Of a stretch of DNA of 46,625 bases, positions 1 to 46,625 are shown in pieces. The stretch is from contig JAOAAJ010000107.1 in NCBI GenBank assembly GCA_026418935.1, positions 1 to 46,625 of the forward strand. The letters are read 5' to 3'. Source of the DNA: Caloramator sp. (GTDB taxonomy: Bacteria; Bacillota; Clostridia; Clostridiales; Caloramatoraceae). The notes beneath the pieces are model-generated. The model did not search any database. It worked only from the letters and a program-made list of their open reading frames with translations, and was not told the DNA's origin. The first letter of the stretch is position 1. Each line of letters begins with the position of its first letter. The position numbers and the translations under genes were made by a program.

Positions 1-1435
1 TATTAACCATTTTAAAGGATTCTTTTATATCCTCAATTGATTTTAAAAGAAGATTTAATTCATTCTTACCTATGTTAACTTTATTTTTTGTATCGTCTGT
101 TGATTCCTTAACATTTTTTAATTTTTGATATATATTATCCATATTTTGGGCTAAATCCTGCATTAAGTTAACAACATCCGAAATTTCTTCTGATTGTGTA
201 TGTGCTCCTCTTGCAACTTCATTTATTGTTGCTGCAACCTCCTCTGAACCTGCTGCCATCTCCTGTGATGTTGAAGCTAATTCCTCTGATGCTTTACCAA
301 TATGTTCTGCCTTTTCTTTGATATCTCCAATTATCATCTTAAAGGATTTGCTTACCTCAGATAAAGCTTTTGCCATTTCTCCAAATTCATCTTTATTTTT
401 AATAAGTTTTTCATCCACATCCTTTGTTAAATCCCCATTTGACATAAATGCTAATAGGTCTTTAAATTTATTAATTGCATTTACTGCATTGTTTGAGAAT
501 ATAAATAATATTAATCCAACCATTAAAAATGCAATTATTCCAACAATACTCATAGTTATAATAGTTTTATTTATTGCATCATATACAGGTTTCATTGATA
601 TACCAATATTTATTGCACCTATATGCTTACCATTAACATATACTGGTGCTAAAACATCATATACATTAACCTTTTTAACATCGTAATAGTATTCTGATGC
701 AGATTCTAATCCATCGATAGCTGCTTTTTTACTTCCCTCATCCTTAAGTTCAATACCTATTCTTTCCTTTATGCTGTGAGCAGCTGCCTTTAGATTTCTA
801 TCTATAAATAGTGCATAAACTATATTAGGATTTTTTCCTATTTCATCTACTATTGCCTGATAGCTTGTTTGATCATACATTGCTTGTATTTTGTTGGCAA
901 GTATTCCTACTTGAATCATTCCACCCTTTGGATTTTTTATGTATCCATATTTATAGTAGTTGTTGTTTTCTCTACTCTTTCTTATATTCTCCATAAGCTC
1001 GCTTTGCTTACCTGATAATACAGGATATGATATGTGTTTTTCATCAAATACTGCCCCAAGGCTTGAAGAAAGGTTAGAATAAATAATCACTCCATTTGAG
1101 TCAGTATAGTTAATCTCATCTACTCCTAAGGTCTCAGCAAGTTTACTTAACACATCATTATTTATTGATGATTGTTCTAAAATAATCCTACCTGCAAGTC
1201 TTATTTTATCTTCTACCTGTTCATTTAGTGTACTATATGCAAGTCCACTTTGTTCAATTCTTTTTGCCATTTGTCTTGTAAGTTCAAGTCCATCGTGTTT
1301 CATAGTTTCTAATATGGATCTTTTTGTAAAATTTACTGCTAAAACTGTAAATATAACATAGGAAATAAATAATACCAATAACGGCAGGATTGTAAGTTTA
1401 AATCTTATTGAGTGAAGCCTATCCTTTCTTGCCAT
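1..1435 (-). CDS. Methyl-accepting chemotaxis protein, C-terminus cut by window edge
   Basis: Membrane chemoreceptor that passes an extracellular signal to CheA/CheW. The reading frame is open from the ATG at 1435 (RBS GGAGGT 6 nt upstream) to base 1, about 478 codons. A first membrane helix lies at about residues 13-35, a large extracytoplasmic sensor (Cache-like by layout) at about 36-285, a second helix at about 292-314, then a HAMP-like stretch. The start of the methyl-accepting coiled coil follows, with motifs such as EELASTSQEMAAGSEEVAAT. The conserved hairpin tip lies beyond the left edge. The family is clear; the ligand cannot be read from the sequence. Confidence 0.93.
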   Translation of the reverse strand, partial: MARKDRLHSIRFKLTILPLLVLFISYVIFTVLAVNFTKRSILETMKHDGLELTRQMAKRIEQSGLAYSTLNEQVEDKIRLAGRIILEQSSINNDVLSKLAETLGVDEINYTDSNGVIIYSNLSSSLGAVFDEKHISYPVLSGKQSELMENIRKSRENNNYYKYGYIKNPKGGMIQVGILANKIQAMYDQTSYQAIVDEIGKNPNIVYALFIDRNLKAAAHSIKERIGIELKDEGSKKAAIDGLESASEYYYDVKKVNVYDVLAPVYVNGKHIGAINIGISMKPVYDAINKTIITMSIVGIIAFLMVGLILFIFSNNAVNAINKFKDLLAFMSNGDLTKDVDEKLIKNKDEFGEMAKALSEVSKSFKMIIGDIKEKAEHIGKASEELASTSQEMAAGSEEVAATINEVARGAHTQSEEISDVVNLMQDLAQNMDNIYQKLKNVKESTDDTKNKVNIGKNELNLLLKSIEDIKESFKMVN

Positions 1436-1528
1436 AATTTTACCTCCAAATTTGAATATTAATTTAACTTTTTTAAACTTTTTGTTAATTATATTTTAAA
1501 TTAGACAAAATATTTTATCAATATGTAA

Positions 1529-1541
1529 TTTTCGACAAAAT
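1529..1541 (-). promoter_or_regulatory. Spo0A-box-like site upstream of the chemoreceptor
   Basis: The minus strand reads ATTTTGTCGAAAA, which contains the full Spo0A box form TTTGTCGAA. It lies about 95 nt before the chemoreceptor start. A TAAAAT -10-like element sits about 16 nt further downstream, so the box would cover the -35 position, as in Spo0A-activated sigma-A promoters. The match is seen; the function is inferred. Confidence 0.4.
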
Positions 1542-1631
1542 TTGATATGTAAAATTAATATTTATAATGAAATATTTTGTTTAGTAACAATATCCTAATT
1601 AAAAAAATTATTTAACATACGATATTCAAAA

Positions 1632-1679
1632 TAATAATAAAATTTCATCCTCCTATAAATTATAGAAAGATGAAATTTT
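1632..1679 (-). terminator. Probable terminator after manC
   Basis: Inverted repeat with 11-bp arms, AAAATTTCATC (1639-1649) and GATGAAATTTT (1669-1679), and a 19-nt loop. On the minus strand it is followed by an interrupted T-rich stretch. It sits between the manC stop and the chemoreceptor promoter. The stem is AT-rich, so it is only moderately strong. Confidence 0.5.
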
Positions 1680-1746
1680 TACTTATTTTTATACAGTTTT
1701 TATTAAAAAAACAATTTAAATTAATTATTGAATAACTACATTAAAC

Positions 1747-2811
1747 TCATATAAACTTCTCAAACTCTTGACTGCTTGAAATCTTTTTAACCAAATCCTT
1801 TATGCTCTGTGCTCTATCTTTTGGGCATACTAAAAGCACATCATCTGTATCTATAATTAGCATATCCTTTATTCCTATTGCTGCAATTAATCTCTTATCT
1901 CCCATTATTGTAGTATTCTTTACATCCATAACAGCAACTTCACAATTTTGAATTATGTTTCCATTTTCATCTTTACTTAAAAATCTCTCAAGGGATGTAA
2001 AGCTTCCTATATCATCCCATACAAAATTAGTTGGAATTACAACAGCTCTATGGGTTCTTTGCATTACTCCAAAATCAATTGATATTCCATCAATTTTTTC
2101 ATATTCTTCTTTTATTACCTTCTCTTCATCCTCTGTTCCAATATATTCATATATTCTCATAAGGTTTTTATAAAGGTCTGGAAGATATTTTTTAATTTCA
2201 CGGAGGAGTCTATCTGCCCTCCACACAAACATACCACTGTTCCACAAGAAATTTCCCTTTTCTAAAAAGGAGGTTGCTACATCTAAGTTTGGTTTCTCTA
2301 TAAATCTTTTTACCCTAAAAACGTTGTCTTGAAGTTTATCTCCAACTTCAATATACCCATAGCCTATTTCTGGTCTTGTTGGTGTTACTCCCATAGTGAC
2401 TAAGTAATCTCCATCCTGTGCTACTTCTACTGCTCTTTTTATTGTTTGCTCAAAGTCCTCCTGCCCAATTATTAAGTGGTCAGATGGGAGAACAACCATT
2501 GTAGCCTCAAAATCCTTTTTCAAAAGTTTTACTGCTGCAAGTCCTATACAGGATGCAGTCTCCTTATTTAAAGGCTCCTTGAATATATTTTTATTGTCTA
2601 TTCCCAATAATTTTTTTATAATCCCAACATAATTTTGATTTGTAACAACGTATATGTTTTCCTTTGGAATAATGGTTGATATTCTATCAACGGTGTTCTC
2701 TATCATAGTTTTTTGTCCAATTATCTTTAAAAACTGCTTAGGAAGTCCTTTTCTTGATTTGGGCCAAAATCTTGAACCAAGTCCACCTGACATTATTACT
2801 GCATATATCAT
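1747..2811 (-). CDS. manC: Mannose-1-phosphate guanylyltransferase (GDP-mannose pyrophosphorylase)
   Basis: Makes GDP-mannose from mannose-1-phosphate and GTP for surface polysaccharides. The protein starts MIYAVIMSGGLGSRFWP, the nucleotidyl-transferase signature GGxGxRxWP. It also has VLPSDH near residue 110 and FIEKPN near 170, both typical of the family. At 354 residues it has the length of the short form without a fused isomerase domain. The start at 2811 is chosen because the conserved fold begins there and GGGGTGG lies just upstream; an upstream in-frame ATG at 2859 only adds an unconserved tail. That ribosome site lies inside a terminator-like hairpin after the ROK gene, so expression may depend on read-through. 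Confidence 0.92.
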   Translation of the reverse strand: MIYAVIMSGGLGSRFWPKSRKGLPKQFLKIIGQKTMIENTVDRISTIIPKENIYVVTNQNYVGIIKKLLGIDNKNIFKEPLNKETASCIGLAAVKLLKKDFEATMVVLPSDHLIIGQEDFEQTIKRAVEVAQDGDYLVTMGVTPTRPEIGYGYIEVGDKLQDNVFRVKRFIEKPNLDVATSFLEKGNFLWNSGMFVWRADRLLREIKKYLPDLYKNLMRIYEYIGTEDEEKVIKEEYEKIDGISIDFGVMQRTHRAVVIPTNFVWDDIGSFTSLERFLSKDENGNIIQNCEVAVMDVKNTTIMGDKRLIAAIGIKDMLIIDTDDVLLVCPKDRAQSIKDLVKKISSSQEFEKFI

Positions 2812-2851
2812 AAAAAAACCACCCCGCATATTGTTATAATATGCAGAGTGG
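2812..2851 (-). terminator. Intrinsic terminator overlapping the manC ribosome-binding site
   Basis: On the minus strand 14-nt arms CCACTCTGCATATT (2851-2838) and AATATGCGGGGTGG (2832-2819) pair around a 5-nt loop with two mismatches. Seven T residues (2818-2812) follow directly, and the manC ATG begins at the very next base. It starts 14 nt after the ROK kinase stop. The GGGGTGG of the 3' arm is also the only Shine-Dalgarno sequence for manC. Confidence 0.75.
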
Positions 2852-2865
2852 CATCTCATTGCTAC

Positions 2866-3819
2866 TTATTTTACTCCGTGTTTTCCAAGCATTGCAGCTC
2901 CAAGTATTCCTGCGTCATTTTTAAATTTTGCAAGAACAATATTTGCTGCAGGAAGTGTCTTGTAATATTTATTCTTTTCAAATTCTTCTTTAACTAAGTT
3001 TAGTAGATATTCTCCAGCATTAGATACTCCTCCACCTAATGCTATAACCTCAGGGTCCATAAAGTTTACTATATTGAATATTCCTATAACAAGGTATTTT
3101 ACAAGTCTATCTACTGCCATCTTTGCAACCTTGTCGCCTTCTTTTGCACTGTCGAAAATTATTTTTGCATTTATTTTTTCTAAATCTCCATCAACCTTTT
3201 GTAGAATTATTGTATCTGTATTTCCTTCCTTTATTAACTTTTGTGCATATCTTATGATAGCTGTTGATGAAGCAAATGTTTCAAAACATCCATTCTTTCC
3301 ACAGTTGCAGTTATAGAAGTTCTCTCCTATTATCATATGTCCTATTTCAGAACCTACTCCGTGGGCACCACTATAAACTTCACCATTTAGTACAATACCT
3401 CCACCTATGCCTGTACCTAATGTAAGTAGGATTCCGTTTTTGCATCCCTTCATTGAACCAAATTCATATTCTGCAAGGCCTGCAACAGTTGCATCGTTGT
3501 CTATAAATACTGGGATGTTTAGTTCCTCCTCCATCATCTTTCTTAGAGGTATATTTTCCCATCCCAAATTAACGCAGAATATAACATTTCCGTCTTTATC
3601 AGCAAGACCTGGTATTCCTATACCTATTGCTTTAACATCTTCCTTATTGACATTAGCCTCTACCATCATATCTTTAACTAATCTATTTATATCACTAATT
3701 ACGTCCTTGTATCCTCTTGATGCAAGCGTTGGAGTTGATTTTGTGTATAGTATTTTTCCACTCTCATCAACTAAACCAGCGGCTATGTTTGTCCCTCCTA
3801 AGTCTATACCTATGTACAT
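2866..3819 (-). CDS. glk: ROK-family glucokinase
   Basis: Phosphorylates glucose (or a related hexose) with ATP in the cytosol. The N-terminus MYIGIDLGGTNIAAGLVDE is the phosphate-binding motif of the sugar kinase/actin fold. GTGIGGGIVLNGE lies near residue 137. The ROK zinc motif is present as CNCGKNGCFE near residue 175, with the zinc-ligand His upstream in EIGHMI. The length of 317 residues is normal. The start has GGGG 6 nt upstream. The gene precedes manC on the same strand, which suggests a sugar-phosphate/glycan context, but a terminator separates them. Substrate is inferred from the family. Confidence 0.9.
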   Translation of the reverse strand: MYIGIDLGGTNIAAGLVDESGKILYTKSTPTLASRGYKDVISDINRLVKDMMVEANVNKEDVKAIGIGIPGLADKDGNVIFCVNLGWENIPLRKMMEEELNIPVFIDNDATVAGLAEYEFGSMKGCKNGILLTLGTGIGGGIVLNGEVYSGAHGVGSEIGHMIIGENFYNCNCGKNGCFETFASSTAIIRYAQKLIKEGNTDTIILQKVDGDLEKINAKIIFDSAKEGDKVAKMAVDRLVKYLVIGIFNIVNFMDPEVIALGGGVSNAGEYLLNLVKEEFEKNKYYKTLPAANIVLAKFKNDAGILGAAMLGKHGVK

Positions 3820-3893
3820 ATTTATCCCCTTTCTTAATTAATTTAATATACATAGTAATTATATTATTTTTAAGAATTTTTTTAAAGAGATAA

Positions 3894-3940
3894 AATACAA
3901 AAAATATAAGGATAGTTGTAACTTTTTATTAAACTATCCT
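3894..3940 (-). terminator. Hairpin with T-rich tail upstream of glk
   Basis: Arms AGGATAGTT and AACTATCCT (3909-3917 and 3932-3940) with a 14-nt loop, followed on the minus strand by TTATATTTTTTG. It would end minus-strand transcription coming from the CAP gene or the IS-like remnant before glk. Confidence 0.5.
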
Positions 3941-3965
3941 CTCCTCTATATATATATAGGCTTTG

Positions 3966-4192
3966 TCGTGGTCAAGGTGAACTACCTCCACCTATAGAGG
4001 TGGTGGCTTCGTGGTCAATACTCCCATTGGAGCAAGTTTACCCACGCTCAAAGGACTGTTCCTTCCCCATAGATGCCATTTACTTGGCTAATTTTAGCTT
4101 GGTTTTTGCTGTACAATTATTTTCCATTCTGTGTATTGATTAGTCAAGTGACATTCATCACTAAACTTTACGAAGTGGGCGATGAATGTCAC
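3966..4192 (-). mobile_element. IS200/IS605-like remnant: both end hairpins, no transposase
   Basis: A 230-nt non-coding segment framed by two hairpins. On the minus strand it opens with a 12-bp perfect stem (GTGACATTCATC / GATGAATGTCAC, 4192-4148) whose 21-nt loop holds a smaller stem, followed by TTGAC. It closes with a GC-rich stem CCACCT-ATAG-AGGTGG (3988-4003) followed by TAGTTCACCTTGAC. TCGTGGTCAA occurs on each side of that closing hairpin (3966-3975 and 4009-4018). Subterminal hairpins instead of terminal inverted repeats, and a GC-rich hairpin followed by GTTCAC, are what I know from left and right ends of IS200/IS605 and tnpB elements. No tnpA or tnpB reading frame remains. The stretch 4018-4110 may be the last part of a tnpB gene or its guide RNA. 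This gene-free stretch (3820-4252) holds nothing else clear. Confidence 0.55.
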
Positions 4193-4252
4193 TAATTATG
4201 TTAAAAACTAAATTTTATATTATTTTATTATACAATTGAATAACTATTAGAA

Positions 4253-4867
4253 TTACTTTATAGGCTTTATGAACATCTGTGTCCAGTAGCACCTACCTGC
4301 CTTATCCTTTGCAAGTCCAACACCTATTTCAGTATAGGATGGACTTAAAATATTGCTCCTATGCCCTGGTGAGTTCATCCACGCGTTCATTACCTCCTGT
4401 GGAGTCCTCTGTCCCATTGCTATGTTTTCACCTGCAGCTGAAAATTTTATTCCAAAGGATTCAATCATATCAAAGGGTGAACCATAGGTTGGAGAGTAAT
4501 GGGAAAAATAATTTTTGTTTATCATATCCTGTGACTTATACCTTGCAACCCTTGATAGCTGCCAATTCTCCTTAAGTGCTGGAAGACCTACCTTTGCCCT
4601 CTCAATATTTACAAGCCTTACAACTTCACTCTCAATTGCCTTTGTTTCAATTACAGGAATTTTTATCTTCTGCCCTGGATAGATGAGAGCAGGATTTTTA
4701 ATTTCTGGGTTTGCTGCAACTATTTCAGATATTCCAACCTGATATTTCTGAGCAATCTTCCACATACTATCTCCTGATTGTACAGTATAGTATGTGTCCT
4801 GTGCAAATGCAACCGTAGTTAACATTATGAATATTAATAGGGTAAGTAATTTTGTTTTCTTCTTCAT
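4253..4867 (-). CDS. Secreted LysM-CAP (SCP-like) domain protein
   Basis: Exported wall-associated protein of 204 residues. Residues 1-23 are a signal peptide (lysines, hydrophobic core, AFAQ cleavage region). A LysM peptidoglycan-binding domain follows (YYTVQSGDSMWKIAQKY through YPGQKIKIP, about 27-72). A CAP domain ends the protein (about 80-204), with HYSPTYGSPFDM, GENIAMG and WMNSPGHRSNILSP. This is the layout of SafA/YkwD-type spore or cell-wall proteins. Start 4867 follows GAGGTG by 6 nt; an in-frame GTG 9 nt earlier is part of that ribosome site. The site is inside a long hairpin. Biochemical activity of bacterial CAP proteins is not settled. Confidence 0.9.
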   Translation of the reverse strand: MKKKTKLLTLLIFIMLTTVAFAQDTYYTVQSGDSMWKIAQKYQVGISEIVAANPEIKNPALIYPGQKIKIPVIETKAIESEVVRLVNIERAKVGLPALKENWQLSRVARYKSQDMINKNYFSHYSPTYGSPFDMIESFGIKFSAAGENIAMGQRTPQEVMNAWMNSPGHRSNILSPSYTEIGVGLAKDKAGRCYWTQMFIKPIK

Positions 4868-4869
4868 AG

Positions 4870-4908
4870 AAATCACCTCTACTAATTATTTTTTAGTAGA
4901 GGTGATTT
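4870..4908 (-). promoter_or_regulatory. Hairpin that buries the ribosome-binding site of the CAP gene
   Basis: Perfect inverted repeat with arms of at least 14 bp (4871-4884 and 4894-4907) around a 9-nt AT loop. The minus-strand 3' arm contains GAGGTGATT, the Shine-Dalgarno sequence of the CAP gene, whose ATG is 3 nt beyond the stem. On the plus strand the stem is followed by seven Ts, so the element may also stop plus-strand transcription. Confidence 0.6.
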
Positions 4909-4933
4909 TTTTATTCCTTACATTTTTTTACTT

Positions 4934-5677
4934 TTAGACATATTCTCTTTTTATGATATCTCCCTCTATTCCAATTGTAACTACCTTTATTGGAATATCG
5001 GAACCTGCACTATCCCTTGCTGTTTTTGCTGCATACATCATTCCACTGCAGCAAGGAACCTCCATCTTTAATACTGTAATACTCTCAAGGTTGTTCAATT
5101 TTATTATATCAGTTAGTTTTTCTGTATAGTACTCTATATCATCAAGCTTTGGACAACCTACAACAACAGCCCTATCCTTTAAAAAGTCATTATGATAATT
5201 TCCATAGGCAAAAGGAACACAATCTGCTGTAATTAAAAGGTCTGCTCCATTTAAATATGGGGCTGTTGCAGGAACTAAGCTCAATTGGACAGGCCATTGT
5301 CTTAATCTTGATATGACCTTGGTATCCTGTGATTCATTTACACCCTTATTAAACTGTCTTATCATACTTCCAGGACATCCCCCTCCAGTATGATGATGGT
5401 GCTGATGTTGATTTGTTGAAGTTATAGATTGACTTTGTGACTTTAGATATTCTTCTACCGCCTTTTCATCAAATTCTTCTGCTTCTCTTTCAATTATTGA
5501 AATTGCACCCTGTGGGCAATGTCCAAGACAAGCACCAAGTCCGTCACAGTAAATATCCTTTACAAGTTTTGCTTTACCGTCTACTATTTGTAGTGCTCCC
5601 TCTGCACAATTTGGGATACATAATCCACATCCGTTGCACTTTTCTTCATCTATATGCACAATCTTTCTTACTGCCAT
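4934..5677 (-). CDS. Ferredoxin-like iron-sulfur protein with His-rich linker and large C-terminal domain
   Basis: Protein of 247 residues. The first cluster motif is CNGCGLCIPNC near residues 14-24. The second, CDGLGACLGHCP near 44-55, lacks the usual second cysteine (Leu instead), so this site may hold a three-iron or atypical cluster. A linker rich in Gln and His (HQHHHH) and a GGGCPGS motif follow. The C-terminal domain (about 120-247) has isolated cysteines in ADCVPFA, GCPKLDD and PCCSGM. Start 5677 has GGAGGTG 5 nt upstream; the longer frame adds a tail without its own ribosome site. The gene is divergent from a CotF/ferritin-like gene. Probably an electron-transfer protein; partner unknown. 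Confidence 0.75.
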   Translation of the reverse strand: MAVRKIVHIDEEKCNGCGLCIPNCAEGALQIVDGKAKLVKDIYCDGLGACLGHCPQGAISIIEREAEEFDEKAVEEYLKSQSQSITSTNQHQHHHHTGGGCPGSMIRQFNKGVNESQDTKVISRLRQWPVQLSLVPATAPYLNGADLLITADCVPFAYGNYHNDFLKDRAVVVGCPKLDDIEYYTEKLTDIIKLNNLESITVLKMEVPCCSGMMYAAKTARDSAGSDIPIKVVTIGIEGDIIKREYV

Positions 5678-5781
5678 AATATCACCTCCGTTTAATTTCA
5701 ATTTTATTATATCTTAAAAACTTTTAAATAGATGTGATATAAATCATATAATTGCAAAAAATATTGTTGGAGGTGTATGAT

Positions 5782-6231
5782 ATGTTAACTCAAAAAGAAA
5801 CAACTTATCTAAAGGAAAATCTTGATGCAGAATATCTTTGTATAAGAAAATATGAACAATATGCTGCATTGTCTAATGATGCTGATGTAAAAAATATGTT
5901 CACTACCCTTGCAGGATATGAACAGCAACACGCTACAACCCTTAAAAACATATTGACTCAAAACGGTGTAAACTATACAAGTATATACGAGAGCTATAAT
6001 AAGCCTTCTGCTGCACAAAATCAGCAAAACCTCTCCTTCTCAGATGCACAGCTTATGAACGACTCACTATCCACCGAAAAACACGTTTCTTCAAACTACA
6101 ACACAGCAATACTTGAAACAGTAGATACAAACATAAGAAAACAACTTCAACATATACAACAGGAGGAACAGGGCCACGCAGAAACTATCTTTAATATGAT
6201 GAGGACCAAGGGATACTATAAAGTAGAATAA
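5782..6231 (+). CDS. CotF-like spore coat / ferritin-like protein
   Basis: A helical protein of 149 residues with a ferritin-like pattern: EYLCIRKYEQYA near residue 14, EQQHATTLKNIL near 50, and EEQGHAETIFNMM near 130. These carry Glu and His at positions spaced like the di-iron ligands of rubrerythrin folds. In Clostridia such proteins are usually annotated as spore coat protein CotF. Start 5782 follows GGAGG; a longer in-frame start lies upstream but without a ribosome site. The gene ends inside a long bidirectional terminator shared with uppP. Whether it binds metal or is structural cannot be told here. Confidence 0.75.
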   Translation: MLTQKETTYLKENLDAEYLCIRKYEQYAALSNDADVKNMFTTLAGYEQQHATTLKNILTQNGVNYTSIYESYNKPSAAQNQQNLSFSDAQLMNDSLSTEKHVSSNYNTAILETVDTNIRKQLQHIQQEEQGHAETIFNMMRTKGYYKVE

Positions 6232-6258
6232 GCTGGCAATGCCAGCTTATTCTACTTT
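6220..6258. terminator. Bidirectional terminator between cotF-like gene and uppP
   Basis: Perfect 18-bp inverted repeat (6220-6237 and 6241-6258) with a 3-nt loop, core AAGCTGGC-AAT-GCCAGCTT, overlapping the coat-gene stop. It ends at its A/T-rich arms, so it can act for both convergent genes. Confidence 0.85.
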
Positions 6259-6262
6259 AATT

Positions 6263-7045
6263 TTATAACATAAGTAACACAATTATACCAAGTATAATTC
6301 TGTAATACGCAAATGGTGCAAGCTTCTTCTTCTTTATGTAGCTCATAAATGCTGCAATTACAATTAAGGCTACAACAAAGGAAACAAAAGTACCTATAAA
6401 TAGTACTAACCACTCATAAGGTGTAAACATAAGCCCTGCCTTGAATATCTTTAAGACTGAAGCACCTATAATAGTTGGGAGTGCTAAAAAGAAGGAAAAC
6501 TCTGCTGCTGCCTCCCTTGAAAGACCTAAGAATAGTCCTCCTATAATAGTTGATGCAGACCTTGACATACCAGGCCAAAGGGCAAGACATTGGAATACAC
6601 CAACTAAAAATGCATCTTTATAGGACATTCCATCTACACTATCTACCTTAACCTTTTTTAATCTTGCCTCTGCAAATAGAAGAAGTATTGCTCCAAATAT
6701 CAATGCAAGAGCAACTGTTCTTGGGTTAAAGAAATGCTCCTCTATATAATCATCAAATAGAACGCCTAATATAAGTGCAGGTATAAATCCTACTACAACC
6801 TTATACCATAAATTAAATACCTTCTTTACTTGTCTTTTGTCTTCAAATTTAGGAAAAATCTTATCCTTAAAATAAAATATAACCGCAAGTATAGCACCAA
6901 CCTGTATTACTACATCAAAAATATTTGCAAAGTTTCCCGTAAAGCTTATAAACTTGTTTGCAATTATAAGATGTCCTGTTGAGGATACAGGCAGGAATTC
7001 TGTAAGTCCTTCAATAATACCAAGAATTATAGCCTTTAAAATCAA
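6263..7045 (-). CDS. uppP: Undecaprenyl-diphosphatase
   Basis: Integral membrane phosphatase that regenerates undecaprenyl phosphate for peptidoglycan and other wall polymers; loss or gain affects bacitracin sensitivity. The family motifs are present: EGLTEFLPVSSTGHL near residue 11 and WPGMSRSASTI near 155, with about eight hydrophobic segments and a C-terminus ending in a membrane helix. A TTG start at 7045 is preferred because AAAGGGGGC lies 5-10 nt upstream and the conserved LKAIILGIIEG begins there; the upstream ATG at 7081 has no ribosome site. Length 260 residues, normal for the BacA family. Confidence 0.92.
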   Translation of the reverse strand: MILKAIILGIIEGLTEFLPVSSTGHLIIANKFISFTGNFANIFDVVIQVGAILAVIFYFKDKIFPKFEDKRQVKKVFNLWYKVVVGFIPALILGVLFDDYIEEHFFNPRTVALALIFGAILLLFAEARLKKVKVDSVDGMSYKDAFLVGVFQCLALWPGMSRSASTIIGGLFLGLSREAAAEFSFFLALPTIIGASVLKIFKAGLMFTPYEWLVLFIGTFVSFVVALIVIAAFMSYIKKKKLAPFAYYRIILGIIVLLML

Positions 7046-7151
7046 ATTAACGCCCCCTTTCCTTATAATAGGATACAACAATATAAATAATAATTCAATA
7101 AATTTGTTTCAAATCAATTTCTATTGTCTTATTTTGTAACTTTATGTAATC

Positions 7152-7182
7152 GTTCGACAAATTGTAGAAATTTATATATATA
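7152..7182 (+). promoter_or_regulatory. Promoter of the histidine kinase with overlapping Spo0A box
   Basis: TCGACA (7154-7159), a 17-nt spacer and TATATA (7177-7182) form a fair sigma-A promoter. The -35 lies inside GTTCGACAAATT, whose complement AATTTGTCGAAC contains the Spo0A box TTTGTCGAA. Overlap of box and -35 is the arrangement of Spo0A-activated promoters. Control by Spo0A is inferred. Confidence 0.5.
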
Positions 7183-7218
7183 TGTGATAAAATTTTTATT
7201 TGCTGGGGGGATAAACAA

Positions 7219-8736
7219 ATGAAAAACAAAGTGATAATTGGGATAAATATATTTATAACTTTTTTTATTTTAATCTTTTTTTATTATCTTTCAAAACTAA
7301 ATCCAATTCTAATTGAAAAGAGTTCCTATGATTTTATACATATTGGAATGGAAACTATTGTATCAATGGTCTCTTTTACGGTTTTTTATATAGGATGGTA
7401 CTCATTTCCCTATGAAAAAAGGCAGAAATATGTAATACCCTCTTCTATTTTTTTCTCTATAGCACTAATTAACATACTACATATTTATTTTGCTATAGAA
7501 ACTACTGGATGGGGTATAAGCTTGCTTTTTGCTAATTTTACTTATATGCTTTTAGGAATATCTATTATTTTACTTAATTCTATTCCTGATAGTCATATTG
7601 CAAAGGATAGAAAACATTTTCTTTTTATACCTTTAATTTTTACGATATCATCTTTAGCTTTTTATTTATTTATGAAAAATAGTTCTTTTAGTGTTTACTT
7701 AAACTACGTAAAAGAAAATTTTATGTTCTATAGATTACTTGATTTAAGTGTTTTTATTTATTATTTTTTTGCACTATTTCTTTCTTGTAAAAATTATATT
7801 ATAAATCCCGATATGCGTAATATAAATTCTATAAACTCTATAATGTTTGCTTTAATTTCAAAATATATAGTTATATTTCATATATACCAAAATGATGTTT
7901 TTTCAGCATCTGCTCATTTTTTTAAGGTTATATCCTTTTTATTTATAGTCAAAACTTTTGTTATGAGCAATATAAAAGGGCCCTATGAGGAATTAAAGAA
8001 AGCAAATAATTTGAAAACAGACTTTTTAATAAATCTATCCCACGAACTTAGAACCCCAGTAAACATTATTTTAAATGCCTCTAAATTAATATGTAAAAAT
8101 CCCTTAGAATATGCAAAATATATTTCACTAATTGAGAATAATGCATATAGGCTAAATAAAATATCGGAGAACCTTATTATATACAATGAAATAGAAAATG
8201 GTAATATTGATACAGAATATACTGATGAAGATATAGTTTATATAATAGATGAAATTATTGAAATAGCAGAAGATGTACTTGATAAAAAATGTCTTGATGT
8301 ATCCTTTGAGTTTTCAAATAAAAGAAATTTTGTAACAGATAAGAGGCTCTTTATTCAAATATTTTTAAATTTAATTTCAAACTCTATAAAATATGCAGAT
8401 TATGGAGGAAATATTTTTATTAAACTTGATATAGCTGATTCACTAAAATTAACTATATTAAATGATGGGCCTCCAATTAGTGATGACGAAAAGGATAAGA
8501 TATTTGAGAAATTCTATAAATCAAAAAATACAAAACTTCCTTCAACAGAAGGATTAGGAATAGGGCTTTATATTGCAAAGGAGTTTGCTAAAATGTTAAA
8601 TGGTGATATACAAATTGTAAATAAAAATAATATGACTGGGTATACATTAATAATTAGAAATGCTAAAAATGTAAAGATACAAGAACAGTATAGGAAAGTT
8701 GAGTATTCAGAAAAATATTTTGCGGATATTATATAA
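7219..8736 (+). CDS. Orphan membrane histidine kinase (MASE3-like sensor)
   Basis: Sensor kinase of 505 residues. About seven hydrophobic segments fill residues 7-250 (MASE3-like layout with an early FIHIGMETIV), followed by the dimerisation helix with phospho-acceptor His275 in LSHELRTPVN. The ATPase part has the N box NLISNSIKYA, the G1 box NDGPPISDDEKDKIF and the G2 box GLGIGLYIAKEF. No PAS, HAMP or receiver domain is seen. The ATG at 7219 follows GGGGGG by 7 nt. No response regulator gene is adjacent, and the promoter carries a Spo0A-box-like site, so it is a candidate for a kinase feeding the sporulation phosphate pathway. The signal sensed is unknown. Confidence 0.9.
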   Translation: MKNKVIIGINIFITFFILIFFYYLSKLNPILIEKSSYDFIHIGMETIVSMVSFTVFYIGWYSFPYEKRQKYVIPSSIFFSIALINILHIYFAIETTGWGISLLFANFTYMLLGISIILLNSIPDSHIAKDRKHFLFIPLIFTISSLAFYLFMKNSSFSVYLNYVKENFMFYRLLDLSVFIYYFFALFLSCKNYIINPDMRNINSINSIMFALISKYIVIFHIYQNDVFSASAHFFKVISFLFIVKTFVMSNIKGPYEELKKANNLKTDFLINLSHELRTPVNIILNASKLICKNPLEYAKYISLIENNAYRLNKISENLIIYNEIENGNIDTEYTDEDIVYIIDEIIEIAEDVLDKKCLDVSFEFSNKRNFVTDKRLFIQIFLNLISNSIKYADYGGNIFIKLDIADSLKLTILNDGPPISDDEKDKIFEKFYKSKNTKLPSTEGLGIGLYIAKEFAKMLNGDIQIVNKNNMTGYTLIIRNAKNVKIQEQYRKVEYSEKYFADII

Positions 8737-8756
8737 GGTGGCTTATGCCACCTTAT
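8733..8756. terminator. Hairpin between convergent kinase and ferredoxin genes
   Basis: Perfect 10-bp inverted repeat ATAAGGTGGC / GCCACCTTAT with loop TTAT, overlapping the ends of both convergent genes. There is no good T run on either side, so termination strength is uncertain. Confidence 0.55.
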
Positions 8757-8941
8757 TGTACTGTTATTGCATTTACTGGACAACTTGATTCTGACTCCTT
8801 TGCCGCGTCCTCTGAACCTGCTGGAACTGTTGAGGTTATTACGTGGGCCTTTCCATCATCTCCCATTTCAAACACTTCTGGGGCAATAGATGGACACAAT
8901 CCACAACCTATACAAGCATCCTTATCAACAACTGCCTTCAT
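8753..8941 (-). CDS. Single-cluster [4Fe-4S] ferredoxin
   Basis: Small acidic electron carrier of 62 residues. It has CIGCGLC near residues 10-16 and a distant SSCPVNAI near the C-terminus, four cysteines in total for one [4Fe-4S] cluster, as in the one-cluster ferredoxins of thermophilic and sulfate-reducing bacteria. The middle SIAPEVFEMGDDGKA is typical of these. Start 8941 follows a GGAGGAGGG track; a longer frame upstream includes that track and is rejected. Alone on its strand between convergent and divergent neighbours, so the redox partner cannot be read. Confidence 0.9.
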   Translation of the reverse strand: MKAVVDKDACIGCGLCPSIAPEVFEMGDDGKAHVITSTVPAGSEDAAKESESSCPVNAITVQ

Positions 8942-9040
8942 TTTAACATCCCTCCTCCCTTTTATTATTACCATATAATTTACTTTTTACCCTTTGTATC
9001 CTAAAATATACATAGGAATCTTTTTTATAAGGAGGATTTT

Positions 9041-9406
9041 ATGAGTAAGCTTTCTACACCTGAAAAATTTTTTATAGGAAGAATATTATATGGTCTTGAA
9101 CAAACAGGAAACAGAATTGAACAGGAGGATATTGAGATATTACTTAGTCAAAGACTTGATATAGAGGATGAATTTAAAGAAAAAATTAAAAATGCATTGA
9201 TTTTTTCCTATTGCGATGACGTTGATAAATTTAAAAAGAAAATAATAACCTTAGACCCTAAATCAATGTGGGATGAATCATTAAAAAAGCTTTATAAAGG
9301 ACGTGAAACGGTATTAAGGGATTTAGTTGTTGATTGGTATCTATCCTATTTTGACAAAAAGGAAAATAGCTTTTTAGATAAAATAAAAAGCCTTTTTAGA
9401 AGATAA
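9041..9406 (+). CDS. Uncharacterised 121-residue cytosolic protein
   Basis: I do not recognise this protein. The ATG at 9041 follows AAGGAGGA by 5 nt, which makes it a convincing gene. It is charged and predicted mostly helical, with no signal peptide, membrane helix or cysteine motif, and ends in a lysine/arginine-rich helix (LDKIKSLFRR). It begins with EKFFIGRILYGLEQTGN, suggesting an amphipathic helix. It is alone on the plus strand, divergent from the ferredoxin and convergent with the ABC permease, with which it shares a terminator. Confidence 0.75.
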   Translation: MSKLSTPEKFFIGRILYGLEQTGNRIEQEDIEILLSQRLDIEDEFKEKIKNALIFSYCDDVDKFKKKIITLDPKSMWDESLKKLYKGRETVLRDLVVDWYLSYFDKKENSFLDKIKSLFRR

Positions 9407-9451
9407 AAGATGTGGCCTTCATACTATTTAAGATGAAGTGCCACATCTTTT
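9405..9451. terminator. Bidirectional terminator between 121-residue gene and ABC permease
   Basis: Outer 12-bp perfect stem AAAAGATGTGGC (9405-9416) with GCCACATCTTTT (9440-9451), plus an inner stem CTTCAT/ATGAAG. It starts at the plus-strand stop codon and overlaps the minus-strand stop. Confidence 0.85.
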
Positions 9452-10658
9452 ATTCATATCTTAACGCCTCAATAGGATCAAGCTTTGCTGCCTTATTTGC
9501 AGGATATATACCAAAGAATATACCAACTGCAGATGAAAACAAGAAGGCTATTAATACAGTTGAAATAGACACTGTAGGTTCAATCTTTAAAAACACACCT
9601 ATTGCATAGGCAAATAAAGTTCCAAGCATCATCCCTATAATTCCGCCTATTAAAGAAAGAATTAAAGATTCAATTAAAAACTGAATAAGTATGTCGCGCC
9701 TTGTAGCTCCAATTGCCTTTCTTATTCCTATCTCCCTTGTTCTTTCTGTTACTGAAACAAGCATAATATTCATAACACCTATTCCACCAACTATTAACGA
9801 AATGCCTGCAATTGCTCCTATTATCATTGTAAATATGTTTATAATGTTATTAACTTGGTCAATCTGCTTAACTAAATTTTCTGCCTTATATTTACCTTTA
9901 TTAAAATGTCTTGCTTCAACTAATTTTATAATATTGTTTGCCACAGCCTCAGAATTTTTTGAATCAGAAATTAAAACCTGCATCTGTGTTATGTTAAATT
10001 CATTTGGCACTAACCTTTGCATAAAACTAATAGGTACATAGGCAATTACAGGCATATTGCCTCCAAAGGCTGCTGCAAAGGCACCACCTTCATTTTTATA
10101 AACACCAACTATTACAGCATTTATTAAGTTATCCTTGCTACCAAGCTTAACAGTTTTACCTACACAATCCTCATAACCAAATATATTTTTAGCACTTACA
10201 TTGTCAATTACAACAACATTTCTTCCAAGCAAAGTATCTCTTTCGTTTATAAACCTTCCATATAGTATATCTACAGTAAATATAGAGGAGTAATCGTTTG
10301 TTGTGCCCATAAGTATAGCCCTCTTTGTTGCCTTTTCAAACTTTGCAGTTACAGGTCTTTGAACTAAAGGTGCAACATTTTTAACTTCATCTATTTTATT
10401 CTTTATCTCCTTTACATCATCTAATGTAAAGGAGTCTTTAGTAGAAAGTTGTGTATTATTATCTACCTTAACCTCAAGCACATTTACCCCTATATCCTCA
10501 AATTCAGATGTAATCTTCTTTTGTCCTCCCTTACCTATTGCAACAATTGTAATTACAGAAGAAATACCTATTATTATGCCAAGCATTGTAAGAAAGGACC
10601 TCATTTTATTAGCAAGTATACTTTCTATTGCAACCTTTAGGCTCTCTAAAATATTCAT
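9450..10658 (-). CDS. MacB/FtsX-type ABC transporter permease
   Basis: Permease subunit of a MacAB-like efflux or lipoprotein-type ABC system. A first membrane helix at about residues 20-45 (MRSFLTMLGIIIGISSVI) is followed by a large extracytoplasmic MacB core domain (about 50-265) and three C-terminal helices typical of FtsX. The TERTREIGIRKAIGATRRDIL motif lies between the second and third helices. The length of 402 residues is standard for the permease-only form. It is the last gene of the operon marR-fusion protein-ATPase-permease, 8 nt after the ATPase stop. Substrate unknown; the MarR gene points to export of a toxic compound. Confidence 0.92.
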   Translation of the reverse strand: MNILESLKVAIESILANKMRSFLTMLGIIIGISSVITIVAIGKGGQKKITSEFEDIGVNVLEVKVDNNTQLSTKDSFTLDDVKEIKNKIDEVKNVAPLVQRPVTAKFEKATKRAILMGTTNDYSSIFTVDILYGRFINERDTLLGRNVVVIDNVSAKNIFGYEDCVGKTVKLGSKDNLINAVIVGVYKNEGGAFAAAFGGNMPVIAYVPISFMQRLVPNEFNITQMQVLISDSKNSEAVANNIIKLVEARHFNKGKYKAENLVKQIDQVNNIINIFTMIIGAIAGISLIVGGIGVMNIMLVSVTERTREIGIRKAIGATRRDILIQFLIESLILSLIGGIIGMMLGTLFAYAIGVFLKIEPTVSISTVLIAFLFSSAVGIFFGIYPANKAAKLDPIEALRYE

Positions 10659-10666
10659 ATTTTCAC

Positions 10667-11362
10667 CTACCTATAGTACGTTCTATTTTCAACCTGTTTA
10701 TCATTTAATATCAAGCCATCTTTAATTCTTACTATCCTTTTTGTATGGTTGGCAATATCATTTTCGTGGGTAACCATAACAATAGTTGAGCCTTCTTCAT
10801 TTAAGGTTTGAAATATCTTCATTATCTCTTCGCTTGACTTAGAATCTAAATTACCTGTTGGCTCATCTGCCATAAGTACAGAGGGGCTTGTAACAATTGC
10901 TCTTGCAATTGCAACCCTCTGCCTTTGCCCACCTGATAGTTCATTTGGTTTATGGTTCATTCTATCCGATAAACCTACCCTATCTAATGCCTCCTTTGCC
11001 CTTTTCCTTCTCTCTGATAGTTTAACTCCTGCATATATTAAAGGCAGTTCTACATTCTCAAGGGCTGATAACCTTGGTAGTAAATTAAAGGCTTGAAAAA
11101 CAAATCCTATTTCTCTATTTCTTATCTTAGCAAGTTCATTGTCGTTTAACTTTGAAACATCACTACCATTTAATACATATTTACCTGCACTTGGTCTGTC
11201 TAAACAACCTAATATATTCATAAGAGTTGATTTACCAGAACCTGATGGTCCCATTATTGCAACATACTCTCCCCTATCTATCTTTAAATTAACTCCCCTT
11301 AAAACTTCTATGTCTTCGGATAAAAGTTTGTAGGATTTTTTAAGTTCAACTATCTCTATCAT
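10667..11362 (-). CDS. MacB/LolD-type ABC transporter ATP-binding protein
   Basis: ATPase of 231 residues that powers the adjacent permease. Walker A is GPSGSGKST near residue 39, the Q loop [17 protein letters not shown] near 90, the ABC signature [15 protein letters not shown] near 142, Walker [13 protein letters not shown] near 162, and the switch His in VMVTHEND. These match the LolD/MacB/FtsE branch. Its ATG overlaps the stop of the fusion-protein gene (ATGA), so the two are translationally coupled. Confidence 0.95.
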
Positions 11363-12435
11363 CTCTTCACATCCTTATCCATAACTTTTACTCCATCCTT
11401 TAAAGTTGCTGGTGGATTTAAAACAACTCTTTCTCCTTCCTTAAGCCCACTTATAACTTCAGCCTCAAAATCATTTTGAAGCCCAATACTAATCTCTCTA
11501 TTTTTAACAATATCATTCTCTAACACAAATACCCTTACTTTATTTTCTTTGTCCTGAAGAAGTGCTTCATTTGGTATTTTAAAAACTCCCTTTTTTTCGG
11601 AAATTTTTATCTCAACATCTACATCAAAGTTAGGCTTTATTACTTCTGTATTATCTAATAAATCTACATAGGCCTTTACAATAGTATCACTGCCTGATGT
11701 TGACATTGTCTTTGTGGCAGATTTACTTATTGATGCAACCCTTCCCTTTGTAGTGTTGTCAAGGAATTTAATATATGCCTCTTGGCCTTCTTTTATTTTG
11801 TTTACATCATATTGATTTATGTTTACTAACACCCTTAGATTATTTAAATCTTCAACTACCAAAGCAGGAAGCTGCATTGGTGAAGGTGCTCCCTCTTTAA
11901 TATTTAATTGTGTTACAACTCCATCTTCTTCTGCCCTTATGTACCTTTGTTGCTTTGATATTGCTTGTTTTATGTTTTCAACATTTATCTTGGCCATCTC
12001 AACTTGATTTTGTTGTAGCTTTATTTGGTCATCTATTGATACTGTTTGTGTTTGTGGAAGTGCATTAGATGTATTTTCTTTTTGCTTTTTTAGATTTTCA
12101 AGCTGAATTTTTGCATTTTCGTATTGAAGCTGTGCAGTTTTTAGCTGGCTTGACATATCCTGAACCTCAAATTCTACAAGTATATCACCTTTTTTAACCT
12201 TATCCGATTCCTTTACATATACCTTAAGTACTTTACCATTATTTAATGCATAATACTCCTTCTTGTTTTTAGATTCAACAACTCCACTGCTTGAAAAGCT
12301 TGCAACAATATCCCCTACCTCTACTTTTGCTGTTTTAACCTCAATTGGTTTTTGTGCTCCCCTCTTTAGAGCAAAAAGGGAGAGCATAAATACAACAAAA
12401 ACAATAATTGTTATAAATAACCCCTTCTTTTTCAT
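11359..12435 (-). CDS. HlyD/MacA-like membrane fusion protein
   Basis: Periplasmic-adaptor-type protein of 358 residues that in Gram-positive bacteria links to the ABC exporter. One N-terminal membrane anchor (about residues 5-24), a first half-lipoyl segment ending LVEFEVQD near 108, a coiled-coil hairpin (about 110-165, rich in Q, K, N), a second half-lipoyl segment ([18 protein letters not shown]), a beta-barrel domain and a C-terminal membrane-proximal domain are visible. The start overlaps the marR stop by 4 nt, which again suggests coupling. Confidence 0.9.
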
Positions 12436-12872
12436 ATTACACTTCTCTCCTTTACAACATCATTAAGTTTTGTTAATCCGTTTAATATACAGTTTAAATC
12501 CTCATCTGATATATCCTTTAAAATATCCTGTAAAATTTTTAAATTTTTTTCTTCAAACTCTTTTTTATATGTCAATGCTTTTTCTGTTACATATATTAAA
12601 ACCCTTCTTTTATCTGCAGTATCCCTTTCTCTTTTAACTAACCCCTCCTTCTCCAGCCTATCTATTGCTTCAGAGACTGTACTGTTTGCAAGATTAGCAC
12701 CTATACTTAGCTCCTTCAATGTTTTTTTCTCACCATCCATAAGCTGTATCATTATATAAAGTGCCGTAGGATTAAACTTTAAACATCCAAGCCTACAGTC
12801 CATCCTTTTATTAATAGCTCTATTTATATTTCTAAATAGTTCAAATATCATTATTATCTTATTCTTTGTCAT
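12432..12872 (-). CDS. MarR-family transcriptional regulator of the efflux operon
   Basis: Winged-helix regulator of 146 residues. The DNA-binding part runs from LKELSIGANLANSTVSEAIDRLEKEGLVKRERDTADKRR (about 55-95), with the wing in the DKRR region. N- and C-terminal helices form the dimer interface. It is the first gene of a four-gene efflux operon and faces its own palindromic operator, so autorepression relieved by a small ligand is likely. Two cysteines in RLGCLKF and MDCRLG near residues 25-29 could give redox sensing, but this is only a possibility. Confidence 0.92.
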   Translation of the reverse strand: MTKNKIIMIFELFRNINRAINKRMDCRLGCLKFNPTALYIMIQLMDGEKKTLKELSIGANLANSTVSEAIDRLEKEGLVKRERDTADKRRVLIYVTEKALTYKKEFEEKNLKILQDILKDISDEDLNCILNGLTKLNDVVKERSVI

Positions 12873-12890
12873 TTAATCATCCCTTCACAA

Positions 12891-12928
12891 AAAATATTTC
12901 GCTTACGAAGTATTTTAACATTATTATA
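12891..12928 (-). promoter_or_regulatory. MarR operator and -10 element of the efflux operon
   Basis: A 26-bp near-perfect palindrome (12891-12916) has arms AAAATATTTCG and CGAAGTATTTT around CTTA, with one mismatch pair. It lies 18-44 nt upstream of the marR start and directly after a minus-strand TATAAT (12928-12923). No strong -35 is seen. TTCG-N4-CGAA cores of this size are typical MarR-family operators. Confidence 0.65.
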
Positions 12929-12955
12929 CTTATTTTACAATACAACTCACTACAT

Positions 12956-12986
12956 AAAAATGCTGTTTCAACTTATTGAAACAGCA
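12956..12986 (-). terminator. Terminator after the SpoIIP-like gene
   Basis: Perfect 11-bp stem TGCTGTTTCAA / TTGAAACAGCA with a 4-nt loop (12961-12986), followed on the minus strand by five Ts. Confidence 0.85.
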
Positions 12987-12993
12987 GAAACAT

Positions 12994-13593
12994 TTATATA
13001 TCTCCATCAGTTATGGTCTTATATACTGCATATATAATCTTGTCAGCAAGCTTCTTTGCTTCGTTTATTGTATTTTTATTGCTAAATTCTATTCTAAGTG
13101 CCCTATCCCCAAACTCCTGCATATAACATTTACTCTCACCTAAAATATTTACTCTATCTTTATTTAGGGCATCTTTTATTTTTTTTGCATAATTTATATT
13201 ATTGTCGTAGTTTTCATTTTTTTCTACTCTTAAAAGTATAGTGTCCTTATTTACCATTTTGTCATTTACACAAATATCTAAAATAATATATCTTCCATTT
13301 TCCTTTGTTATACTGCTTAGCTTTCTTTCTAATACCTTTTTACCCCCTACATAACCTAAATTAATACATTTTACCCCAAAACCATCCTGTGATTTTTCTA
13401 TGTAGTTTAAAAGTTCCTTCATACTTCCGTCACTAAAACTATTATTGCTTGTTGTATAGAGTATGATGCTAAAACCATCATCAACTGCAAAGGTATATTC
13501 CTGTATCCTTTTTGCTATTTTGGTAAGATAAAGAATAGATAAAACTGTAACTACAATAATAGTTGTAATTATAAAAGCTTTAAAATATTTCAT
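12994..13593 (-). CDS. Degenerate SpoIIP-like membrane protein, probably inactive
   Basis: Membrane-anchored protein of 199 residues with one N-terminal helix (about 6-25). From residue 40 on, the order of segments resembles the SpoIIP cell-wall amidase domain: FSIILYTTSNNSF sits where SpoIIP has its His-containing HTHTSE strand, YIILDICVND where it has FDxHRD, then NENYDNNINYAKKIKDAL (like HPNYxxNLxxAxxL) and GDRALRIEFSNKNTINEAKK (like SPxALLIEVG..NTxEEA). Both expected histidine motifs are lost, so the zinc amidase activity is probably gone. The match is from memory of the family, not a search. The neighbour upstream is a lipoprotein gene with its own terminator. Confidence 0.5.
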   Translation of the reverse strand: MKYFKAFIITTIIVVTVLSILYLTKIAKRIQEYTFAVDDGFSIILYTTSNNSFSDGSMKELLNYIEKSQDGFGVKCINLGYVGGKKVLERKLSSITKENGRYIILDICVNDKMVNKDTILLRVEKNENYDNNINYAKKIKDALNKDRVNILGESKCYMQEFGDRALRIEFSNKNTINEAKKLADKIIYAVYKTITDGDI

Positions 13594-13605
13594 AACACCA
13601 CCTAC

Positions 13606-13648
13606 AAAAAAATAATAGCTTCATATCTATAGATATGAAGCTATTATT
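13606..13648 (-). terminator. Palindromic terminator after the lipoprotein gene
   Basis: A 38-nt perfect palindrome (13611-13648; half-site AATAATAGCTTCATATCTA), followed on the minus strand by seven Ts (13612-13606). The ribosome site of the SpoIIP-like gene begins within 10 nt after it. Confidence 0.8.
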
Positions 13649-14425
13649 TTACTTATTCTTAATAAAATATGTTATTTTATCCCCTACTCTATTTCCCTCA
13701 TAGGAAAGCTTTTGAACTACATTATTGCTATCCTTTATACTAACACTTGCTACCACCTTAGTATCGTTATATGTGCTTGTAACTACAGTAACAACATAAT
13801 CTGCCTTATTTATACTATCAACTATCTCAACGGAATTATTTTTTATAGAATCAAAAATATTAAACATATCTACACTTGTTAGATACTTTGTAACAATATA
13901 ATCTTTATCTATATTAATATAAACTTTATTTATTCCATTATCCTTTTTAGGTATTCTATCAAGTACATCTTCTAAGAGTGAAACATAATATTCTTTTGCA
14001 CCTTTAAACATCTCTTTTTTCATTATCCTCTTTATGAATTCATCCTCAATACTGTTATCTACATAATATCTATTTCCATCCTCATCGATTAAATTAGGCT
14101 GAGTTTCATCTGTTATACCTGCAATATATTTAAAGGTTGCTACTTTTTTGTTTGAATCATAAAATTCAATAAAAAAGTCTGGTTCAAAAGTAGTTTGAGC
14201 TGATATATCCTTTGCTTCACACATTTTATTTAAAAATCTTTTAATTGAAGATGCATCAAACACTGTATATCTTCCTGCAAGTCTTGTACTTGTAATAATA
14301 ATCCTTTCGTATTTTATTTCTCTATTAATTTTACCCTCTATCTTTGGATTTATATGTTTAAAAGTACTGCAGGAGGTAGTTAGGCCTATAAATAAAGCCA
14401 AAATAAAAATGAAAAATTTCTTCAC
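13649..14425 (-). CDS. Putative lipoprotein of unknown function
   Basis: Not recognised. A GTG start at 14425 with GGTGAT upstream gives a 258-residue protein. It begins with a lipoprotein-type signal (MKKFFIFILALFIG, then LTTSC), although Thr instead of Leu at position -3 makes the lipobox imperfect. The mature part is beta-rich and charged, with no cysteines or catalytic motif I know. It starts 4 nt after the GNAT stop and one gene from lgt, the enzyme that would lipidate it. Confidence 0.7.
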   Translation of the reverse strand: MKKFFIFILALFIGLTTSCSTFKHINPKIEGKINREIKYERIIITSTRLAGRYTVFDASSIKRFLNKMCEAKDISAQTTFEPDFFIEFYDSNKKVATFKYIAGITDETQPNLIDEDGNRYYVDNSIEDEFIKRIMKKEMFKGAKEYYVSLLEDVLDRIPKKDNGINKVYINIDKDYIVTKYLTSVDMFNIFDSIKNNSVEIVDSINKADYVVTVVTSTYNDTKVVASVSIKDSNNVVQKLSYEGNRVGDKITYFIKNK

Positions 14426-14429
14426 TCTA

Positions 14430-14969
14430 TCACCATCCTATAGTTCTTCCCATATAGTATAAATCATAGTATTTTCCATTAACCATTATTCCTCTTGATA
14501 TTTTCCCCTCAAATTTAAATCCCCATTTAAGGTATAGATTAATTGCAGACATATTATCGTCTCTTACCTGTAGTTCTACCTTTTTTATTTTTTCCGTACT
14601 TTGAGCCCATTTAAAAAAATAGTCCATTAGACTATTCCCAACCCCAATGTTCCAATAGTCCTTAAGAACTGCTATTCCTAATTCTCCTCTATGCATAAGC
14701 CTTTTCCTCTGGGATGCAACAAAACTCAAATTTCCTATTATTTTACCATCTAATACTGCAACAATATACAGGCAGTTTTCTCTGCTGTTTAAACTATATA
14801 TCAAATTCTTCTCTTGATCATAATTTAGATAGTAATCATCCATACCAAAGGTTAAGTTGTCTGATTCTGTCCCTAACTTATTGTACATAGCAACTAATTC
14901 CTTTGCATCTCTCTCTTCAGCACGTCTTATGCCAAGTTTTTTTCCGTTTTTTAGCTCATATATCATCAT
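14430..14969 (-). CDS. GNAT-family N-acetyltransferase
   Basis: Acetyl-CoA-dependent acyltransferase of 179 residues, of the RimJ/RimL or SpeG-like type by length. The fold can be followed: RRAEERDAKELVAMYNKLGTESD (helices 1-2), a strand with IVAVLDGKIIGNLSF, the acetyl-CoA pyrophosphate loop region LKDYWNIGVGNSLMDYFFKWA near 105-130, and VELQVRDDNMSAINLYLKWGF near 140, which is a strong GNAT signature. The acceptor is unknown. It lies between lgt and the lipoprotein gene on the same strand. Confidence 0.88.
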   Translation of the reverse strand: MMIYELKNGKKLGIRRAEERDAKELVAMYNKLGTESDNLTFGMDDYYLNYDQEKNLIYSLNSRENCLYIVAVLDGKIIGNLSFVASQRKRLMHRGELGIAVLKDYWNIGVGNSLMDYFFKWAQSTEKIKKVELQVRDDNMSAINLYLKWGFKFEGKISRGIMVNGKYYDLYYMGRTIGW

Positions 14970-14984
14970 TATTATATCACCCTA

Positions 14985-15734
14985 TCATCTTTTCAACTTG
15001 TCAATATTATATACCAAAATCCCAATTATAAAAACAAATATACATATAAATTGAGATGTTGAGAAAAATAATACATTTCCTCTTGGGTCATCTCTTAAAA
15101 ATTCAACCATAAACCTTCCTACACTATATAGAATCATATAAAGACCTGCTACTTGTCCATTTTTATTTGTCTTTTTTGAAAAATAGAAAAGAGCTAAAGC
15201 AATTAAAAAGTTTCCTAAACTTGAAATAAGCTGTGTAGGTATAAGTCTTACTCCGTTTGGTGCAAAGGGTGAGTTTTTAAATACTACACCTAATAGACTT
15301 GTTGTTTCTTTGCCATAACAACAGCCTGCAGCAAAGCAACCAATTCTTCCAAAACCTTGGGCTACTGCAATTGCTGGTGCTGCTACATCAAACATTTTTA
15401 AAAAATCTACATTCTTTTTTCTACAGTATATGTATGCTGCTAAAACTCCACCTATCAAAGCTCCATAAACTACAAAGCCACCCTTTATCATATCCTTAAG
15501 TACAACTGGATTTTTTATTACATAAGGTGCTTCAGCAATTATAAATAAAAGTTTTGCACCAATTACTCCAGCTATTACACCATATATAGCAATATCAAGC
15601 ACAGTATCGTCACTAATTCCAACCTTTCTTGCTCTATGCATACTAATAATAACCGCAGAAAGAATACCTATAGCTATCATAAAACCATAGCTGTATATTG
15701 TATAATTTCCTATTTTGAATAATATTGGATGCAT
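14985..15734 (-). CDS. lgt: Prolipoprotein diacylglyceryl transferase
   Basis: Membrane enzyme that moves a diacylglyceryl group from phosphatidylglycerol to the lipobox cysteine of prolipoproteins. Motifs: the N-terminal YSYGFMIAIGI helix, the family signature near residue 127 (GRIGCFAAGCCYGKET, with the essential R and G residues), and the C-terminal GRFMVEFLRDDPRG. About seven membrane helices and 249 residues fit the family. The ATG has GGGGG/AAGG upstream. The next gene on the strand is a GNAT enzyme and then a lipoprotein. Confidence 0.95.
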   Translation of the reverse strand: MHPILFKIGNYTIYSYGFMIAIGILSAVIISMHRARKVGISDDTVLDIAIYGVIAGVIGAKLLFIIAEAPYVIKNPVVLKDMIKGGFVVYGALIGGVLAAYIYCRKKNVDFLKMFDVAAPAIAVAQGFGRIGCFAAGCCYGKETTSLLGVVFKNSPFAPNGVRLIPTQLISSLGNFLIALALFYFSKKTNKNGQVAGLYMILYSVGRFMVEFLRDDPRGNVLFFSTSQFICIFVFIIGILVYNIDKLKR

Positions 15735-15740
15735 ACTACC

Positions 15741-16163
15741 TTACCCCCTTAATATATAAGCCTTCTCCAATAAAAACGCTATTATTAAAATTATACCAGA
15801 ATATAAAAAAATTGATATACCTGTATAAAAACCATCCTCCCTAAATTCTTCAAAGGCCTCCTCCATAGCCTCCTCTGTATATGGATTTTCCTTCATATCA
15901 TAGAAACCATACAGCGGGCTTTGTCTTCTTATCTTTCTTATCTTTCCCTCTTCATTTCTTTTATAGAGCTGAGGTATTGCTAAAATCATACTAAATCCTC
16001 CAAAGTAATAAAGTGTAGTATATATATTTTTAAATATATCCCTATGTCTTATTAGAGAATATATAAAAGAAATAATTGATAATACTATAATTGTTATAAA
16101 TGCTGCCTTAAGCACAAATTTAATTCTTTTCTTTATTAAAAACATCTTTTGTTTTTTATCCAT
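15741..16163 (-). CDS. Uncharacterised membrane protein, three helices
   Basis: Not recognised. It has a basic N-terminus (MDKKQKMFLIKKRIKF), two membrane helices (about 17-40 and 52-75), a cytosolic acidic middle (NPYTEEAMEEAFEEFREDG) and a third helix at the C-terminus. The start at 16163 follows GAGG at a good distance; an ATG at 16175 overlaps the previous stop (ATGA) but has no ribosome site, so coupling could also use it. It sits 6 nt before lgt and is cotranscribed with the gene upstream. Confidence 0.7.
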   Translation of the reverse strand: MDKKQKMFLIKKRIKFVLKAAFITIIVLSIISFIYSLIRHRDIFKNIYTTLYYFGGFSMILAIPQLYKRNEEGKIRKIRRQSPLYGFYDMKENPYTEEAMEEAFEEFREDGFYTGISIFLYSGIILIIAFLLEKAYILRG

Positions 16164-16171
16164 AGTCCACC

Positions 16172-16735
16172 TCATTTTATTAAAGTTTTATTTACTATCT
16201 CCTCAAATAGATTATAAAACTTATCATTAAAAATTTCATCCTTTATAAAGAAACTCATTCTAAATACATATCCCTTATTAGTCTTTACAAAATACTCTAA
16301 TGCTCTATAAAACTTATTATCATTTCCTCTTCTAACATATTCAACTAAATACCCATCTTTGTTTGCTACCTTTTTATTGTAAATATTAAAAAACTTAAAA
16401 TCAACTACTCCAGTTGCACTTTTTTTGGAATTTTCTAAATATGTTTCTAAATCTTTAATATTTAATACCTCAACTATTCCCCTTATACTCCCATCATTTG
16501 ATTTAAAATCTGCGTGATATAAAACTTCATTATCTTCAAAATTAATTTCAATAACCTCAAAATTATATGGTAGATAATATATTATACCATACCTTTCTAT
16601 TTTAATCTCTTTAAAATTTCTTATATTTAGATTTAAACTAACCTTATACAGTTTAAAAATAGACATCCAGCTTAATGACAAAATAAAGACTATTATAAAT
16701 ATAACTGTTATCAAAAATAATTTGTTTTTTCCCAT
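16172..16735 (-). CDS. Uncharacterised membrane-anchored protein
   Basis: Not recognised. A single N-terminal helix (about 6-27) is followed by about 160 extracytoplasmic residues with alternating strands, including YYLPYNFEVI, DGYLVEYVRRG and KGYVFRMSFFI; this looks like a PsbP/DUF-type small alpha-beta domain, but that is only a guess. The ATG has GGGAGGGG upstream. Its stop overlaps the next frame (ATGA), giving a small operon with the three-helix protein and probably lgt. Confidence 0.7.
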   Translation of the reverse strand: MGKNKLFLITVIFIIVFILSLSWMSIFKLYKVSLNLNIRNFKEIKIERYGIIYYLPYNFEVIEINFEDNEVLYHADFKSNDGSIRGIVEVLNIKDLETYLENSKKSATGVVDFKFFNIYNKKVANKDGYLVEYVRRGNDNKFYRALEYFVKTNKGYVFRMSFFIKDEIFNDKFYNLFEEIVNKTLIK

Positions 16736-16757
16736 AAAACCCCTCCCAACTTAAACT

Positions 16758-16795
16758 TAAAAAGCCCCATTTGAGCTATTTACTCTATGGGGCTT
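16758..16795 (-). terminator. Terminator after the 359-residue gene
   Basis: Perfect 9-bp stem AAGCCCCAT / ATGGGGCTT (16787-16795 and 16762-16770) with a 16-nt loop, followed by a minus-strand TTTTTAAG. It separates the gene at 16801 from the lgt operon. Confidence 0.8.
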
Positions 16796-16800
16796 AAAAT

Positions 16801-17880
16801 CTACTTATCCTTTGGTTTAGGAATCATAATACAACCATTATAGGGATTGTAGGTCATAACCCACATACCCTTGTCCTTTATTTTTATCCATTTTATAAAA
16901 CCTGTCATTCCGCTATATGGTTGTGCCTTTAAATCATTTTCTCCTTCTATACCATACAATAGATACTTAACTTCTCCATCCTTATCATACTTTATTCCAA
17001 AGTAATAATATCCAGTATTTTTACAATATTTCAAATAGTTGATATAAGGATATGCCATCTTTATATGATATATTGCACAGTAGTAAGGATAATATTTGTT
17101 ATCTTTTAGTTTCATATCATAGTCTAATTTAATCTTCCACCATCTACAATTTAGATACCCTTCAGTTATTCCATCTACTTCTTCAAAATCCCTAAGTATT
17201 TCTTCAAAATAATTTGCGTGCTTTTGCTGTCTCTTTGTCTTTAGCTCTTCATTTCTTATAAGCTCAACCTGTGCTGCCTCATCAAAAATAATATCTTCTT
17301 CATCTCTTTGCTCTTCTTTAACTTCTTCTAATTTCATAGCTTCTTTCTTAATCTCGTTTTCATACTCAATAAACTTCTCTGCTTCCTTTTGTACAACTTC
17401 ATCTTTAACTTTAACTTCAACTTTAACCTCTTCTTTAGGTTCTTCAGTTGTTCTCTTTTTAATTACAAACCTATCCTTAAAGTTTGCTCTTTCTTTTCCA
17501 ACATAACCCACAAGTGGAAAGTTAGTCTGCTCTGATTCTACAACGATTGTTGAAACATTAAATTTGTCAACATTAAGACCAGTGTCTGCTACATTATCTT
17601 CCCTATACTCCCACCATATTTCTCCTCTTCCTGTATCATCAACAGGAACTTCTCCAAGTCTTGCTGTATAGAGTGGATTTTTTGTTGTATCAATAAGATA
17701 GCATACATAAGGTCCCTTTTCCTTTATTAAGTTTTGTACATAAACAGTAATTTTACATTTACCATTTTTGTTTTCAATCTTGGTGTATCCTGTTGGCTGC
17801 TTATCTATAGCTATACCAAATCCTTTGTCTTCTTCCTGCAATATTATGAAATATCTACTATAACTTTTTTTAGCAGACAC
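16801..17880 (-). CDS. Uncharacterised 359-residue protein with charged linker
   Basis: Not recognised. A GTG start at 17880 follows GGGAGG by 7 nt. Three parts are visible. Residues 1-140 are beta-rich (YFIILQEEDKGFGIA, GPYVCYLIDTT, GRGEIWWEY), resembling a domain I associate with clostridial spore or envelope proteins without a firm name. Residues about 145-240 are a Glu/Lys-rich low-complexity linker. Residues 245-359 are rich in Tyr, Trp and Gly (YLNCRWWKIKLDY, PYYCAIYHIKMAYPYINYLKY). No signal peptide or membrane helix. A long palindrome covers its promoter region, so it may be tightly regulated. Confidence 0.75.
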   Translation of the reverse strand: MSAKKSYSRYFIILQEEDKGFGIAIDKQPTGYTKIENKNGKCKITVYVQNLIKEKGPYVCYLIDTTKNPLYTARLGEVPVDDTGRGEIWWEYREDNVADTGLNVDKFNVSTIVVESEQTNFPLVGYVGKERANFKDRFVIKKRTTEEPKEEVKVEVKVKDEVVQKEAEKFIEYENEIKKEAMKLEEVKEEQRDEEDIIFDEAAQVELIRNEELKTKRQQKHANYFEEILRDFEEVDGITEGYLNCRWWKIKLDYDMKLKDNKYYPYYCAIYHIKMAYPYINYLKYCKNTGYYYFGIKYDKDGEVKYLLYGIEGENDLKAQPYSGMTGFIKWIKIKDKGMWVMTYNPYNGCIMIPKPKDK

Positions 17881-17892
17881 TCTTATACCTCC

Positions 17893-17931
17893 CAGTTAAT
17901 GTTCATCATTATAGTATATGAACATTAACTG
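17893..17931 (-). promoter_or_regulatory. Palindrome around a -10 element upstream of the 359-residue gene
   Basis: Arms CAGTTAATGTTCA and TGAACATTAACTG (13 bp, perfect; 17893-17905 and 17919-17931) flank a 13-nt centre that on the minus strand reads TATACTATAATGA, containing TATAAT. The RBS GGGAGG begins right after it. This could be an operator straddling the -10, or a hairpin ending the rsmA message, though no T run follows. Confidence 0.5.
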
Positions 17932-17942
17932 AAAAATTGTCC

Positions 17943-18791
17943 TTATTTTTTTAGTTTTGTATAAATTATATTAGAAAGTTTGGCAAATTCTTCAATGCTT
18001 AATGTCTCTCCTCTACGAGTCTCATCTATATCAGCTTCAATAAATACATTATGAAGTTCCTCTTCTCTAAGGCCAATTGGCTTTAAAGCATTAAAGAGTG
18101 TTTTTCTTCTCATATTAAAGGCGTGTCTTACTACATTAAAAAATAGGTCCTCATCCTCTACATCGTATTTTGAAGCTCTTAAATCCATCCTTATTACACT
18201 TGATTCAACCTTTGGAGGTGGTACAAAACAATTTCTTGATACTTTACATACTTTATGTACATCACAGTAGTATTGGACTAATATGGAAAGTGAACCATAT
18301 TCCTTTGTATTAGGTTTTGCAACTATTCTATCTGCAACTTCCTTTTGAATCATAACTACAATTGATTTTAATGGGAGTTTCTCCATAAGAACCTTTGTTA
18401 ATATAGGCGTTGTAACATAATAGGGTAAATTTGCCACAAGCTTTATATTTTCTAATCCCTCTTCCTCTATAAGCTTGTTAAAATCAACCTTCAATGCATC
18501 ATTATGTATTATTTTTATATTTTCAAAGTTTCCCAAGGTTTCATTTAATATAGGAATTAAAGTATCATCTATTTCAACTGCTATAACCTTTTTACATCTT
18601 CTTGCCATTTCCTGAGTTAAAACACCAATACCAGGGCCTATCTCAATTGCTGTACTGTTTTCATCAAGTTCTGCACAATCAACTATTTTATTTAGTATAT
18701 TTTGGTCTATTAAAAAGTTTTGACCTAAACTTTTACTAAATTTAAACTCAAAATGTTTTACTATATCTTTAGTTTTTGAAGCAAGACTCAT
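17943..18791 (-). CDS. rsmA: 16S rRNA dimethyladenosine transferase
   Basis: Adds two methyl groups to each of two adjacent adenines near the 3' end of 16S rRNA (KsgA). Motifs: SKSLGQNFLIDQNIL near residue 19, the SAM-binding loop AIEIGPGIGVLTQEM near 45, VEIDDTLIP near 70 and the catalytic LVANLPYYVTTPIL near 118. CFVPPPKVESSVIRM follows near 203. The 282-residue length is typical. The ATG overlaps the rnmV stop (ATGA). rnmV-rsmA order is the same as in B. subtilis. Confidence 0.96.
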   Translation of the reverse strand: MSLASKTKDIVKHFEFKFSKSLGQNFLIDQNILNKIVDCAELDENSTAIEIGPGIGVLTQEMARRCKKVIAVEIDDTLIPILNETLGNFENIKIIHNDALKVDFNKLIEEEGLENIKLVANLPYYVTTPILTKVLMEKLPLKSIVVMIQKEVADRIVAKPNTKEYGSLSILVQYYCDVHKVCKVSRNCFVPPPKVESSVIRMDLRASKYDVEDEDLFFNVVRHAFNMRRKTLFNALKPIGLREEELHNVFIEADIDETRRGETLSIEEFAKLSNIIYTKLKK

Positions 18792-19333
18792 TCTTTTCCC
18801 TCCTTTGCCATATCTACTGCCCTTTCAAAATCATCTCTTTTTATACCATATCTATTTAATCTATTAAGAAACTGTTTTGCATTTCCATAGCCTATTCCTA
18901 ATATTTTTCCTACTTCATCTCTTAGTTCTGATGCATTTTCTGTATCAACAAGCCCGTATCTTATCATATCATCCATAGTAAACTCAATTTTAGGATTTTC
19001 GACCTCTGTTTGAACTTTATTTAATGCTTCCCTTATACTCTCTATACTTGCATTTTCAACTCCAATATCTCCATTTTTTAATGCTCTATCTTTTGGCATA
19101 TATGCGTGCTTACATCCCTTTACCTTTTCTGAAATAGTCCGTCTTATTTTTTCTCCTGCATAGTCGGGGTCAGTAAATATTATAACTCCTCTTGTTTTTT
19201 GTGCCTCTCTTATCCTTTCTATTGTTTTTTCTGTAATTCCAAAACCACTTGTAACTATAACATCCGCATCTACTGCCTGTTTTACTTTTATTAAATCATC
19301 TCTTCCTTCTACAACTATAACCTCTTTTATCAA
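18788..19333 (-). CDS. rnmV: Ribonuclease M5
   Basis: TOPRIM nuclease that cuts the 5S rRNA precursor in Gram-positive bacteria. The N-terminus IKEVIVVEGRDDL carries the TOPRIM glutamate, and IIFTDPDYAGEKIRR near residue 63 carries the DxD motif. RMV-type C-terminal domain includes ILGIGYGNAKQFLNRLNRYGI. A TTG start at 19333 is chosen because GAGGTG lies 6 nt upstream and the conserved fold begins there; the upstream ATG at 19366 adds an unconserved tail. 181 residues, normal for the family. Confidence 0.93.
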   Translation of the reverse strand: MIKEVIVVEGRDDLIKVKQAVDADVIVTSGFGITEKTIERIREAQKTRGVIIFTDPDYAGEKIRRTISEKVKGCKHAYMPKDRALKNGDIGVENASIESIREALNKVQTEVENPKIEFTMDDMIRYGLVDTENASELRDEVGKILGIGYGNAKQFLNRLNRYGIKRDDFERAVDMAKEGKE

Positions 19334-19380
19334 ATTAAACACCTCTTTTATTATACTTCTACACAACCTAATAATTATAC

Positions 19381-19410
19381 AAAAAAATAAGGTGGAAATC
19401 CACCTTATTT
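19381..19410 (-). terminator. Terminator after yabE
   Basis: Perfect 12-bp stem AAATAAGGTGGA / TCCACCTTATTT with a 2-nt loop, followed on the minus strand by a run of seven Ts. It overlaps the yabE stop codon. Confidence 0.88.
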
Positions 19411-20442
19411 TAAAACATAAACATCAACATATCTTACTCCCCAGGTTCTGTATTCACAGCTTCCTGGATTAAAATAAAGGTCTATTTTTTTACCCTTAAT
19501 TGCACCACCTGTGTCCTCTGCTATTGCAAATCCATAGCCAGGAATATATAGTTTTGTTCCAAGTGGTATTACATCTGGGTCAACTGCAACTGTACTGTAT
19601 CCATCTTCATCTCTTCTTGCTATTGTACCTGTTGCAGTTCTTCCAAATCCAGGACTCCCAGGCATCTTACCTGTATCTTCATAGCTTGAAGTATAACAGG
19701 TTGCTCTCATTCTGAACTTTTGAACATAGAATATTTTGCTTTCACCTCTTGATATCCAAGCAAGTGTTCCGTATGCTATAACCTTATTTACTGGAGCCTT
19801 TTTTACATTTTGTGCTACAACTTGTCGTGCAATCTCTTTTCCATCTTCATATACTACCTTTGTTACGATTTCCTTCTCTCCATCTTGACCATCTTGAAGA
19901 ACTTCGGTTGTCCCTTTTGCAAGGTTATTATTTGCCTTCCTTACTATAGTATAAGGAATTCTCTCTGTTTTTGTTATAAGCTTTTCTTCTACCCTTGTTA
20001 TTTTTATATTGGTTCCTTGTTCTATTTTAGATGTTAAAGATGGAGATACTTTGTCCTTTTCATTTAGAACAATTCCTTCTTCTTGTAGTACGTCTTCTAC
20101 CTTGTCTTGAGCAGTTTTTATTGTTATTACCTTACCATCAACCTGAATGGTAACAGGAACTGCTCTTTTTATATTTATAACCATGTCATTTTCTACTTTA
20201 CTGTCCAGCCCAGGTGCAACTCTATCCTTGTCTCCTACATTAACATTACAAGATACTAAGACATCCTTAACCTTTGCCTCGAAAGTAGCTACCTTAACTA
20301 CTTCTTTTCCATCTACTATTGTTACTGTTTTTTCTGATTGAACATAAAGAATTAAAAAGGCAACTACACAGGCGGTTACAATGCCTAAAAACCTGGGATT
20401 TCCTAATATCCTAGTCTTTACCTTAGAGGTCATTTTGCTCAT
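19405..20442 (-). CDS. yabE: YabE/RpfB-like wall protein with G5 and 3D domains
   Basis: Exported cell-wall protein of 345 residues, probably a lytic transglycosylase-type wall-remodelling enzyme. One membrane anchor or uncleaved signal at about 16-36. Two DUF348 repeats follow (about 38-80 and 95-140, with VTIVDGK and VTIQVDGK beginnings). A G5 domain (about 145-220, RVEEKLITKTERIPYTIVRK) comes next. The C-terminal 3D domain (about 245-345) has MRATCYTSSYEDTG, RTATGTIAR, VAVDPDVIPLGTKLYI and AEDTGGAIKGKKIDLYF, with the three Asp of the name. The place after tatD and before rnmV matches B. subtilis yabE. Confidence 0.92.
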   Translation of the reverse strand: MSKMTSKVKTRILGNPRFLGIVTACVVAFLILYVQSEKTVTIVDGKEVVKVATFEAKVKDVLVSCNVNVGDKDRVAPGLDSKVENDMVINIKRAVPVTIQVDGKVITIKTAQDKVEDVLQEEGIVLNEKDKVSPSLTSKIEQGTNIKITRVEEKLITKTERIPYTIVRKANNNLAKGTTEVLQDGQDGEKEIVTKVVYEDGKEIARQVVAQNVKKAPVNKVIAYGTLAWISRGESKIFYVQKFRMRATCYTSSYEDTGKMPGSPGFGRTATGTIARRDEDGYSTVAVDPDVIPLGTKLYIPGYGFAIAEDTGGAIKGKKIDLYFNPGSCEYRTWGVRYVDVYVLK

Positions 20443-20480
20443 ATTAACACCTCCTTATCGGGACCAGGGACAACTATCAC

Positions 20481-20509
20481 ATTATACACATTTCGACATA
20501 ATTTGTCAA
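20481..20509 (-). promoter_or_regulatory. Consensus sigma-A promoter of yabE with TGTCGAA in the spacer
   Basis: On the minus strand TTGACA (20509-20504), a 17-nt spacer and TATAAT (20486-20481): a perfect housekeeping promoter. The spacer contains ATGTCGAAAT, the Spo0A box core, and the -35 side reads TTTGACAAA, also box-like. The 5' leader is only about 30 nt, ending with AAGGAGGTG before the ATG. Confidence 0.75.
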
Positions 20510-20640
20510 ATCCCCAGCTTCCCAAGCTGGAAAACCTAAAATGCCTATACTTGGCATATATTATATAAAAAATTATAAACAAAAATGATTGCATTTATAC
20601 ACTCTTTTCCCAGCACGGAGGCAACTTGTTAATATTATAT
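20510..20640 (-). other. Unexplained structured spacer upstream of the yabE promoter
   Basis: On the minus strand this stretch holds TTGCCTCCGTGCTGGG, then an AT-rich segment, then TGCC-AAGTATA-GGCA and the strong hairpin CCAGCTT-GGG-AAGCTGG (20515-20532) just before the yabE -35. No reading frame fits. I compared it mentally with a c-di-AMP (ydaO) riboswitch, common before such genes, and the core is not there. It may be a terminator for weak upstream transcripts or a decayed RNA element. Confidence 0.3.
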
Positions 20641-20689
20641 ACAAAAATTGCAAAAAATAAAACCCAAAAATTCACTTTTCTTTATTTTT

Positions 20690-20732
20690 TACAAAAAATT
20701 AATTTAAGGGCTTATAGATTAAAAGCCCTTAA
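20690..20732 (-). terminator. Terminator overlapping the end of tatD
   Basis: Perfect 10-bp stem TTAAGGGCTT / AAGCCCTTAA (20704-20713 and 20723-20732), followed on the minus strand by ATTAATTTTTTG. It contains the tatD stop. Confidence 0.7.
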
Positions 20733-21461
20733 ACCGTTGTTATATGTGGTTTTTTCAACTTCTTTATAATCAAGTCCTTTTATCTTTGCAATTTTATCTA
20801 TTACATAAATTAAATATGAAGAGTCATTTCTTATTCCTCTATGAGGTTCTGGTGCCATATAGGGGCAATCAGTTTCAACTAATATATATTCAAGAGGTAT
20901 GTTTTGTACGACTTCTATAGTTTTTTTAGCATTTTTAAAAGTAACAACACCAGTAAATCCTAAGAAATATCCTAATTTTACTACCTCTTTTGCAAATTCG
21001 TAGCTTCCTGAATAGCAATGCAAAACTCCTGTAACTCCCTTAAACTCCTTAATTATCTTTAGGATATCCTCGTGGGCATCTCTATCGTGAATTACAACTG
21101 GTTTGTTTAACTGTTTTGCTAAATCCATCTGCTCTCTAAATAATATCTTTTGTTTTTCCCTATCGTGGGGATAGTAATAGTCAAGCCCAATTTCTCCAAC
21201 TGCAACAATCTTGTTCTTTGAAAGTAAATCTCCAATAATGTTTAAATCATTTTTCTTTTCTGCCTCGTGAGGATGAAGTCCAACTGCACCATAGAAAAAG
21301 TCATATTTTTGTGCAAGCTCTACCGTATTAAAACAACCTTCCATACTTGCACCACAGTTTAACACAAGTCCAATACCTGCTTTTTTAAGCTTTTCTATAA
21401 CTTCTTCCCTATCTTCATTAAAAGCTTCATCATCGTAGTGTGCGTGAGTATCGAATATCAA
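20712..21461 (-). CDS. tatD: TatD-family metal-dependent hydrolase/DNase
   Basis: TIM-barrel metal hydrolase of 249 residues, classed with TatD 3'-5' exonucleases. Ligands: IFDTHAHYDDEAF near the start (HxH), GEIGLDYYY near 90 (Glu), VIHDRDA near 125, GVLHCYSGS near 148 and VETDCPYMAPEPHRG near 200. The start codon is TTG, with AAGGAGTG 4 nt upstream. It follows metG with an 11-nt gap, matching metS-yabD of B. subtilis. Confidence 0.93.
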   Translation of the reverse strand: MIFDTHAHYDDEAFNEDREEVIEKLKKAGIGLVLNCGASMEGCFNTVELAQKYDFFYGAVGLHPHEAEKKNDLNIIGDLLSKNKIVAVGEIGLDYYYPHDREKQKILFREQMDLAKQLNKPVVIHDRDAHEDILKIIKEFKGVTGVLHCYSGSYEFAKEVVKLGYFLGFTGVVTFKNAKKTIEVVQNIPLEYILVETDCPYMAPEPHRGIRNDSSYLIYVIDKIAKIKGLDYKEVEKTTYNNGLRAFNL

Positions 21462-21472
21462 ACTATCACTCC

Positions 21473-23404
21473 TTACTTAACTTGTGCACCAGCTTCTATA
21501 TCACCATCAACTGTTGCAAGAACAAGCTTTTCCTTATCTGAAGTTGAAGCTGCTAAAATCATTCCATAGGAGTCTACTCCTCTTAGTTTTACAGGCTTTA
21601 GGTTTGCAACAAGTATTACACTTTTTCCAATAAGTTCTTCTGGTGTAAAGTGTTTTGCAATACCTGAAACAACCTGTCTTTGTTCACCACCTAAATCAAC
21701 CTTTAATTTTAGAAGTTTATCTGCTCCCTCTATTTTTTCACACTCTAAAACCTTTGCAACTCTTAAATCTATTTTTGAGAAATCGTCTATTGTAATTTCA
21801 CTCTTTATAGGTTCCATCTTCTTTTCCTCCTTCTTTTCTTCCTTCTTATTTAGTTTTTCAAGTTCCTCAAGCTTCTTTTCAACATCTATTCTTGGGAATA
21901 GAAGCTCTCCTCTTTTTACCCTTGTTCCGTTTTTAATATTTCCAAATGTCTTAATAGAATCCCAAGTTAAATCCTCAAAATTAAATTGGTCTTTAATCTT
22001 TTCTGCTGTACTTGGCATAAATGGCTGTAATAGTGTAGTAACAAATCTTATTGATTCTGATAAGTTGTATAGAACTTCCTTTAGTCTATCCTTGCTGTTT
22101 TCATCCTTTGCAAGCACCCAAGGCATAGTTTCGTCTATGTATTTATTTGCCCTTGAGATTAGTTTCCATATTTCATCCATTGCATCACTTATTCTGTATT
22201 TATTCATTAATTCTTCAACTTTTCTTGGAGTATCTATTGCAAGAGCCTTTAATTCATCATCATATTGTCCTTCTTGTCCTCTTGATACTTCTCCATCAAA
22301 GTACTTTTCAACCATCGTTAATGTTCTTGATACAAGGTTTCCAAGGTCATTTGCAAGATCAGAGTTTATTCTCTTTATAAACATTTCATTTGTAAATTGA
22401 CCATCCTGACCAAATGGTATTTCTCTTAAAAGATAGTATCTTACTGCATCAACACCAAAATGTTCTGTAAGAACAACAGGGTCTACAACATTTCCTTTAG
22501 ACTTTGACATCTTTCCTCCATCTACAAGAAGCCAACCGTGTCCAAAAACCTGCTTTGGAAGAGGTAGATCAAGTGCCATAAGCATAATAGGCCAAATTAT
22601 TGTGTGGAATCTTATTATATCCTTTCCAACAAGATGTACATCTGCTGGCCAGTATTTTTTGTATAATGTATCATCTTCGCTTCCATATCCTAATGCAGTA
22701 ATATAGTTGGCAAGTGCATCTATCCAAACATATACAACGTGCTTTGGATCAAACTCTACAGGTACTCCCCAAGTAAAGGATGTTCTTGAAACACATAAAT
22801 CTTCAAGCCCTGGTTTTAGGAAGTTATTTATCATTTCATTTTTTCTACTTTCAGGTTGTATAAATTCTGGATGTTCTTCAATGTATTTTAGAAGTCTATC
22901 TTGATATTTAGATAACTTAAAGAAATATGCCTCTTCCTTTGTCCATTCTACATCTCTTCCACAGTCTGGACACTTACCATCCTTTAATTGCGTCTCTGTA
23001 AAGAAGGATTCACAAGGAGTACAATACCATCCCTCATAATATCCCTTATATATATCTCCCTTATCGTATAGCTTTTTAAATATGTATTGAACTGCCTTTT
23101 CGTGATAATCATCTGTTGTTCTTATAAATTTGTCATAGGATATATTCATTGTCTTCCAAAGTTCCTTAATTGAAGCCACAATTTTATCAACGTATTCTTT
23201 TGGAGTAACACCATTTTTCTCTGCTATTCTTTGTATTTTTTGACCGTGTTCATCAGTTCCTGTTAAAAACATTACATCATATCCAGTTAACCTTTTAAAT
23301 CTTGCCAGAGCGTCTGCTGCAACAGTTGTATAGGTATTACCTATGTGTAATTTATCACTTGGATAATAAATTGGGGTTGTGATATAAAATCTCTCTTTTC
23401 CCAT
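21473..23404 (-). CDS. metG: Methionyl-tRNA synthetase with C-terminal tRNA-binding domain
   Basis: Charges tRNA-Met. The 643-residue protein begins MGKERFYITTPIYYPSDKLHIGNTY (HIGH as HIGN) and has the KMSKS loop as GGKMSKSKGN near residue 300. A CxxC...CxxC zinc knuckle (CTPCESFF, CPDCGRD) lies near 128-148, in the insertion of the catalytic domain. The anticodon domain follows to about 500, then a Lys/Glu linker, and an EMAP-like tRNA-binding domain (about 535-643, DLRVAKVLECEKIEGADKLLKLKVD). The gene is preceded by a methionine T-box, so it is induced when uncharged tRNA-Met accumulates. Confidence 0.97.
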   Translation of the reverse strand: MGKERFYITTPIYYPSDKLHIGNTYTTVAADALARFKRLTGYDVMFLTGTDEHGQKIQRIAEKNGVTPKEYVDKIVASIKELWKTMNISYDKFIRTTDDYHEKAVQYIFKKLYDKGDIYKGYYEGWYCTPCESFFTETQLKDGKCPDCGRDVEWTKEEAYFFKLSKYQDRLLKYIEEHPEFIQPESRKNEMINNFLKPGLEDLCVSRTSFTWGVPVEFDPKHVVYVWIDALANYITALGYGSEDDTLYKKYWPADVHLVGKDIIRFHTIIWPIMLMALDLPLPKQVFGHGWLLVDGGKMSKSKGNVVDPVVLTEHFGVDAVRYYLLREIPFGQDGQFTNEMFIKRINSDLANDLGNLVSRTLTMVEKYFDGEVSRGQEGQYDDELKALAIDTPRKVEELMNKYRISDAMDEIWKLISRANKYIDETMPWVLAKDENSKDRLKEVLYNLSESIRFVTTLLQPFMPSTAEKIKDQFNFEDLTWDSIKTFGNIKNGTRVKRGELLFPRIDVEKKLEELEKLNKKEEKKEEKKMEPIKSEITIDDFSKIDLRVAKVLECEKIEGADKLLKLKVDLGGEQRQVVSGIAKHFTPEELIGKSVILVANLKPVKLRGVDSYGMILAASTSDKEKLVLATVDGDIEAGAQVK

Positions 23405-23473
23405 ATATCTCTCTCCTTTCTATTTTTCCCTTATGTATATTTACGTTTTAAAGAATTATATAAATTATTTTTA

Positions 23474-23700
23474 TAAAAAAATAAACCTCACCCCATATAG
23501 GGGCGAGGTATCGCGGTACCACCCTACTTCGCCTTACGGCCTTAGTTTAGATAACGGCAATGCCGCAACAGCCTACATATCGACTGTTGTGCTCCAGAGC
23601 CATCTTCACATAATCCTATGCCGCTGGCTTTCACCTACCCCAGCTCTCTTTTGACACGGTATTATGCTACTCTCTCCTTCAAAGCATTTAACATTATTAA
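23474..23700 (-). promoter_or_regulatory. Methionine T-box leader of metG
   Basis: The conserved T-box AGGGTGGTACCGCG lies at 23525-23512 on the minus strand. Stem I can be drawn: AGAG/CTCT below and GCATAAT/ATTATGT above an internal loop, with the Met codon ATG at 23603-23601 on the 3' side of that loop (GAAGATGG). The distal region holds GGTGAAAGCCAGC. The terminator stem CCTCGCCCC / GGGGTGAGG (23508-23486) ends in a T-rich tail; its 5' arm would pair in the antiterminator when uncharged tRNA binds. Confidence 0.95.
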
Positions 23701-23704
23701 GACT

Positions 23705-23733
23705 AATGTACAAAATTTGAGAGTTTTTGTCAA
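23705..23733 (-). promoter_or_regulatory. Sigma-A promoter of the metG T-box transcript
   Basis: On the minus strand TTGACA (23733-23728), a 17-nt spacer and TACATT (23710-23705). The -35 overlaps the last codons of the RDD gene just upstream. Confidence 0.6.
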
Positions 23734-25184
23734 GACCAGAAAGACAGTATCCTGTTTATCACTAATAAAAATTTGTTTTGCTTATATACCTCAATCCTAT
23801 AGGAATGTCCCATAACATCATCTTTACCAATAGATTTGACAACTATTTCGTCCATACCATCTCCATCTATATCACAAACTTCTTCAACTATCCTTACCAT
23901 ATAGAAATACCTTCTTGCAGGTCTTTTCCCAAAATTATATTTTGTTTTAAAATTAGTATCCAAAACTTCAAAGGTTTGAATATTTCCTACCTTAAACATC
24001 ATATTGTTTCGTCCGATGTTGTTTATCAAGTATCCACCATTAAATTTAAATATATTTGTTATATCCTTCTTTTTAATTTGTTTTTTATACCTATATTTAA
24101 ACTGACCTTCTTTAAAATCGTATTTATATATATTGGTTTTATTTTCACCCTTTGATAAAACAATTATTCCATCTTCTATCATAAAGGCAGATGGCAATAT
24201 ATCCTCTCCAATTTTCCCAAAAAACATTAAAATAAGCTCTCCTTTATTTAGCTTATATATTTCAATATCTGCATTTCTATTCAAAGTCACTATTTCTTCT
24301 AATCCATCTTTGTCTAAATCTCCTGTTTTTATGTTTACAACATCTCTATTTTTTATATTAGTTTTTGCATATACGTCTCCCCAATTTGAAAATATAACAA
24401 GCTCTCCCTTTGGAGTTACTGCACAAAAGTTACTTTCACCTTTATAATTTATGCTTTCTATAAACTGTATAGGAAAGTCAACTTTAAATTTAAACTCACC
24501 AATAATTTCATCTCCATTTTTATTTAACCTATATACTTCTGTATATTTTAACTTATTCGAGATCCTATATATTACCTTTTTTCCTCCTTCATCAATTATT
24601 GCAGTATATCTTCGTCCCACAGTTTTAAGATAGAGTTCCTCTTGAGATAAACTTAATAGATTATCTCCCTGAAAACTTTGAAAATAGTCATCTGATATGG
24701 CATATTTATTAAGTCCAAATTGTCCAATTTCGTCTAATATAAATCTTGAGGTACCCCTTAACAATGAAGCTATTAATAAAAAATAAGAAATATATAGTAT
24801 AATTTTATTTGCACCTATTTCTTCTATATCTTTATCCACATAGTCCACATAAACACCTGAGGATATATCGTGAAAAGTTCTAAGCTTTTTATCAAACAGT
24901 GCATATATATAACCTATATAAAAAAAGCTTGATGCTATTCTAAATATTTCTCTCTTTAGAGCTATTTTAAAGGAAAAATTTGAAAGTCTAATTTTTAAAA
25001 GCATCATTCCTAATGTCTGCCCATATTTAGCCTGCATAAATACCCTATATATAAACAAAGCTAAAAGAGCTAAAATATATGAATACGCACCAATTTCTGA
25101 TAATATCAAATAAACAATAATAAATACTACCCAATCTATTAAAAAAGCAGCAGAGCGGGAAACAATAAGTAATAGTCTTTCCAT
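23730..25184 (-). CDS. RDD-domain membrane protein with FG-GAP-like extracytoplasmic domain
   Basis: A 484-residue protein with two halves. The N-terminal RDD domain (about 1-125) has RSAAFLIDWVVF (the Arg-Asp pair), KYGQTLGMMLLKIRL and helices, ending KLRTFHDISSGVYV. Another membrane helix lies near 128-145. The rest is a large beta-rich region with repeats like DLDKDGLEEIV near 295 and DIDGDGMDEIVV near 443, which are the Ca-binding loops of FG-GAP/VCBS propeller repeats. Function unknown; it may be a transporter-like anchor carrying a calcium-binding propeller. Its stop codon lies in the metG promoter. Confidence 0.8.
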   Translation of the reverse strand: MERLLLIVSRSAAFLIDWVVFIIVYLILSEIGAYSYILALLALFIYRVFMQAKYGQTLGMMLLKIRLSNFSFKIALKREIFRIASSFFYIGYIYALFDKKLRTFHDISSGVYVDYVDKDIEEIGANKIILYISYFLLIASLLRGTSRFILDEIGQFGLNKYAISDDYFQSFQGDNLLSLSQEELYLKTVGRRYTAIIDEGGKKVIYRISNKLKYTEVYRLNKNGDEIIGEFKFKVDFPIQFIESINYKGESNFCAVTPKGELVIFSNWGDVYAKTNIKNRDVVNIKTGDLDKDGLEEIVTLNRNADIEIYKLNKGELILMFFGKIGEDILPSAFMIEDGIIVLSKGENKTNIYKYDFKEGQFKYRYKKQIKKKDITNIFKFNGGYLINNIGRNNMMFKVGNIQTFEVLDTNFKTKYNFGKRPARRYFYMVRIVEEVCDIDGDGMDEIVVKSIGKDDVMGHSYRIEVYKQNKFLLVINRILSFWS

Positions 25185-25224
25185 AATAACACCTCATACT
25201 TATTTTTTCCCGCTTCTTTATTTT

Positions 25225-26664
25225 TTACGCTTCTTTGTATATAACCCTATTTCTTCCTGACTTTTTAGCATTATATAGGGCTTCATCTGCTAAATCTATT
25301 GAATAGTCTATGTTATTTTTATATTTTGTAACACCTATACTTATTGTAAACTTTATATTCAAATTATCTTCTTGGTATGTGAAGGATTCTACCTTTTTTC
25401 TAAGTCTTTCAGCAATGTTTAAAGCATCCTTTTTATCTACACCTGAAATTACTAATAGGAATTCTTCACCACCAAATCTTATTGCATAGTCTCCCTCTCT
25501 TATGCTCTGTTTTAAAATATTTGCTAATGCCCTTAATACTTTATCCCCAACCATATGACCGTAGGTATCATTTATCCTTTTGAAATAATCAATATCTGCC
25601 ATCATAAAATATGCATCAACATTATCCTCTTGAAGTTTAGAAGATAGCTGTTCTACTAAAAACCTTTTGTTATATAAACCTGTTAATGCATCCATATTAG
25701 CCTTATCGTTTAAGTCAGTTTTATCTTTATTAAGCCTCTCAATTATTTCATTAAATTTATTTTTAAACACTTCAACTTCTACTATATTGTCAAGCATACT
25801 ATCGGCACTTTTTATTCTTGTTAAAGTTGTTATGCTGACTATTACCCTATTTATATATTTATTTATAGATTCAGAAATTATATAGGCAAAAACTATTGCC
25901 ATAACAACAGTTAAAAAGAAATAAAGTGCAACCTTTTTAAATAGGTCATTTAAAAATTCATTTCTTATATCTTCTCTATCTATCGTAACAATCATATTAA
26001 AATCCGTGTTTTTTATTTGTTCCCTTATATCTTCTATATATTTTTCATCCTTTTGCGACATCTCAAATAGATTTTTACCAAAACTATCCTGTATAACTAT
26101 ATTCCCTAATCCAACCAAATTATAATCCTTTAAAACATAATCAAACTTCTTTGAATTTATATATCCAACAACTACACCATATCTTCCATCTTCTCTGTAG
26201 GGAGCTGAAAAAGCTACATAATCTACTCCATCCTCTTCAATCACTGTACAAAAACTTCCATTATCAAATAAAAGCCTCTCTTTTATATTTAAACTTTCAT
26301 ATTTCTTATATAAAGTATAATTCCTCTTTACTTCTATCATCCATCCATTTTTATCTATATATTTAATTTTTGTATATTCGTCTCTTGTTAATAAAAATCT
26401 TCTCAAAACTCCTTCAATCTCTTCTTTTTTATAGGTCTTAAGGTTATCTGAATTTGCAAGAAGTCTCATATCGTTTATATTCATTTCCACAAAAGCTTCA
26501 AGATATCTCTTATTCCTATTTAATATCTCTACTATATTTTTTTCATCATTTTCTGTAAAAGTATTGGTTACTGATAAAAGAAAAGTAGATGAAAACATAA
26601 TTAGCGGAAGTATTGAAATCGCTAATAAAAACATCGTTATAACTGCCTTTAATCTTTTAAACAT
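25225..26664 (-). CDS. Membrane diguanylate cyclase with Cache-like sensor
   Basis: Makes c-di-GMP. 479 residues: membrane helix about 10-30, extracytoplasmic Cache-like sensor about 35-240, second helix about 245-270, a coiled region, and a GGDEF domain from about 325 (DALTGLYNKRFLVEQ). The active-site motif is GGEEF at 398-402 and is intact. An RxxD motif (REGD) ends five residues before GGEEF, the classic inhibitory I-site, so product inhibition is expected. The upstream gene is a paralogue of the sensor half only, 12 nt away, and the RBS GGGTGGG lies in that gap. Confidence 0.93.
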   Translation of the reverse strand: MFKRLKAVITMFLLAISILPLIMFSSTFLLSVTNTFTENDEKNIVEILNRNKRYLEAFVEMNINDMRLLANSDNLKTYKKEEIEGVLRRFLLTRDEYTKIKYIDKNGWMIEVKRNYTLYKKYESLNIKERLLFDNGSFCTVIEEDGVDYVAFSAPYREDGRYGVVVGYINSKKFDYVLKDYNLVGLGNIVIQDSFGKNLFEMSQKDEKYIEDIREQIKNTDFNMIVTIDREDIRNEFLNDLFKKVALYFFLTVVMAIVFAYIISESINKYINRVIVSITTLTRIKSADSMLDNIVEVEVFKNKFNEIIERLNKDKTDLNDKANMDALTGLYNKRFLVEQLSSKLQEDNVDAYFMMADIDYFKRINDTYGHMVGDKVLRALANILKQSIREGDYAIRFGGEEFLLVISGVDKKDALNIAERLRKKVESFTYQEDNLNIKFTISIGVTKYKNNIDYSIDLADEALYNAKKSGRNRVIYKEA

Positions 26665-26676
26665 TTTAACCCACCC

Positions 26677-27630
26677 TTAACCTTTGTTAATATATATAAA
26701 AAACTTATTGATTTGGGTCTTTAATTTGCTAAATTCATAAACTTTATAAAAGAAAATGTTTTTGCCTTTTATTCTATCTTTATTTTCTACAGCTTCTATT
26801 ATCTCCTCCATTGCCTCTTGTACCTGATTTGCTATATAGTTTGCAATTGGTATTATAGATATAATTATAAATATTAAAAATACAATTATTTTTAATAGTA
26901 TATTTTTATAGAGTATGTCCTTAAAATACTGATTGTTTATATCAGCAACTAAAGTCCAGTCTGAATTTTCTATTGGCAACTTTATTTCTGCATTTTGATT
27001 AAAATTCTTATCTGCTTTTTTAATTAGAAACTTGTCTCTGCTGTCCATTATATAAATCTCTGCAATTGCGTCTAAATTAATGTTATTAGTAAAAAAATCT
27101 ACTGTATCCGTTGGCATATAAGCAATACAAGTTGCATAAACCTCCTGACCTATTAAAAAGTTTGAGGCAAAGCACATATAAGCTTTGTTGTCCTCTTCGT
27201 TTGTGTAAAAGGCAATATCTCCGTGTTCAAGTGCATATTTATCAAAATAATCAAGCTGTGCCTTTTTGTATTCTCTAATCCTTCCACTTCTATGAACCTC
27301 TAAGACTTCACCATTCTTTTTTATAAATTTCATCTTTTCAAAATCATCTCTTACCTTCATTACTCTTTCAAATACATCTATTATCTCTTCTCTCTTTAGC
27401 GTTTTTACATTATCTGATGTTGCAACTAATTTAACATCTTTAATATTAACCTCTACAAACCTCTCAATATACCTTTTTTCCTTCTCAAGTACAGATTGTA
27501 TATTTCTTTTATCATTAGATATAAAAAAGTTAAAAGTATTATCAAAAAACAAAAACGCAAAAGTTAAAAGAGGCAACAGAGATGATATCATTATCAACAT
27601 TATTATAAAAAACCTAATACTTTTTTTCAT
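26677..27630 (-). CDS. Sensor-only paralogue of the adjacent diguanylate cyclase
   Basis: A 317-residue protein with the same layout as the sensor half of the next gene: basic N-terminus, membrane helix about 6-28, extracytoplasmic region, second helix about 244-264. Shared words include NIQSVLEKEKRYIERFVEVNI here and NIVEILNRNKRYLEAFVEMNI there, followed by LVATSDNVKTLKREEI and LLANSDNLKTYKKEEI. It stops about 50 residues after the second helix with no GGDEF or other output domain. The frame is not broken and the RBS GGAGAG is good, so it looks like a real gene. It may form a mixed dimer with the cyclase or act as a ligand sink. Confidence 0.85.
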   Translation of the reverse strand: MKKSIRFFIIMLIMISSLLPLLTFAFLFFDNTFNFFISNDKRNIQSVLEKEKRYIERFVEVNIKDVKLVATSDNVKTLKREEIIDVFERVMKVRDDFEKMKFIKKNGEVLEVHRSGRIREYKKAQLDYFDKYALEHGDIAFYTNEEDNKAYMCFASNFLIGQEVYATCIAYMPTDTVDFFTNNINLDAIAEIYIMDSRDKFLIKKADKNFNQNAEIKLPIENSDWTLVADINNQYFKDILYKNILLKIIVFLIFIIISIIPIANYIANQVQEAMEEIIEAVENKDRIKGKNIFFYKVYEFSKLKTQINKFFIYINKG

Positions 27631-27744
27631 ATATAGCTCTCCTCATATCACCTTTGTTTATTTATATTATATCAACAATTTGTCAAAAAAACATTAAAGT
27701 TGTCGTAAAATTTTAAAATATGACTTATATTTTTATAATAAATA

Positions 27745-27819
27745 CATAAAGCCCCATAAACGAGTTTAAGCATATATAGCAATCATAAGTAAATATATGC
27801 TTTAAATTCATTATGGGGC
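27745..27819 (-). terminator. Composite hairpin after the MATE gene
   Basis: Outer 9-bp stem GCCCCATAA / TTATGGGGC (27751-27759, 27811-27819) and inner stem TTTAAGCATATAT / ATATATGCTTTAAA with one bulge. On the minus strand it is followed by TTTATG, a weak T tail. It separates the MATE gene from the sensor pair. Confidence 0.65.
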
Positions 27820-27825
27820 CAAAAA

Positions 27826-27850
27826 TTATAAGTGATATGGATGCCAGTAT
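27826..27850. repeat. 25-nt repeat, copy A
   Basis: TTATAAGTGATATGGATGCC plus AGTAT. It matches 39594-39618 at 22 of 25 positions; all three differences are A/G transitions. It lies just beyond the outer stem of a hairpin and before the MATE stop. Confidence 0.55.
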
Positions 27851-29184
27851 TAAGTTTTTACTACCACCTTTTTCTCCCATCTACCTGTTCTATAATAAAT
27901 GTAGTTTAGAGTACTTCCTGCAACCCAGCCTATGCCTATGGACCACCAAACCCCCTCAATTCCAATTCTACTTGAAAGATACTGTGCAAGGGGTACTCTT
28001 ATTCCCCAAAGTGCAATTAAGCTTGTTATCATTGGTACCATTGTATCTCCCGAACCTCTTACTACTCCCGATACTATAAACATAAAGGCAAATGTAAAAT
28101 AGAACATACCAACTATTTTTAAATAATCTACTCCAAAAGCAACTACTTCTTTTTTTGAATTAAATATGCATATAAGAGGTCTTGCAAATATTATTGCAAG
28201 GGATGCAATTATGATAGAGAGCAAAACCCCTATTAAAAGTGTACCTCTAAATCCCTTTACAACTCTATCCTTTTTATTTGCACCCAAATTTTGTCCAGTA
28301 AAGGAGGATACAGCTGCACTTAAACTCATTATAGGCATAGACATAAATGAGTCTATTCTACCTGCTGCACCAAAGGCAGCCATTGCATCTACTCCAAAGA
28401 CATTAATGATTGAATTTAAAAATACCATAGCTAATGACACCAAAGTCTGCTGTACTCCCATTGGTATTCCTATCTTAATTATTTTTTTCAATATCTCCTT
28501 ATCCGACTTTATATTATCTAATCTAATTTTAAATAGTTCGTGCTTTTTGTTTATGTAATTCACACTAAATATAAAGGATACAGCCTGTGCTATAACTGTT
28601 GCAACAGCAGCTCCAACAACTCCAAGTTTAAATACAAAAATAAATACAGGATCAAGTATTATATTTATAACTGTTGCTATCATAAGAAAATATAGAGGTG
28701 TCTTTGAATCCCCCATACCTCTTAATATTGCTGCAACTCCATTATATCCAAACATAAATACCATACCTAAAAACATTATTATAAGGTATTTATTTGCCTC
28801 ATTTAAGATTGCTTTTGGTGTATTAATTAAGATTAACACTGGCTTTGAAACCACTACTCCTAAAATAGTAACTACCGCCGAAGATATTAATAAAAAATAT
28901 AAGGTAGTATTTATTGATTTTTTTACATTGTCGTAGTCCTTGGCACCAAAGTATTGGGATATAATAATACTGCTTCCCATAGTTACTCCCATAATTAATG
29001 AAATAAGCATAAATAAAATTGGAAAACTAACTGTTACGGCAGCAAGTCCCTTTTCTCCAACACCCTTACCTACCCAAATACTATCAACAGTATTGTATAG
29101 AGTTTGAAGAAGATTACCTAAAAGCATTGGTATTGCAAAGTATACTATTTGTTTTATTTCATTTCCCTTTGTTAAATCCCTCAC
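27850..29184 (-). CDS. MATE-family efflux transporter
   Basis: Multidrug/organic-compound exporter driven by Na+ or H+. The 444-residue protein has about twelve membrane helices in two repeated halves (PMLLGNLLQTLYNTVDSIWVG in the first; GIPMGVQQTLVSLAMVFLN at the start of the second), typical of the NorM/DinF group. Start is GTG at 29184 with GGAGGAG 5 nt upstream. It stands alone between the spmAB pair and the sensor genes. Substrate not predictable. Confidence 0.93.
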   Translation of the reverse strand: MRDLTKGNEIKQIVYFAIPMLLGNLLQTLYNTVDSIWVGKGVGEKGLAAVTVSFPILFMLISLIMGVTMGSSIIISQYFGAKDYDNVKKSINTTLYFLLISSAVVTILGVVVSKPVLILINTPKAILNEANKYLIIMFLGMVFMFGYNGVAAILRGMGDSKTPLYFLMIATVINIILDPVFIFVFKLGVVGAAVATVIAQAVSFIFSVNYINKKHELFKIRLDNIKSDKEILKKIIKIGIPMGVQQTLVSLAMVFLNSIINVFGVDAMAAFGAAGRIDSFMSMPIMSLSAAVSSFTGQNLGANKKDRVVKGFRGTLLIGVLLSIIIASLAIIFARPLICIFNSKKEVVAFGVDYLKIVGMFYFTFAFMFIVSGVVRGSGDTMVPMITSLIALWGIRVPLAQYLSSRIGIEGVWWSIGIGWVAGSTLNYIYYRTGRWEKKVVVKT

Positions 29185-29265
29185 TTTATCTCCTCCTTTG
29201 TACCTTTATATTATATATCAAAATATTAAGTTGATGTAATATTAAATATAAACAATTAGTTCTAA

Positions 29266-29778
29266 TTACCGAAATATCCATATAAAGTTACAAACTATAA
29301 TGCAGCTTAATATATGTGCAATTAGAGCTACTATCAAAGCGTGTCTTATTTTTTTTACACCTATGCTTCCAAAGTATAAAGAAATTGTGTAAAATATAGT
29401 TTCACTTGAACCCATAATAAGTGCTGCAATAAACCCTTCTGTGGAATCAACTCCATAGGTCTTCATTATATCTGTCATAACCGATACAGCCCCACTTCCA
29501 GATAAGGGCTTTATTAAAATCATAGGAACTACACCCGAAGGTATGTTTAAAAAATTGTTTAGAGGTGTTAATAGTTTGATAAACAAATCAAGGGCACCTG
29601 AACGTCTAAATACATCTATTGCAAATATCATTGTCAAAAGAAAGGGAGCTATATTAAAAACAGTTTTAAATCCATCCTTTGCACCGTCAACAAAAACTTC
29701 ATATACCTTAACACCCTTAACCATTGAATAAACAAGAACAAACAAAATAAAAACCGGAACAAAATATATAGAAATCAT
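29266..29778 (-). CDS. spmB: Spore maturation protein B
   Basis: Membrane protein of 170 residues needed, with SpmA, for dehydration of the spore core in B. subtilis. Family features: VYEVFVDGAKDGFKTVFNIAPFL near residue 25, FLNIPSGVVPMILIKPLSGSGA near 92, and IMGSSETIFYTISLYFGS near 140; the nucleoside-recognition (Gate) fold is typical. Its ATG overlaps the spmA stop by 4 nt, so they are coupled. Confidence 0.94.
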   Translation of the reverse strand: MISIYFVPVFILFVLVYSMVKGVKVYEVFVDGAKDGFKTVFNIAPFLLTMIFAIDVFRRSGALDLFIKLLTPLNNFLNIPSGVVPMILIKPLSGSGAVSVMTDIMKTYGVDSTEGFIAALIMGSSETIFYTISLYFGSIGVKKIRHALIVALIAHILSCIIVCNFIWIFR

Positions 29779-30353
29779 TTATACCACCTTCTAAAAATTG
29801 CTTCAAGAACTAATGCTATAAGTAGAGTTAAAATACTAACTGCTATTGTAGGACCTATTATACTTGATGGAGATGTTGAACCTAAATTAGCCCTTATTGA
29901 TATTACTGTTGCTGGAATTAGCTGTATGCAAGCACTATTTATTATGATAAATTTAATCATATAATCTGATGCAGTATCCTTTTTACTGTTTATTTTCTGC
30001 ATCTCTTCCATAGCTTTTATTCCAAAGGGAGTTGCTGCATTAGAAAGCCCAAGCATATTACTTGCAAGATTCATTACTATAAAATAGAGTGCTTTTTTGT
30101 TTTTATTTTCAAGTTGTGGGAAAAGAACCTTCATAGGAAGTCTCAATATCTCATAAAATAACTCTATAAGTCCTGATTTTTCACAGAGCTTCATTATACC
30201 AGACCATATAGCCATAATTCCAAGAAGGCTTATACAGAGCTTTACAGAGCTTTCTGCCGATTGTGCAATTATATTTGTAAAATCAACTGGGTTATAAAAA
30301 AAGCTAACCAATATACCTACTAAAATCATCAAAAACCATATAACATTAACCAT
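29775..30353 (-). CDS. spmA: Spore maturation protein A
   Basis: Membrane partner of SpmB, 192 residues, nucleoside-recognition/Gate fold. Markers: GIMAIWSGIMKLCEKSGL near residue 45, NMLGLSNAATPFGIKAMEEM near 100 and IQLIPATVISIRANLGS near 148. The ATG has TAGGAG 6 nt upstream. The pair stands in the large interval between abrB and metG, not with the usual dacB neighbour. Confidence 0.94.
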   Translation of the reverse strand: MVNVIWFLMILVGILVSFFYNPVDFTNIIAQSAESSVKLCISLLGIMAIWSGIMKLCEKSGLIELFYEILRLPMKVLFPQLENKNKKALYFIVMNLASNMLGLSNAATPFGIKAMEEMQKINSKKDTASDYMIKFIIINSACIQLIPATVISIRANLGSTSPSSIIGPTIAVSILTLLIALVLEAIFRRWYK

Positions 30354-30422
30354 TTTGTGCTCCTACAACTTATTCTCCTTAAAAATATATACGAAATTTA
30401 ACAAAATTAGTATTTATTTTTA

Positions 30423-30451
30423 TTGACAAAAATTTTGACTTATCTTAAAAT
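30423..30451 (+). promoter_or_regulatory. Sigma-A promoter for the 157-residue gene
   Basis: TTGACA (30423-30428), a 17-nt spacer and TAAAAT (30446-30451) on the plus strand, about 80 nt before the start at 30532. Confidence 0.6.
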
Positions 30452-30531
30452 TAACATAACATTAACCACCATTTACATAGACTATGCTAATATTTAATTA
30501 GAAACCTCAAAAATTTACGGGGGTGGTTTGG

Positions 30532-31002
30532 ATGATTTTAAAGCCAATGGAAGTTAAGAATTTAAAGAGAGGAAAATGGATTGACGTTGAAGTATCAGAC
30601 GGGGATGTGCGTGTACTTCGCAGAAATTACTGTGGAGTTTATGAGCTATTCCACAGAGATAATCCAAGAAAAATAGAGTACTTTGAAGACCTTCAACTTT
30701 TTAAGATTAGATATGGAACACTCATAAAAAAATTCCCACTCATTAACATATCAAAGCAAAGGCTTGAAATATACAAGGTAGCAGAGCATTTAGATTTATC
30801 ATCACTTCTAAAATGGTTTTCCACATATGGTATGGTTAATTTAAAAAAGTCAATAAACATAGATGGAATTAAAATAGATTATTATCTATGGTCATCTGAT
30901 GCAGATACTTGTAATTGTGAGTTCCAAATTGTTACAAGTAAAGATGGATATACCATAAACATATCTAAAGAACCTTATGAAAAGATTAAAAGAGCATCAT
31001 AA
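30532..31002 (+). CDS. Uncharacterised 157-residue cytosolic protein
   Basis: Not recognised. The ATG at 30532 follows GGGGGTGG by 5 nt; an in-frame GTG 9 nt earlier is part of that ribosome site. No signal or membrane helix. The first half looks beta-rich (WIDVEVSDGDVRVLRRN), the middle is amphipathic helix (RLEIYKVAEHLDLSSLLKWF), and the end has a CxC (DTCNCEF) and GYTINISKEPYEKI. It has its own promoter and terminator and faces away from spmA. Confidence 0.75.
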   Translation: MILKPMEVKNLKRGKWIDVEVSDGDVRVLRRNYCGVYELFHRDNPRKIEYFEDLQLFKIRYGTLIKKFPLINISKQRLEIYKVAEHLDLSSLLKWFSTYGMVNLKKSINIDGIKIDYYLWSSDADTCNCEFQIVTSKDGYTINISKEPYEKIKRAS

Positions 31003-31056
31003 TGCTTAAAAATATAGTTTGTTTATAAGCATATAATAAACTTAATTACATTAAAA

Positions 31057-31097
31057 ACCCCATAAAGGATTTTTGATTCCTTTAATGGGGCTTTTTT
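31057..31097 (+). terminator. Terminator after the 157-residue gene
   Basis: Stem CCCCATAAAGGA / TCCTTTAATGGGG with one bulged base, followed on the plus strand by CTTTTTTAG. Confidence 0.85.
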
Positions 31098-31168
31098 AGT
31101 TAATAATCTAATTAAAATATTTAATTCTTTAACTTGACTTATTATTTATCCCAAAGAAACTATAATAC

Positions 31169-32518
31169 TTATTTATACTTTTTTATAAATTCAATCGCCT
31201 CTTCTCGTGAGCCTATTTTATTTCTAAATATTAGTTCATCTACCTTCTCTAATATTTCACCAACCTTTGGACCTTTAATGTTTAAGATACTACATACATC
31301 TTCACCAGAGACAAAGTTATTTTTCTTTTCCATATAATCATAGTATCTATCTATTAAATCTAATACAAATTCAAAATACTTATCACTCTCTCCATTTTCA
31401 TCAAGAAGGCTTCTTGTAGCAAGAACATCATATAACGATGATATTAATACAGACGGTAAATTTGAACCAAAATCCTTTATTAACTTATAAAGAGCCTTGT
31501 CACTTACACCCTGCTTAAAGAGCCCAAGTATCCTCATATGACCTTTTATAACAGATTTAATCAATGCTGCCTTTGTGTTAGACATAGGTAGCCTTTTAAG
31601 TATTACATTGAATTCATCTATACCCGTCATATCGTGTCCTTTAAATGTTATCTTCCCATCCATATCCTTAAAGGCCTTTACCTTACCTATGTCGTGAAGA
31701 AACACAGCAAGCTTTAAAACTTCTAATCTTTTAGATGTTCCTATATTTTCCTCAAAATACTCTTTTATTTTATTTCCCCATTTAGTATCATATAGTTCCT
31801 CATATCTATCCTCAAGAAACTTAAGTGCAAGTGTTGAGTGGGTATAGGCATCAACAAGATGATATTTGCATTTTCCTATATTTTTCATCTCCTTCATAAT
31901 AGGAAATATCATTTCTATGACACCCACGTCATCTAACATCTGTATATAATCATAGCTGTTTTTAAACTTTAATATTTTAAAAAGTTCATCAACTATTCTT
32001 TCACCCTTTATCTCCTCTATATATTCTACATCTCTCCTAAAGAGTCTTATGGTGTCATCTTCAATATTAAAGTTTAACTCACCCTTTAGCCTATATGCCC
32101 TTAAAATTCTTAAGGCATCATCTTTTATTATGTTCTCTGAGGTATGTCTTATTTTTTTATTATTAATATCCTCAATACCTCCAAGTACATCTATATATTC
32201 CTCTTTAACCAAATCATAGGCTACTGCATTTATGGTAAAATCCCTATTTTTTAAATCTTCCTCAATGTTTTGTCCCTTAAAATTTGAAAAATCAAATACA
32301 ATCCCATCTATAACAACCCTATAGACATCATCGTGTAGTTTAATAAGTTTACCTTCTAACCTTTCACTTAAATATTCTGCAACCTCCCTATAACAGGAAG
32401 TTGCAAAATCATAATCCTTCACTTCTCTATTTATCAAGATATCCCTTACAGCACCACCAACCAAATATATAGGAATATCCTTTTCTCTACTGTACTGCTT
32501 TATTAAGTCTAAATTCAT
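31169..32518 (-). CDS. cca: CCA-adding tRNA nucleotidyltransferase with HD domain
   Basis: Adds or repairs the tRNA 3' CCA end. 449 residues. The catalytic head has IYLVGGAVRDILINR near residue 18 and the metal pair DYDFAT near 35, followed by DFTINAVAYDL (motif B) and the RILRAYRLKGELNF region (motif D). A C-terminal HD phosphohydrolase domain (VFLHDIGKVKAF near 270, then GHD) may act on 2',3'-cyclic phosphates. The start at 32518 is chosen among several Met codons because AGGAG is 9 nt upstream. It begins 12 nt after the herA stop, so it is likely in the nurA-herA operon. Confidence 0.9.
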   Translation of the reverse strand: MNLDLIKQYSREKDIPIYLVGGAVRDILINREVKDYDFATSCYREVAEYLSERLEGKLIKLHDDVYRVVIDGIVFDFSNFKGQNIEEDLKNRDFTINAVAYDLVKEEYIDVLGGIEDINNKKIRHTSENIIKDDALRILRAYRLKGELNFNIEDDTIRLFRRDVEYIEEIKGERIVDELFKILKFKNSYDYIQMLDDVGVIEMIFPIMKEMKNIGKCKYHLVDAYTHSTLALKFLEDRYEELYDTKWGNKIKEYFEENIGTSKRLEVLKLAVFLHDIGKVKAFKDMDGKITFKGHDMTGIDEFNVILKRLPMSNTKAALIKSVIKGHMRILGLFKQGVSDKALYKLIKDFGSNLPSVLISSLYDVLATRSLLDENGESDKYFEFVLDLIDRYYDYMEKKNNFVSGEDVCSILNIKGPKVGEILEKVDELIFRNKIGSREEAIEFIKKYK

Positions 32519-32530
32519 CACCATCATCTC

Positions 32531-34369
32531 CTACTTTCTGTCGTAGTATTCACCTAAAAATGCATTATTTTTTGTTATATATCCTTTTTTGGTTAATTCA
32601 TCTAAGTAATGCTTTAAATCCTCTATATCCTTTATTTTTTCCCTATTTACCTTAGATAATATATTTAAATAATCAGTTGAATATATTGGCAAAAACTTTT
32701 CTATTTCTTGGTATACTTCCTCATACTTTTTATCTCTAAAACTTAAAAGTTCGTCAAATGGATTTTGAGTATGGCTGGTTGTTGTATGGGAGAGCCTTAT
32801 TCTAACTGGAACAGTCCTTCCAAACAGTGCAGAGGATATAAAAACATCTCCACTTCTTAAATATGGTAGTCTTTTTGATTCTTCATTTGTTATATCAGTC
32901 TCTTCCTTTATAGTTGCAATATCCGATGCCCTTACTGTTCTAAACACAAGTTTTGTATTTAGCTGTGCTGTAACTGTTTCATCAAGAAGCGTTGGACGCT
33001 GTGTTGCAAGAATTAAAAACACTCCATATTTTCTACCTTCCTGTGCAATCTCCTTTATTATTGACTTTGAAGGAGTGTCGTATCCCTTTGGAGCAAAGTT
33101 ATGGCTCTCATCAAAGGCTATAATAAATGGTGGGAAAAAGTCCTTCTGCTCGCCTCTTTGAACAGAATCTCTATAATCCCTTCTTTTGTGATAAATGTTT
33201 GAAATTAAATAGGTTGAAAATACGTTTAATAACTTAATAGGGCCTTGTACAACTGCAAGCTTACCATCCTTTAAGCACTTTTCTACCCTTGTTATATCAT
33301 TTGTAAATATACCATCCTTATATAGCCTTTGAAGTCTCCAAAGTACTCCATTTACCGATTGAGGTGGTAAACTTCCAAACTCTCTATATACCTCAAGCAT
33401 TTCATCAAATTTACTTGCATCCATATCTTCATCGCACTTTGCCTTTCTATCTAAAATCTTCTTTTCGCTACCTATCTCAAGTGCTTCCTTTAATAGAGAC
33501 AATCTTCTTTCAAAGGTAAAGTATGTATCCTTATTTTTATGAACCTGCTCTATTACATTAGTCATTGAATCTGTCAATGTGCCTGCAGATGCTGCTCCAA
33601 TTAAATTTATCAAGTCCCTCGTTGTTAAGTTATCAAATTTTACACCTACTGCCTTTCCTATCTCTAAACATTCAAACCTATCTATAAAATCGTATTGATA
33701 TCTGCTATCTATATCCTTTTGATTATCTCTAAAATTCATTTCAAAATGAGGGTCAAGAACAACCGTTGGTATGTTTTTCTTCATTAGTTCCTCTAATATA
33801 ACCCTAAGTCCAAAGGACTTACCTGAACCTGAACCTCCAAATATACCTATATGAGGGTACTGTTGCATTGAGGCTATGTCAAATATGAAGGGAACGCCGT
33901 TTTGATTAATGATTTTTCCATCTTGATATAGTAAAAATCTATCCTTTAGTTCATCCTCCATTGTATCGTAGAGCTCCTCAGAACTTTTAATAACTCCAAG
34001 TACAAGTCCTGATTCAAGTTTTGATTTTAAAAGAAGATCCTTAACCTCATCAAACTTTGGTACTCTAACCTCAGAACCTACTTGTATTGGATATTCTGCC
34101 TCTACCATAAGCCTTACCTTTGCAATATAAAGGGTGTTTTCATCTATACTGTATCCAAGTGACTTTAATGAGGCAATTACACTTTTATCCACAAAATCCC
34201 CATTTATATCAAGTGGAATAAATCTATTGTAGGCACTTGTCTCTACAACTTCTCCTCTTAAAAGCCCCTGTCTTTCATCATTTATAACAAGTATTTGATT
34301 TATTTTAAAGGGCACTTTATCTGAAACAACAAATACCTCCTGTTGATTAGTAATTCCTACAACCTGCAT
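32531..34369 (-). CDS. herA: HerA-like hexameric ATPase/DNA translocase
   Basis: FtsK/HerA-family motor of 612 residues. An N-terminal HAS-barrel-like beta domain (about 1-110) precedes the RecA-like core. Walker A is GIFGGSGSGKS with Lys184; Walker B is FIIAFDESHNF near residue 420; LILATQRPTLLDETVTAQLNTKL near 455 includes the family's ATQRP motif. A helical C-terminal tail (about 525-612) follows. HerA works with NurA in DNA-end resection in archaea, and bacterial HerA partners take part in phage defence. Here it is paired with a NurA gene 2 nt upstream. Confidence 0.9.
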   Translation of the reverse strand: MQVVGITNQQEVFVVSDKVPFKINQILVINDERQGLLRGEVVETSAYNRFIPLDINGDFVDKSVIASLKSLGYSIDENTLYIAKVRLMVEAEYPIQVGSEVRVPKFDEVKDLLLKSKLESGLVLGVIKSSEELYDTMEDELKDRFLLYQDGKIINQNGVPFIFDIASMQQYPHIGIFGGSGSGKSFGLRVILEELMKKNIPTVVLDPHFEMNFRDNQKDIDSRYQYDFIDRFECLEIGKAVGVKFDNLTTRDLINLIGAASAGTLTDSMTNVIEQVHKNKDTYFTFERRLSLLKEALEIGSEKKILDRKAKCDEDMDASKFDEMLEVYREFGSLPPQSVNGVLWRLQRLYKDGIFTNDITRVEKCLKDGKLAVVQGPIKLLNVFSTYLISNIYHKRRDYRDSVQRGEQKDFFPPFIIAFDESHNFAPKGYDTPSKSIIKEIAQEGRKYGVFLILATQRPTLLDETVTAQLNTKLVFRTVRASDIATIKEETDITNEESKRLPYLRSGDVFISSALFGRTVPVRIRLSHTTTSHTQNPFDELLSFRDKKYEEVYQEIEKFLPIYSTDYLNILSKVNREKIKDIEDLKHYLDELTKKGYITKNNAFLGEYYDRK

Positions 34370-34371
34370 AA

Positions 34372-35325
34372 TTAATACCCCCTTTTGTTTCTCTTAGGAT
34401 TAAAATAGACTTCTACAACTTCTTTATCTAAGTAACCATCTATTAGAGCCTTTAACTTTTCATCTGTTATTTTTGTTTCTACATCAACTAAATCAATTAT
34501 ATAAGGAATTCCTCTTGATTTACTGAAGGTTAGAGAATATATTAGACTTAATATACTGTCTGAAAAGGCCTCCTGTTCCTTTAAAAAATCAATTCCTATA
34601 ACCTGTGGGTCATCGGAAAACCTTGCATAAAAACTTTTTATACCACTATCCTTCTTACTTGTTTTTATTTCTTTTTTTAAATACATATACTCTCCTATAT
34701 TTAACAAATTAAAAAGTACCTCTCTGTCATATAAAATGTCCTCATCAAGTTGTCCATCTTTTTTGAGTATCTCACCAATATCCTTAGTTTTTACTTCTTC
34801 TGTTATTCCAACAATTACTTTATTCTTATATAGAGCTGAATTTTTTAGTTCATCCCACTCATAGGGACAATCTATTTTATAATGTAGTAGAGAGCCATCC
34901 ATAAATATGATATTTGATTCGCAATTATTTATAGCATCCATTGCTGCCTTAATTTCCATTTTAGACATTGTTGCTCTTCTTTTTATTGCATCCTCATCTT
35001 GAGTCATATTTTCCTCTAATAAGGGTGTATAGATATCTTCATATTCTGCCTTATATCCCTTTGTACATAGTGCAACAGCTCTAATTAATGAGATGTAATG
35101 GGGATATAATCCTCCAAAATTGTTTATACTTCCATCCACAGCAACTACACCCTTGTCACAGGAAACAGCTCTTAATTCATATTCATTTAATTTATTGGCT
35201 CTTTTGATATTTGCTATGTCATTTTTTACAAGATAATCCTTTATCTTATTTCTATTTAATCCTTTATTTTTATCCTTTAAAATAGCATTTAAACTTTCTA
35301 ACTTATTTTTTAAATCATCAAACAT
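34372..35325 (-). CDS. nurA: NurA-domain nuclease
   Basis: Nuclease partner of HerA, 317 residues. The conserved aspartate motif is VVAVDGSINNFGG near residue 61. A second motif, IIFMDGSLLHY near 148, fits the metal-binding site, and YIIDLVDVETKITDEKLKALI near 280 gives another conserved region. The start at 35325 follows AAGAGGTG by 6 nt; an earlier in-frame GTG is part of the ribosome site. The gene precedes herA with a 2-nt gap; in known HerA-NurA pairs the two proteins form one resection complex. It diverges from abrB. Confidence 0.85.
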   Translation of the reverse strand: MFDDLKNKLESLNAILKDKNKGLNRNKIKDYLVKNDIANIKRANKLNEYELRAVSCDKGVVAVDGSINNFGGLYPHYISLIRAVALCTKGYKAEYEDIYTPLLEENMTQDEDAIKRRATMSKMEIKAAMDAINNCESNIIFMDGSLLHYKIDCPYEWDELKNSALYKNKVIVGITEEVKTKDIGEILKKDGQLDEDILYDREVLFNLLNIGEYMYLKKEIKTSKKDSGIKSFYARFSDDPQVIGIDFLKEQEAFSDSILSLIYSLTFSKSRGIPYIIDLVDVETKITDEKLKALIDGYLDKEVVEVYFNPKRNKRGY

Positions 35326-35458
35326 TTTATTCACCTCTTAAAATATTCTACACTAAATTCATAATATTTGAAATAAGGGACAAAATAAAGGTAAGAGCTT
35401 ACCAAATTGTTAATTAAATTATTTTATTAAATTAATTAGAAAATTTAAGTTAAAGTTA

Positions 35459-35506
35459 TTGACTTTTAATGGTAACTTTGTTATTATCTAATTAAGAAAT
35501 GTCGAA
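35459..35506 (+). promoter_or_regulatory. abrB promoter with downstream Spo0A box
   Basis: TTGACT (35459-35464), a 17-nt spacer and TATTAT (35482-35487) give a sigma-A promoter with a start near 35494. TGTCGAA (35500-35506) lies just downstream of that start. In B. subtilis Spo0A represses abrB through boxes in this same relative place. Confidence 0.65.
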
Positions 35507-35529
35507 GATTGTTGAAGGAGGTAGTACAT

Positions 35530-35772
35530 ATGAAGTCCACAGGAGTAGTTAGAAGAGTAGACGAACTTGGTAGAGTAGTTATTCCAATCGAGCTTAGAAG
35601 AACGCTTGACATAGCTGAAAAGGACGCACTTGAAATCTATGTTGATGGAGAAATGATAATCCTTAAGAAGTATCAACCAGCTTGCATATTCTGCGGAGAT
35701 GCAAGAGACGTTGTTAACTTCAAGGGAAAGAACATCTGCAAAAACTGCTTATCAGAAATAAAGGCTGAATAA
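35530..35772 (+). CDS. abrB: AbrB-family transition-state regulator with zinc-ribbon tail
   Basis: DNA-binding regulator of 80 residues. The N-terminal swapped-hairpin domain (STGVVRRVDELGRVVIPIEL, then RRTLDIAEKDALEIYVDGE) is almost identical in pattern to B. subtilis AbrB. The C-terminus has two CxxC pairs (CIFCGD and CKNCLSE) in place of the B. subtilis multimerisation domain, so it probably binds zinc. The ATG follows GGAGGTAG. It is the one gene of the conserved yaaO-rsmA run on the opposite strand, and a Spo0A box lies in its leader. Confidence 0.93.
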   Translation: MKSTGVVRRVDELGRVVIPIELRRTLDIAEKDALEIYVDGEMIILKKYQPACIFCGDARDVVNFKGKNICKNCLSEIKAE

Positions 35773-35782
35773 CAAATAAAAC

Positions 35783-35836
35783 AACACCCAGATAGTTTGA
35801 AAATTTGTAAAATATAATCTGGGTGTTATTTTTTTA
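35783..35836 (+). terminator. Terminator after abrB
   Basis: Perfect 11-bp stem AACACCCAGAT / ATCTGGGTGTT (35783-35793, 35817-35827), 23-nt AT loop, followed by ATTTTTTTA. Confidence 0.85.
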
Positions 35837-36205
35837 TTTAAAATACTCTGTAAGAAAACTTTCTACTTTGCTTATAAATATTTCTGCATTTTTTAACTGT
35901 TCTTCTGCATCTTCTTTGGGAGCTATATAAAAATCATCATAATCTGATTTTTCCCTAATTTTATAAGCAGATGTAATAATAGAATAAATCTCTTTATCAA
36001 ATTTCCCAGTATGTATAAAATATTGATTAAAATGAGCAATAACTCCAGAATGTTTTTTAGAATCAAATTCATCTAACGAATTAACCGCTCTTATCGCATG
36101 AAATATTGAATAATAAGATCTATTAATAGAAGCCTTAAATAAACCATTATCTAAATTAACTTTAGCAGACTTCAAATCTTCTTTTGCTTTTTCTAATCTA
36201 TACAT
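35834..36205 (-). CDS. HEPN-domain protein (HepT-like toxin)
   Basis: All-helical HEPN protein of at least 123 residues. The family core NRSYYSIFHAIRAV gives the catalytic R-x6-H motif. YRLEKAKEDLKSAKVNL at the start and YKIREKSDYDDF in the second half are also typical. In MntA-HepT systems the HEPN RNase is kept inactive by AMPylation from the MNT partner encoded next to it. The ATG at 36205 has no ribosome site, and in-frame codons upstream (QDKIKTLA) look like real family sequence, so translation may begin earlier, for example at an ATT near 36231 after GGAG, overlapping the MNT gene. Confidence 0.82.
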   Translation of the reverse strand: MYRLEKAKEDLKSAKVNLDNGLFKASINRSYYSIFHAIRAVNSLDEFDSKKHSGVIAHFNQYFIHTGKFDKEIYSIITSAYKIREKSDYDDFYIAPKEDAEEQLKNAEIFISKVESFLTEYFK

Positions 36206-36221
36206 AGCAAGAGTTTTTATT

Positions 36222-36560
36222 TTATCTTGAATATAAAATTACTCCTTCATTTAATATATTTTTGTAGAAAGGTAATACATTACACCAACTAATAAATTTT
36301 TCATAGCTTAAATCTATCAATGAAATAACCTTCATATACTTATAACTTATTTCAGAAATAATTTCATTTAATCTTTTCTCATACATTCTTATTTCCTGTT
36401 CATCAATATCTAAAATTACAGCTACATCTATGTCTGATTCTTCATCTTCAGTTCCCTTTGCATAGGAACCATATAGGACAATCTCCTTAATTTTATCCCC
36501 ATATAAATCTTTAAGATAACTTATCAATTCATCTAACATATTGACTATAGTTGAATTCAT
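36222..36560 (-). CDS. MNT-type nucleotidyltransferase (MntA-like antitoxin)
   Basis: Minimal nucleotidyltransferase of 112 residues. LYGSYAKGTEDEESDIDVAV near residue 32 is an exact GSx10DxD motif, the form found in MntA antitoxins that AMPylate HepT. Start 36560 follows GGGGTTGG; an in-frame TTG 9 nt upstream is less likely. It is directly upstream of the HEPN gene on the same strand. The pair lies between rsmI and abrB, where B. subtilis has no gene of this kind, so it is probably an acquired module. Confidence 0.85.
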   Translation of the reverse strand: MNSTIVNMLDELISYLKDLYGDKIKEIVLYGSYAKGTEDEESDIDVAVILDIDEQEIRMYEKRLNEIISEISYKYMKVISLIDLSYEKFISWCNVLPFYKNILNEGVILYSR

Positions 36561-36614
36561 TAAATCCAACCCCTTTTGTTAATATTTGTTTTATTATATC
36601 ATATTTTCCTGATT

Positions 36615-37463
36615 TTAATCAAACATTTCAATGGTATACTTATAAACCTCTGACTTTTTAAGACCTCTTTCCTTTGCTACCTTTTTAATAGCATCCTTTT
36701 TACTCATTCCTTCATCAATATATTTTTGTATATGTTCACTTATATCTATTTCACTAAATTCCTGTTTTTTCTCTTCTTCTATTTCCTCTTTACTTTTTCC
36801 CTCTAAAACTAATACATACTCTCCCTTAGGTTCTTTTTCTTTATAAACTTCTATAGCTTCTGATAAAGTTAATCTTTGTATCTCCTCATATCTTTTTGTA
36901 AGCTCTCTACAGATAGATATTTTTCTATCCCCAAAATACTCATATAAATCATTCAAAGTCTTTATAAGTCTATGTGGTGCCTCATAAAATATTATAGTGC
37001 GTGTTTCGTTTTTTAGTTCCTCAAGTCTCTCTCTTCTTTGTTTGCCTTCCCTTTCTAAGAAACCTTCAAAAACGAATCTTCTTGTACAAAGTCCTGAAAC
37101 TACAAGAGCATATAAAAAGGCAGAGGCACCTGGAACGTGAACAATATTTATGTAATTTTCAATAGCAAGTTTAACTAAGTCCTCACCGGGATCTGAAATA
37201 CCTGGTGTTCCTGCATCTGTAACAAGAGCTACACTCTCACCATCTAATAATCTATTTATAATTTTAGGACCCATTTCATATTTATTATGCTCGTGGTAGC
37301 TCACAAGTGGTTTTTTTATTTCAAAATGATTTAATAGTTTTAATGTTTGTCTTGTATCCTCTGCTGCTATAAAATCAACTTCTTTTAGTGTGTTTATAGC
37401 TCTAAAGGTTATATCATCAAGATTACCAATTGGAGTCGCAACTAAATATAGTGTCCCAGCCAT
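36615..37463 (-). CDS. rsmI: 16S rRNA (cytidine1402-2'-O)-methyltransferase
   Basis: Tetrapyrrole-methylase-fold enzyme that methylates the ribose of C1402. Signature motifs: LYLVATPIGNLDDIT near the start, AAEDTRQT near 35, ALVTDAGTPGISDPG near 80, VPGASAFLYALVVSGL near 110 and FEGFLEREGKQRRERL near 130. 282 residues. The ATG at 37463 follows GGAAGGTG; the longer frame starts at a GTG inside that site. It begins 2 nt after the trmN6 stop, matching yabB-yabC order in B. subtilis. Confidence 0.96.
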   Translation of the reverse strand: MAGTLYLVATPIGNLDDITFRAINTLKEVDFIAAEDTRQTLKLLNHFEIKKPLVSYHEHNKYEMGPKIINRLLDGESVALVTDAGTPGISDPGEDLVKLAIENYINIVHVPGASAFLYALVVSGLCTRRFVFEGFLEREGKQRRERLEELKNETRTIIFYEAPHRLIKTLNDLYEYFGDRKISICRELTKRYEEIQRLTLSEAIEVYKEKEPKGEYVLVLEGKSKEEIEEEKKQEFSEIDISEHIQKYIDEGMSKKDAIKKVAKERGLKKSEVYKYTIEMFD

Positions 37464-37465
37464 AC

Positions 37466-38197
37466 TTAACACCTTCCATAAATTTTTAAAATTTCTTGTG
37501 TATATGTTCCATCATCATTATATACATAAAGAGGTTCTTCAATCTTTAGAAAATCTCCTCCACACTTTACAGATTCAATTAAAACCATAGTTGGTGCTTT
37601 ATTCACCTTTGGATGAACAAACCTAATCCTCTTTGGTGTAAACTTATTATTATTTAATGCAAGTATTATATCCTTTAGCCTCTCTGGCCTGTGTATCATA
37701 TAAAAGCGTCCTCCACCCTTAAGAAGTCTTGAGGCAGAAAAACAAAGTTCATCTATATTTATTAAAATCTCGTGTCTTGAGATTGCCTTTGTATCAGACA
37801 TATTTAATATACCTGATTTACCCTTTTTATAGGGTGGATTTGAGATAACAACATCGTATTCATTTATTCCAATATGATTATAACAGTCCTTTATGTCTCC
37901 TTCAAAAATCCTTATCCTTTCACTTAATCCGTTTAATTCTACACTCCTTCTTGCCATATCCGCAACATCATTTTGTATTTCTACTCCAACAATCTCTTTT
38001 GGTTCATATTTGCCATATACAAGAAGGGGTATTATACCTGTTCCTGTGCCTAAATCAACTACCTTATCCTTTTTCCTAACTACCGCATAGGATGACAATA
38101 ATACTGCATCAATTCCAAAACAAAAATAGCTTGGATTTTGAATTATCTTTAGTCCCTTTAATTCTAAATCATCCAATCTTTCACCAGTCTTTAGCAT
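37466..38197 (-). CDS. trmN6: tRNA1(Val) adenine-N6 methyltransferase-like protein
   Basis: SAM-dependent methyltransferase of 243 residues (YfiC/YabB type), expected to modify A37 of a tRNA. SAM-binding VVDLGTGTGIIPLL near residue 46, and the adenine-N6 motif NPPYKKG near 120 (VVISNPPY). Substrate-recognition region YFCFGIDAVLLSSYA at the N-terminus is characteristic. ATG after GAAGGAGG. Operon: trmN6-rsmI. Confidence 0.92.
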   Translation of the reverse strand: MLKTGERLDDLELKGLKIIQNPSYFCFGIDAVLLSSYAVVRKKDKVVDLGTGTGIIPLLVYGKYEPKEIVGVEIQNDVADMARRSVELNGLSERIRIFEGDIKDCYNHIGINEYDVVISNPPYKKGKSGILNMSDTKAISRHEILINIDELCFSASRLLKGGGRFYMIHRPERLKDIILALNNNKFTPKRIRFVHPKVNKAPTMVLIESVKCGGDFLKIEEPLYVYNDDGTYTQEILKIYGRC

Positions 38198-38208
38198 ATG
38201 TCCTCCTT

Positions 38209-38751
38209 CTATTTTAGTGCTTCAATATAATTTTTCAAATCCCTCTTTTCCATAAATCCCATATGAATAGTTTCAATATTAAACTCCTTATCTATTATAA
38301 CAGTTGTAGGTATTCCTGTCACACGGTATAATCCTGCAACCTCTGTTTTTTCATCTAAAAGTGGCTTTATAGTATAGTTTCTTTCCTTTAAGAAGGCTTC
38401 AACTGTCTTTTTATCTTCTCCTATGTTTAAAAATACAAAAACTACATTACTATCATTCTTATACTCATCCACTAACTGAATAAAACCTGGAAATTCCGCC
38501 TTACAAGGAGGACACCAAGTTGCAAAGAAGTTTAATATTATTGTTTTGCCTTTATAATCTGATAGTTTTATTTCTTCACCATCAATATTTTTTAATGTAA
38601 AATCTATTGCCTTATCATTTGCCACAACATTTTCTTCTTTTTGTTCTGTTTGATTTGTCTCATTTTTATTCTTTGATGTTTGTGGATTTATTGAACAACC
38701 TGATAAAAGTAATATACTAATCACCAAAATAATTGACACTACCTTCTTCAT
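38209..38751 (-). CDS. TlpA/ResA-like thioredoxin-fold lipoprotein
   Basis: Extracytoplasmic thiol-disulfide protein of 180 residues. Residues 1-19 are a lipoprotein signal with lipobox LLSGC. After a charged linker, the redoxin domain starts near residue 47 (AIDFTLKNIDGEEIKLSDY), with the active site FFATWCPPCKAEF (CxxC) near 75 and GIPTTVIIDKE (cis-Pro) near 147. It follows ccdA with one base between stop and start, so CcdA very probably supplies electrons to it across the membrane. Confidence 0.93.
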   Translation of the reverse strand: MKKVVSIILVISILLLSGCSINPQTSKNKNETNQTEQKEENVVANDKAIDFTLKNIDGEEIKLSDYKGKTIILNFFATWCPPCKAEFPGFIQLVDEYKNDSNVVFVFLNIGEDKKTVEAFLKERNYTIKPLLDEKTEVAGLYRVTGIPTTVIIDKEFNIETIHMGFMEKRDLKNYIEALK

Positions 38752-38752
38752 T

Positions 38753-39430
38753 TTAAAAACCTCCTAAAATATTTGTTAAAATATATAATTTTCCTGTAAA
38801 TAATAAAATACCAGTTAATATTAATATTACCCCTGCAACTATTTTAATTACATTGGATTTTTGCATAATAAACCTTGAAAAGGCTCTGGATTTGTTTATA
38901 AAGATTGAAAAAAACAAAAATGGTATCAAAAGTCCAAATGAATAAATTAGTAAATAGTATGCTCCTATAAAACTTGATTGCCTACTAACTGCAAGCATAA
39001 GAACACTTGATAATATTGGGCTAATGCAGGGAGTCCATCCAAGCGATAGACTTACTCCAAGTAATAAGGAGGATATTATGCTACCCTTTTTAATTTGTAA
39101 ATCCATTTTAACTTCTCTGTTTAAAAAGTCTAATTTGATTACTCTTAGATAAAAAAGTCCCATAATTACTATAAATAAACCTAAAATTTTGTTAAGCAGT
39201 TGCCTATTTATCATTAAAAATCTTCCTATGCTTCCCGATAGTGCACCAAGACTTGTAAACATTAAAGTAAAACCAATAATAAAGGCTATTGTATTAATAA
39301 TAGTGTTTTTCTTATTTGCTGCCTCACCTGTTATATAGCTTAAGTAAATTGGTATTAGGGGTAAAAAACATGGAGATAAAAAGGATAAAATCCCTTGTGT
39401 AAATACCAATATAGTTGATAACCTTTCCAT
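38753..39430 (-). CDS. ccdA: CcdA/DsbD-like thiol-electron membrane transporter
   Basis: Six-helix membrane protein of 225 residues that passes reducing power from cytosolic thioredoxin outwards. The first helix region holds GILSFLSPCFLPLIPIYLSYI and the later one SLGWTPCISPILSSVLM; these two cysteines (SPC and TPC) are the redox pair of the family. The ATG follows GGAGGTG. It forms a unit with the TlpA-like lipoprotein. Inserted between ricT and trmN6 relative to B. subtilis. Confidence 0.93.
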   Translation of the reverse strand: MERLSTILVFTQGILSFLSPCFLPLIPIYLSYITGEAANKKNTIINTIAFIIGFTLMFTSLGALSGSIGRFLMINRQLLNKILGLFIVIMGLFYLRVIKLDFLNREVKMDLQIKKGSIISSLLLGVSLSLGWTPCISPILSSVLMLAVSRQSSFIGAYYLLIYSFGLLIPFLFFSIFINKSRAFSRFIMQKSNVIKIVAGVILILTGILLFTGKLYILTNILGGF

Positions 39431-39519
39431 ACAACACCTCCAATAAAGTTTTTAATATACCCTTATATGGTATATCTATATATTATCATATTTATATTTT
39501 TTTATCTATATTCATTTTT

Positions 39520-39574
39520 ATTAGAAGTTTCTTCTAATAGTGCAAAAGTGGCAGGTATTTTTAATACCTGCCAC
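39520..39574 (-). terminator. Two adjacent hairpins upstream of ccdA
   Basis: First, ATTAGAAG-TTT-CTTCTAAT (39520-39538); second, a perfect 12-bp stem GTGGCAGGTATT / AATACCTGCCAC with a 3-nt loop (39548-39574), followed on the minus strand by CTTTTG. A second full terminator for the ferredoxin gene lies closer to it, so the purpose of this pair is unclear; it may be attenuation before ccdA. Confidence 0.5.
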
Positions 39575-39593
39575 AAATTTTTATAAAAATAAG

Positions 39594-39618
39594 TTATGAG
39601 TGATATGAATGCCAATAT
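39594..39618. repeat. 25-nt repeat, copy B
   Basis: TTATGAGTGATATGAATGCC plus AATAT, 22 of 25 identical to 27826-27850. Like copy A it sits 3' (plus strand) of a strong hairpin. It ends right at the ferredoxin terminator. Confidence 0.55.
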
Positions 39619-39642
39619 AAAAAGGCCTTGTTAGGCCTTTTT
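39619..39642. terminator. Terminator after the two-cluster ferredoxin
   Basis: Perfect 10-bp stem AAAAAGGCCT / AGGCCTTTTT with a 4-nt loop; T run on both strands. Confidence 0.85.
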
Positions 39643-39652
39643 ACTATGTAGA

Positions 39653-39823
39653 TTATTCTTGAACTGGAGCTCCTACTGGGCAAACATTAGCACAGTTTCC
39701 GCAGTCGATGCAAGCATCTGCATCAATAACGTAGATTGAATCTCCTTGGCTTATGCAGTTAACTGGACATTCTGATGCACAAGCTCCACAGTTTACGCAA
39801 GCGTCAGTAATCTTGTATGCCAT
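39653..39823 (-). CDS. 2[4Fe-4S] clostridial-type ferredoxin
   Basis: Low-potential electron carrier of 56 residues, short enough to be missed by length filters. It begins MAYKITDACVNCGACASECP and ends with CIDCGNCANVCPVGAPVQE. The two CxxCxxCxxxCP motifs carry eight cysteines for two cubane clusters; one extra Cys follows the first motif (PVNC). The ATG has AGGAGGTG 7 nt upstream. It is codon-optimised in appearance (GCT, GGA, AAC), as expected for a highly expressed protein. Own terminator; between ricT and ccdA. Confidence 0.97.
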   Translation of the reverse strand: MAYKITDACVNCGACASECPVNCISQGDSIYVIDADACIDCGNCANVCPVGAPVQE

Positions 39824-39907
39824 AAGTTTCACCTCCTGAAAACTTCTAAAGTTATTTTATCACGTTTTTTTAAATCTGAAAAGTATTACTTAGGGAAATT
39901 ATAGCCA

Positions 39908-40816
39908 TTATTCCTCTAAAAGGCTGTTAATATCTACATCAGATTCCTCTAATTCCTCAATTTCTGACTTTATTTCATCGTCTGATATCTCTCTATGCTC
40001 ATATTGTCCCTCGATTAGTTCAATATTATGTACAGAATATGTTTTTATTTCAATATCATCTGGAGTTTTAAGCTTAACCTTTACACTTTCTCTTATTATG
40101 CTATTTTCCATAACTTCTCCTTCTCCATCAGGAGTTCTAACTATTGAACCTACAACAGGAGTTATTTTTCTTATCTCCTCATAGGTCTGCTGTTCATAGT
40201 TTAAACAGCACATAAGTCTTCCGCATACTCCAGATATCTTTGAAGGATTTAAAGATAAGTTTTGTTCCTTTGCCATTTTTATTGAAACAGGTTCAAACTC
40301 ACCTAAAAAAGTTGAACAGCACATAGGCCTTCCACAAGGTCCAAGGCCTCCAACCATCTTTGACTCATCCCTTACACCTATTTGCCTTAGCTCTATTCTT
40401 GTTCTAAATATTGCAGCTAAATCTTTTACAAGTTCTCTAAAATCTATTCTTCCATCTGCAACAAAGTAGAATATAACCTTGTTGTTGTCAAAGGTATATT
40501 CAACATCTATAAGCTTCATTGGAAGACCATGTTCTTGTATTTTCTTTAGGCATATTTGAAACGCATCCTCTTCCTTTGCCTTATTCTGAAGATTTTTTAG
40601 TTTATCCTCCTCTGTTGCAACTCTAATTACCTTCTTTAGGGGTGCAACTATTTCATCCTCTGTTACTTCCTTTTTTCCAATAACAACCTCTCCAAACTCT
40701 ATTCCTCTTGCTGTTTCAACTATAGCATAATCTCCTTTATTTATATCAAGTCCATCTGGGTCAAAGTAATAAATTTTACCTGCCCTCTTAAATCTTATGC
40801 CAACTACAGTAACCAT
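39908..40816 (-). CDS. ricT: RicT/YaaT PSP1-domain protein
   Basis: Part of the RicA-RicF-RicT complex that, in B. subtilis, carries iron-sulfur clusters, helps RNase Y and favours Spo0A phosphorylation. 302 residues. PSP1 domain with RGIEFGEVVIGKKEV near residue 35, and the cysteine set LGPCGRPMCCSTFLGEF near 160 followed by GVCGRLMCCLNYEQQTYEE near 195, which gives the cluster ligands. The acidic C-terminal tail is longer than in B. subtilis. It follows holB by 1 nt, as in yaaT of the reference order. Confidence 0.95.
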   Translation of the reverse strand: MVTVVGIRFKRAGKIYYFDPDGLDINKGDYAIVETARGIEFGEVVIGKKEVTEDEIVAPLKKVIRVATEEDKLKNLQNKAKEEDAFQICLKKIQEHGLPMKLIDVEYTFDNNKVIFYFVADGRIDFRELVKDLAAIFRTRIELRQIGVRDESKMVGGLGPCGRPMCCSTFLGEFEPVSIKMAKEQNLSLNPSKISGVCGRLMCCLNYEQQTYEEIRKITPVVGSIVRTPDGEGEVMENSIIRESVKVKLKTPDDIEIKTYSVHNIELIEGQYEHREISDDEIKSEIEELEESDVDINSLLEE

Positions 40817-40817
40817 A

Positions 40818-41780
40818 TTAAACCTCCTGTAAATCTAAAAGTAGCACCGTTATAGCCATTTGAAAATTAGCGTTTTTATCTATATTTCCCTTTGCATTTA
40901 AAAATAGTTCTAAGAATTTATTTAGTCTCTCATACGAAAAAACACCACTTAAATTTCTTATTAAGTCTATTTTATCTATATTCAAACAATAATCTTCCCT
41001 TAGAGTATTTTTAAATACTGAAATATCCCTAAGAAGAGTTATTATTATATCAAAAACAGAGTCTATATTAGCTTTATTTTCTGTAAAAAAATCCTCTATC
41101 TTTATGAAATCTAAACTATTAAACTGAGCCATCTTTATAAACATATTAATTGTCTCATCCCTTAAAATTTGATATCTGCTATCAAGCATTTTAAGGGCAT
41201 TTCCTATAATACCATCACTCAAATTTGAATAGAGCTCTGACTTTTGCTCCTCAACATTTATACTCAATAGATACTCCTTTACTTTATTTGTTGGTATTCT
41301 ATTTAATTTGTATATTTGACACCTTGATTTTATTGTATCAAGTATTAAATTAATATTTTCTGCAAGCATTATTATAGTTGTATCAAGGGGTGGTTCCTCT
41401 AAAGTTTTTAAAAAGGCGTTTTGTCCCTGTATAGTTATTAAATCTGCACCCTTTATGATTACAACCTTTTTATCACCCTCATAGGGCTTTGTATTTATCT
41501 TTTCAGTAAGATTTCTAATGTCATCTACACCTATACTATTTTTAGGTGAGACTTCTATAACATCTGGATGATTTTTATTATTAACCCTAACACAATTTAA
41601 ACATACACCACAGGGTTTATTTTCACCTGTACATAAAATATATGATGCCATAAACCTTGCAAATATGCTTTTGCCCACACCATCAGGACCCGTTATTATA
41701 AACGAATGGGCAAGCATGCCTTTATCTGCTGTTTTTAAAAAAAGCTCAACTTGAGCATCCTGCCCCACAACATTAATCAT
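40818..41780 (-). CDS. holB: DNA polymerase III delta-prime subunit
   Basis: Clamp-loader subunit, 320 residues. P loop ITGPDGVGKSIFA near residue 28, zinc module with CTGENKPCGVCLNC near 50, HPDVIEVSPKNSIGVDDIR near 73, LKTLEEPPLDTTIIMLAEN near 125 and the SRC motif (IKSRCQIY) near 150. The C-terminal part is shortened and helical. It starts 12 nt after darA and is followed at 1 nt by ricT; yaaR of B. subtilis is absent here. Confidence 0.93.
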   Translation of the reverse strand: MINVVGQDAQVELFLKTADKGMLAHSFIITGPDGVGKSIFARFMASYILCTGENKPCGVCLNCVRVNNKNHPDVIEVSPKNSIGVDDIRNLTEKINTKPYEGDKKVVIIKGADLITIQGQNAFLKTLEEPPLDTTIIMLAENINLILDTIKSRCQIYKLNRIPTNKVKEYLLSINVEEQKSELYSNLSDGIIGNALKMLDSRYQILRDETINMFIKMAQFNSLDFIKIEDFFTENKANIDSVFDIIITLLRDISVFKNTLREDYCLNIDKIDLIRNLSGVFSYERLNKFLELFLNAKGNIDKNANFQMAITVLLLDLQEV

Positions 41781-41792
41781 ACAATCACTCCA

Positions 41793-42122
41793 TTATATCC
41801 TTTCAAATCTTTCAATATCAAGAACAAATACTGTTGCTCCTCCTATTGTAACTTCTACAGGTGTTGGAACAAACACTCCCGTTGAACCCACAATAGGTGA
41901 TGGCATAGAAACAGCTCCTTTTCTTGTCTTACAAACATCCTGTATTATAGATAATACACTATCTACCTTTTCCTTTTCAACTCCTATTAAAAGAGTGGTA
42001 TTGCCAGCCTTTAAAAATCCCCCTGTTGTTGCAAGCTTTGTAACTTTATAACCATTATCTGTCAATTCCTCTATAAGCTCAAATGAATCCTCATCGTGGA
42101 CAATAGCAATTACAAGTTTCAT
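41793..42122 (-). CDS. darA: Cyclic-di-AMP receptor DarA (PstA, YaaQ)
   Basis: PII-like trimeric c-di-AMP-binding protein of 109 residues. MKLVIAIVHDEDSFELIEEL at the N-terminus, TTGGFLKAGNTTLLIGVE near residue 32 (ligand site) and GGATVFVLDIERFERI at the C-terminus are family signatures. It follows tmk by 2 nt and has its own AAAGGAGG. Presence implies that the cell uses c-di-AMP signalling. Confidence 0.96.
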   Translation of the reverse strand: MKLVIAIVHDEDSFELIEELTDNGYKVTKLATTGGFLKAGNTTLLIGVEKEKVDSVLSIIQDVCKTRKGAVSMPSPIVGSTGVFVPTPVEVTIGGATVFVLDIERFERI

Positions 42123-42124
42123 TA

Positions 42125-42748
42125 TTATTCCTCCTTTAATAAATTCTCAACTATCCCAATTATTTGATTATGTATAAGATTAACGTCTGAAGTAGCATCA
42201 ATCTCATATACATTTTTTCTTTTTCCCTTTAGTCTATTATACCCCTCATATACCTTTTTGTGAAACTCTATTTTTTCCATTTCTAACCTATCAAGTTTTC
42301 CCGAGTTTTTCTTTCTTTTTATTCCCTCCTCTGGTGTAAGCATAAGGAGAAACACTGCATCAGGAACTAATCCTCTTGTTGCTATATTGTTTATTGCCTC
42401 TATTTTTTCTTCACCTATTCCCCTTGCATAACCCTGATAAACTATGGATGACTCTACAAATCTATCACAGATAACTACCTTTCCCTTTTTGATATTTGGA
42501 AGTATAAACTCCTTTACAAGCTGTGCCCTTGATGCTGCATACAAAAGTGCCTCACATATATCATCCATTTCTTTATTTTCCACATCAAGAATTACATTTC
42601 TAATCTTCTCCCCTATTGGGGTTCCCCCTGGTTCTCTTGTTAAAACTACATCAAATCCCTTCGAAATTAGGTACTCTTTAAGTAGATTTATTTGAGTAGT
42701 TTTTCCTGCTCCATCTGGACCTTCAAATGTTAAAAATATTCCCTTCAA
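42125..42748 (-). CDS. tmk: Thymidylate kinase
   Basis: Phosphorylates dTMP to dTDP. 207 residues. P loop LTFEGPDGAGKTTQINLL near residue 6, TREPGGTPIGEKIRNVIL near 37 (the DRE/TREPG motif) and VICDRFVESSIVYQGYARG near 92. The lid has KRKKNSGKLDRLE. The start codon is TTG with GGAGTG upstream. Follows the decarboxylase gene by 6 nt. Confidence 0.96.
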   Translation of the reverse strand: MKGIFLTFEGPDGAGKTTQINLLKEYLISKGFDVVLTREPGGTPIGEKIRNVILDVENKEMDDICEALLYAASRAQLVKEFILPNIKKGKVVICDRFVESSIVYQGYARGIGEEKIEAINNIATRGLVPDAVFLLMLTPEEGIKRKKNSGKLDRLEMEKIEFHKKVYEGYNRLKGKRKNVYEIDATSDVNLIHNQIIGIVENLLKEE

Positions 42749-42754
42749 AAACTA

Positions 42755-44164
42755 TCACTCCTTAATAACATAAATATACTCTGCATTCCTATCACTTATA
42801 CCGTTAAAGGTTATTTTTCCTCTATTTTTTTCTACAAAAGTTATTATATCCTCAGTTATTTCCTCACCCGGCATAACAAGAGGGACACCTGGTGGATATG
42901 GAACAAGCATCTCTGCACTAATACGCCCTCTTGCCTCCTTTATAGGTAATTTCTCTTTTTGACTATAATAAGCCTGCCTCATATTCATTCGGATTTTATA
43001 ATCAGTTTTTAAAAAAACTCTCCTCTTATTTTCACCTTGAATATATTTATTTTTAATATCTATTAGTGCAGTATATAGATATTCATAGTAATCTTCCTTA
43101 TCAAACATACTTCCTATTAAAACTATGTTATTATCATCCGACATCTCAACCTGAATTTTATATTTTTTTCTCAATATTTCATTTAGATTATGTCCACCTA
43201 TTTCTGAATAAATAACTATTCTTGTTGCATCTATATCGTTTATTTTATATTTTCCTATTCTTTCAATACCCAATGTCTTATATCCTATTGAATTTAACCT
43301 ATTTCTTAATCTATTTGCATAAGAAATAGTTTTTTCTGCAAGTTCCTTTCCACTTCTATTCATAATACCAATTGCTGCATCAATTGAAGACATAAAAAGG
43401 TATGAAGGACTTGTTGTTTGAAATAGACTGAGCATAAATTTTATACCATCAACATTATCCAAATTTACATTCAAAATAGAACATTGCGTCAATGCTGGAG
43501 CTGTCTTATGGAGGCTATATACTACAGCATCTGCTCCAAGCTCAATTGCATCCTTTGGTAAATATGTAGAGCAACGAAAATGTGCCCCGTGGGCAGAATC
43601 AATTAGAACATAAATATTTCTCTTTTTTGCCTCCTTTATTACTTTTTCTAAATCAAAGCATGTACCATAATATGTTGGATATGTAAGAACTATAGCCTTT
43701 GCATCTAAATTTTTATCCATTACATCAATTATTTCTTCAGCATCCAAAGAAACAGGTATATTAAACTCCTCATCTATAACAGGATTAACATATACAACCT
43801 CTAAATCTCCTAACATACAGGCAGAATATACTGACCTGTGGCAATTTCTCTGAACTATTATTTTTTCCTTTGGATTTAAAAGCCCTAAAATCATACTATA
43901 TATTCCTGCTGTTGAACCATTAACAAGAAAAAAGCTGTGTTTTGCTCCATAAAATAAAGAAGCCCTCTCCTGTGCCTCTTTAATTATTCCTGTCGGCACG
44001 TGAAGATTATCAGTTCCTTCTACCTCTGTTACATCTATTGTAAATAGGTTTTCCTTTAAAGATACAAGCTCTTTAAAATTAAACGTATCTCCTTTATGTC
44101 CAGGCATATGAAACCTAATATCAACTTCCTCTTTATATTTCAGTAGGTCATCTATTAGAGACAA
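42755..44164 (-). CDS. Orn/Lys/Arg decarboxylase-family PLP enzyme (YaaO-like)
   Basis: Fold-type I PLP enzyme of 469 residues of the arginine/lysine/ornithine decarboxylase group, making a polyamine precursor. FHMPGHKGDTFNF near residue 18, LVNGSTAGIYSMILGL near 80 and the PLP-lysine motif VYSLHKTAPALTQ near 215 are visible, and VPYPPGVPLVMPGE near 430 is typical of the C-terminal domain. TTG start with AAGGAGGAG 5 nt upstream. First gene of the yaaO-tmk-darA-holB-ricT run. Which amino acid it uses cannot be read. Confidence 0.92.
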   Translation of the reverse strand: MSLIDDLLKYKEEVDIRFHMPGHKGDTFNFKELVSLKENLFTIDVTEVEGTDNLHVPTGIIKEAQERASLFYGAKHSFFLVNGSTAGIYSMILGLLNPKEKIIVQRNCHRSVYSACMLGDLEVVYVNPVIDEEFNIPVSLDAEEIIDVMDKNLDAKAIVLTYPTYYGTCFDLEKVIKEAKKRNIYVLIDSAHGAHFRCSTYLPKDAIELGADAVVYSLHKTAPALTQCSILNVNLDNVDGIKFMLSLFQTTSPSYLFMSSIDAAIGIMNRSGKELAEKTISYANRLRNRLNSIGYKTLGIERIGKYKINDIDATRIVIYSEIGGHNLNEILRKKYKIQVEMSDDNNIVLIGSMFDKEDYYEYLYTALIDIKNKYIQGENKRRVFLKTDYKIRMNMRQAYYSQKEKLPIKEARGRISAEMLVPYPPGVPLVMPGEEITEDIITFVEKNRGKITFNGISDRNAEYIYVIKE

Positions 44165-44290
44165 TTTTACTCCTCCTTTTAGTTATTATATATATTATAA
44201 CAAAAATATGAAAATATAATAAAGCAATACTGTTACATAATTTATTAACAAATGTCAAAAAATAATATAAAAAGTTTGAGGAGTGGTATT

Positions 44291-45427
44291 ATGAGTAAAA
44301 CTATAATCCGTGAACTTGTCACTGGATATGTTGAAAATTTAAAGGAAAGAGTATGTTCAATTGTTAAGGAATTATATAAATGCAGTAACAACTCAAATTG
44401 CGAAAATATGGCCTATAACGAACTAATAAAACTTCTAAAGGATGAAGGCTTTAATGTAACAGAATTACCTGATATTAAAAATGCATTTATTGCAAAGTAC
44501 GGAAGCTCTGCCCCTAATATTGCCTATATATGCGAATATGATGCTGTAGATGGTCAAGGATATATAAATGGACATAATATACAATGCTCTATGAATGTAT
44601 TAGGTGCAATAGGATTAAAAAGAGCAATAAGCGAAATAGGTGGCAGCTGCACAGTATTTGGATGCCCAGCAGAGGAAAAAGAACCAACAAAAATAAAAAT
44701 GCTACAAAATAACTTATTTAGTGATATAGATGCTGCCTTATGTGCACATCCTTATACTAAAACATTAGAGAGTGGTTCTTCTTTATCTATGCTTATTTCA
44801 AGTTTACAATTTAAAGGTTTTTCATCCTCTGCTCTTGTAAACTTTGATAAAGGTATAAACCCTATAACTCCTGCTGCAATAACAATAAACAACATTGAAA
44901 CAATAAAGTCCAAATATAAAGAACACATTTACATAAACTACACATTAACAGACTGTATTGATGATGTATGCTCTATTGCTGAAAAGAGCTGCATTAAGGT
45001 TCTAATTAAATCAGACCAAGATAGACTCATTGATTTTATTCAAGATGATATACTGGATATTGCAAAACTTTATTCAAAAATATATAAATGCGACTTTGAA
45101 AGCAATACAATAGCAAGATATGTACCCTTTAAGACTCACCAAGAATTATCAAAGGTATTTTGCCATAACCTAAAGGAAAAAGGAATTGTTGATATACACG
45201 GTCCTATGATTATGAGCCAAAGTTTAGATATGGCAAATATGAGCTATAAAATCCCTTCCATTCACCCTTATATAGGTATTGCAGAGGATAATATAGAGTA
45301 TTATACAAAGGAGTTTGCCGATGCAACTATAAAGGATTTTGCATTAGAACAAATGGTAAAGGCAGCAAGTGCCCTCGCTCTTACAGGAATAGATATAATA
45401 GAAAATACAAAAATAATAAGCCACTAA
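44291..45427 (+). CDS. M20-family amidohydrolase-like protein, metal site altered
   Basis: A 378-residue homologue of the M20 aminoacylase/ACY1L2 group. ICEYDAVDGQGYINGHN near residue 85 aligns with the family EYDALPGIGHACGHN, but the metal-ligand Cys is Asn and the preceding His is Tyr. GCPAEE near 130 and the ALCAHP His near 158 are kept. LDMANMSYKIPSIHPYIGIA near 318 fits the family, whereas the last metal His (HTxEF) reads YTKEF. So two of five usual ligands seem lost. Start 44291 follows GAGGAG; an in-frame ATG at 44252 lacks a ribosome site. Confidence 0.8.
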   Translation: MSKTIIRELVTGYVENLKERVCSIVKELYKCSNNSNCENMAYNELIKLLKDEGFNVTELPDIKNAFIAKYGSSAPNIAYICEYDAVDGQGYINGHNIQCSMNVLGAIGLKRAISEIGGSCTVFGCPAEEKEPTKIKMLQNNLFSDIDAALCAHPYTKTLESGSSLSMLISSLQFKGFSSSALVNFDKGINPITPAAITINNIETIKSKYKEHIYINYTLTDCIDDVCSIAEKSCIKVLIKSDQDRLIDFIQDDILDIAKLYSKIYKCDFESNTIARYVPFKTHQELSKVFCHNLKEKGIVDIHGPMIMSQSLDMANMSYKIPSIHPYIGIAEDNIEYYTKEFADATIKDFALEQMVKAASALALTGIDIIENTKIISH

Positions 45428-45444
45428 CTTGCTAGTGGCTTTTT
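45418..45444 (+). terminator. Terminator at the convergent end of the M20-like gene
   Basis: Stem AAGCCACTA / TAGTGGCTT with a 6-nt loop (45418-45441), followed on the plus strand by TTTC. It overlaps both stop codons. Confidence 0.8.
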
Positions 45445-45927
45445 CTTCATAATATTATTAATTTTATTTATAAAATTTGTGCTTGGTTCAAAGCAGAAAC
45501 TATAAACTTTATTATCTAATTTGTATATAACTCTATATAGATTGTGTTTCTTTGTTGAGATACAGTATTCCTTATATTCTATATCATCACATATCTTATC
45601 TTTAACCTTCTCAACCTTCATAATACTCTTAATATCAATACTTAACTCAACTTTTCTTCTATTGCCATCAAATCTTTCTATTATTAGTTCATCATCAATT
45701 ATTTGATATCTGTAACGTCTGTTGCACTTTTTCCATATCTTAAATTGTAGGAATATTAGAAGTAAAACTATAAAATATAATGCATAGTGAAATTCATTTA
45801 AGTATTTTTTAAAGTCAGTTAGAACAACTGCAAAATTAAGTACACATAAGAAAGTAATTAATCCAAGCATAAACTTTGCAAACTTCTTTTGTTTGTACTC
45901 AACTATTTCTCTGTATAAATACCCCAT
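45424..45927 (-). CDS. Uncharacterised two-helix membrane protein with PH-like tail
   Basis: Not recognised. 167 residues. Two membrane helices at about 15-35 and 43-65 (MLGLITFLCVLNFAVVL, ALYFIVLLLIFLQF) are followed by a beta-rich domain with YRYQIIDDELIIERFDGNRR, IDIKSIMKVEKV and YRVIYKLDNKVYSFCFEP, which looks like a bacterial PH domain. Start 45927 follows GAAGGAG by 6 nt; a longer frame upstream has no ribosome site. Stop overlaps the M20-like gene by 4 nt, converging. Confidence 0.75.
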   Translation of the reverse strand: MGYLYREIVEYKQKKFAKFMLGLITFLCVLNFAVVLTDFKKYLNEFHYALYFIVLLLIFLQFKIWKKCNRRYRYQIIDDELIIERFDGNRRKVELSIDIKSIMKVEKVKDKICDDIEYKEYCISTKKHNLYRVIYKLDNKVYSFCFEPSTNFINKINNIMKKKPLAS

Positions 45928-46172
45928 AAATATCTCCTTCTCTTTTAGTTTAACAAAGAGATTATATGACATATCTTTAAATAATGCCACATCCAAAAGA
46001 GGCTAAAAAATCAAACCTTCTTTTAAAAAACGCTATTAATACAAACTGTTAGGCTTAATTATAGTTATAAATAGTTTATCTCACTATTGTTTAGTTTTTC
46101 TCAATATAATATATGCTAAATATTTAACACTTTAATAGCTTTACTAAATTTTAGGTTGTGTTTTGAATTTCA

Positions 46173-46625
46173 TTATAAATCAATTTTTCCATAGAATATG
46201 CAACTTAATATATGCTTCATTTCATCAAAGCTAACTTTTATAGGATTTACCCTTGTAGAACCCTTTAAAGAGTTTTCTGTAAGTGCATCAATGTTTTGAA
46301 AAAATTCTTTTTCGTCTAATCCTAAATCCCTGAAGGATAAGGGTATGTTTAAATTTTTATTCAGTTCTACAACTTCTTTTATAAAATCTTTGGCTCTAAT
46401 TTGTTCTGCAAGATAATTAAGCCTCTCTTTTACCTCTTCATCCCTTGAATTATACTTTAAAACATAGGGTAGGCATATTGCATTTAAAAGCCCGTGGGAT
46501 AAATTATATTTTCCGCCTATTGCGTGGGATATACCGTGTGCCATACCAAGCCCTACATTTGAAAAGGCACATCCAGCCATACACTGATATTTATGTACCT
46601 TATCTCGTGCTTTTTTATCACCGTT
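46173..46625 (-). CDS. Iron-containing alcohol dehydrogenase, N-terminus beyond window
   Basis: C-terminal 150 residues of a group III Fe-dependent alcohol dehydrogenase (NAD(P)-linked, fermentative). The frame is open to the right edge. CMAGCAFSNVGLGMAHGISH near the edge is the family signature including one metal His, and GGKYNLSHGLLNAICLPYVL carries another. VNPIKVSFDEMKHILSCIF is the usual C-terminal end. No terminator is clear before 46172; 45928-46172 is AT-rich with nothing I can assign. Confidence 0.93.
   Translation of the reverse strand, partial: NGDKKARDKVHKYQCMAGCAFSNVGLGMAHGISHAIGGKYNLSHGLLNAICLPYVLKYNSRDEEVKERLNYLAEQIRAKDFIKEVVELNKNLNIPLSFRDLGLDEKEFFQNIDALTENSLKGSTRVNPIKVSFDEMKHILSCIFYGKIDL

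Follow-up and report, generated by a model that had tools for sequence, protein, structure and literature searches.

A sensor-only paralogue beside a predicted membrane diguanylate cyclase in the Caloramator/Thermobrachium group

On the minus strand of a 46,625-nt stretch of DNA (the window) from Caloramator sp., a heat-loving member of the Caloramator/Thermobrachium group, we found three genes in head-to-tail order. Gene 1 (26677..27630) encodes a sensor-only protein of 317 aa, in which a predicted double-Cache ectodomain is flanked by transmembrane (TM) segments and followed by a short cytoplasmic stub. Gene 2 (25225..26664) encodes a 479-aa paralogue of this protein, whose sensor is fused to a GGDEF diguanylate cyclase domain. 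Gene 3 (23730..25184; ORF and Pfam) encodes an RDD-family membrane protein of 484 aa with FG-GAP-like repeats. The reading frames of genes 1 and 2 and the 12-nt gap between them (26665..26676) agree with the original prediction. This gap is 11 nt in Caloramator proteoclasticus and 12 nt in Thermobrachium celere, and its sequence is similar in the source genome and these two species. Gene 3, which starts 40 nt downstream of gene 2, is probably on the same transcript as genes 1 and 2.

A stretch upstream of gene 1, conserved in the three species, contains a TATAAT hexamer (27666..27671, minus strand) preceded by TGA (TGC in T. celere), which, judging from its sequence, is probably the operon's promoter. 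A hairpin (27750..27820, minus strand; fold −29.7 kcal/mol, z −3.86) lies between the MATE gene and gene 1 and probably marks the end of the upstream transcript; a shorter version exists in C. proteoclasticus, and none in the T. celere stretch compared. Because the hairpin follows the MATE gene and the conserved stretch precedes gene 1, gene 1 is probably the first gene of the operon. Scans for consensus promoters (33 sites vs 28.7 expected) and terminators (1 vs 1.1 expected) stayed at chance level. The sole Rfam match in the window is a T-box leader upstream of metG (23496-23691, minus strand, 115 bits).

The GGDEF domain of gene 2 (residues 322-473; 25246..25701, minus strand) matches the Pfam profile from end to end (1-161 of 161) with an E-value of 3.4e-45 and 154 bits against a cut-off of 23.8. 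It carries GGEEF with REGD five residues upstream, and GGDEF or GGEEF with RxxD at this distance is what we take to define an intact active site. The FGGEEF and REGD motifs are kept in gene 2 of the source genome, C. proteoclasticus and T. celere. Gene 2 is thus predicted to encode a diguanylate cyclase with intact motifs. The source genome has 10 GGDEF matches and one PilZ match, which makes c-di-GMP signalling plausible in this organism. A search of the same genome for the c-di-GMP-I riboswitch returned no match, but neither did its control search, which leaves this negative without weight.

In BLASTP, gene 1 and gene 2 share 91/317 identities (29%) and 168/317 positives (E 3e-40), far beyond chance. 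The alignment covers residues 1-316 of gene 1 and, in gene 2, stops at residue 313, shortly ahead of the GGDEF domain; in each protein, hydropathy indicates TM segments around residues 3-31 and 237-270. The proposal that the two share a recognisable sensor part, and that gene 1 stops shortly after its second helix, is therefore upheld. Gene 1 gave no GGDEF match, no NCBIfam match and no Pfam family above cut-off (the best was PhoU, E 0.19), and the protein ends at the domain boundary. Neither gene 1 nor gene 2 has a helix-turn-helix family above the Pfam cut-off. A frameshifted GGDEF remnant past position 26677, named beforehand as an observation that would count against the prediction, was looked for and rejected; the alignment of gene 1 stays in frame up to the end of the protein, and the 12 nt behind it leave no room for one.

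We then investigated the fold of the ectodomain. The model of gene 1 (mean pLDDT 75.8, pTM 0.61), built from six aligned sequences, has a long N-terminal helix followed by two PAS-like subdomains, all between two TM helices. Its best Foldseek match is the sensor domain of KinD from Bacillus subtilis (PDB 4jgo, 4jgp; E 5.7e-9), with VIA Z-scores of 15.1-15.6 over 195-203 residues at an rmsd of 3.8-4.0. The 50 VIA matches listed are double-Cache chemoreceptor and kinase sensors with Z-scores of 13.8-16.3, and their alignments mostly cover about 180-220 residues at an rmsd of 3-4.7. A long N-terminal helix is called a hallmark of Cache domains in a passage of PMC4822843. The model of gene 2 is weaker (mean pLDDT 60.0, pTM 0.44), with ectodomain elements in a similar order. 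None of the Pfam Cache models matches gene 1, gene 2 or the protein of their single-gene relative G013 described below, and a sequence search of solved structures found none for gene 1 and one for the gene 2 sensor at E 0.42. By structure prediction, the gene 1 ectodomain has a double-Cache fold; the earlier term 'Cache-like' thus stands for the predicted fold, and does not extend to a Pfam Cache match. KinD is a histidine kinase sensor to which gene 1 is about 10% identical, and its ligand cannot be carried over.

The closest named relatives are C. proteoclasticus DSM 10124, with a gene 1 that is 91% identical, and T. celere DSM 8682 (77%). Gene 1 was found in four of the five genomes of the genus, and the survey of relatives that had been suggested as a check recovered the pair intact in three of the five. 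In G004, a frameshift-ridden assembly, the pair is in pieces; metG, MATE and RDD genes are broken there too, so that these breaks look like assembly errors. The 64% complete G003 gave no match to gene 1 or the RDD gene. Across the family, gene 1 matched 6 of 17 genomes, namely four of the genus, G013 and, by a weak partial match, G011, and the gene 1-gene 2 pair was found in no other genus. The RDD gene is present in 15 of the 17, mostly without gene 1 (G016 has no RDD match). It usually lies beside spmA/spmB, and in several genomes beside metG as well. In the RDD neighbourhoods of 11 genomes outside the genus (G005-G015; ORFs of at least 100 aa), a sensor gene lies between spmB and RDD in G013 alone and is missing from the other ten. 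Among the intact pairs, adjacency to RDD is shown only for the source genome and T. celere, because the C. proteoclasticus RDD gene is on another contig.

Wider searches gave few clear matches. A search of 225 genomes of the order with the gene 2 sensor gave matches in 18 at E ≤0.001; those in four genomes of the genus and in G013 were clear, and the other 13 weak (best 1.8e-5). A seven-row profile matched 35 of 391 genomes of the class, strongly in the source genome and weakly in the other 34 (best 4.4e-7). We also examined a sample of the family, 49 GGDEF ORFs from 44 sources, of which 40 have at least 150 residues before the GGDEF domain. The sample drew on 40 regions, extending about 4 kb to each side where the contig allowed, that were hand-picked by open-frame length (about 430-620 aa) among the matches listed (G004 left out). 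A short GGDEF-less paralogue lies near three of the 40 ORFs, all at the same orthologous locus (source genome, L016 and L017). Four belong to tandem pairs that keep both GGDEF domains (L113 and L114), and 32 have no such neighbour. The last one (L140, in G015) has a 660-aa neighbour without GGDEF (L140:2817-4799) that weakly matches its N-terminal part (E 1.3e-6). The tandem cyclases (L113:420-3131 in G002 and L114:3212-5917 in G001) are 437-439 aa each, and simple hydropathy reveals no TM segment in them; G004 has two adjacent matches that may represent this pair as well. Separately, G007 encodes a stand-alone dCache_1 protein of 318 aa (L068:4922-5878, E 1.2e-20) with no output domain matched. 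It is 29% identical to gene 1 over 107 residues, a weak likeness, and no cyclase of its kind lies beside it in the stretch read.

At the chromosomal site of the pair, between spmB and RDD, G013 has a single 484-aa sensor-GGDEF gene (L056:5548-7002). Its sensor is full-length, 30% identical to gene 1 and 25% to the gene 2 sensor. In its GGDEF domain (E 3.1e-29), GWGEF replaces GGEEF, RFKD is kept five residues upstream, and the end has diverged, the profile match stopping at 144 of 161. This protein is likely inactive as a cyclase to judge from these motifs; it may serve as a c-di-GMP receptor or be a cyclase in decay. In G013 the RDD gene is split into two overlapping frames. A flanking-gene tree (FastTree, midpoint root; spmA, spmB, metG, tatD and two RDD blocks from 14 genomes, with metG in 9 and tatD in 8) joins the source genus to g2 (support 0.843) and G013 to g3, g6 and g7 (0.977). 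In this tree G013 is not the sister of the source genus, so either the family's ancestor already had a sensor at this site, with several later losses, or the site received one on two occasions.

The order of events behind the pair was sought in the sensor sequences. Of the positions that are fixed within each clade and on which two of the three lineages agree, 28 unite gene 1 with G013, 19 unite gene 2 with G013 and 25 unite gene 1 with gene 2, a trichotomy; order- and class-wide searches found no close outgroup for rooting. The original prediction had suggested a duplication followed by loss of the GGDEF domain. Such a loss from gene 1 is plausible, and the degenerate GGDEF domain of G013 suits stepwise decay, with G013 a possible intermediate in which the domain degenerates on a sensor at the same chromosomal site. 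Since the three lineages form a trichotomy, a duplication of the sensor-coding part alone is also a possible origin. Duplication and retention themselves are corroborated by the homology, by conservation of the pair in the genus and by purifying selection on gene 1.

Between the source species and C. proteoclasticus, dN/dS is 0.052 for gene 1 and 0.086 for gene 2; between gene 1 and its T. celere counterpart synonymous sites are saturated, hence no ratio is given. Gene 1 is 317 aa long in the source genome, C. proteoclasticus and T. celere alike. It is very probably functional on these sequence grounds, and, being so well preserved in related species, it probably serves as a regulatory partner and is unlikely to be a mere relic.

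The two proteins are conserved in different parts, as seen in three non-independent species pairs drawn from a single small tree. Ectodomain identity is higher in gene 1 than in gene 2 in all three: 199/210 vs 177/207, 170/210 vs 133/206 and 167/210 vs 134/206 (Fisher p 0.0016, 0.00018 and 0.001). The difference sits in the Cache subdomains: in the comparison with T. celere, 107/137 residues of gene 1 and 76/132 of gene 2 are identical there (p 0.0004), and in that with C. proteoclasticus p is 0.006. The long helix is conserved alike in both (p 0.78 and 0.36). The cytoplasmic stub (residues 269-312) is less conserved in gene 1 than in gene 2, with 31/44 vs 42/44, 26/44 vs 35/44 and 26/44 vs 36/44 (p 0.0034, 0.063 and 0.034). 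The simplest reading is that the value of gene 1 to the cell would lie in its ectodomain; relaxation of the gene 2 ectodomain could have other causes.

The predicted models and the alignment place the long ectodomain helix at residues 31-76 of both gene 1 (27403..27540, minus strand) and gene 2 (26437..26574, minus strand). In Cache receptors, the long N-terminal helix forms the dimer contact. Of the 46 helix residues of gene 1, 23 are identical to gene 2 and 12 to the G013 protein. With a split at residue 95, chosen after viewing the alignment, the paralogues share 32/65 residues in 31-95 vs 47/213 after it in the source genome (p 6e-5), and 25/65 vs 47/212 in T. celere (p 0.015). Neither source-genome protein shows a helix excess against G013 (p 0.88 and 0.63), which is a single comparison. 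Gene conversion was considered as the cause of the helix identity and found no support: identical residues use identical codons in 12/23 cases in the helix and 29/56 elsewhere, and within-genome gene 1-gene 2 pairs are no closer in codons than between-genome pairs. Further along, the paralogues in the source genome have strongly diverged, with 4/36 identities in residues 233-268 and 7/44 in residues 269-312. Because the membrane-proximal and cytoplasmic parts differ so strongly, contact between the paralogues need not cross the membrane. The helix pattern gives indirect support to heterodimerisation, being what we would expect of two proteins bound to preserve a shared contact surface; if both had inherited a constraint on homodimers, the helix would stay similarly alike.

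We propose, with a probability of about 0.5, that the pair forms a two-chain membrane receptor controlling c-di-GMP synthesis, in which the output-less gene 1 protein pairs with the cyclase and brakes it. Genes 1 and 2 would be co-expressed and their chains would pair through the long ectodomain helix, and a ligand at the Cache domains of gene 1 would shift the balance between mixed and cyclase-cyclase dimers. A passage of PMC5635695 states that GGDEF homodimerisation is absolutely required for cyclase activity. Since catalysis requires a pair of GGDEF domains, the active site would stay incomplete in a mixed dimer, and gene 1 would therefore most likely act as a dose-dependent brake. We infer the pairing, the ligand and the direction of control from the sequences. 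A more specific version is put forward only tentatively: a co-component receptor built from paralogues, with ligand sensing retained after the duplication mainly in gene 1 and catalysis in gene 2, whose own sensor drifts, the two being joined by the co-conserved helix; a mixed dimer would amount to half an enzyme, so that the ratio of chains would set c-di-GMP output.

Gene 1 might instead be a real ligand-binding subunit that is needed for activity, with the gene 2 ectodomain mainly reading the state of gene 1, as in VtrC-VtrA. The stronger conservation of the Cache subdomains in gene 1 and the equal conservation of the helix fit this arrangement, and co-component systems are a precedent (as outlined in PMC9214523). 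However, with a single GGDEF domain per mixed dimer, activation would need higher-order assemblies, and the gene 1 stub is poorly conserved; we regard this reading as unlikely. It is similarly doubtful that gene 1 makes no contact with gene 2 and works as a ligand sink (a passive decoy) or as the sensor of another protein, for example the downstream RDD protein. Each protein could form homodimers, output-less sensors do exist alone (the G007 dCache_1 protein), and gene 3 lies in the same apparent operon, but the RDD gene is kept in the family mostly without gene 1, and gene 1-gene 2 identity concentrates in the helix. That gene 1 is a functionless, decaying duplicate is highly improbable: its less conserved stub, the degenerate GGDEF domain and split RDD gene of G013 at the same site, the other genera without sensor genes there and the fragmented pair in G004 could be taken for decay, but the dN/dS of 0.05 strongly disfavours it, the length of 317 aa is constant in three species, and the G004 breaks extend to metG, MATE and RDD as assembly errors would.

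The proposed brake can be compared with known systems. The layout of gene 2 (TM, double-Cache, TM, GGDEF) is like that of the dCache_1-type membrane diguanylate cyclases SpdE, GcbC and rpHK1S-Z16, which the relevant part of PMC8846402 describes as single-chain receptors; here, in contrast, a GGDEF-less paralogue lies next door and there is no Pfam dCache match. The co-component systems VtrA/VtrC and ToxR/ToxS, as portrayed in an excerpt of PMC9214523, likewise consist of two adjacent co-directional genes for TM proteins with extracytoplasmic sensors, one with an output and one without, and this arrangement is found here. Their output is a winged-helix DNA-binding domain and their partners are unrelated (VtrC is lipocalin-like), whereas our pair has a cyclase output and paralogous chains and, with GGDEF in place of the winged helix, falls outside the VtrA/VtrC superfamily. 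The heterodimer is known in those systems and proposed here. The pair would work like a co-component receptor while standing outside that family. Regulation by partners that cannot complete the active site also appears among GGDEF-GGDEF heteromers and degenerate GGDEF proteins such as Escherichia coli CdgI, according to a section of PMC5635695. CdgI-type contact is made through GGDEF domains; gene 1 has none, and its contact would be made through the ectodomain.

Among the matches listed, no open-access title or abstract opening described a diguanylate cyclase with a sensor-only paralogue as its partner, and our search of the open-access literature found none joining Caloramator and c-di-GMP. 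The locus is an unusual regulatory layout of paralogues around a cyclase and not a new kind of system. Cyclases of the gene 2 type are generally regarded as receptors made of a single protein. An output-less sister chain, if it does pair with the cyclase, would act as a natural dominant-negative or co-sensor, comparable with the decoy receptors of animals.
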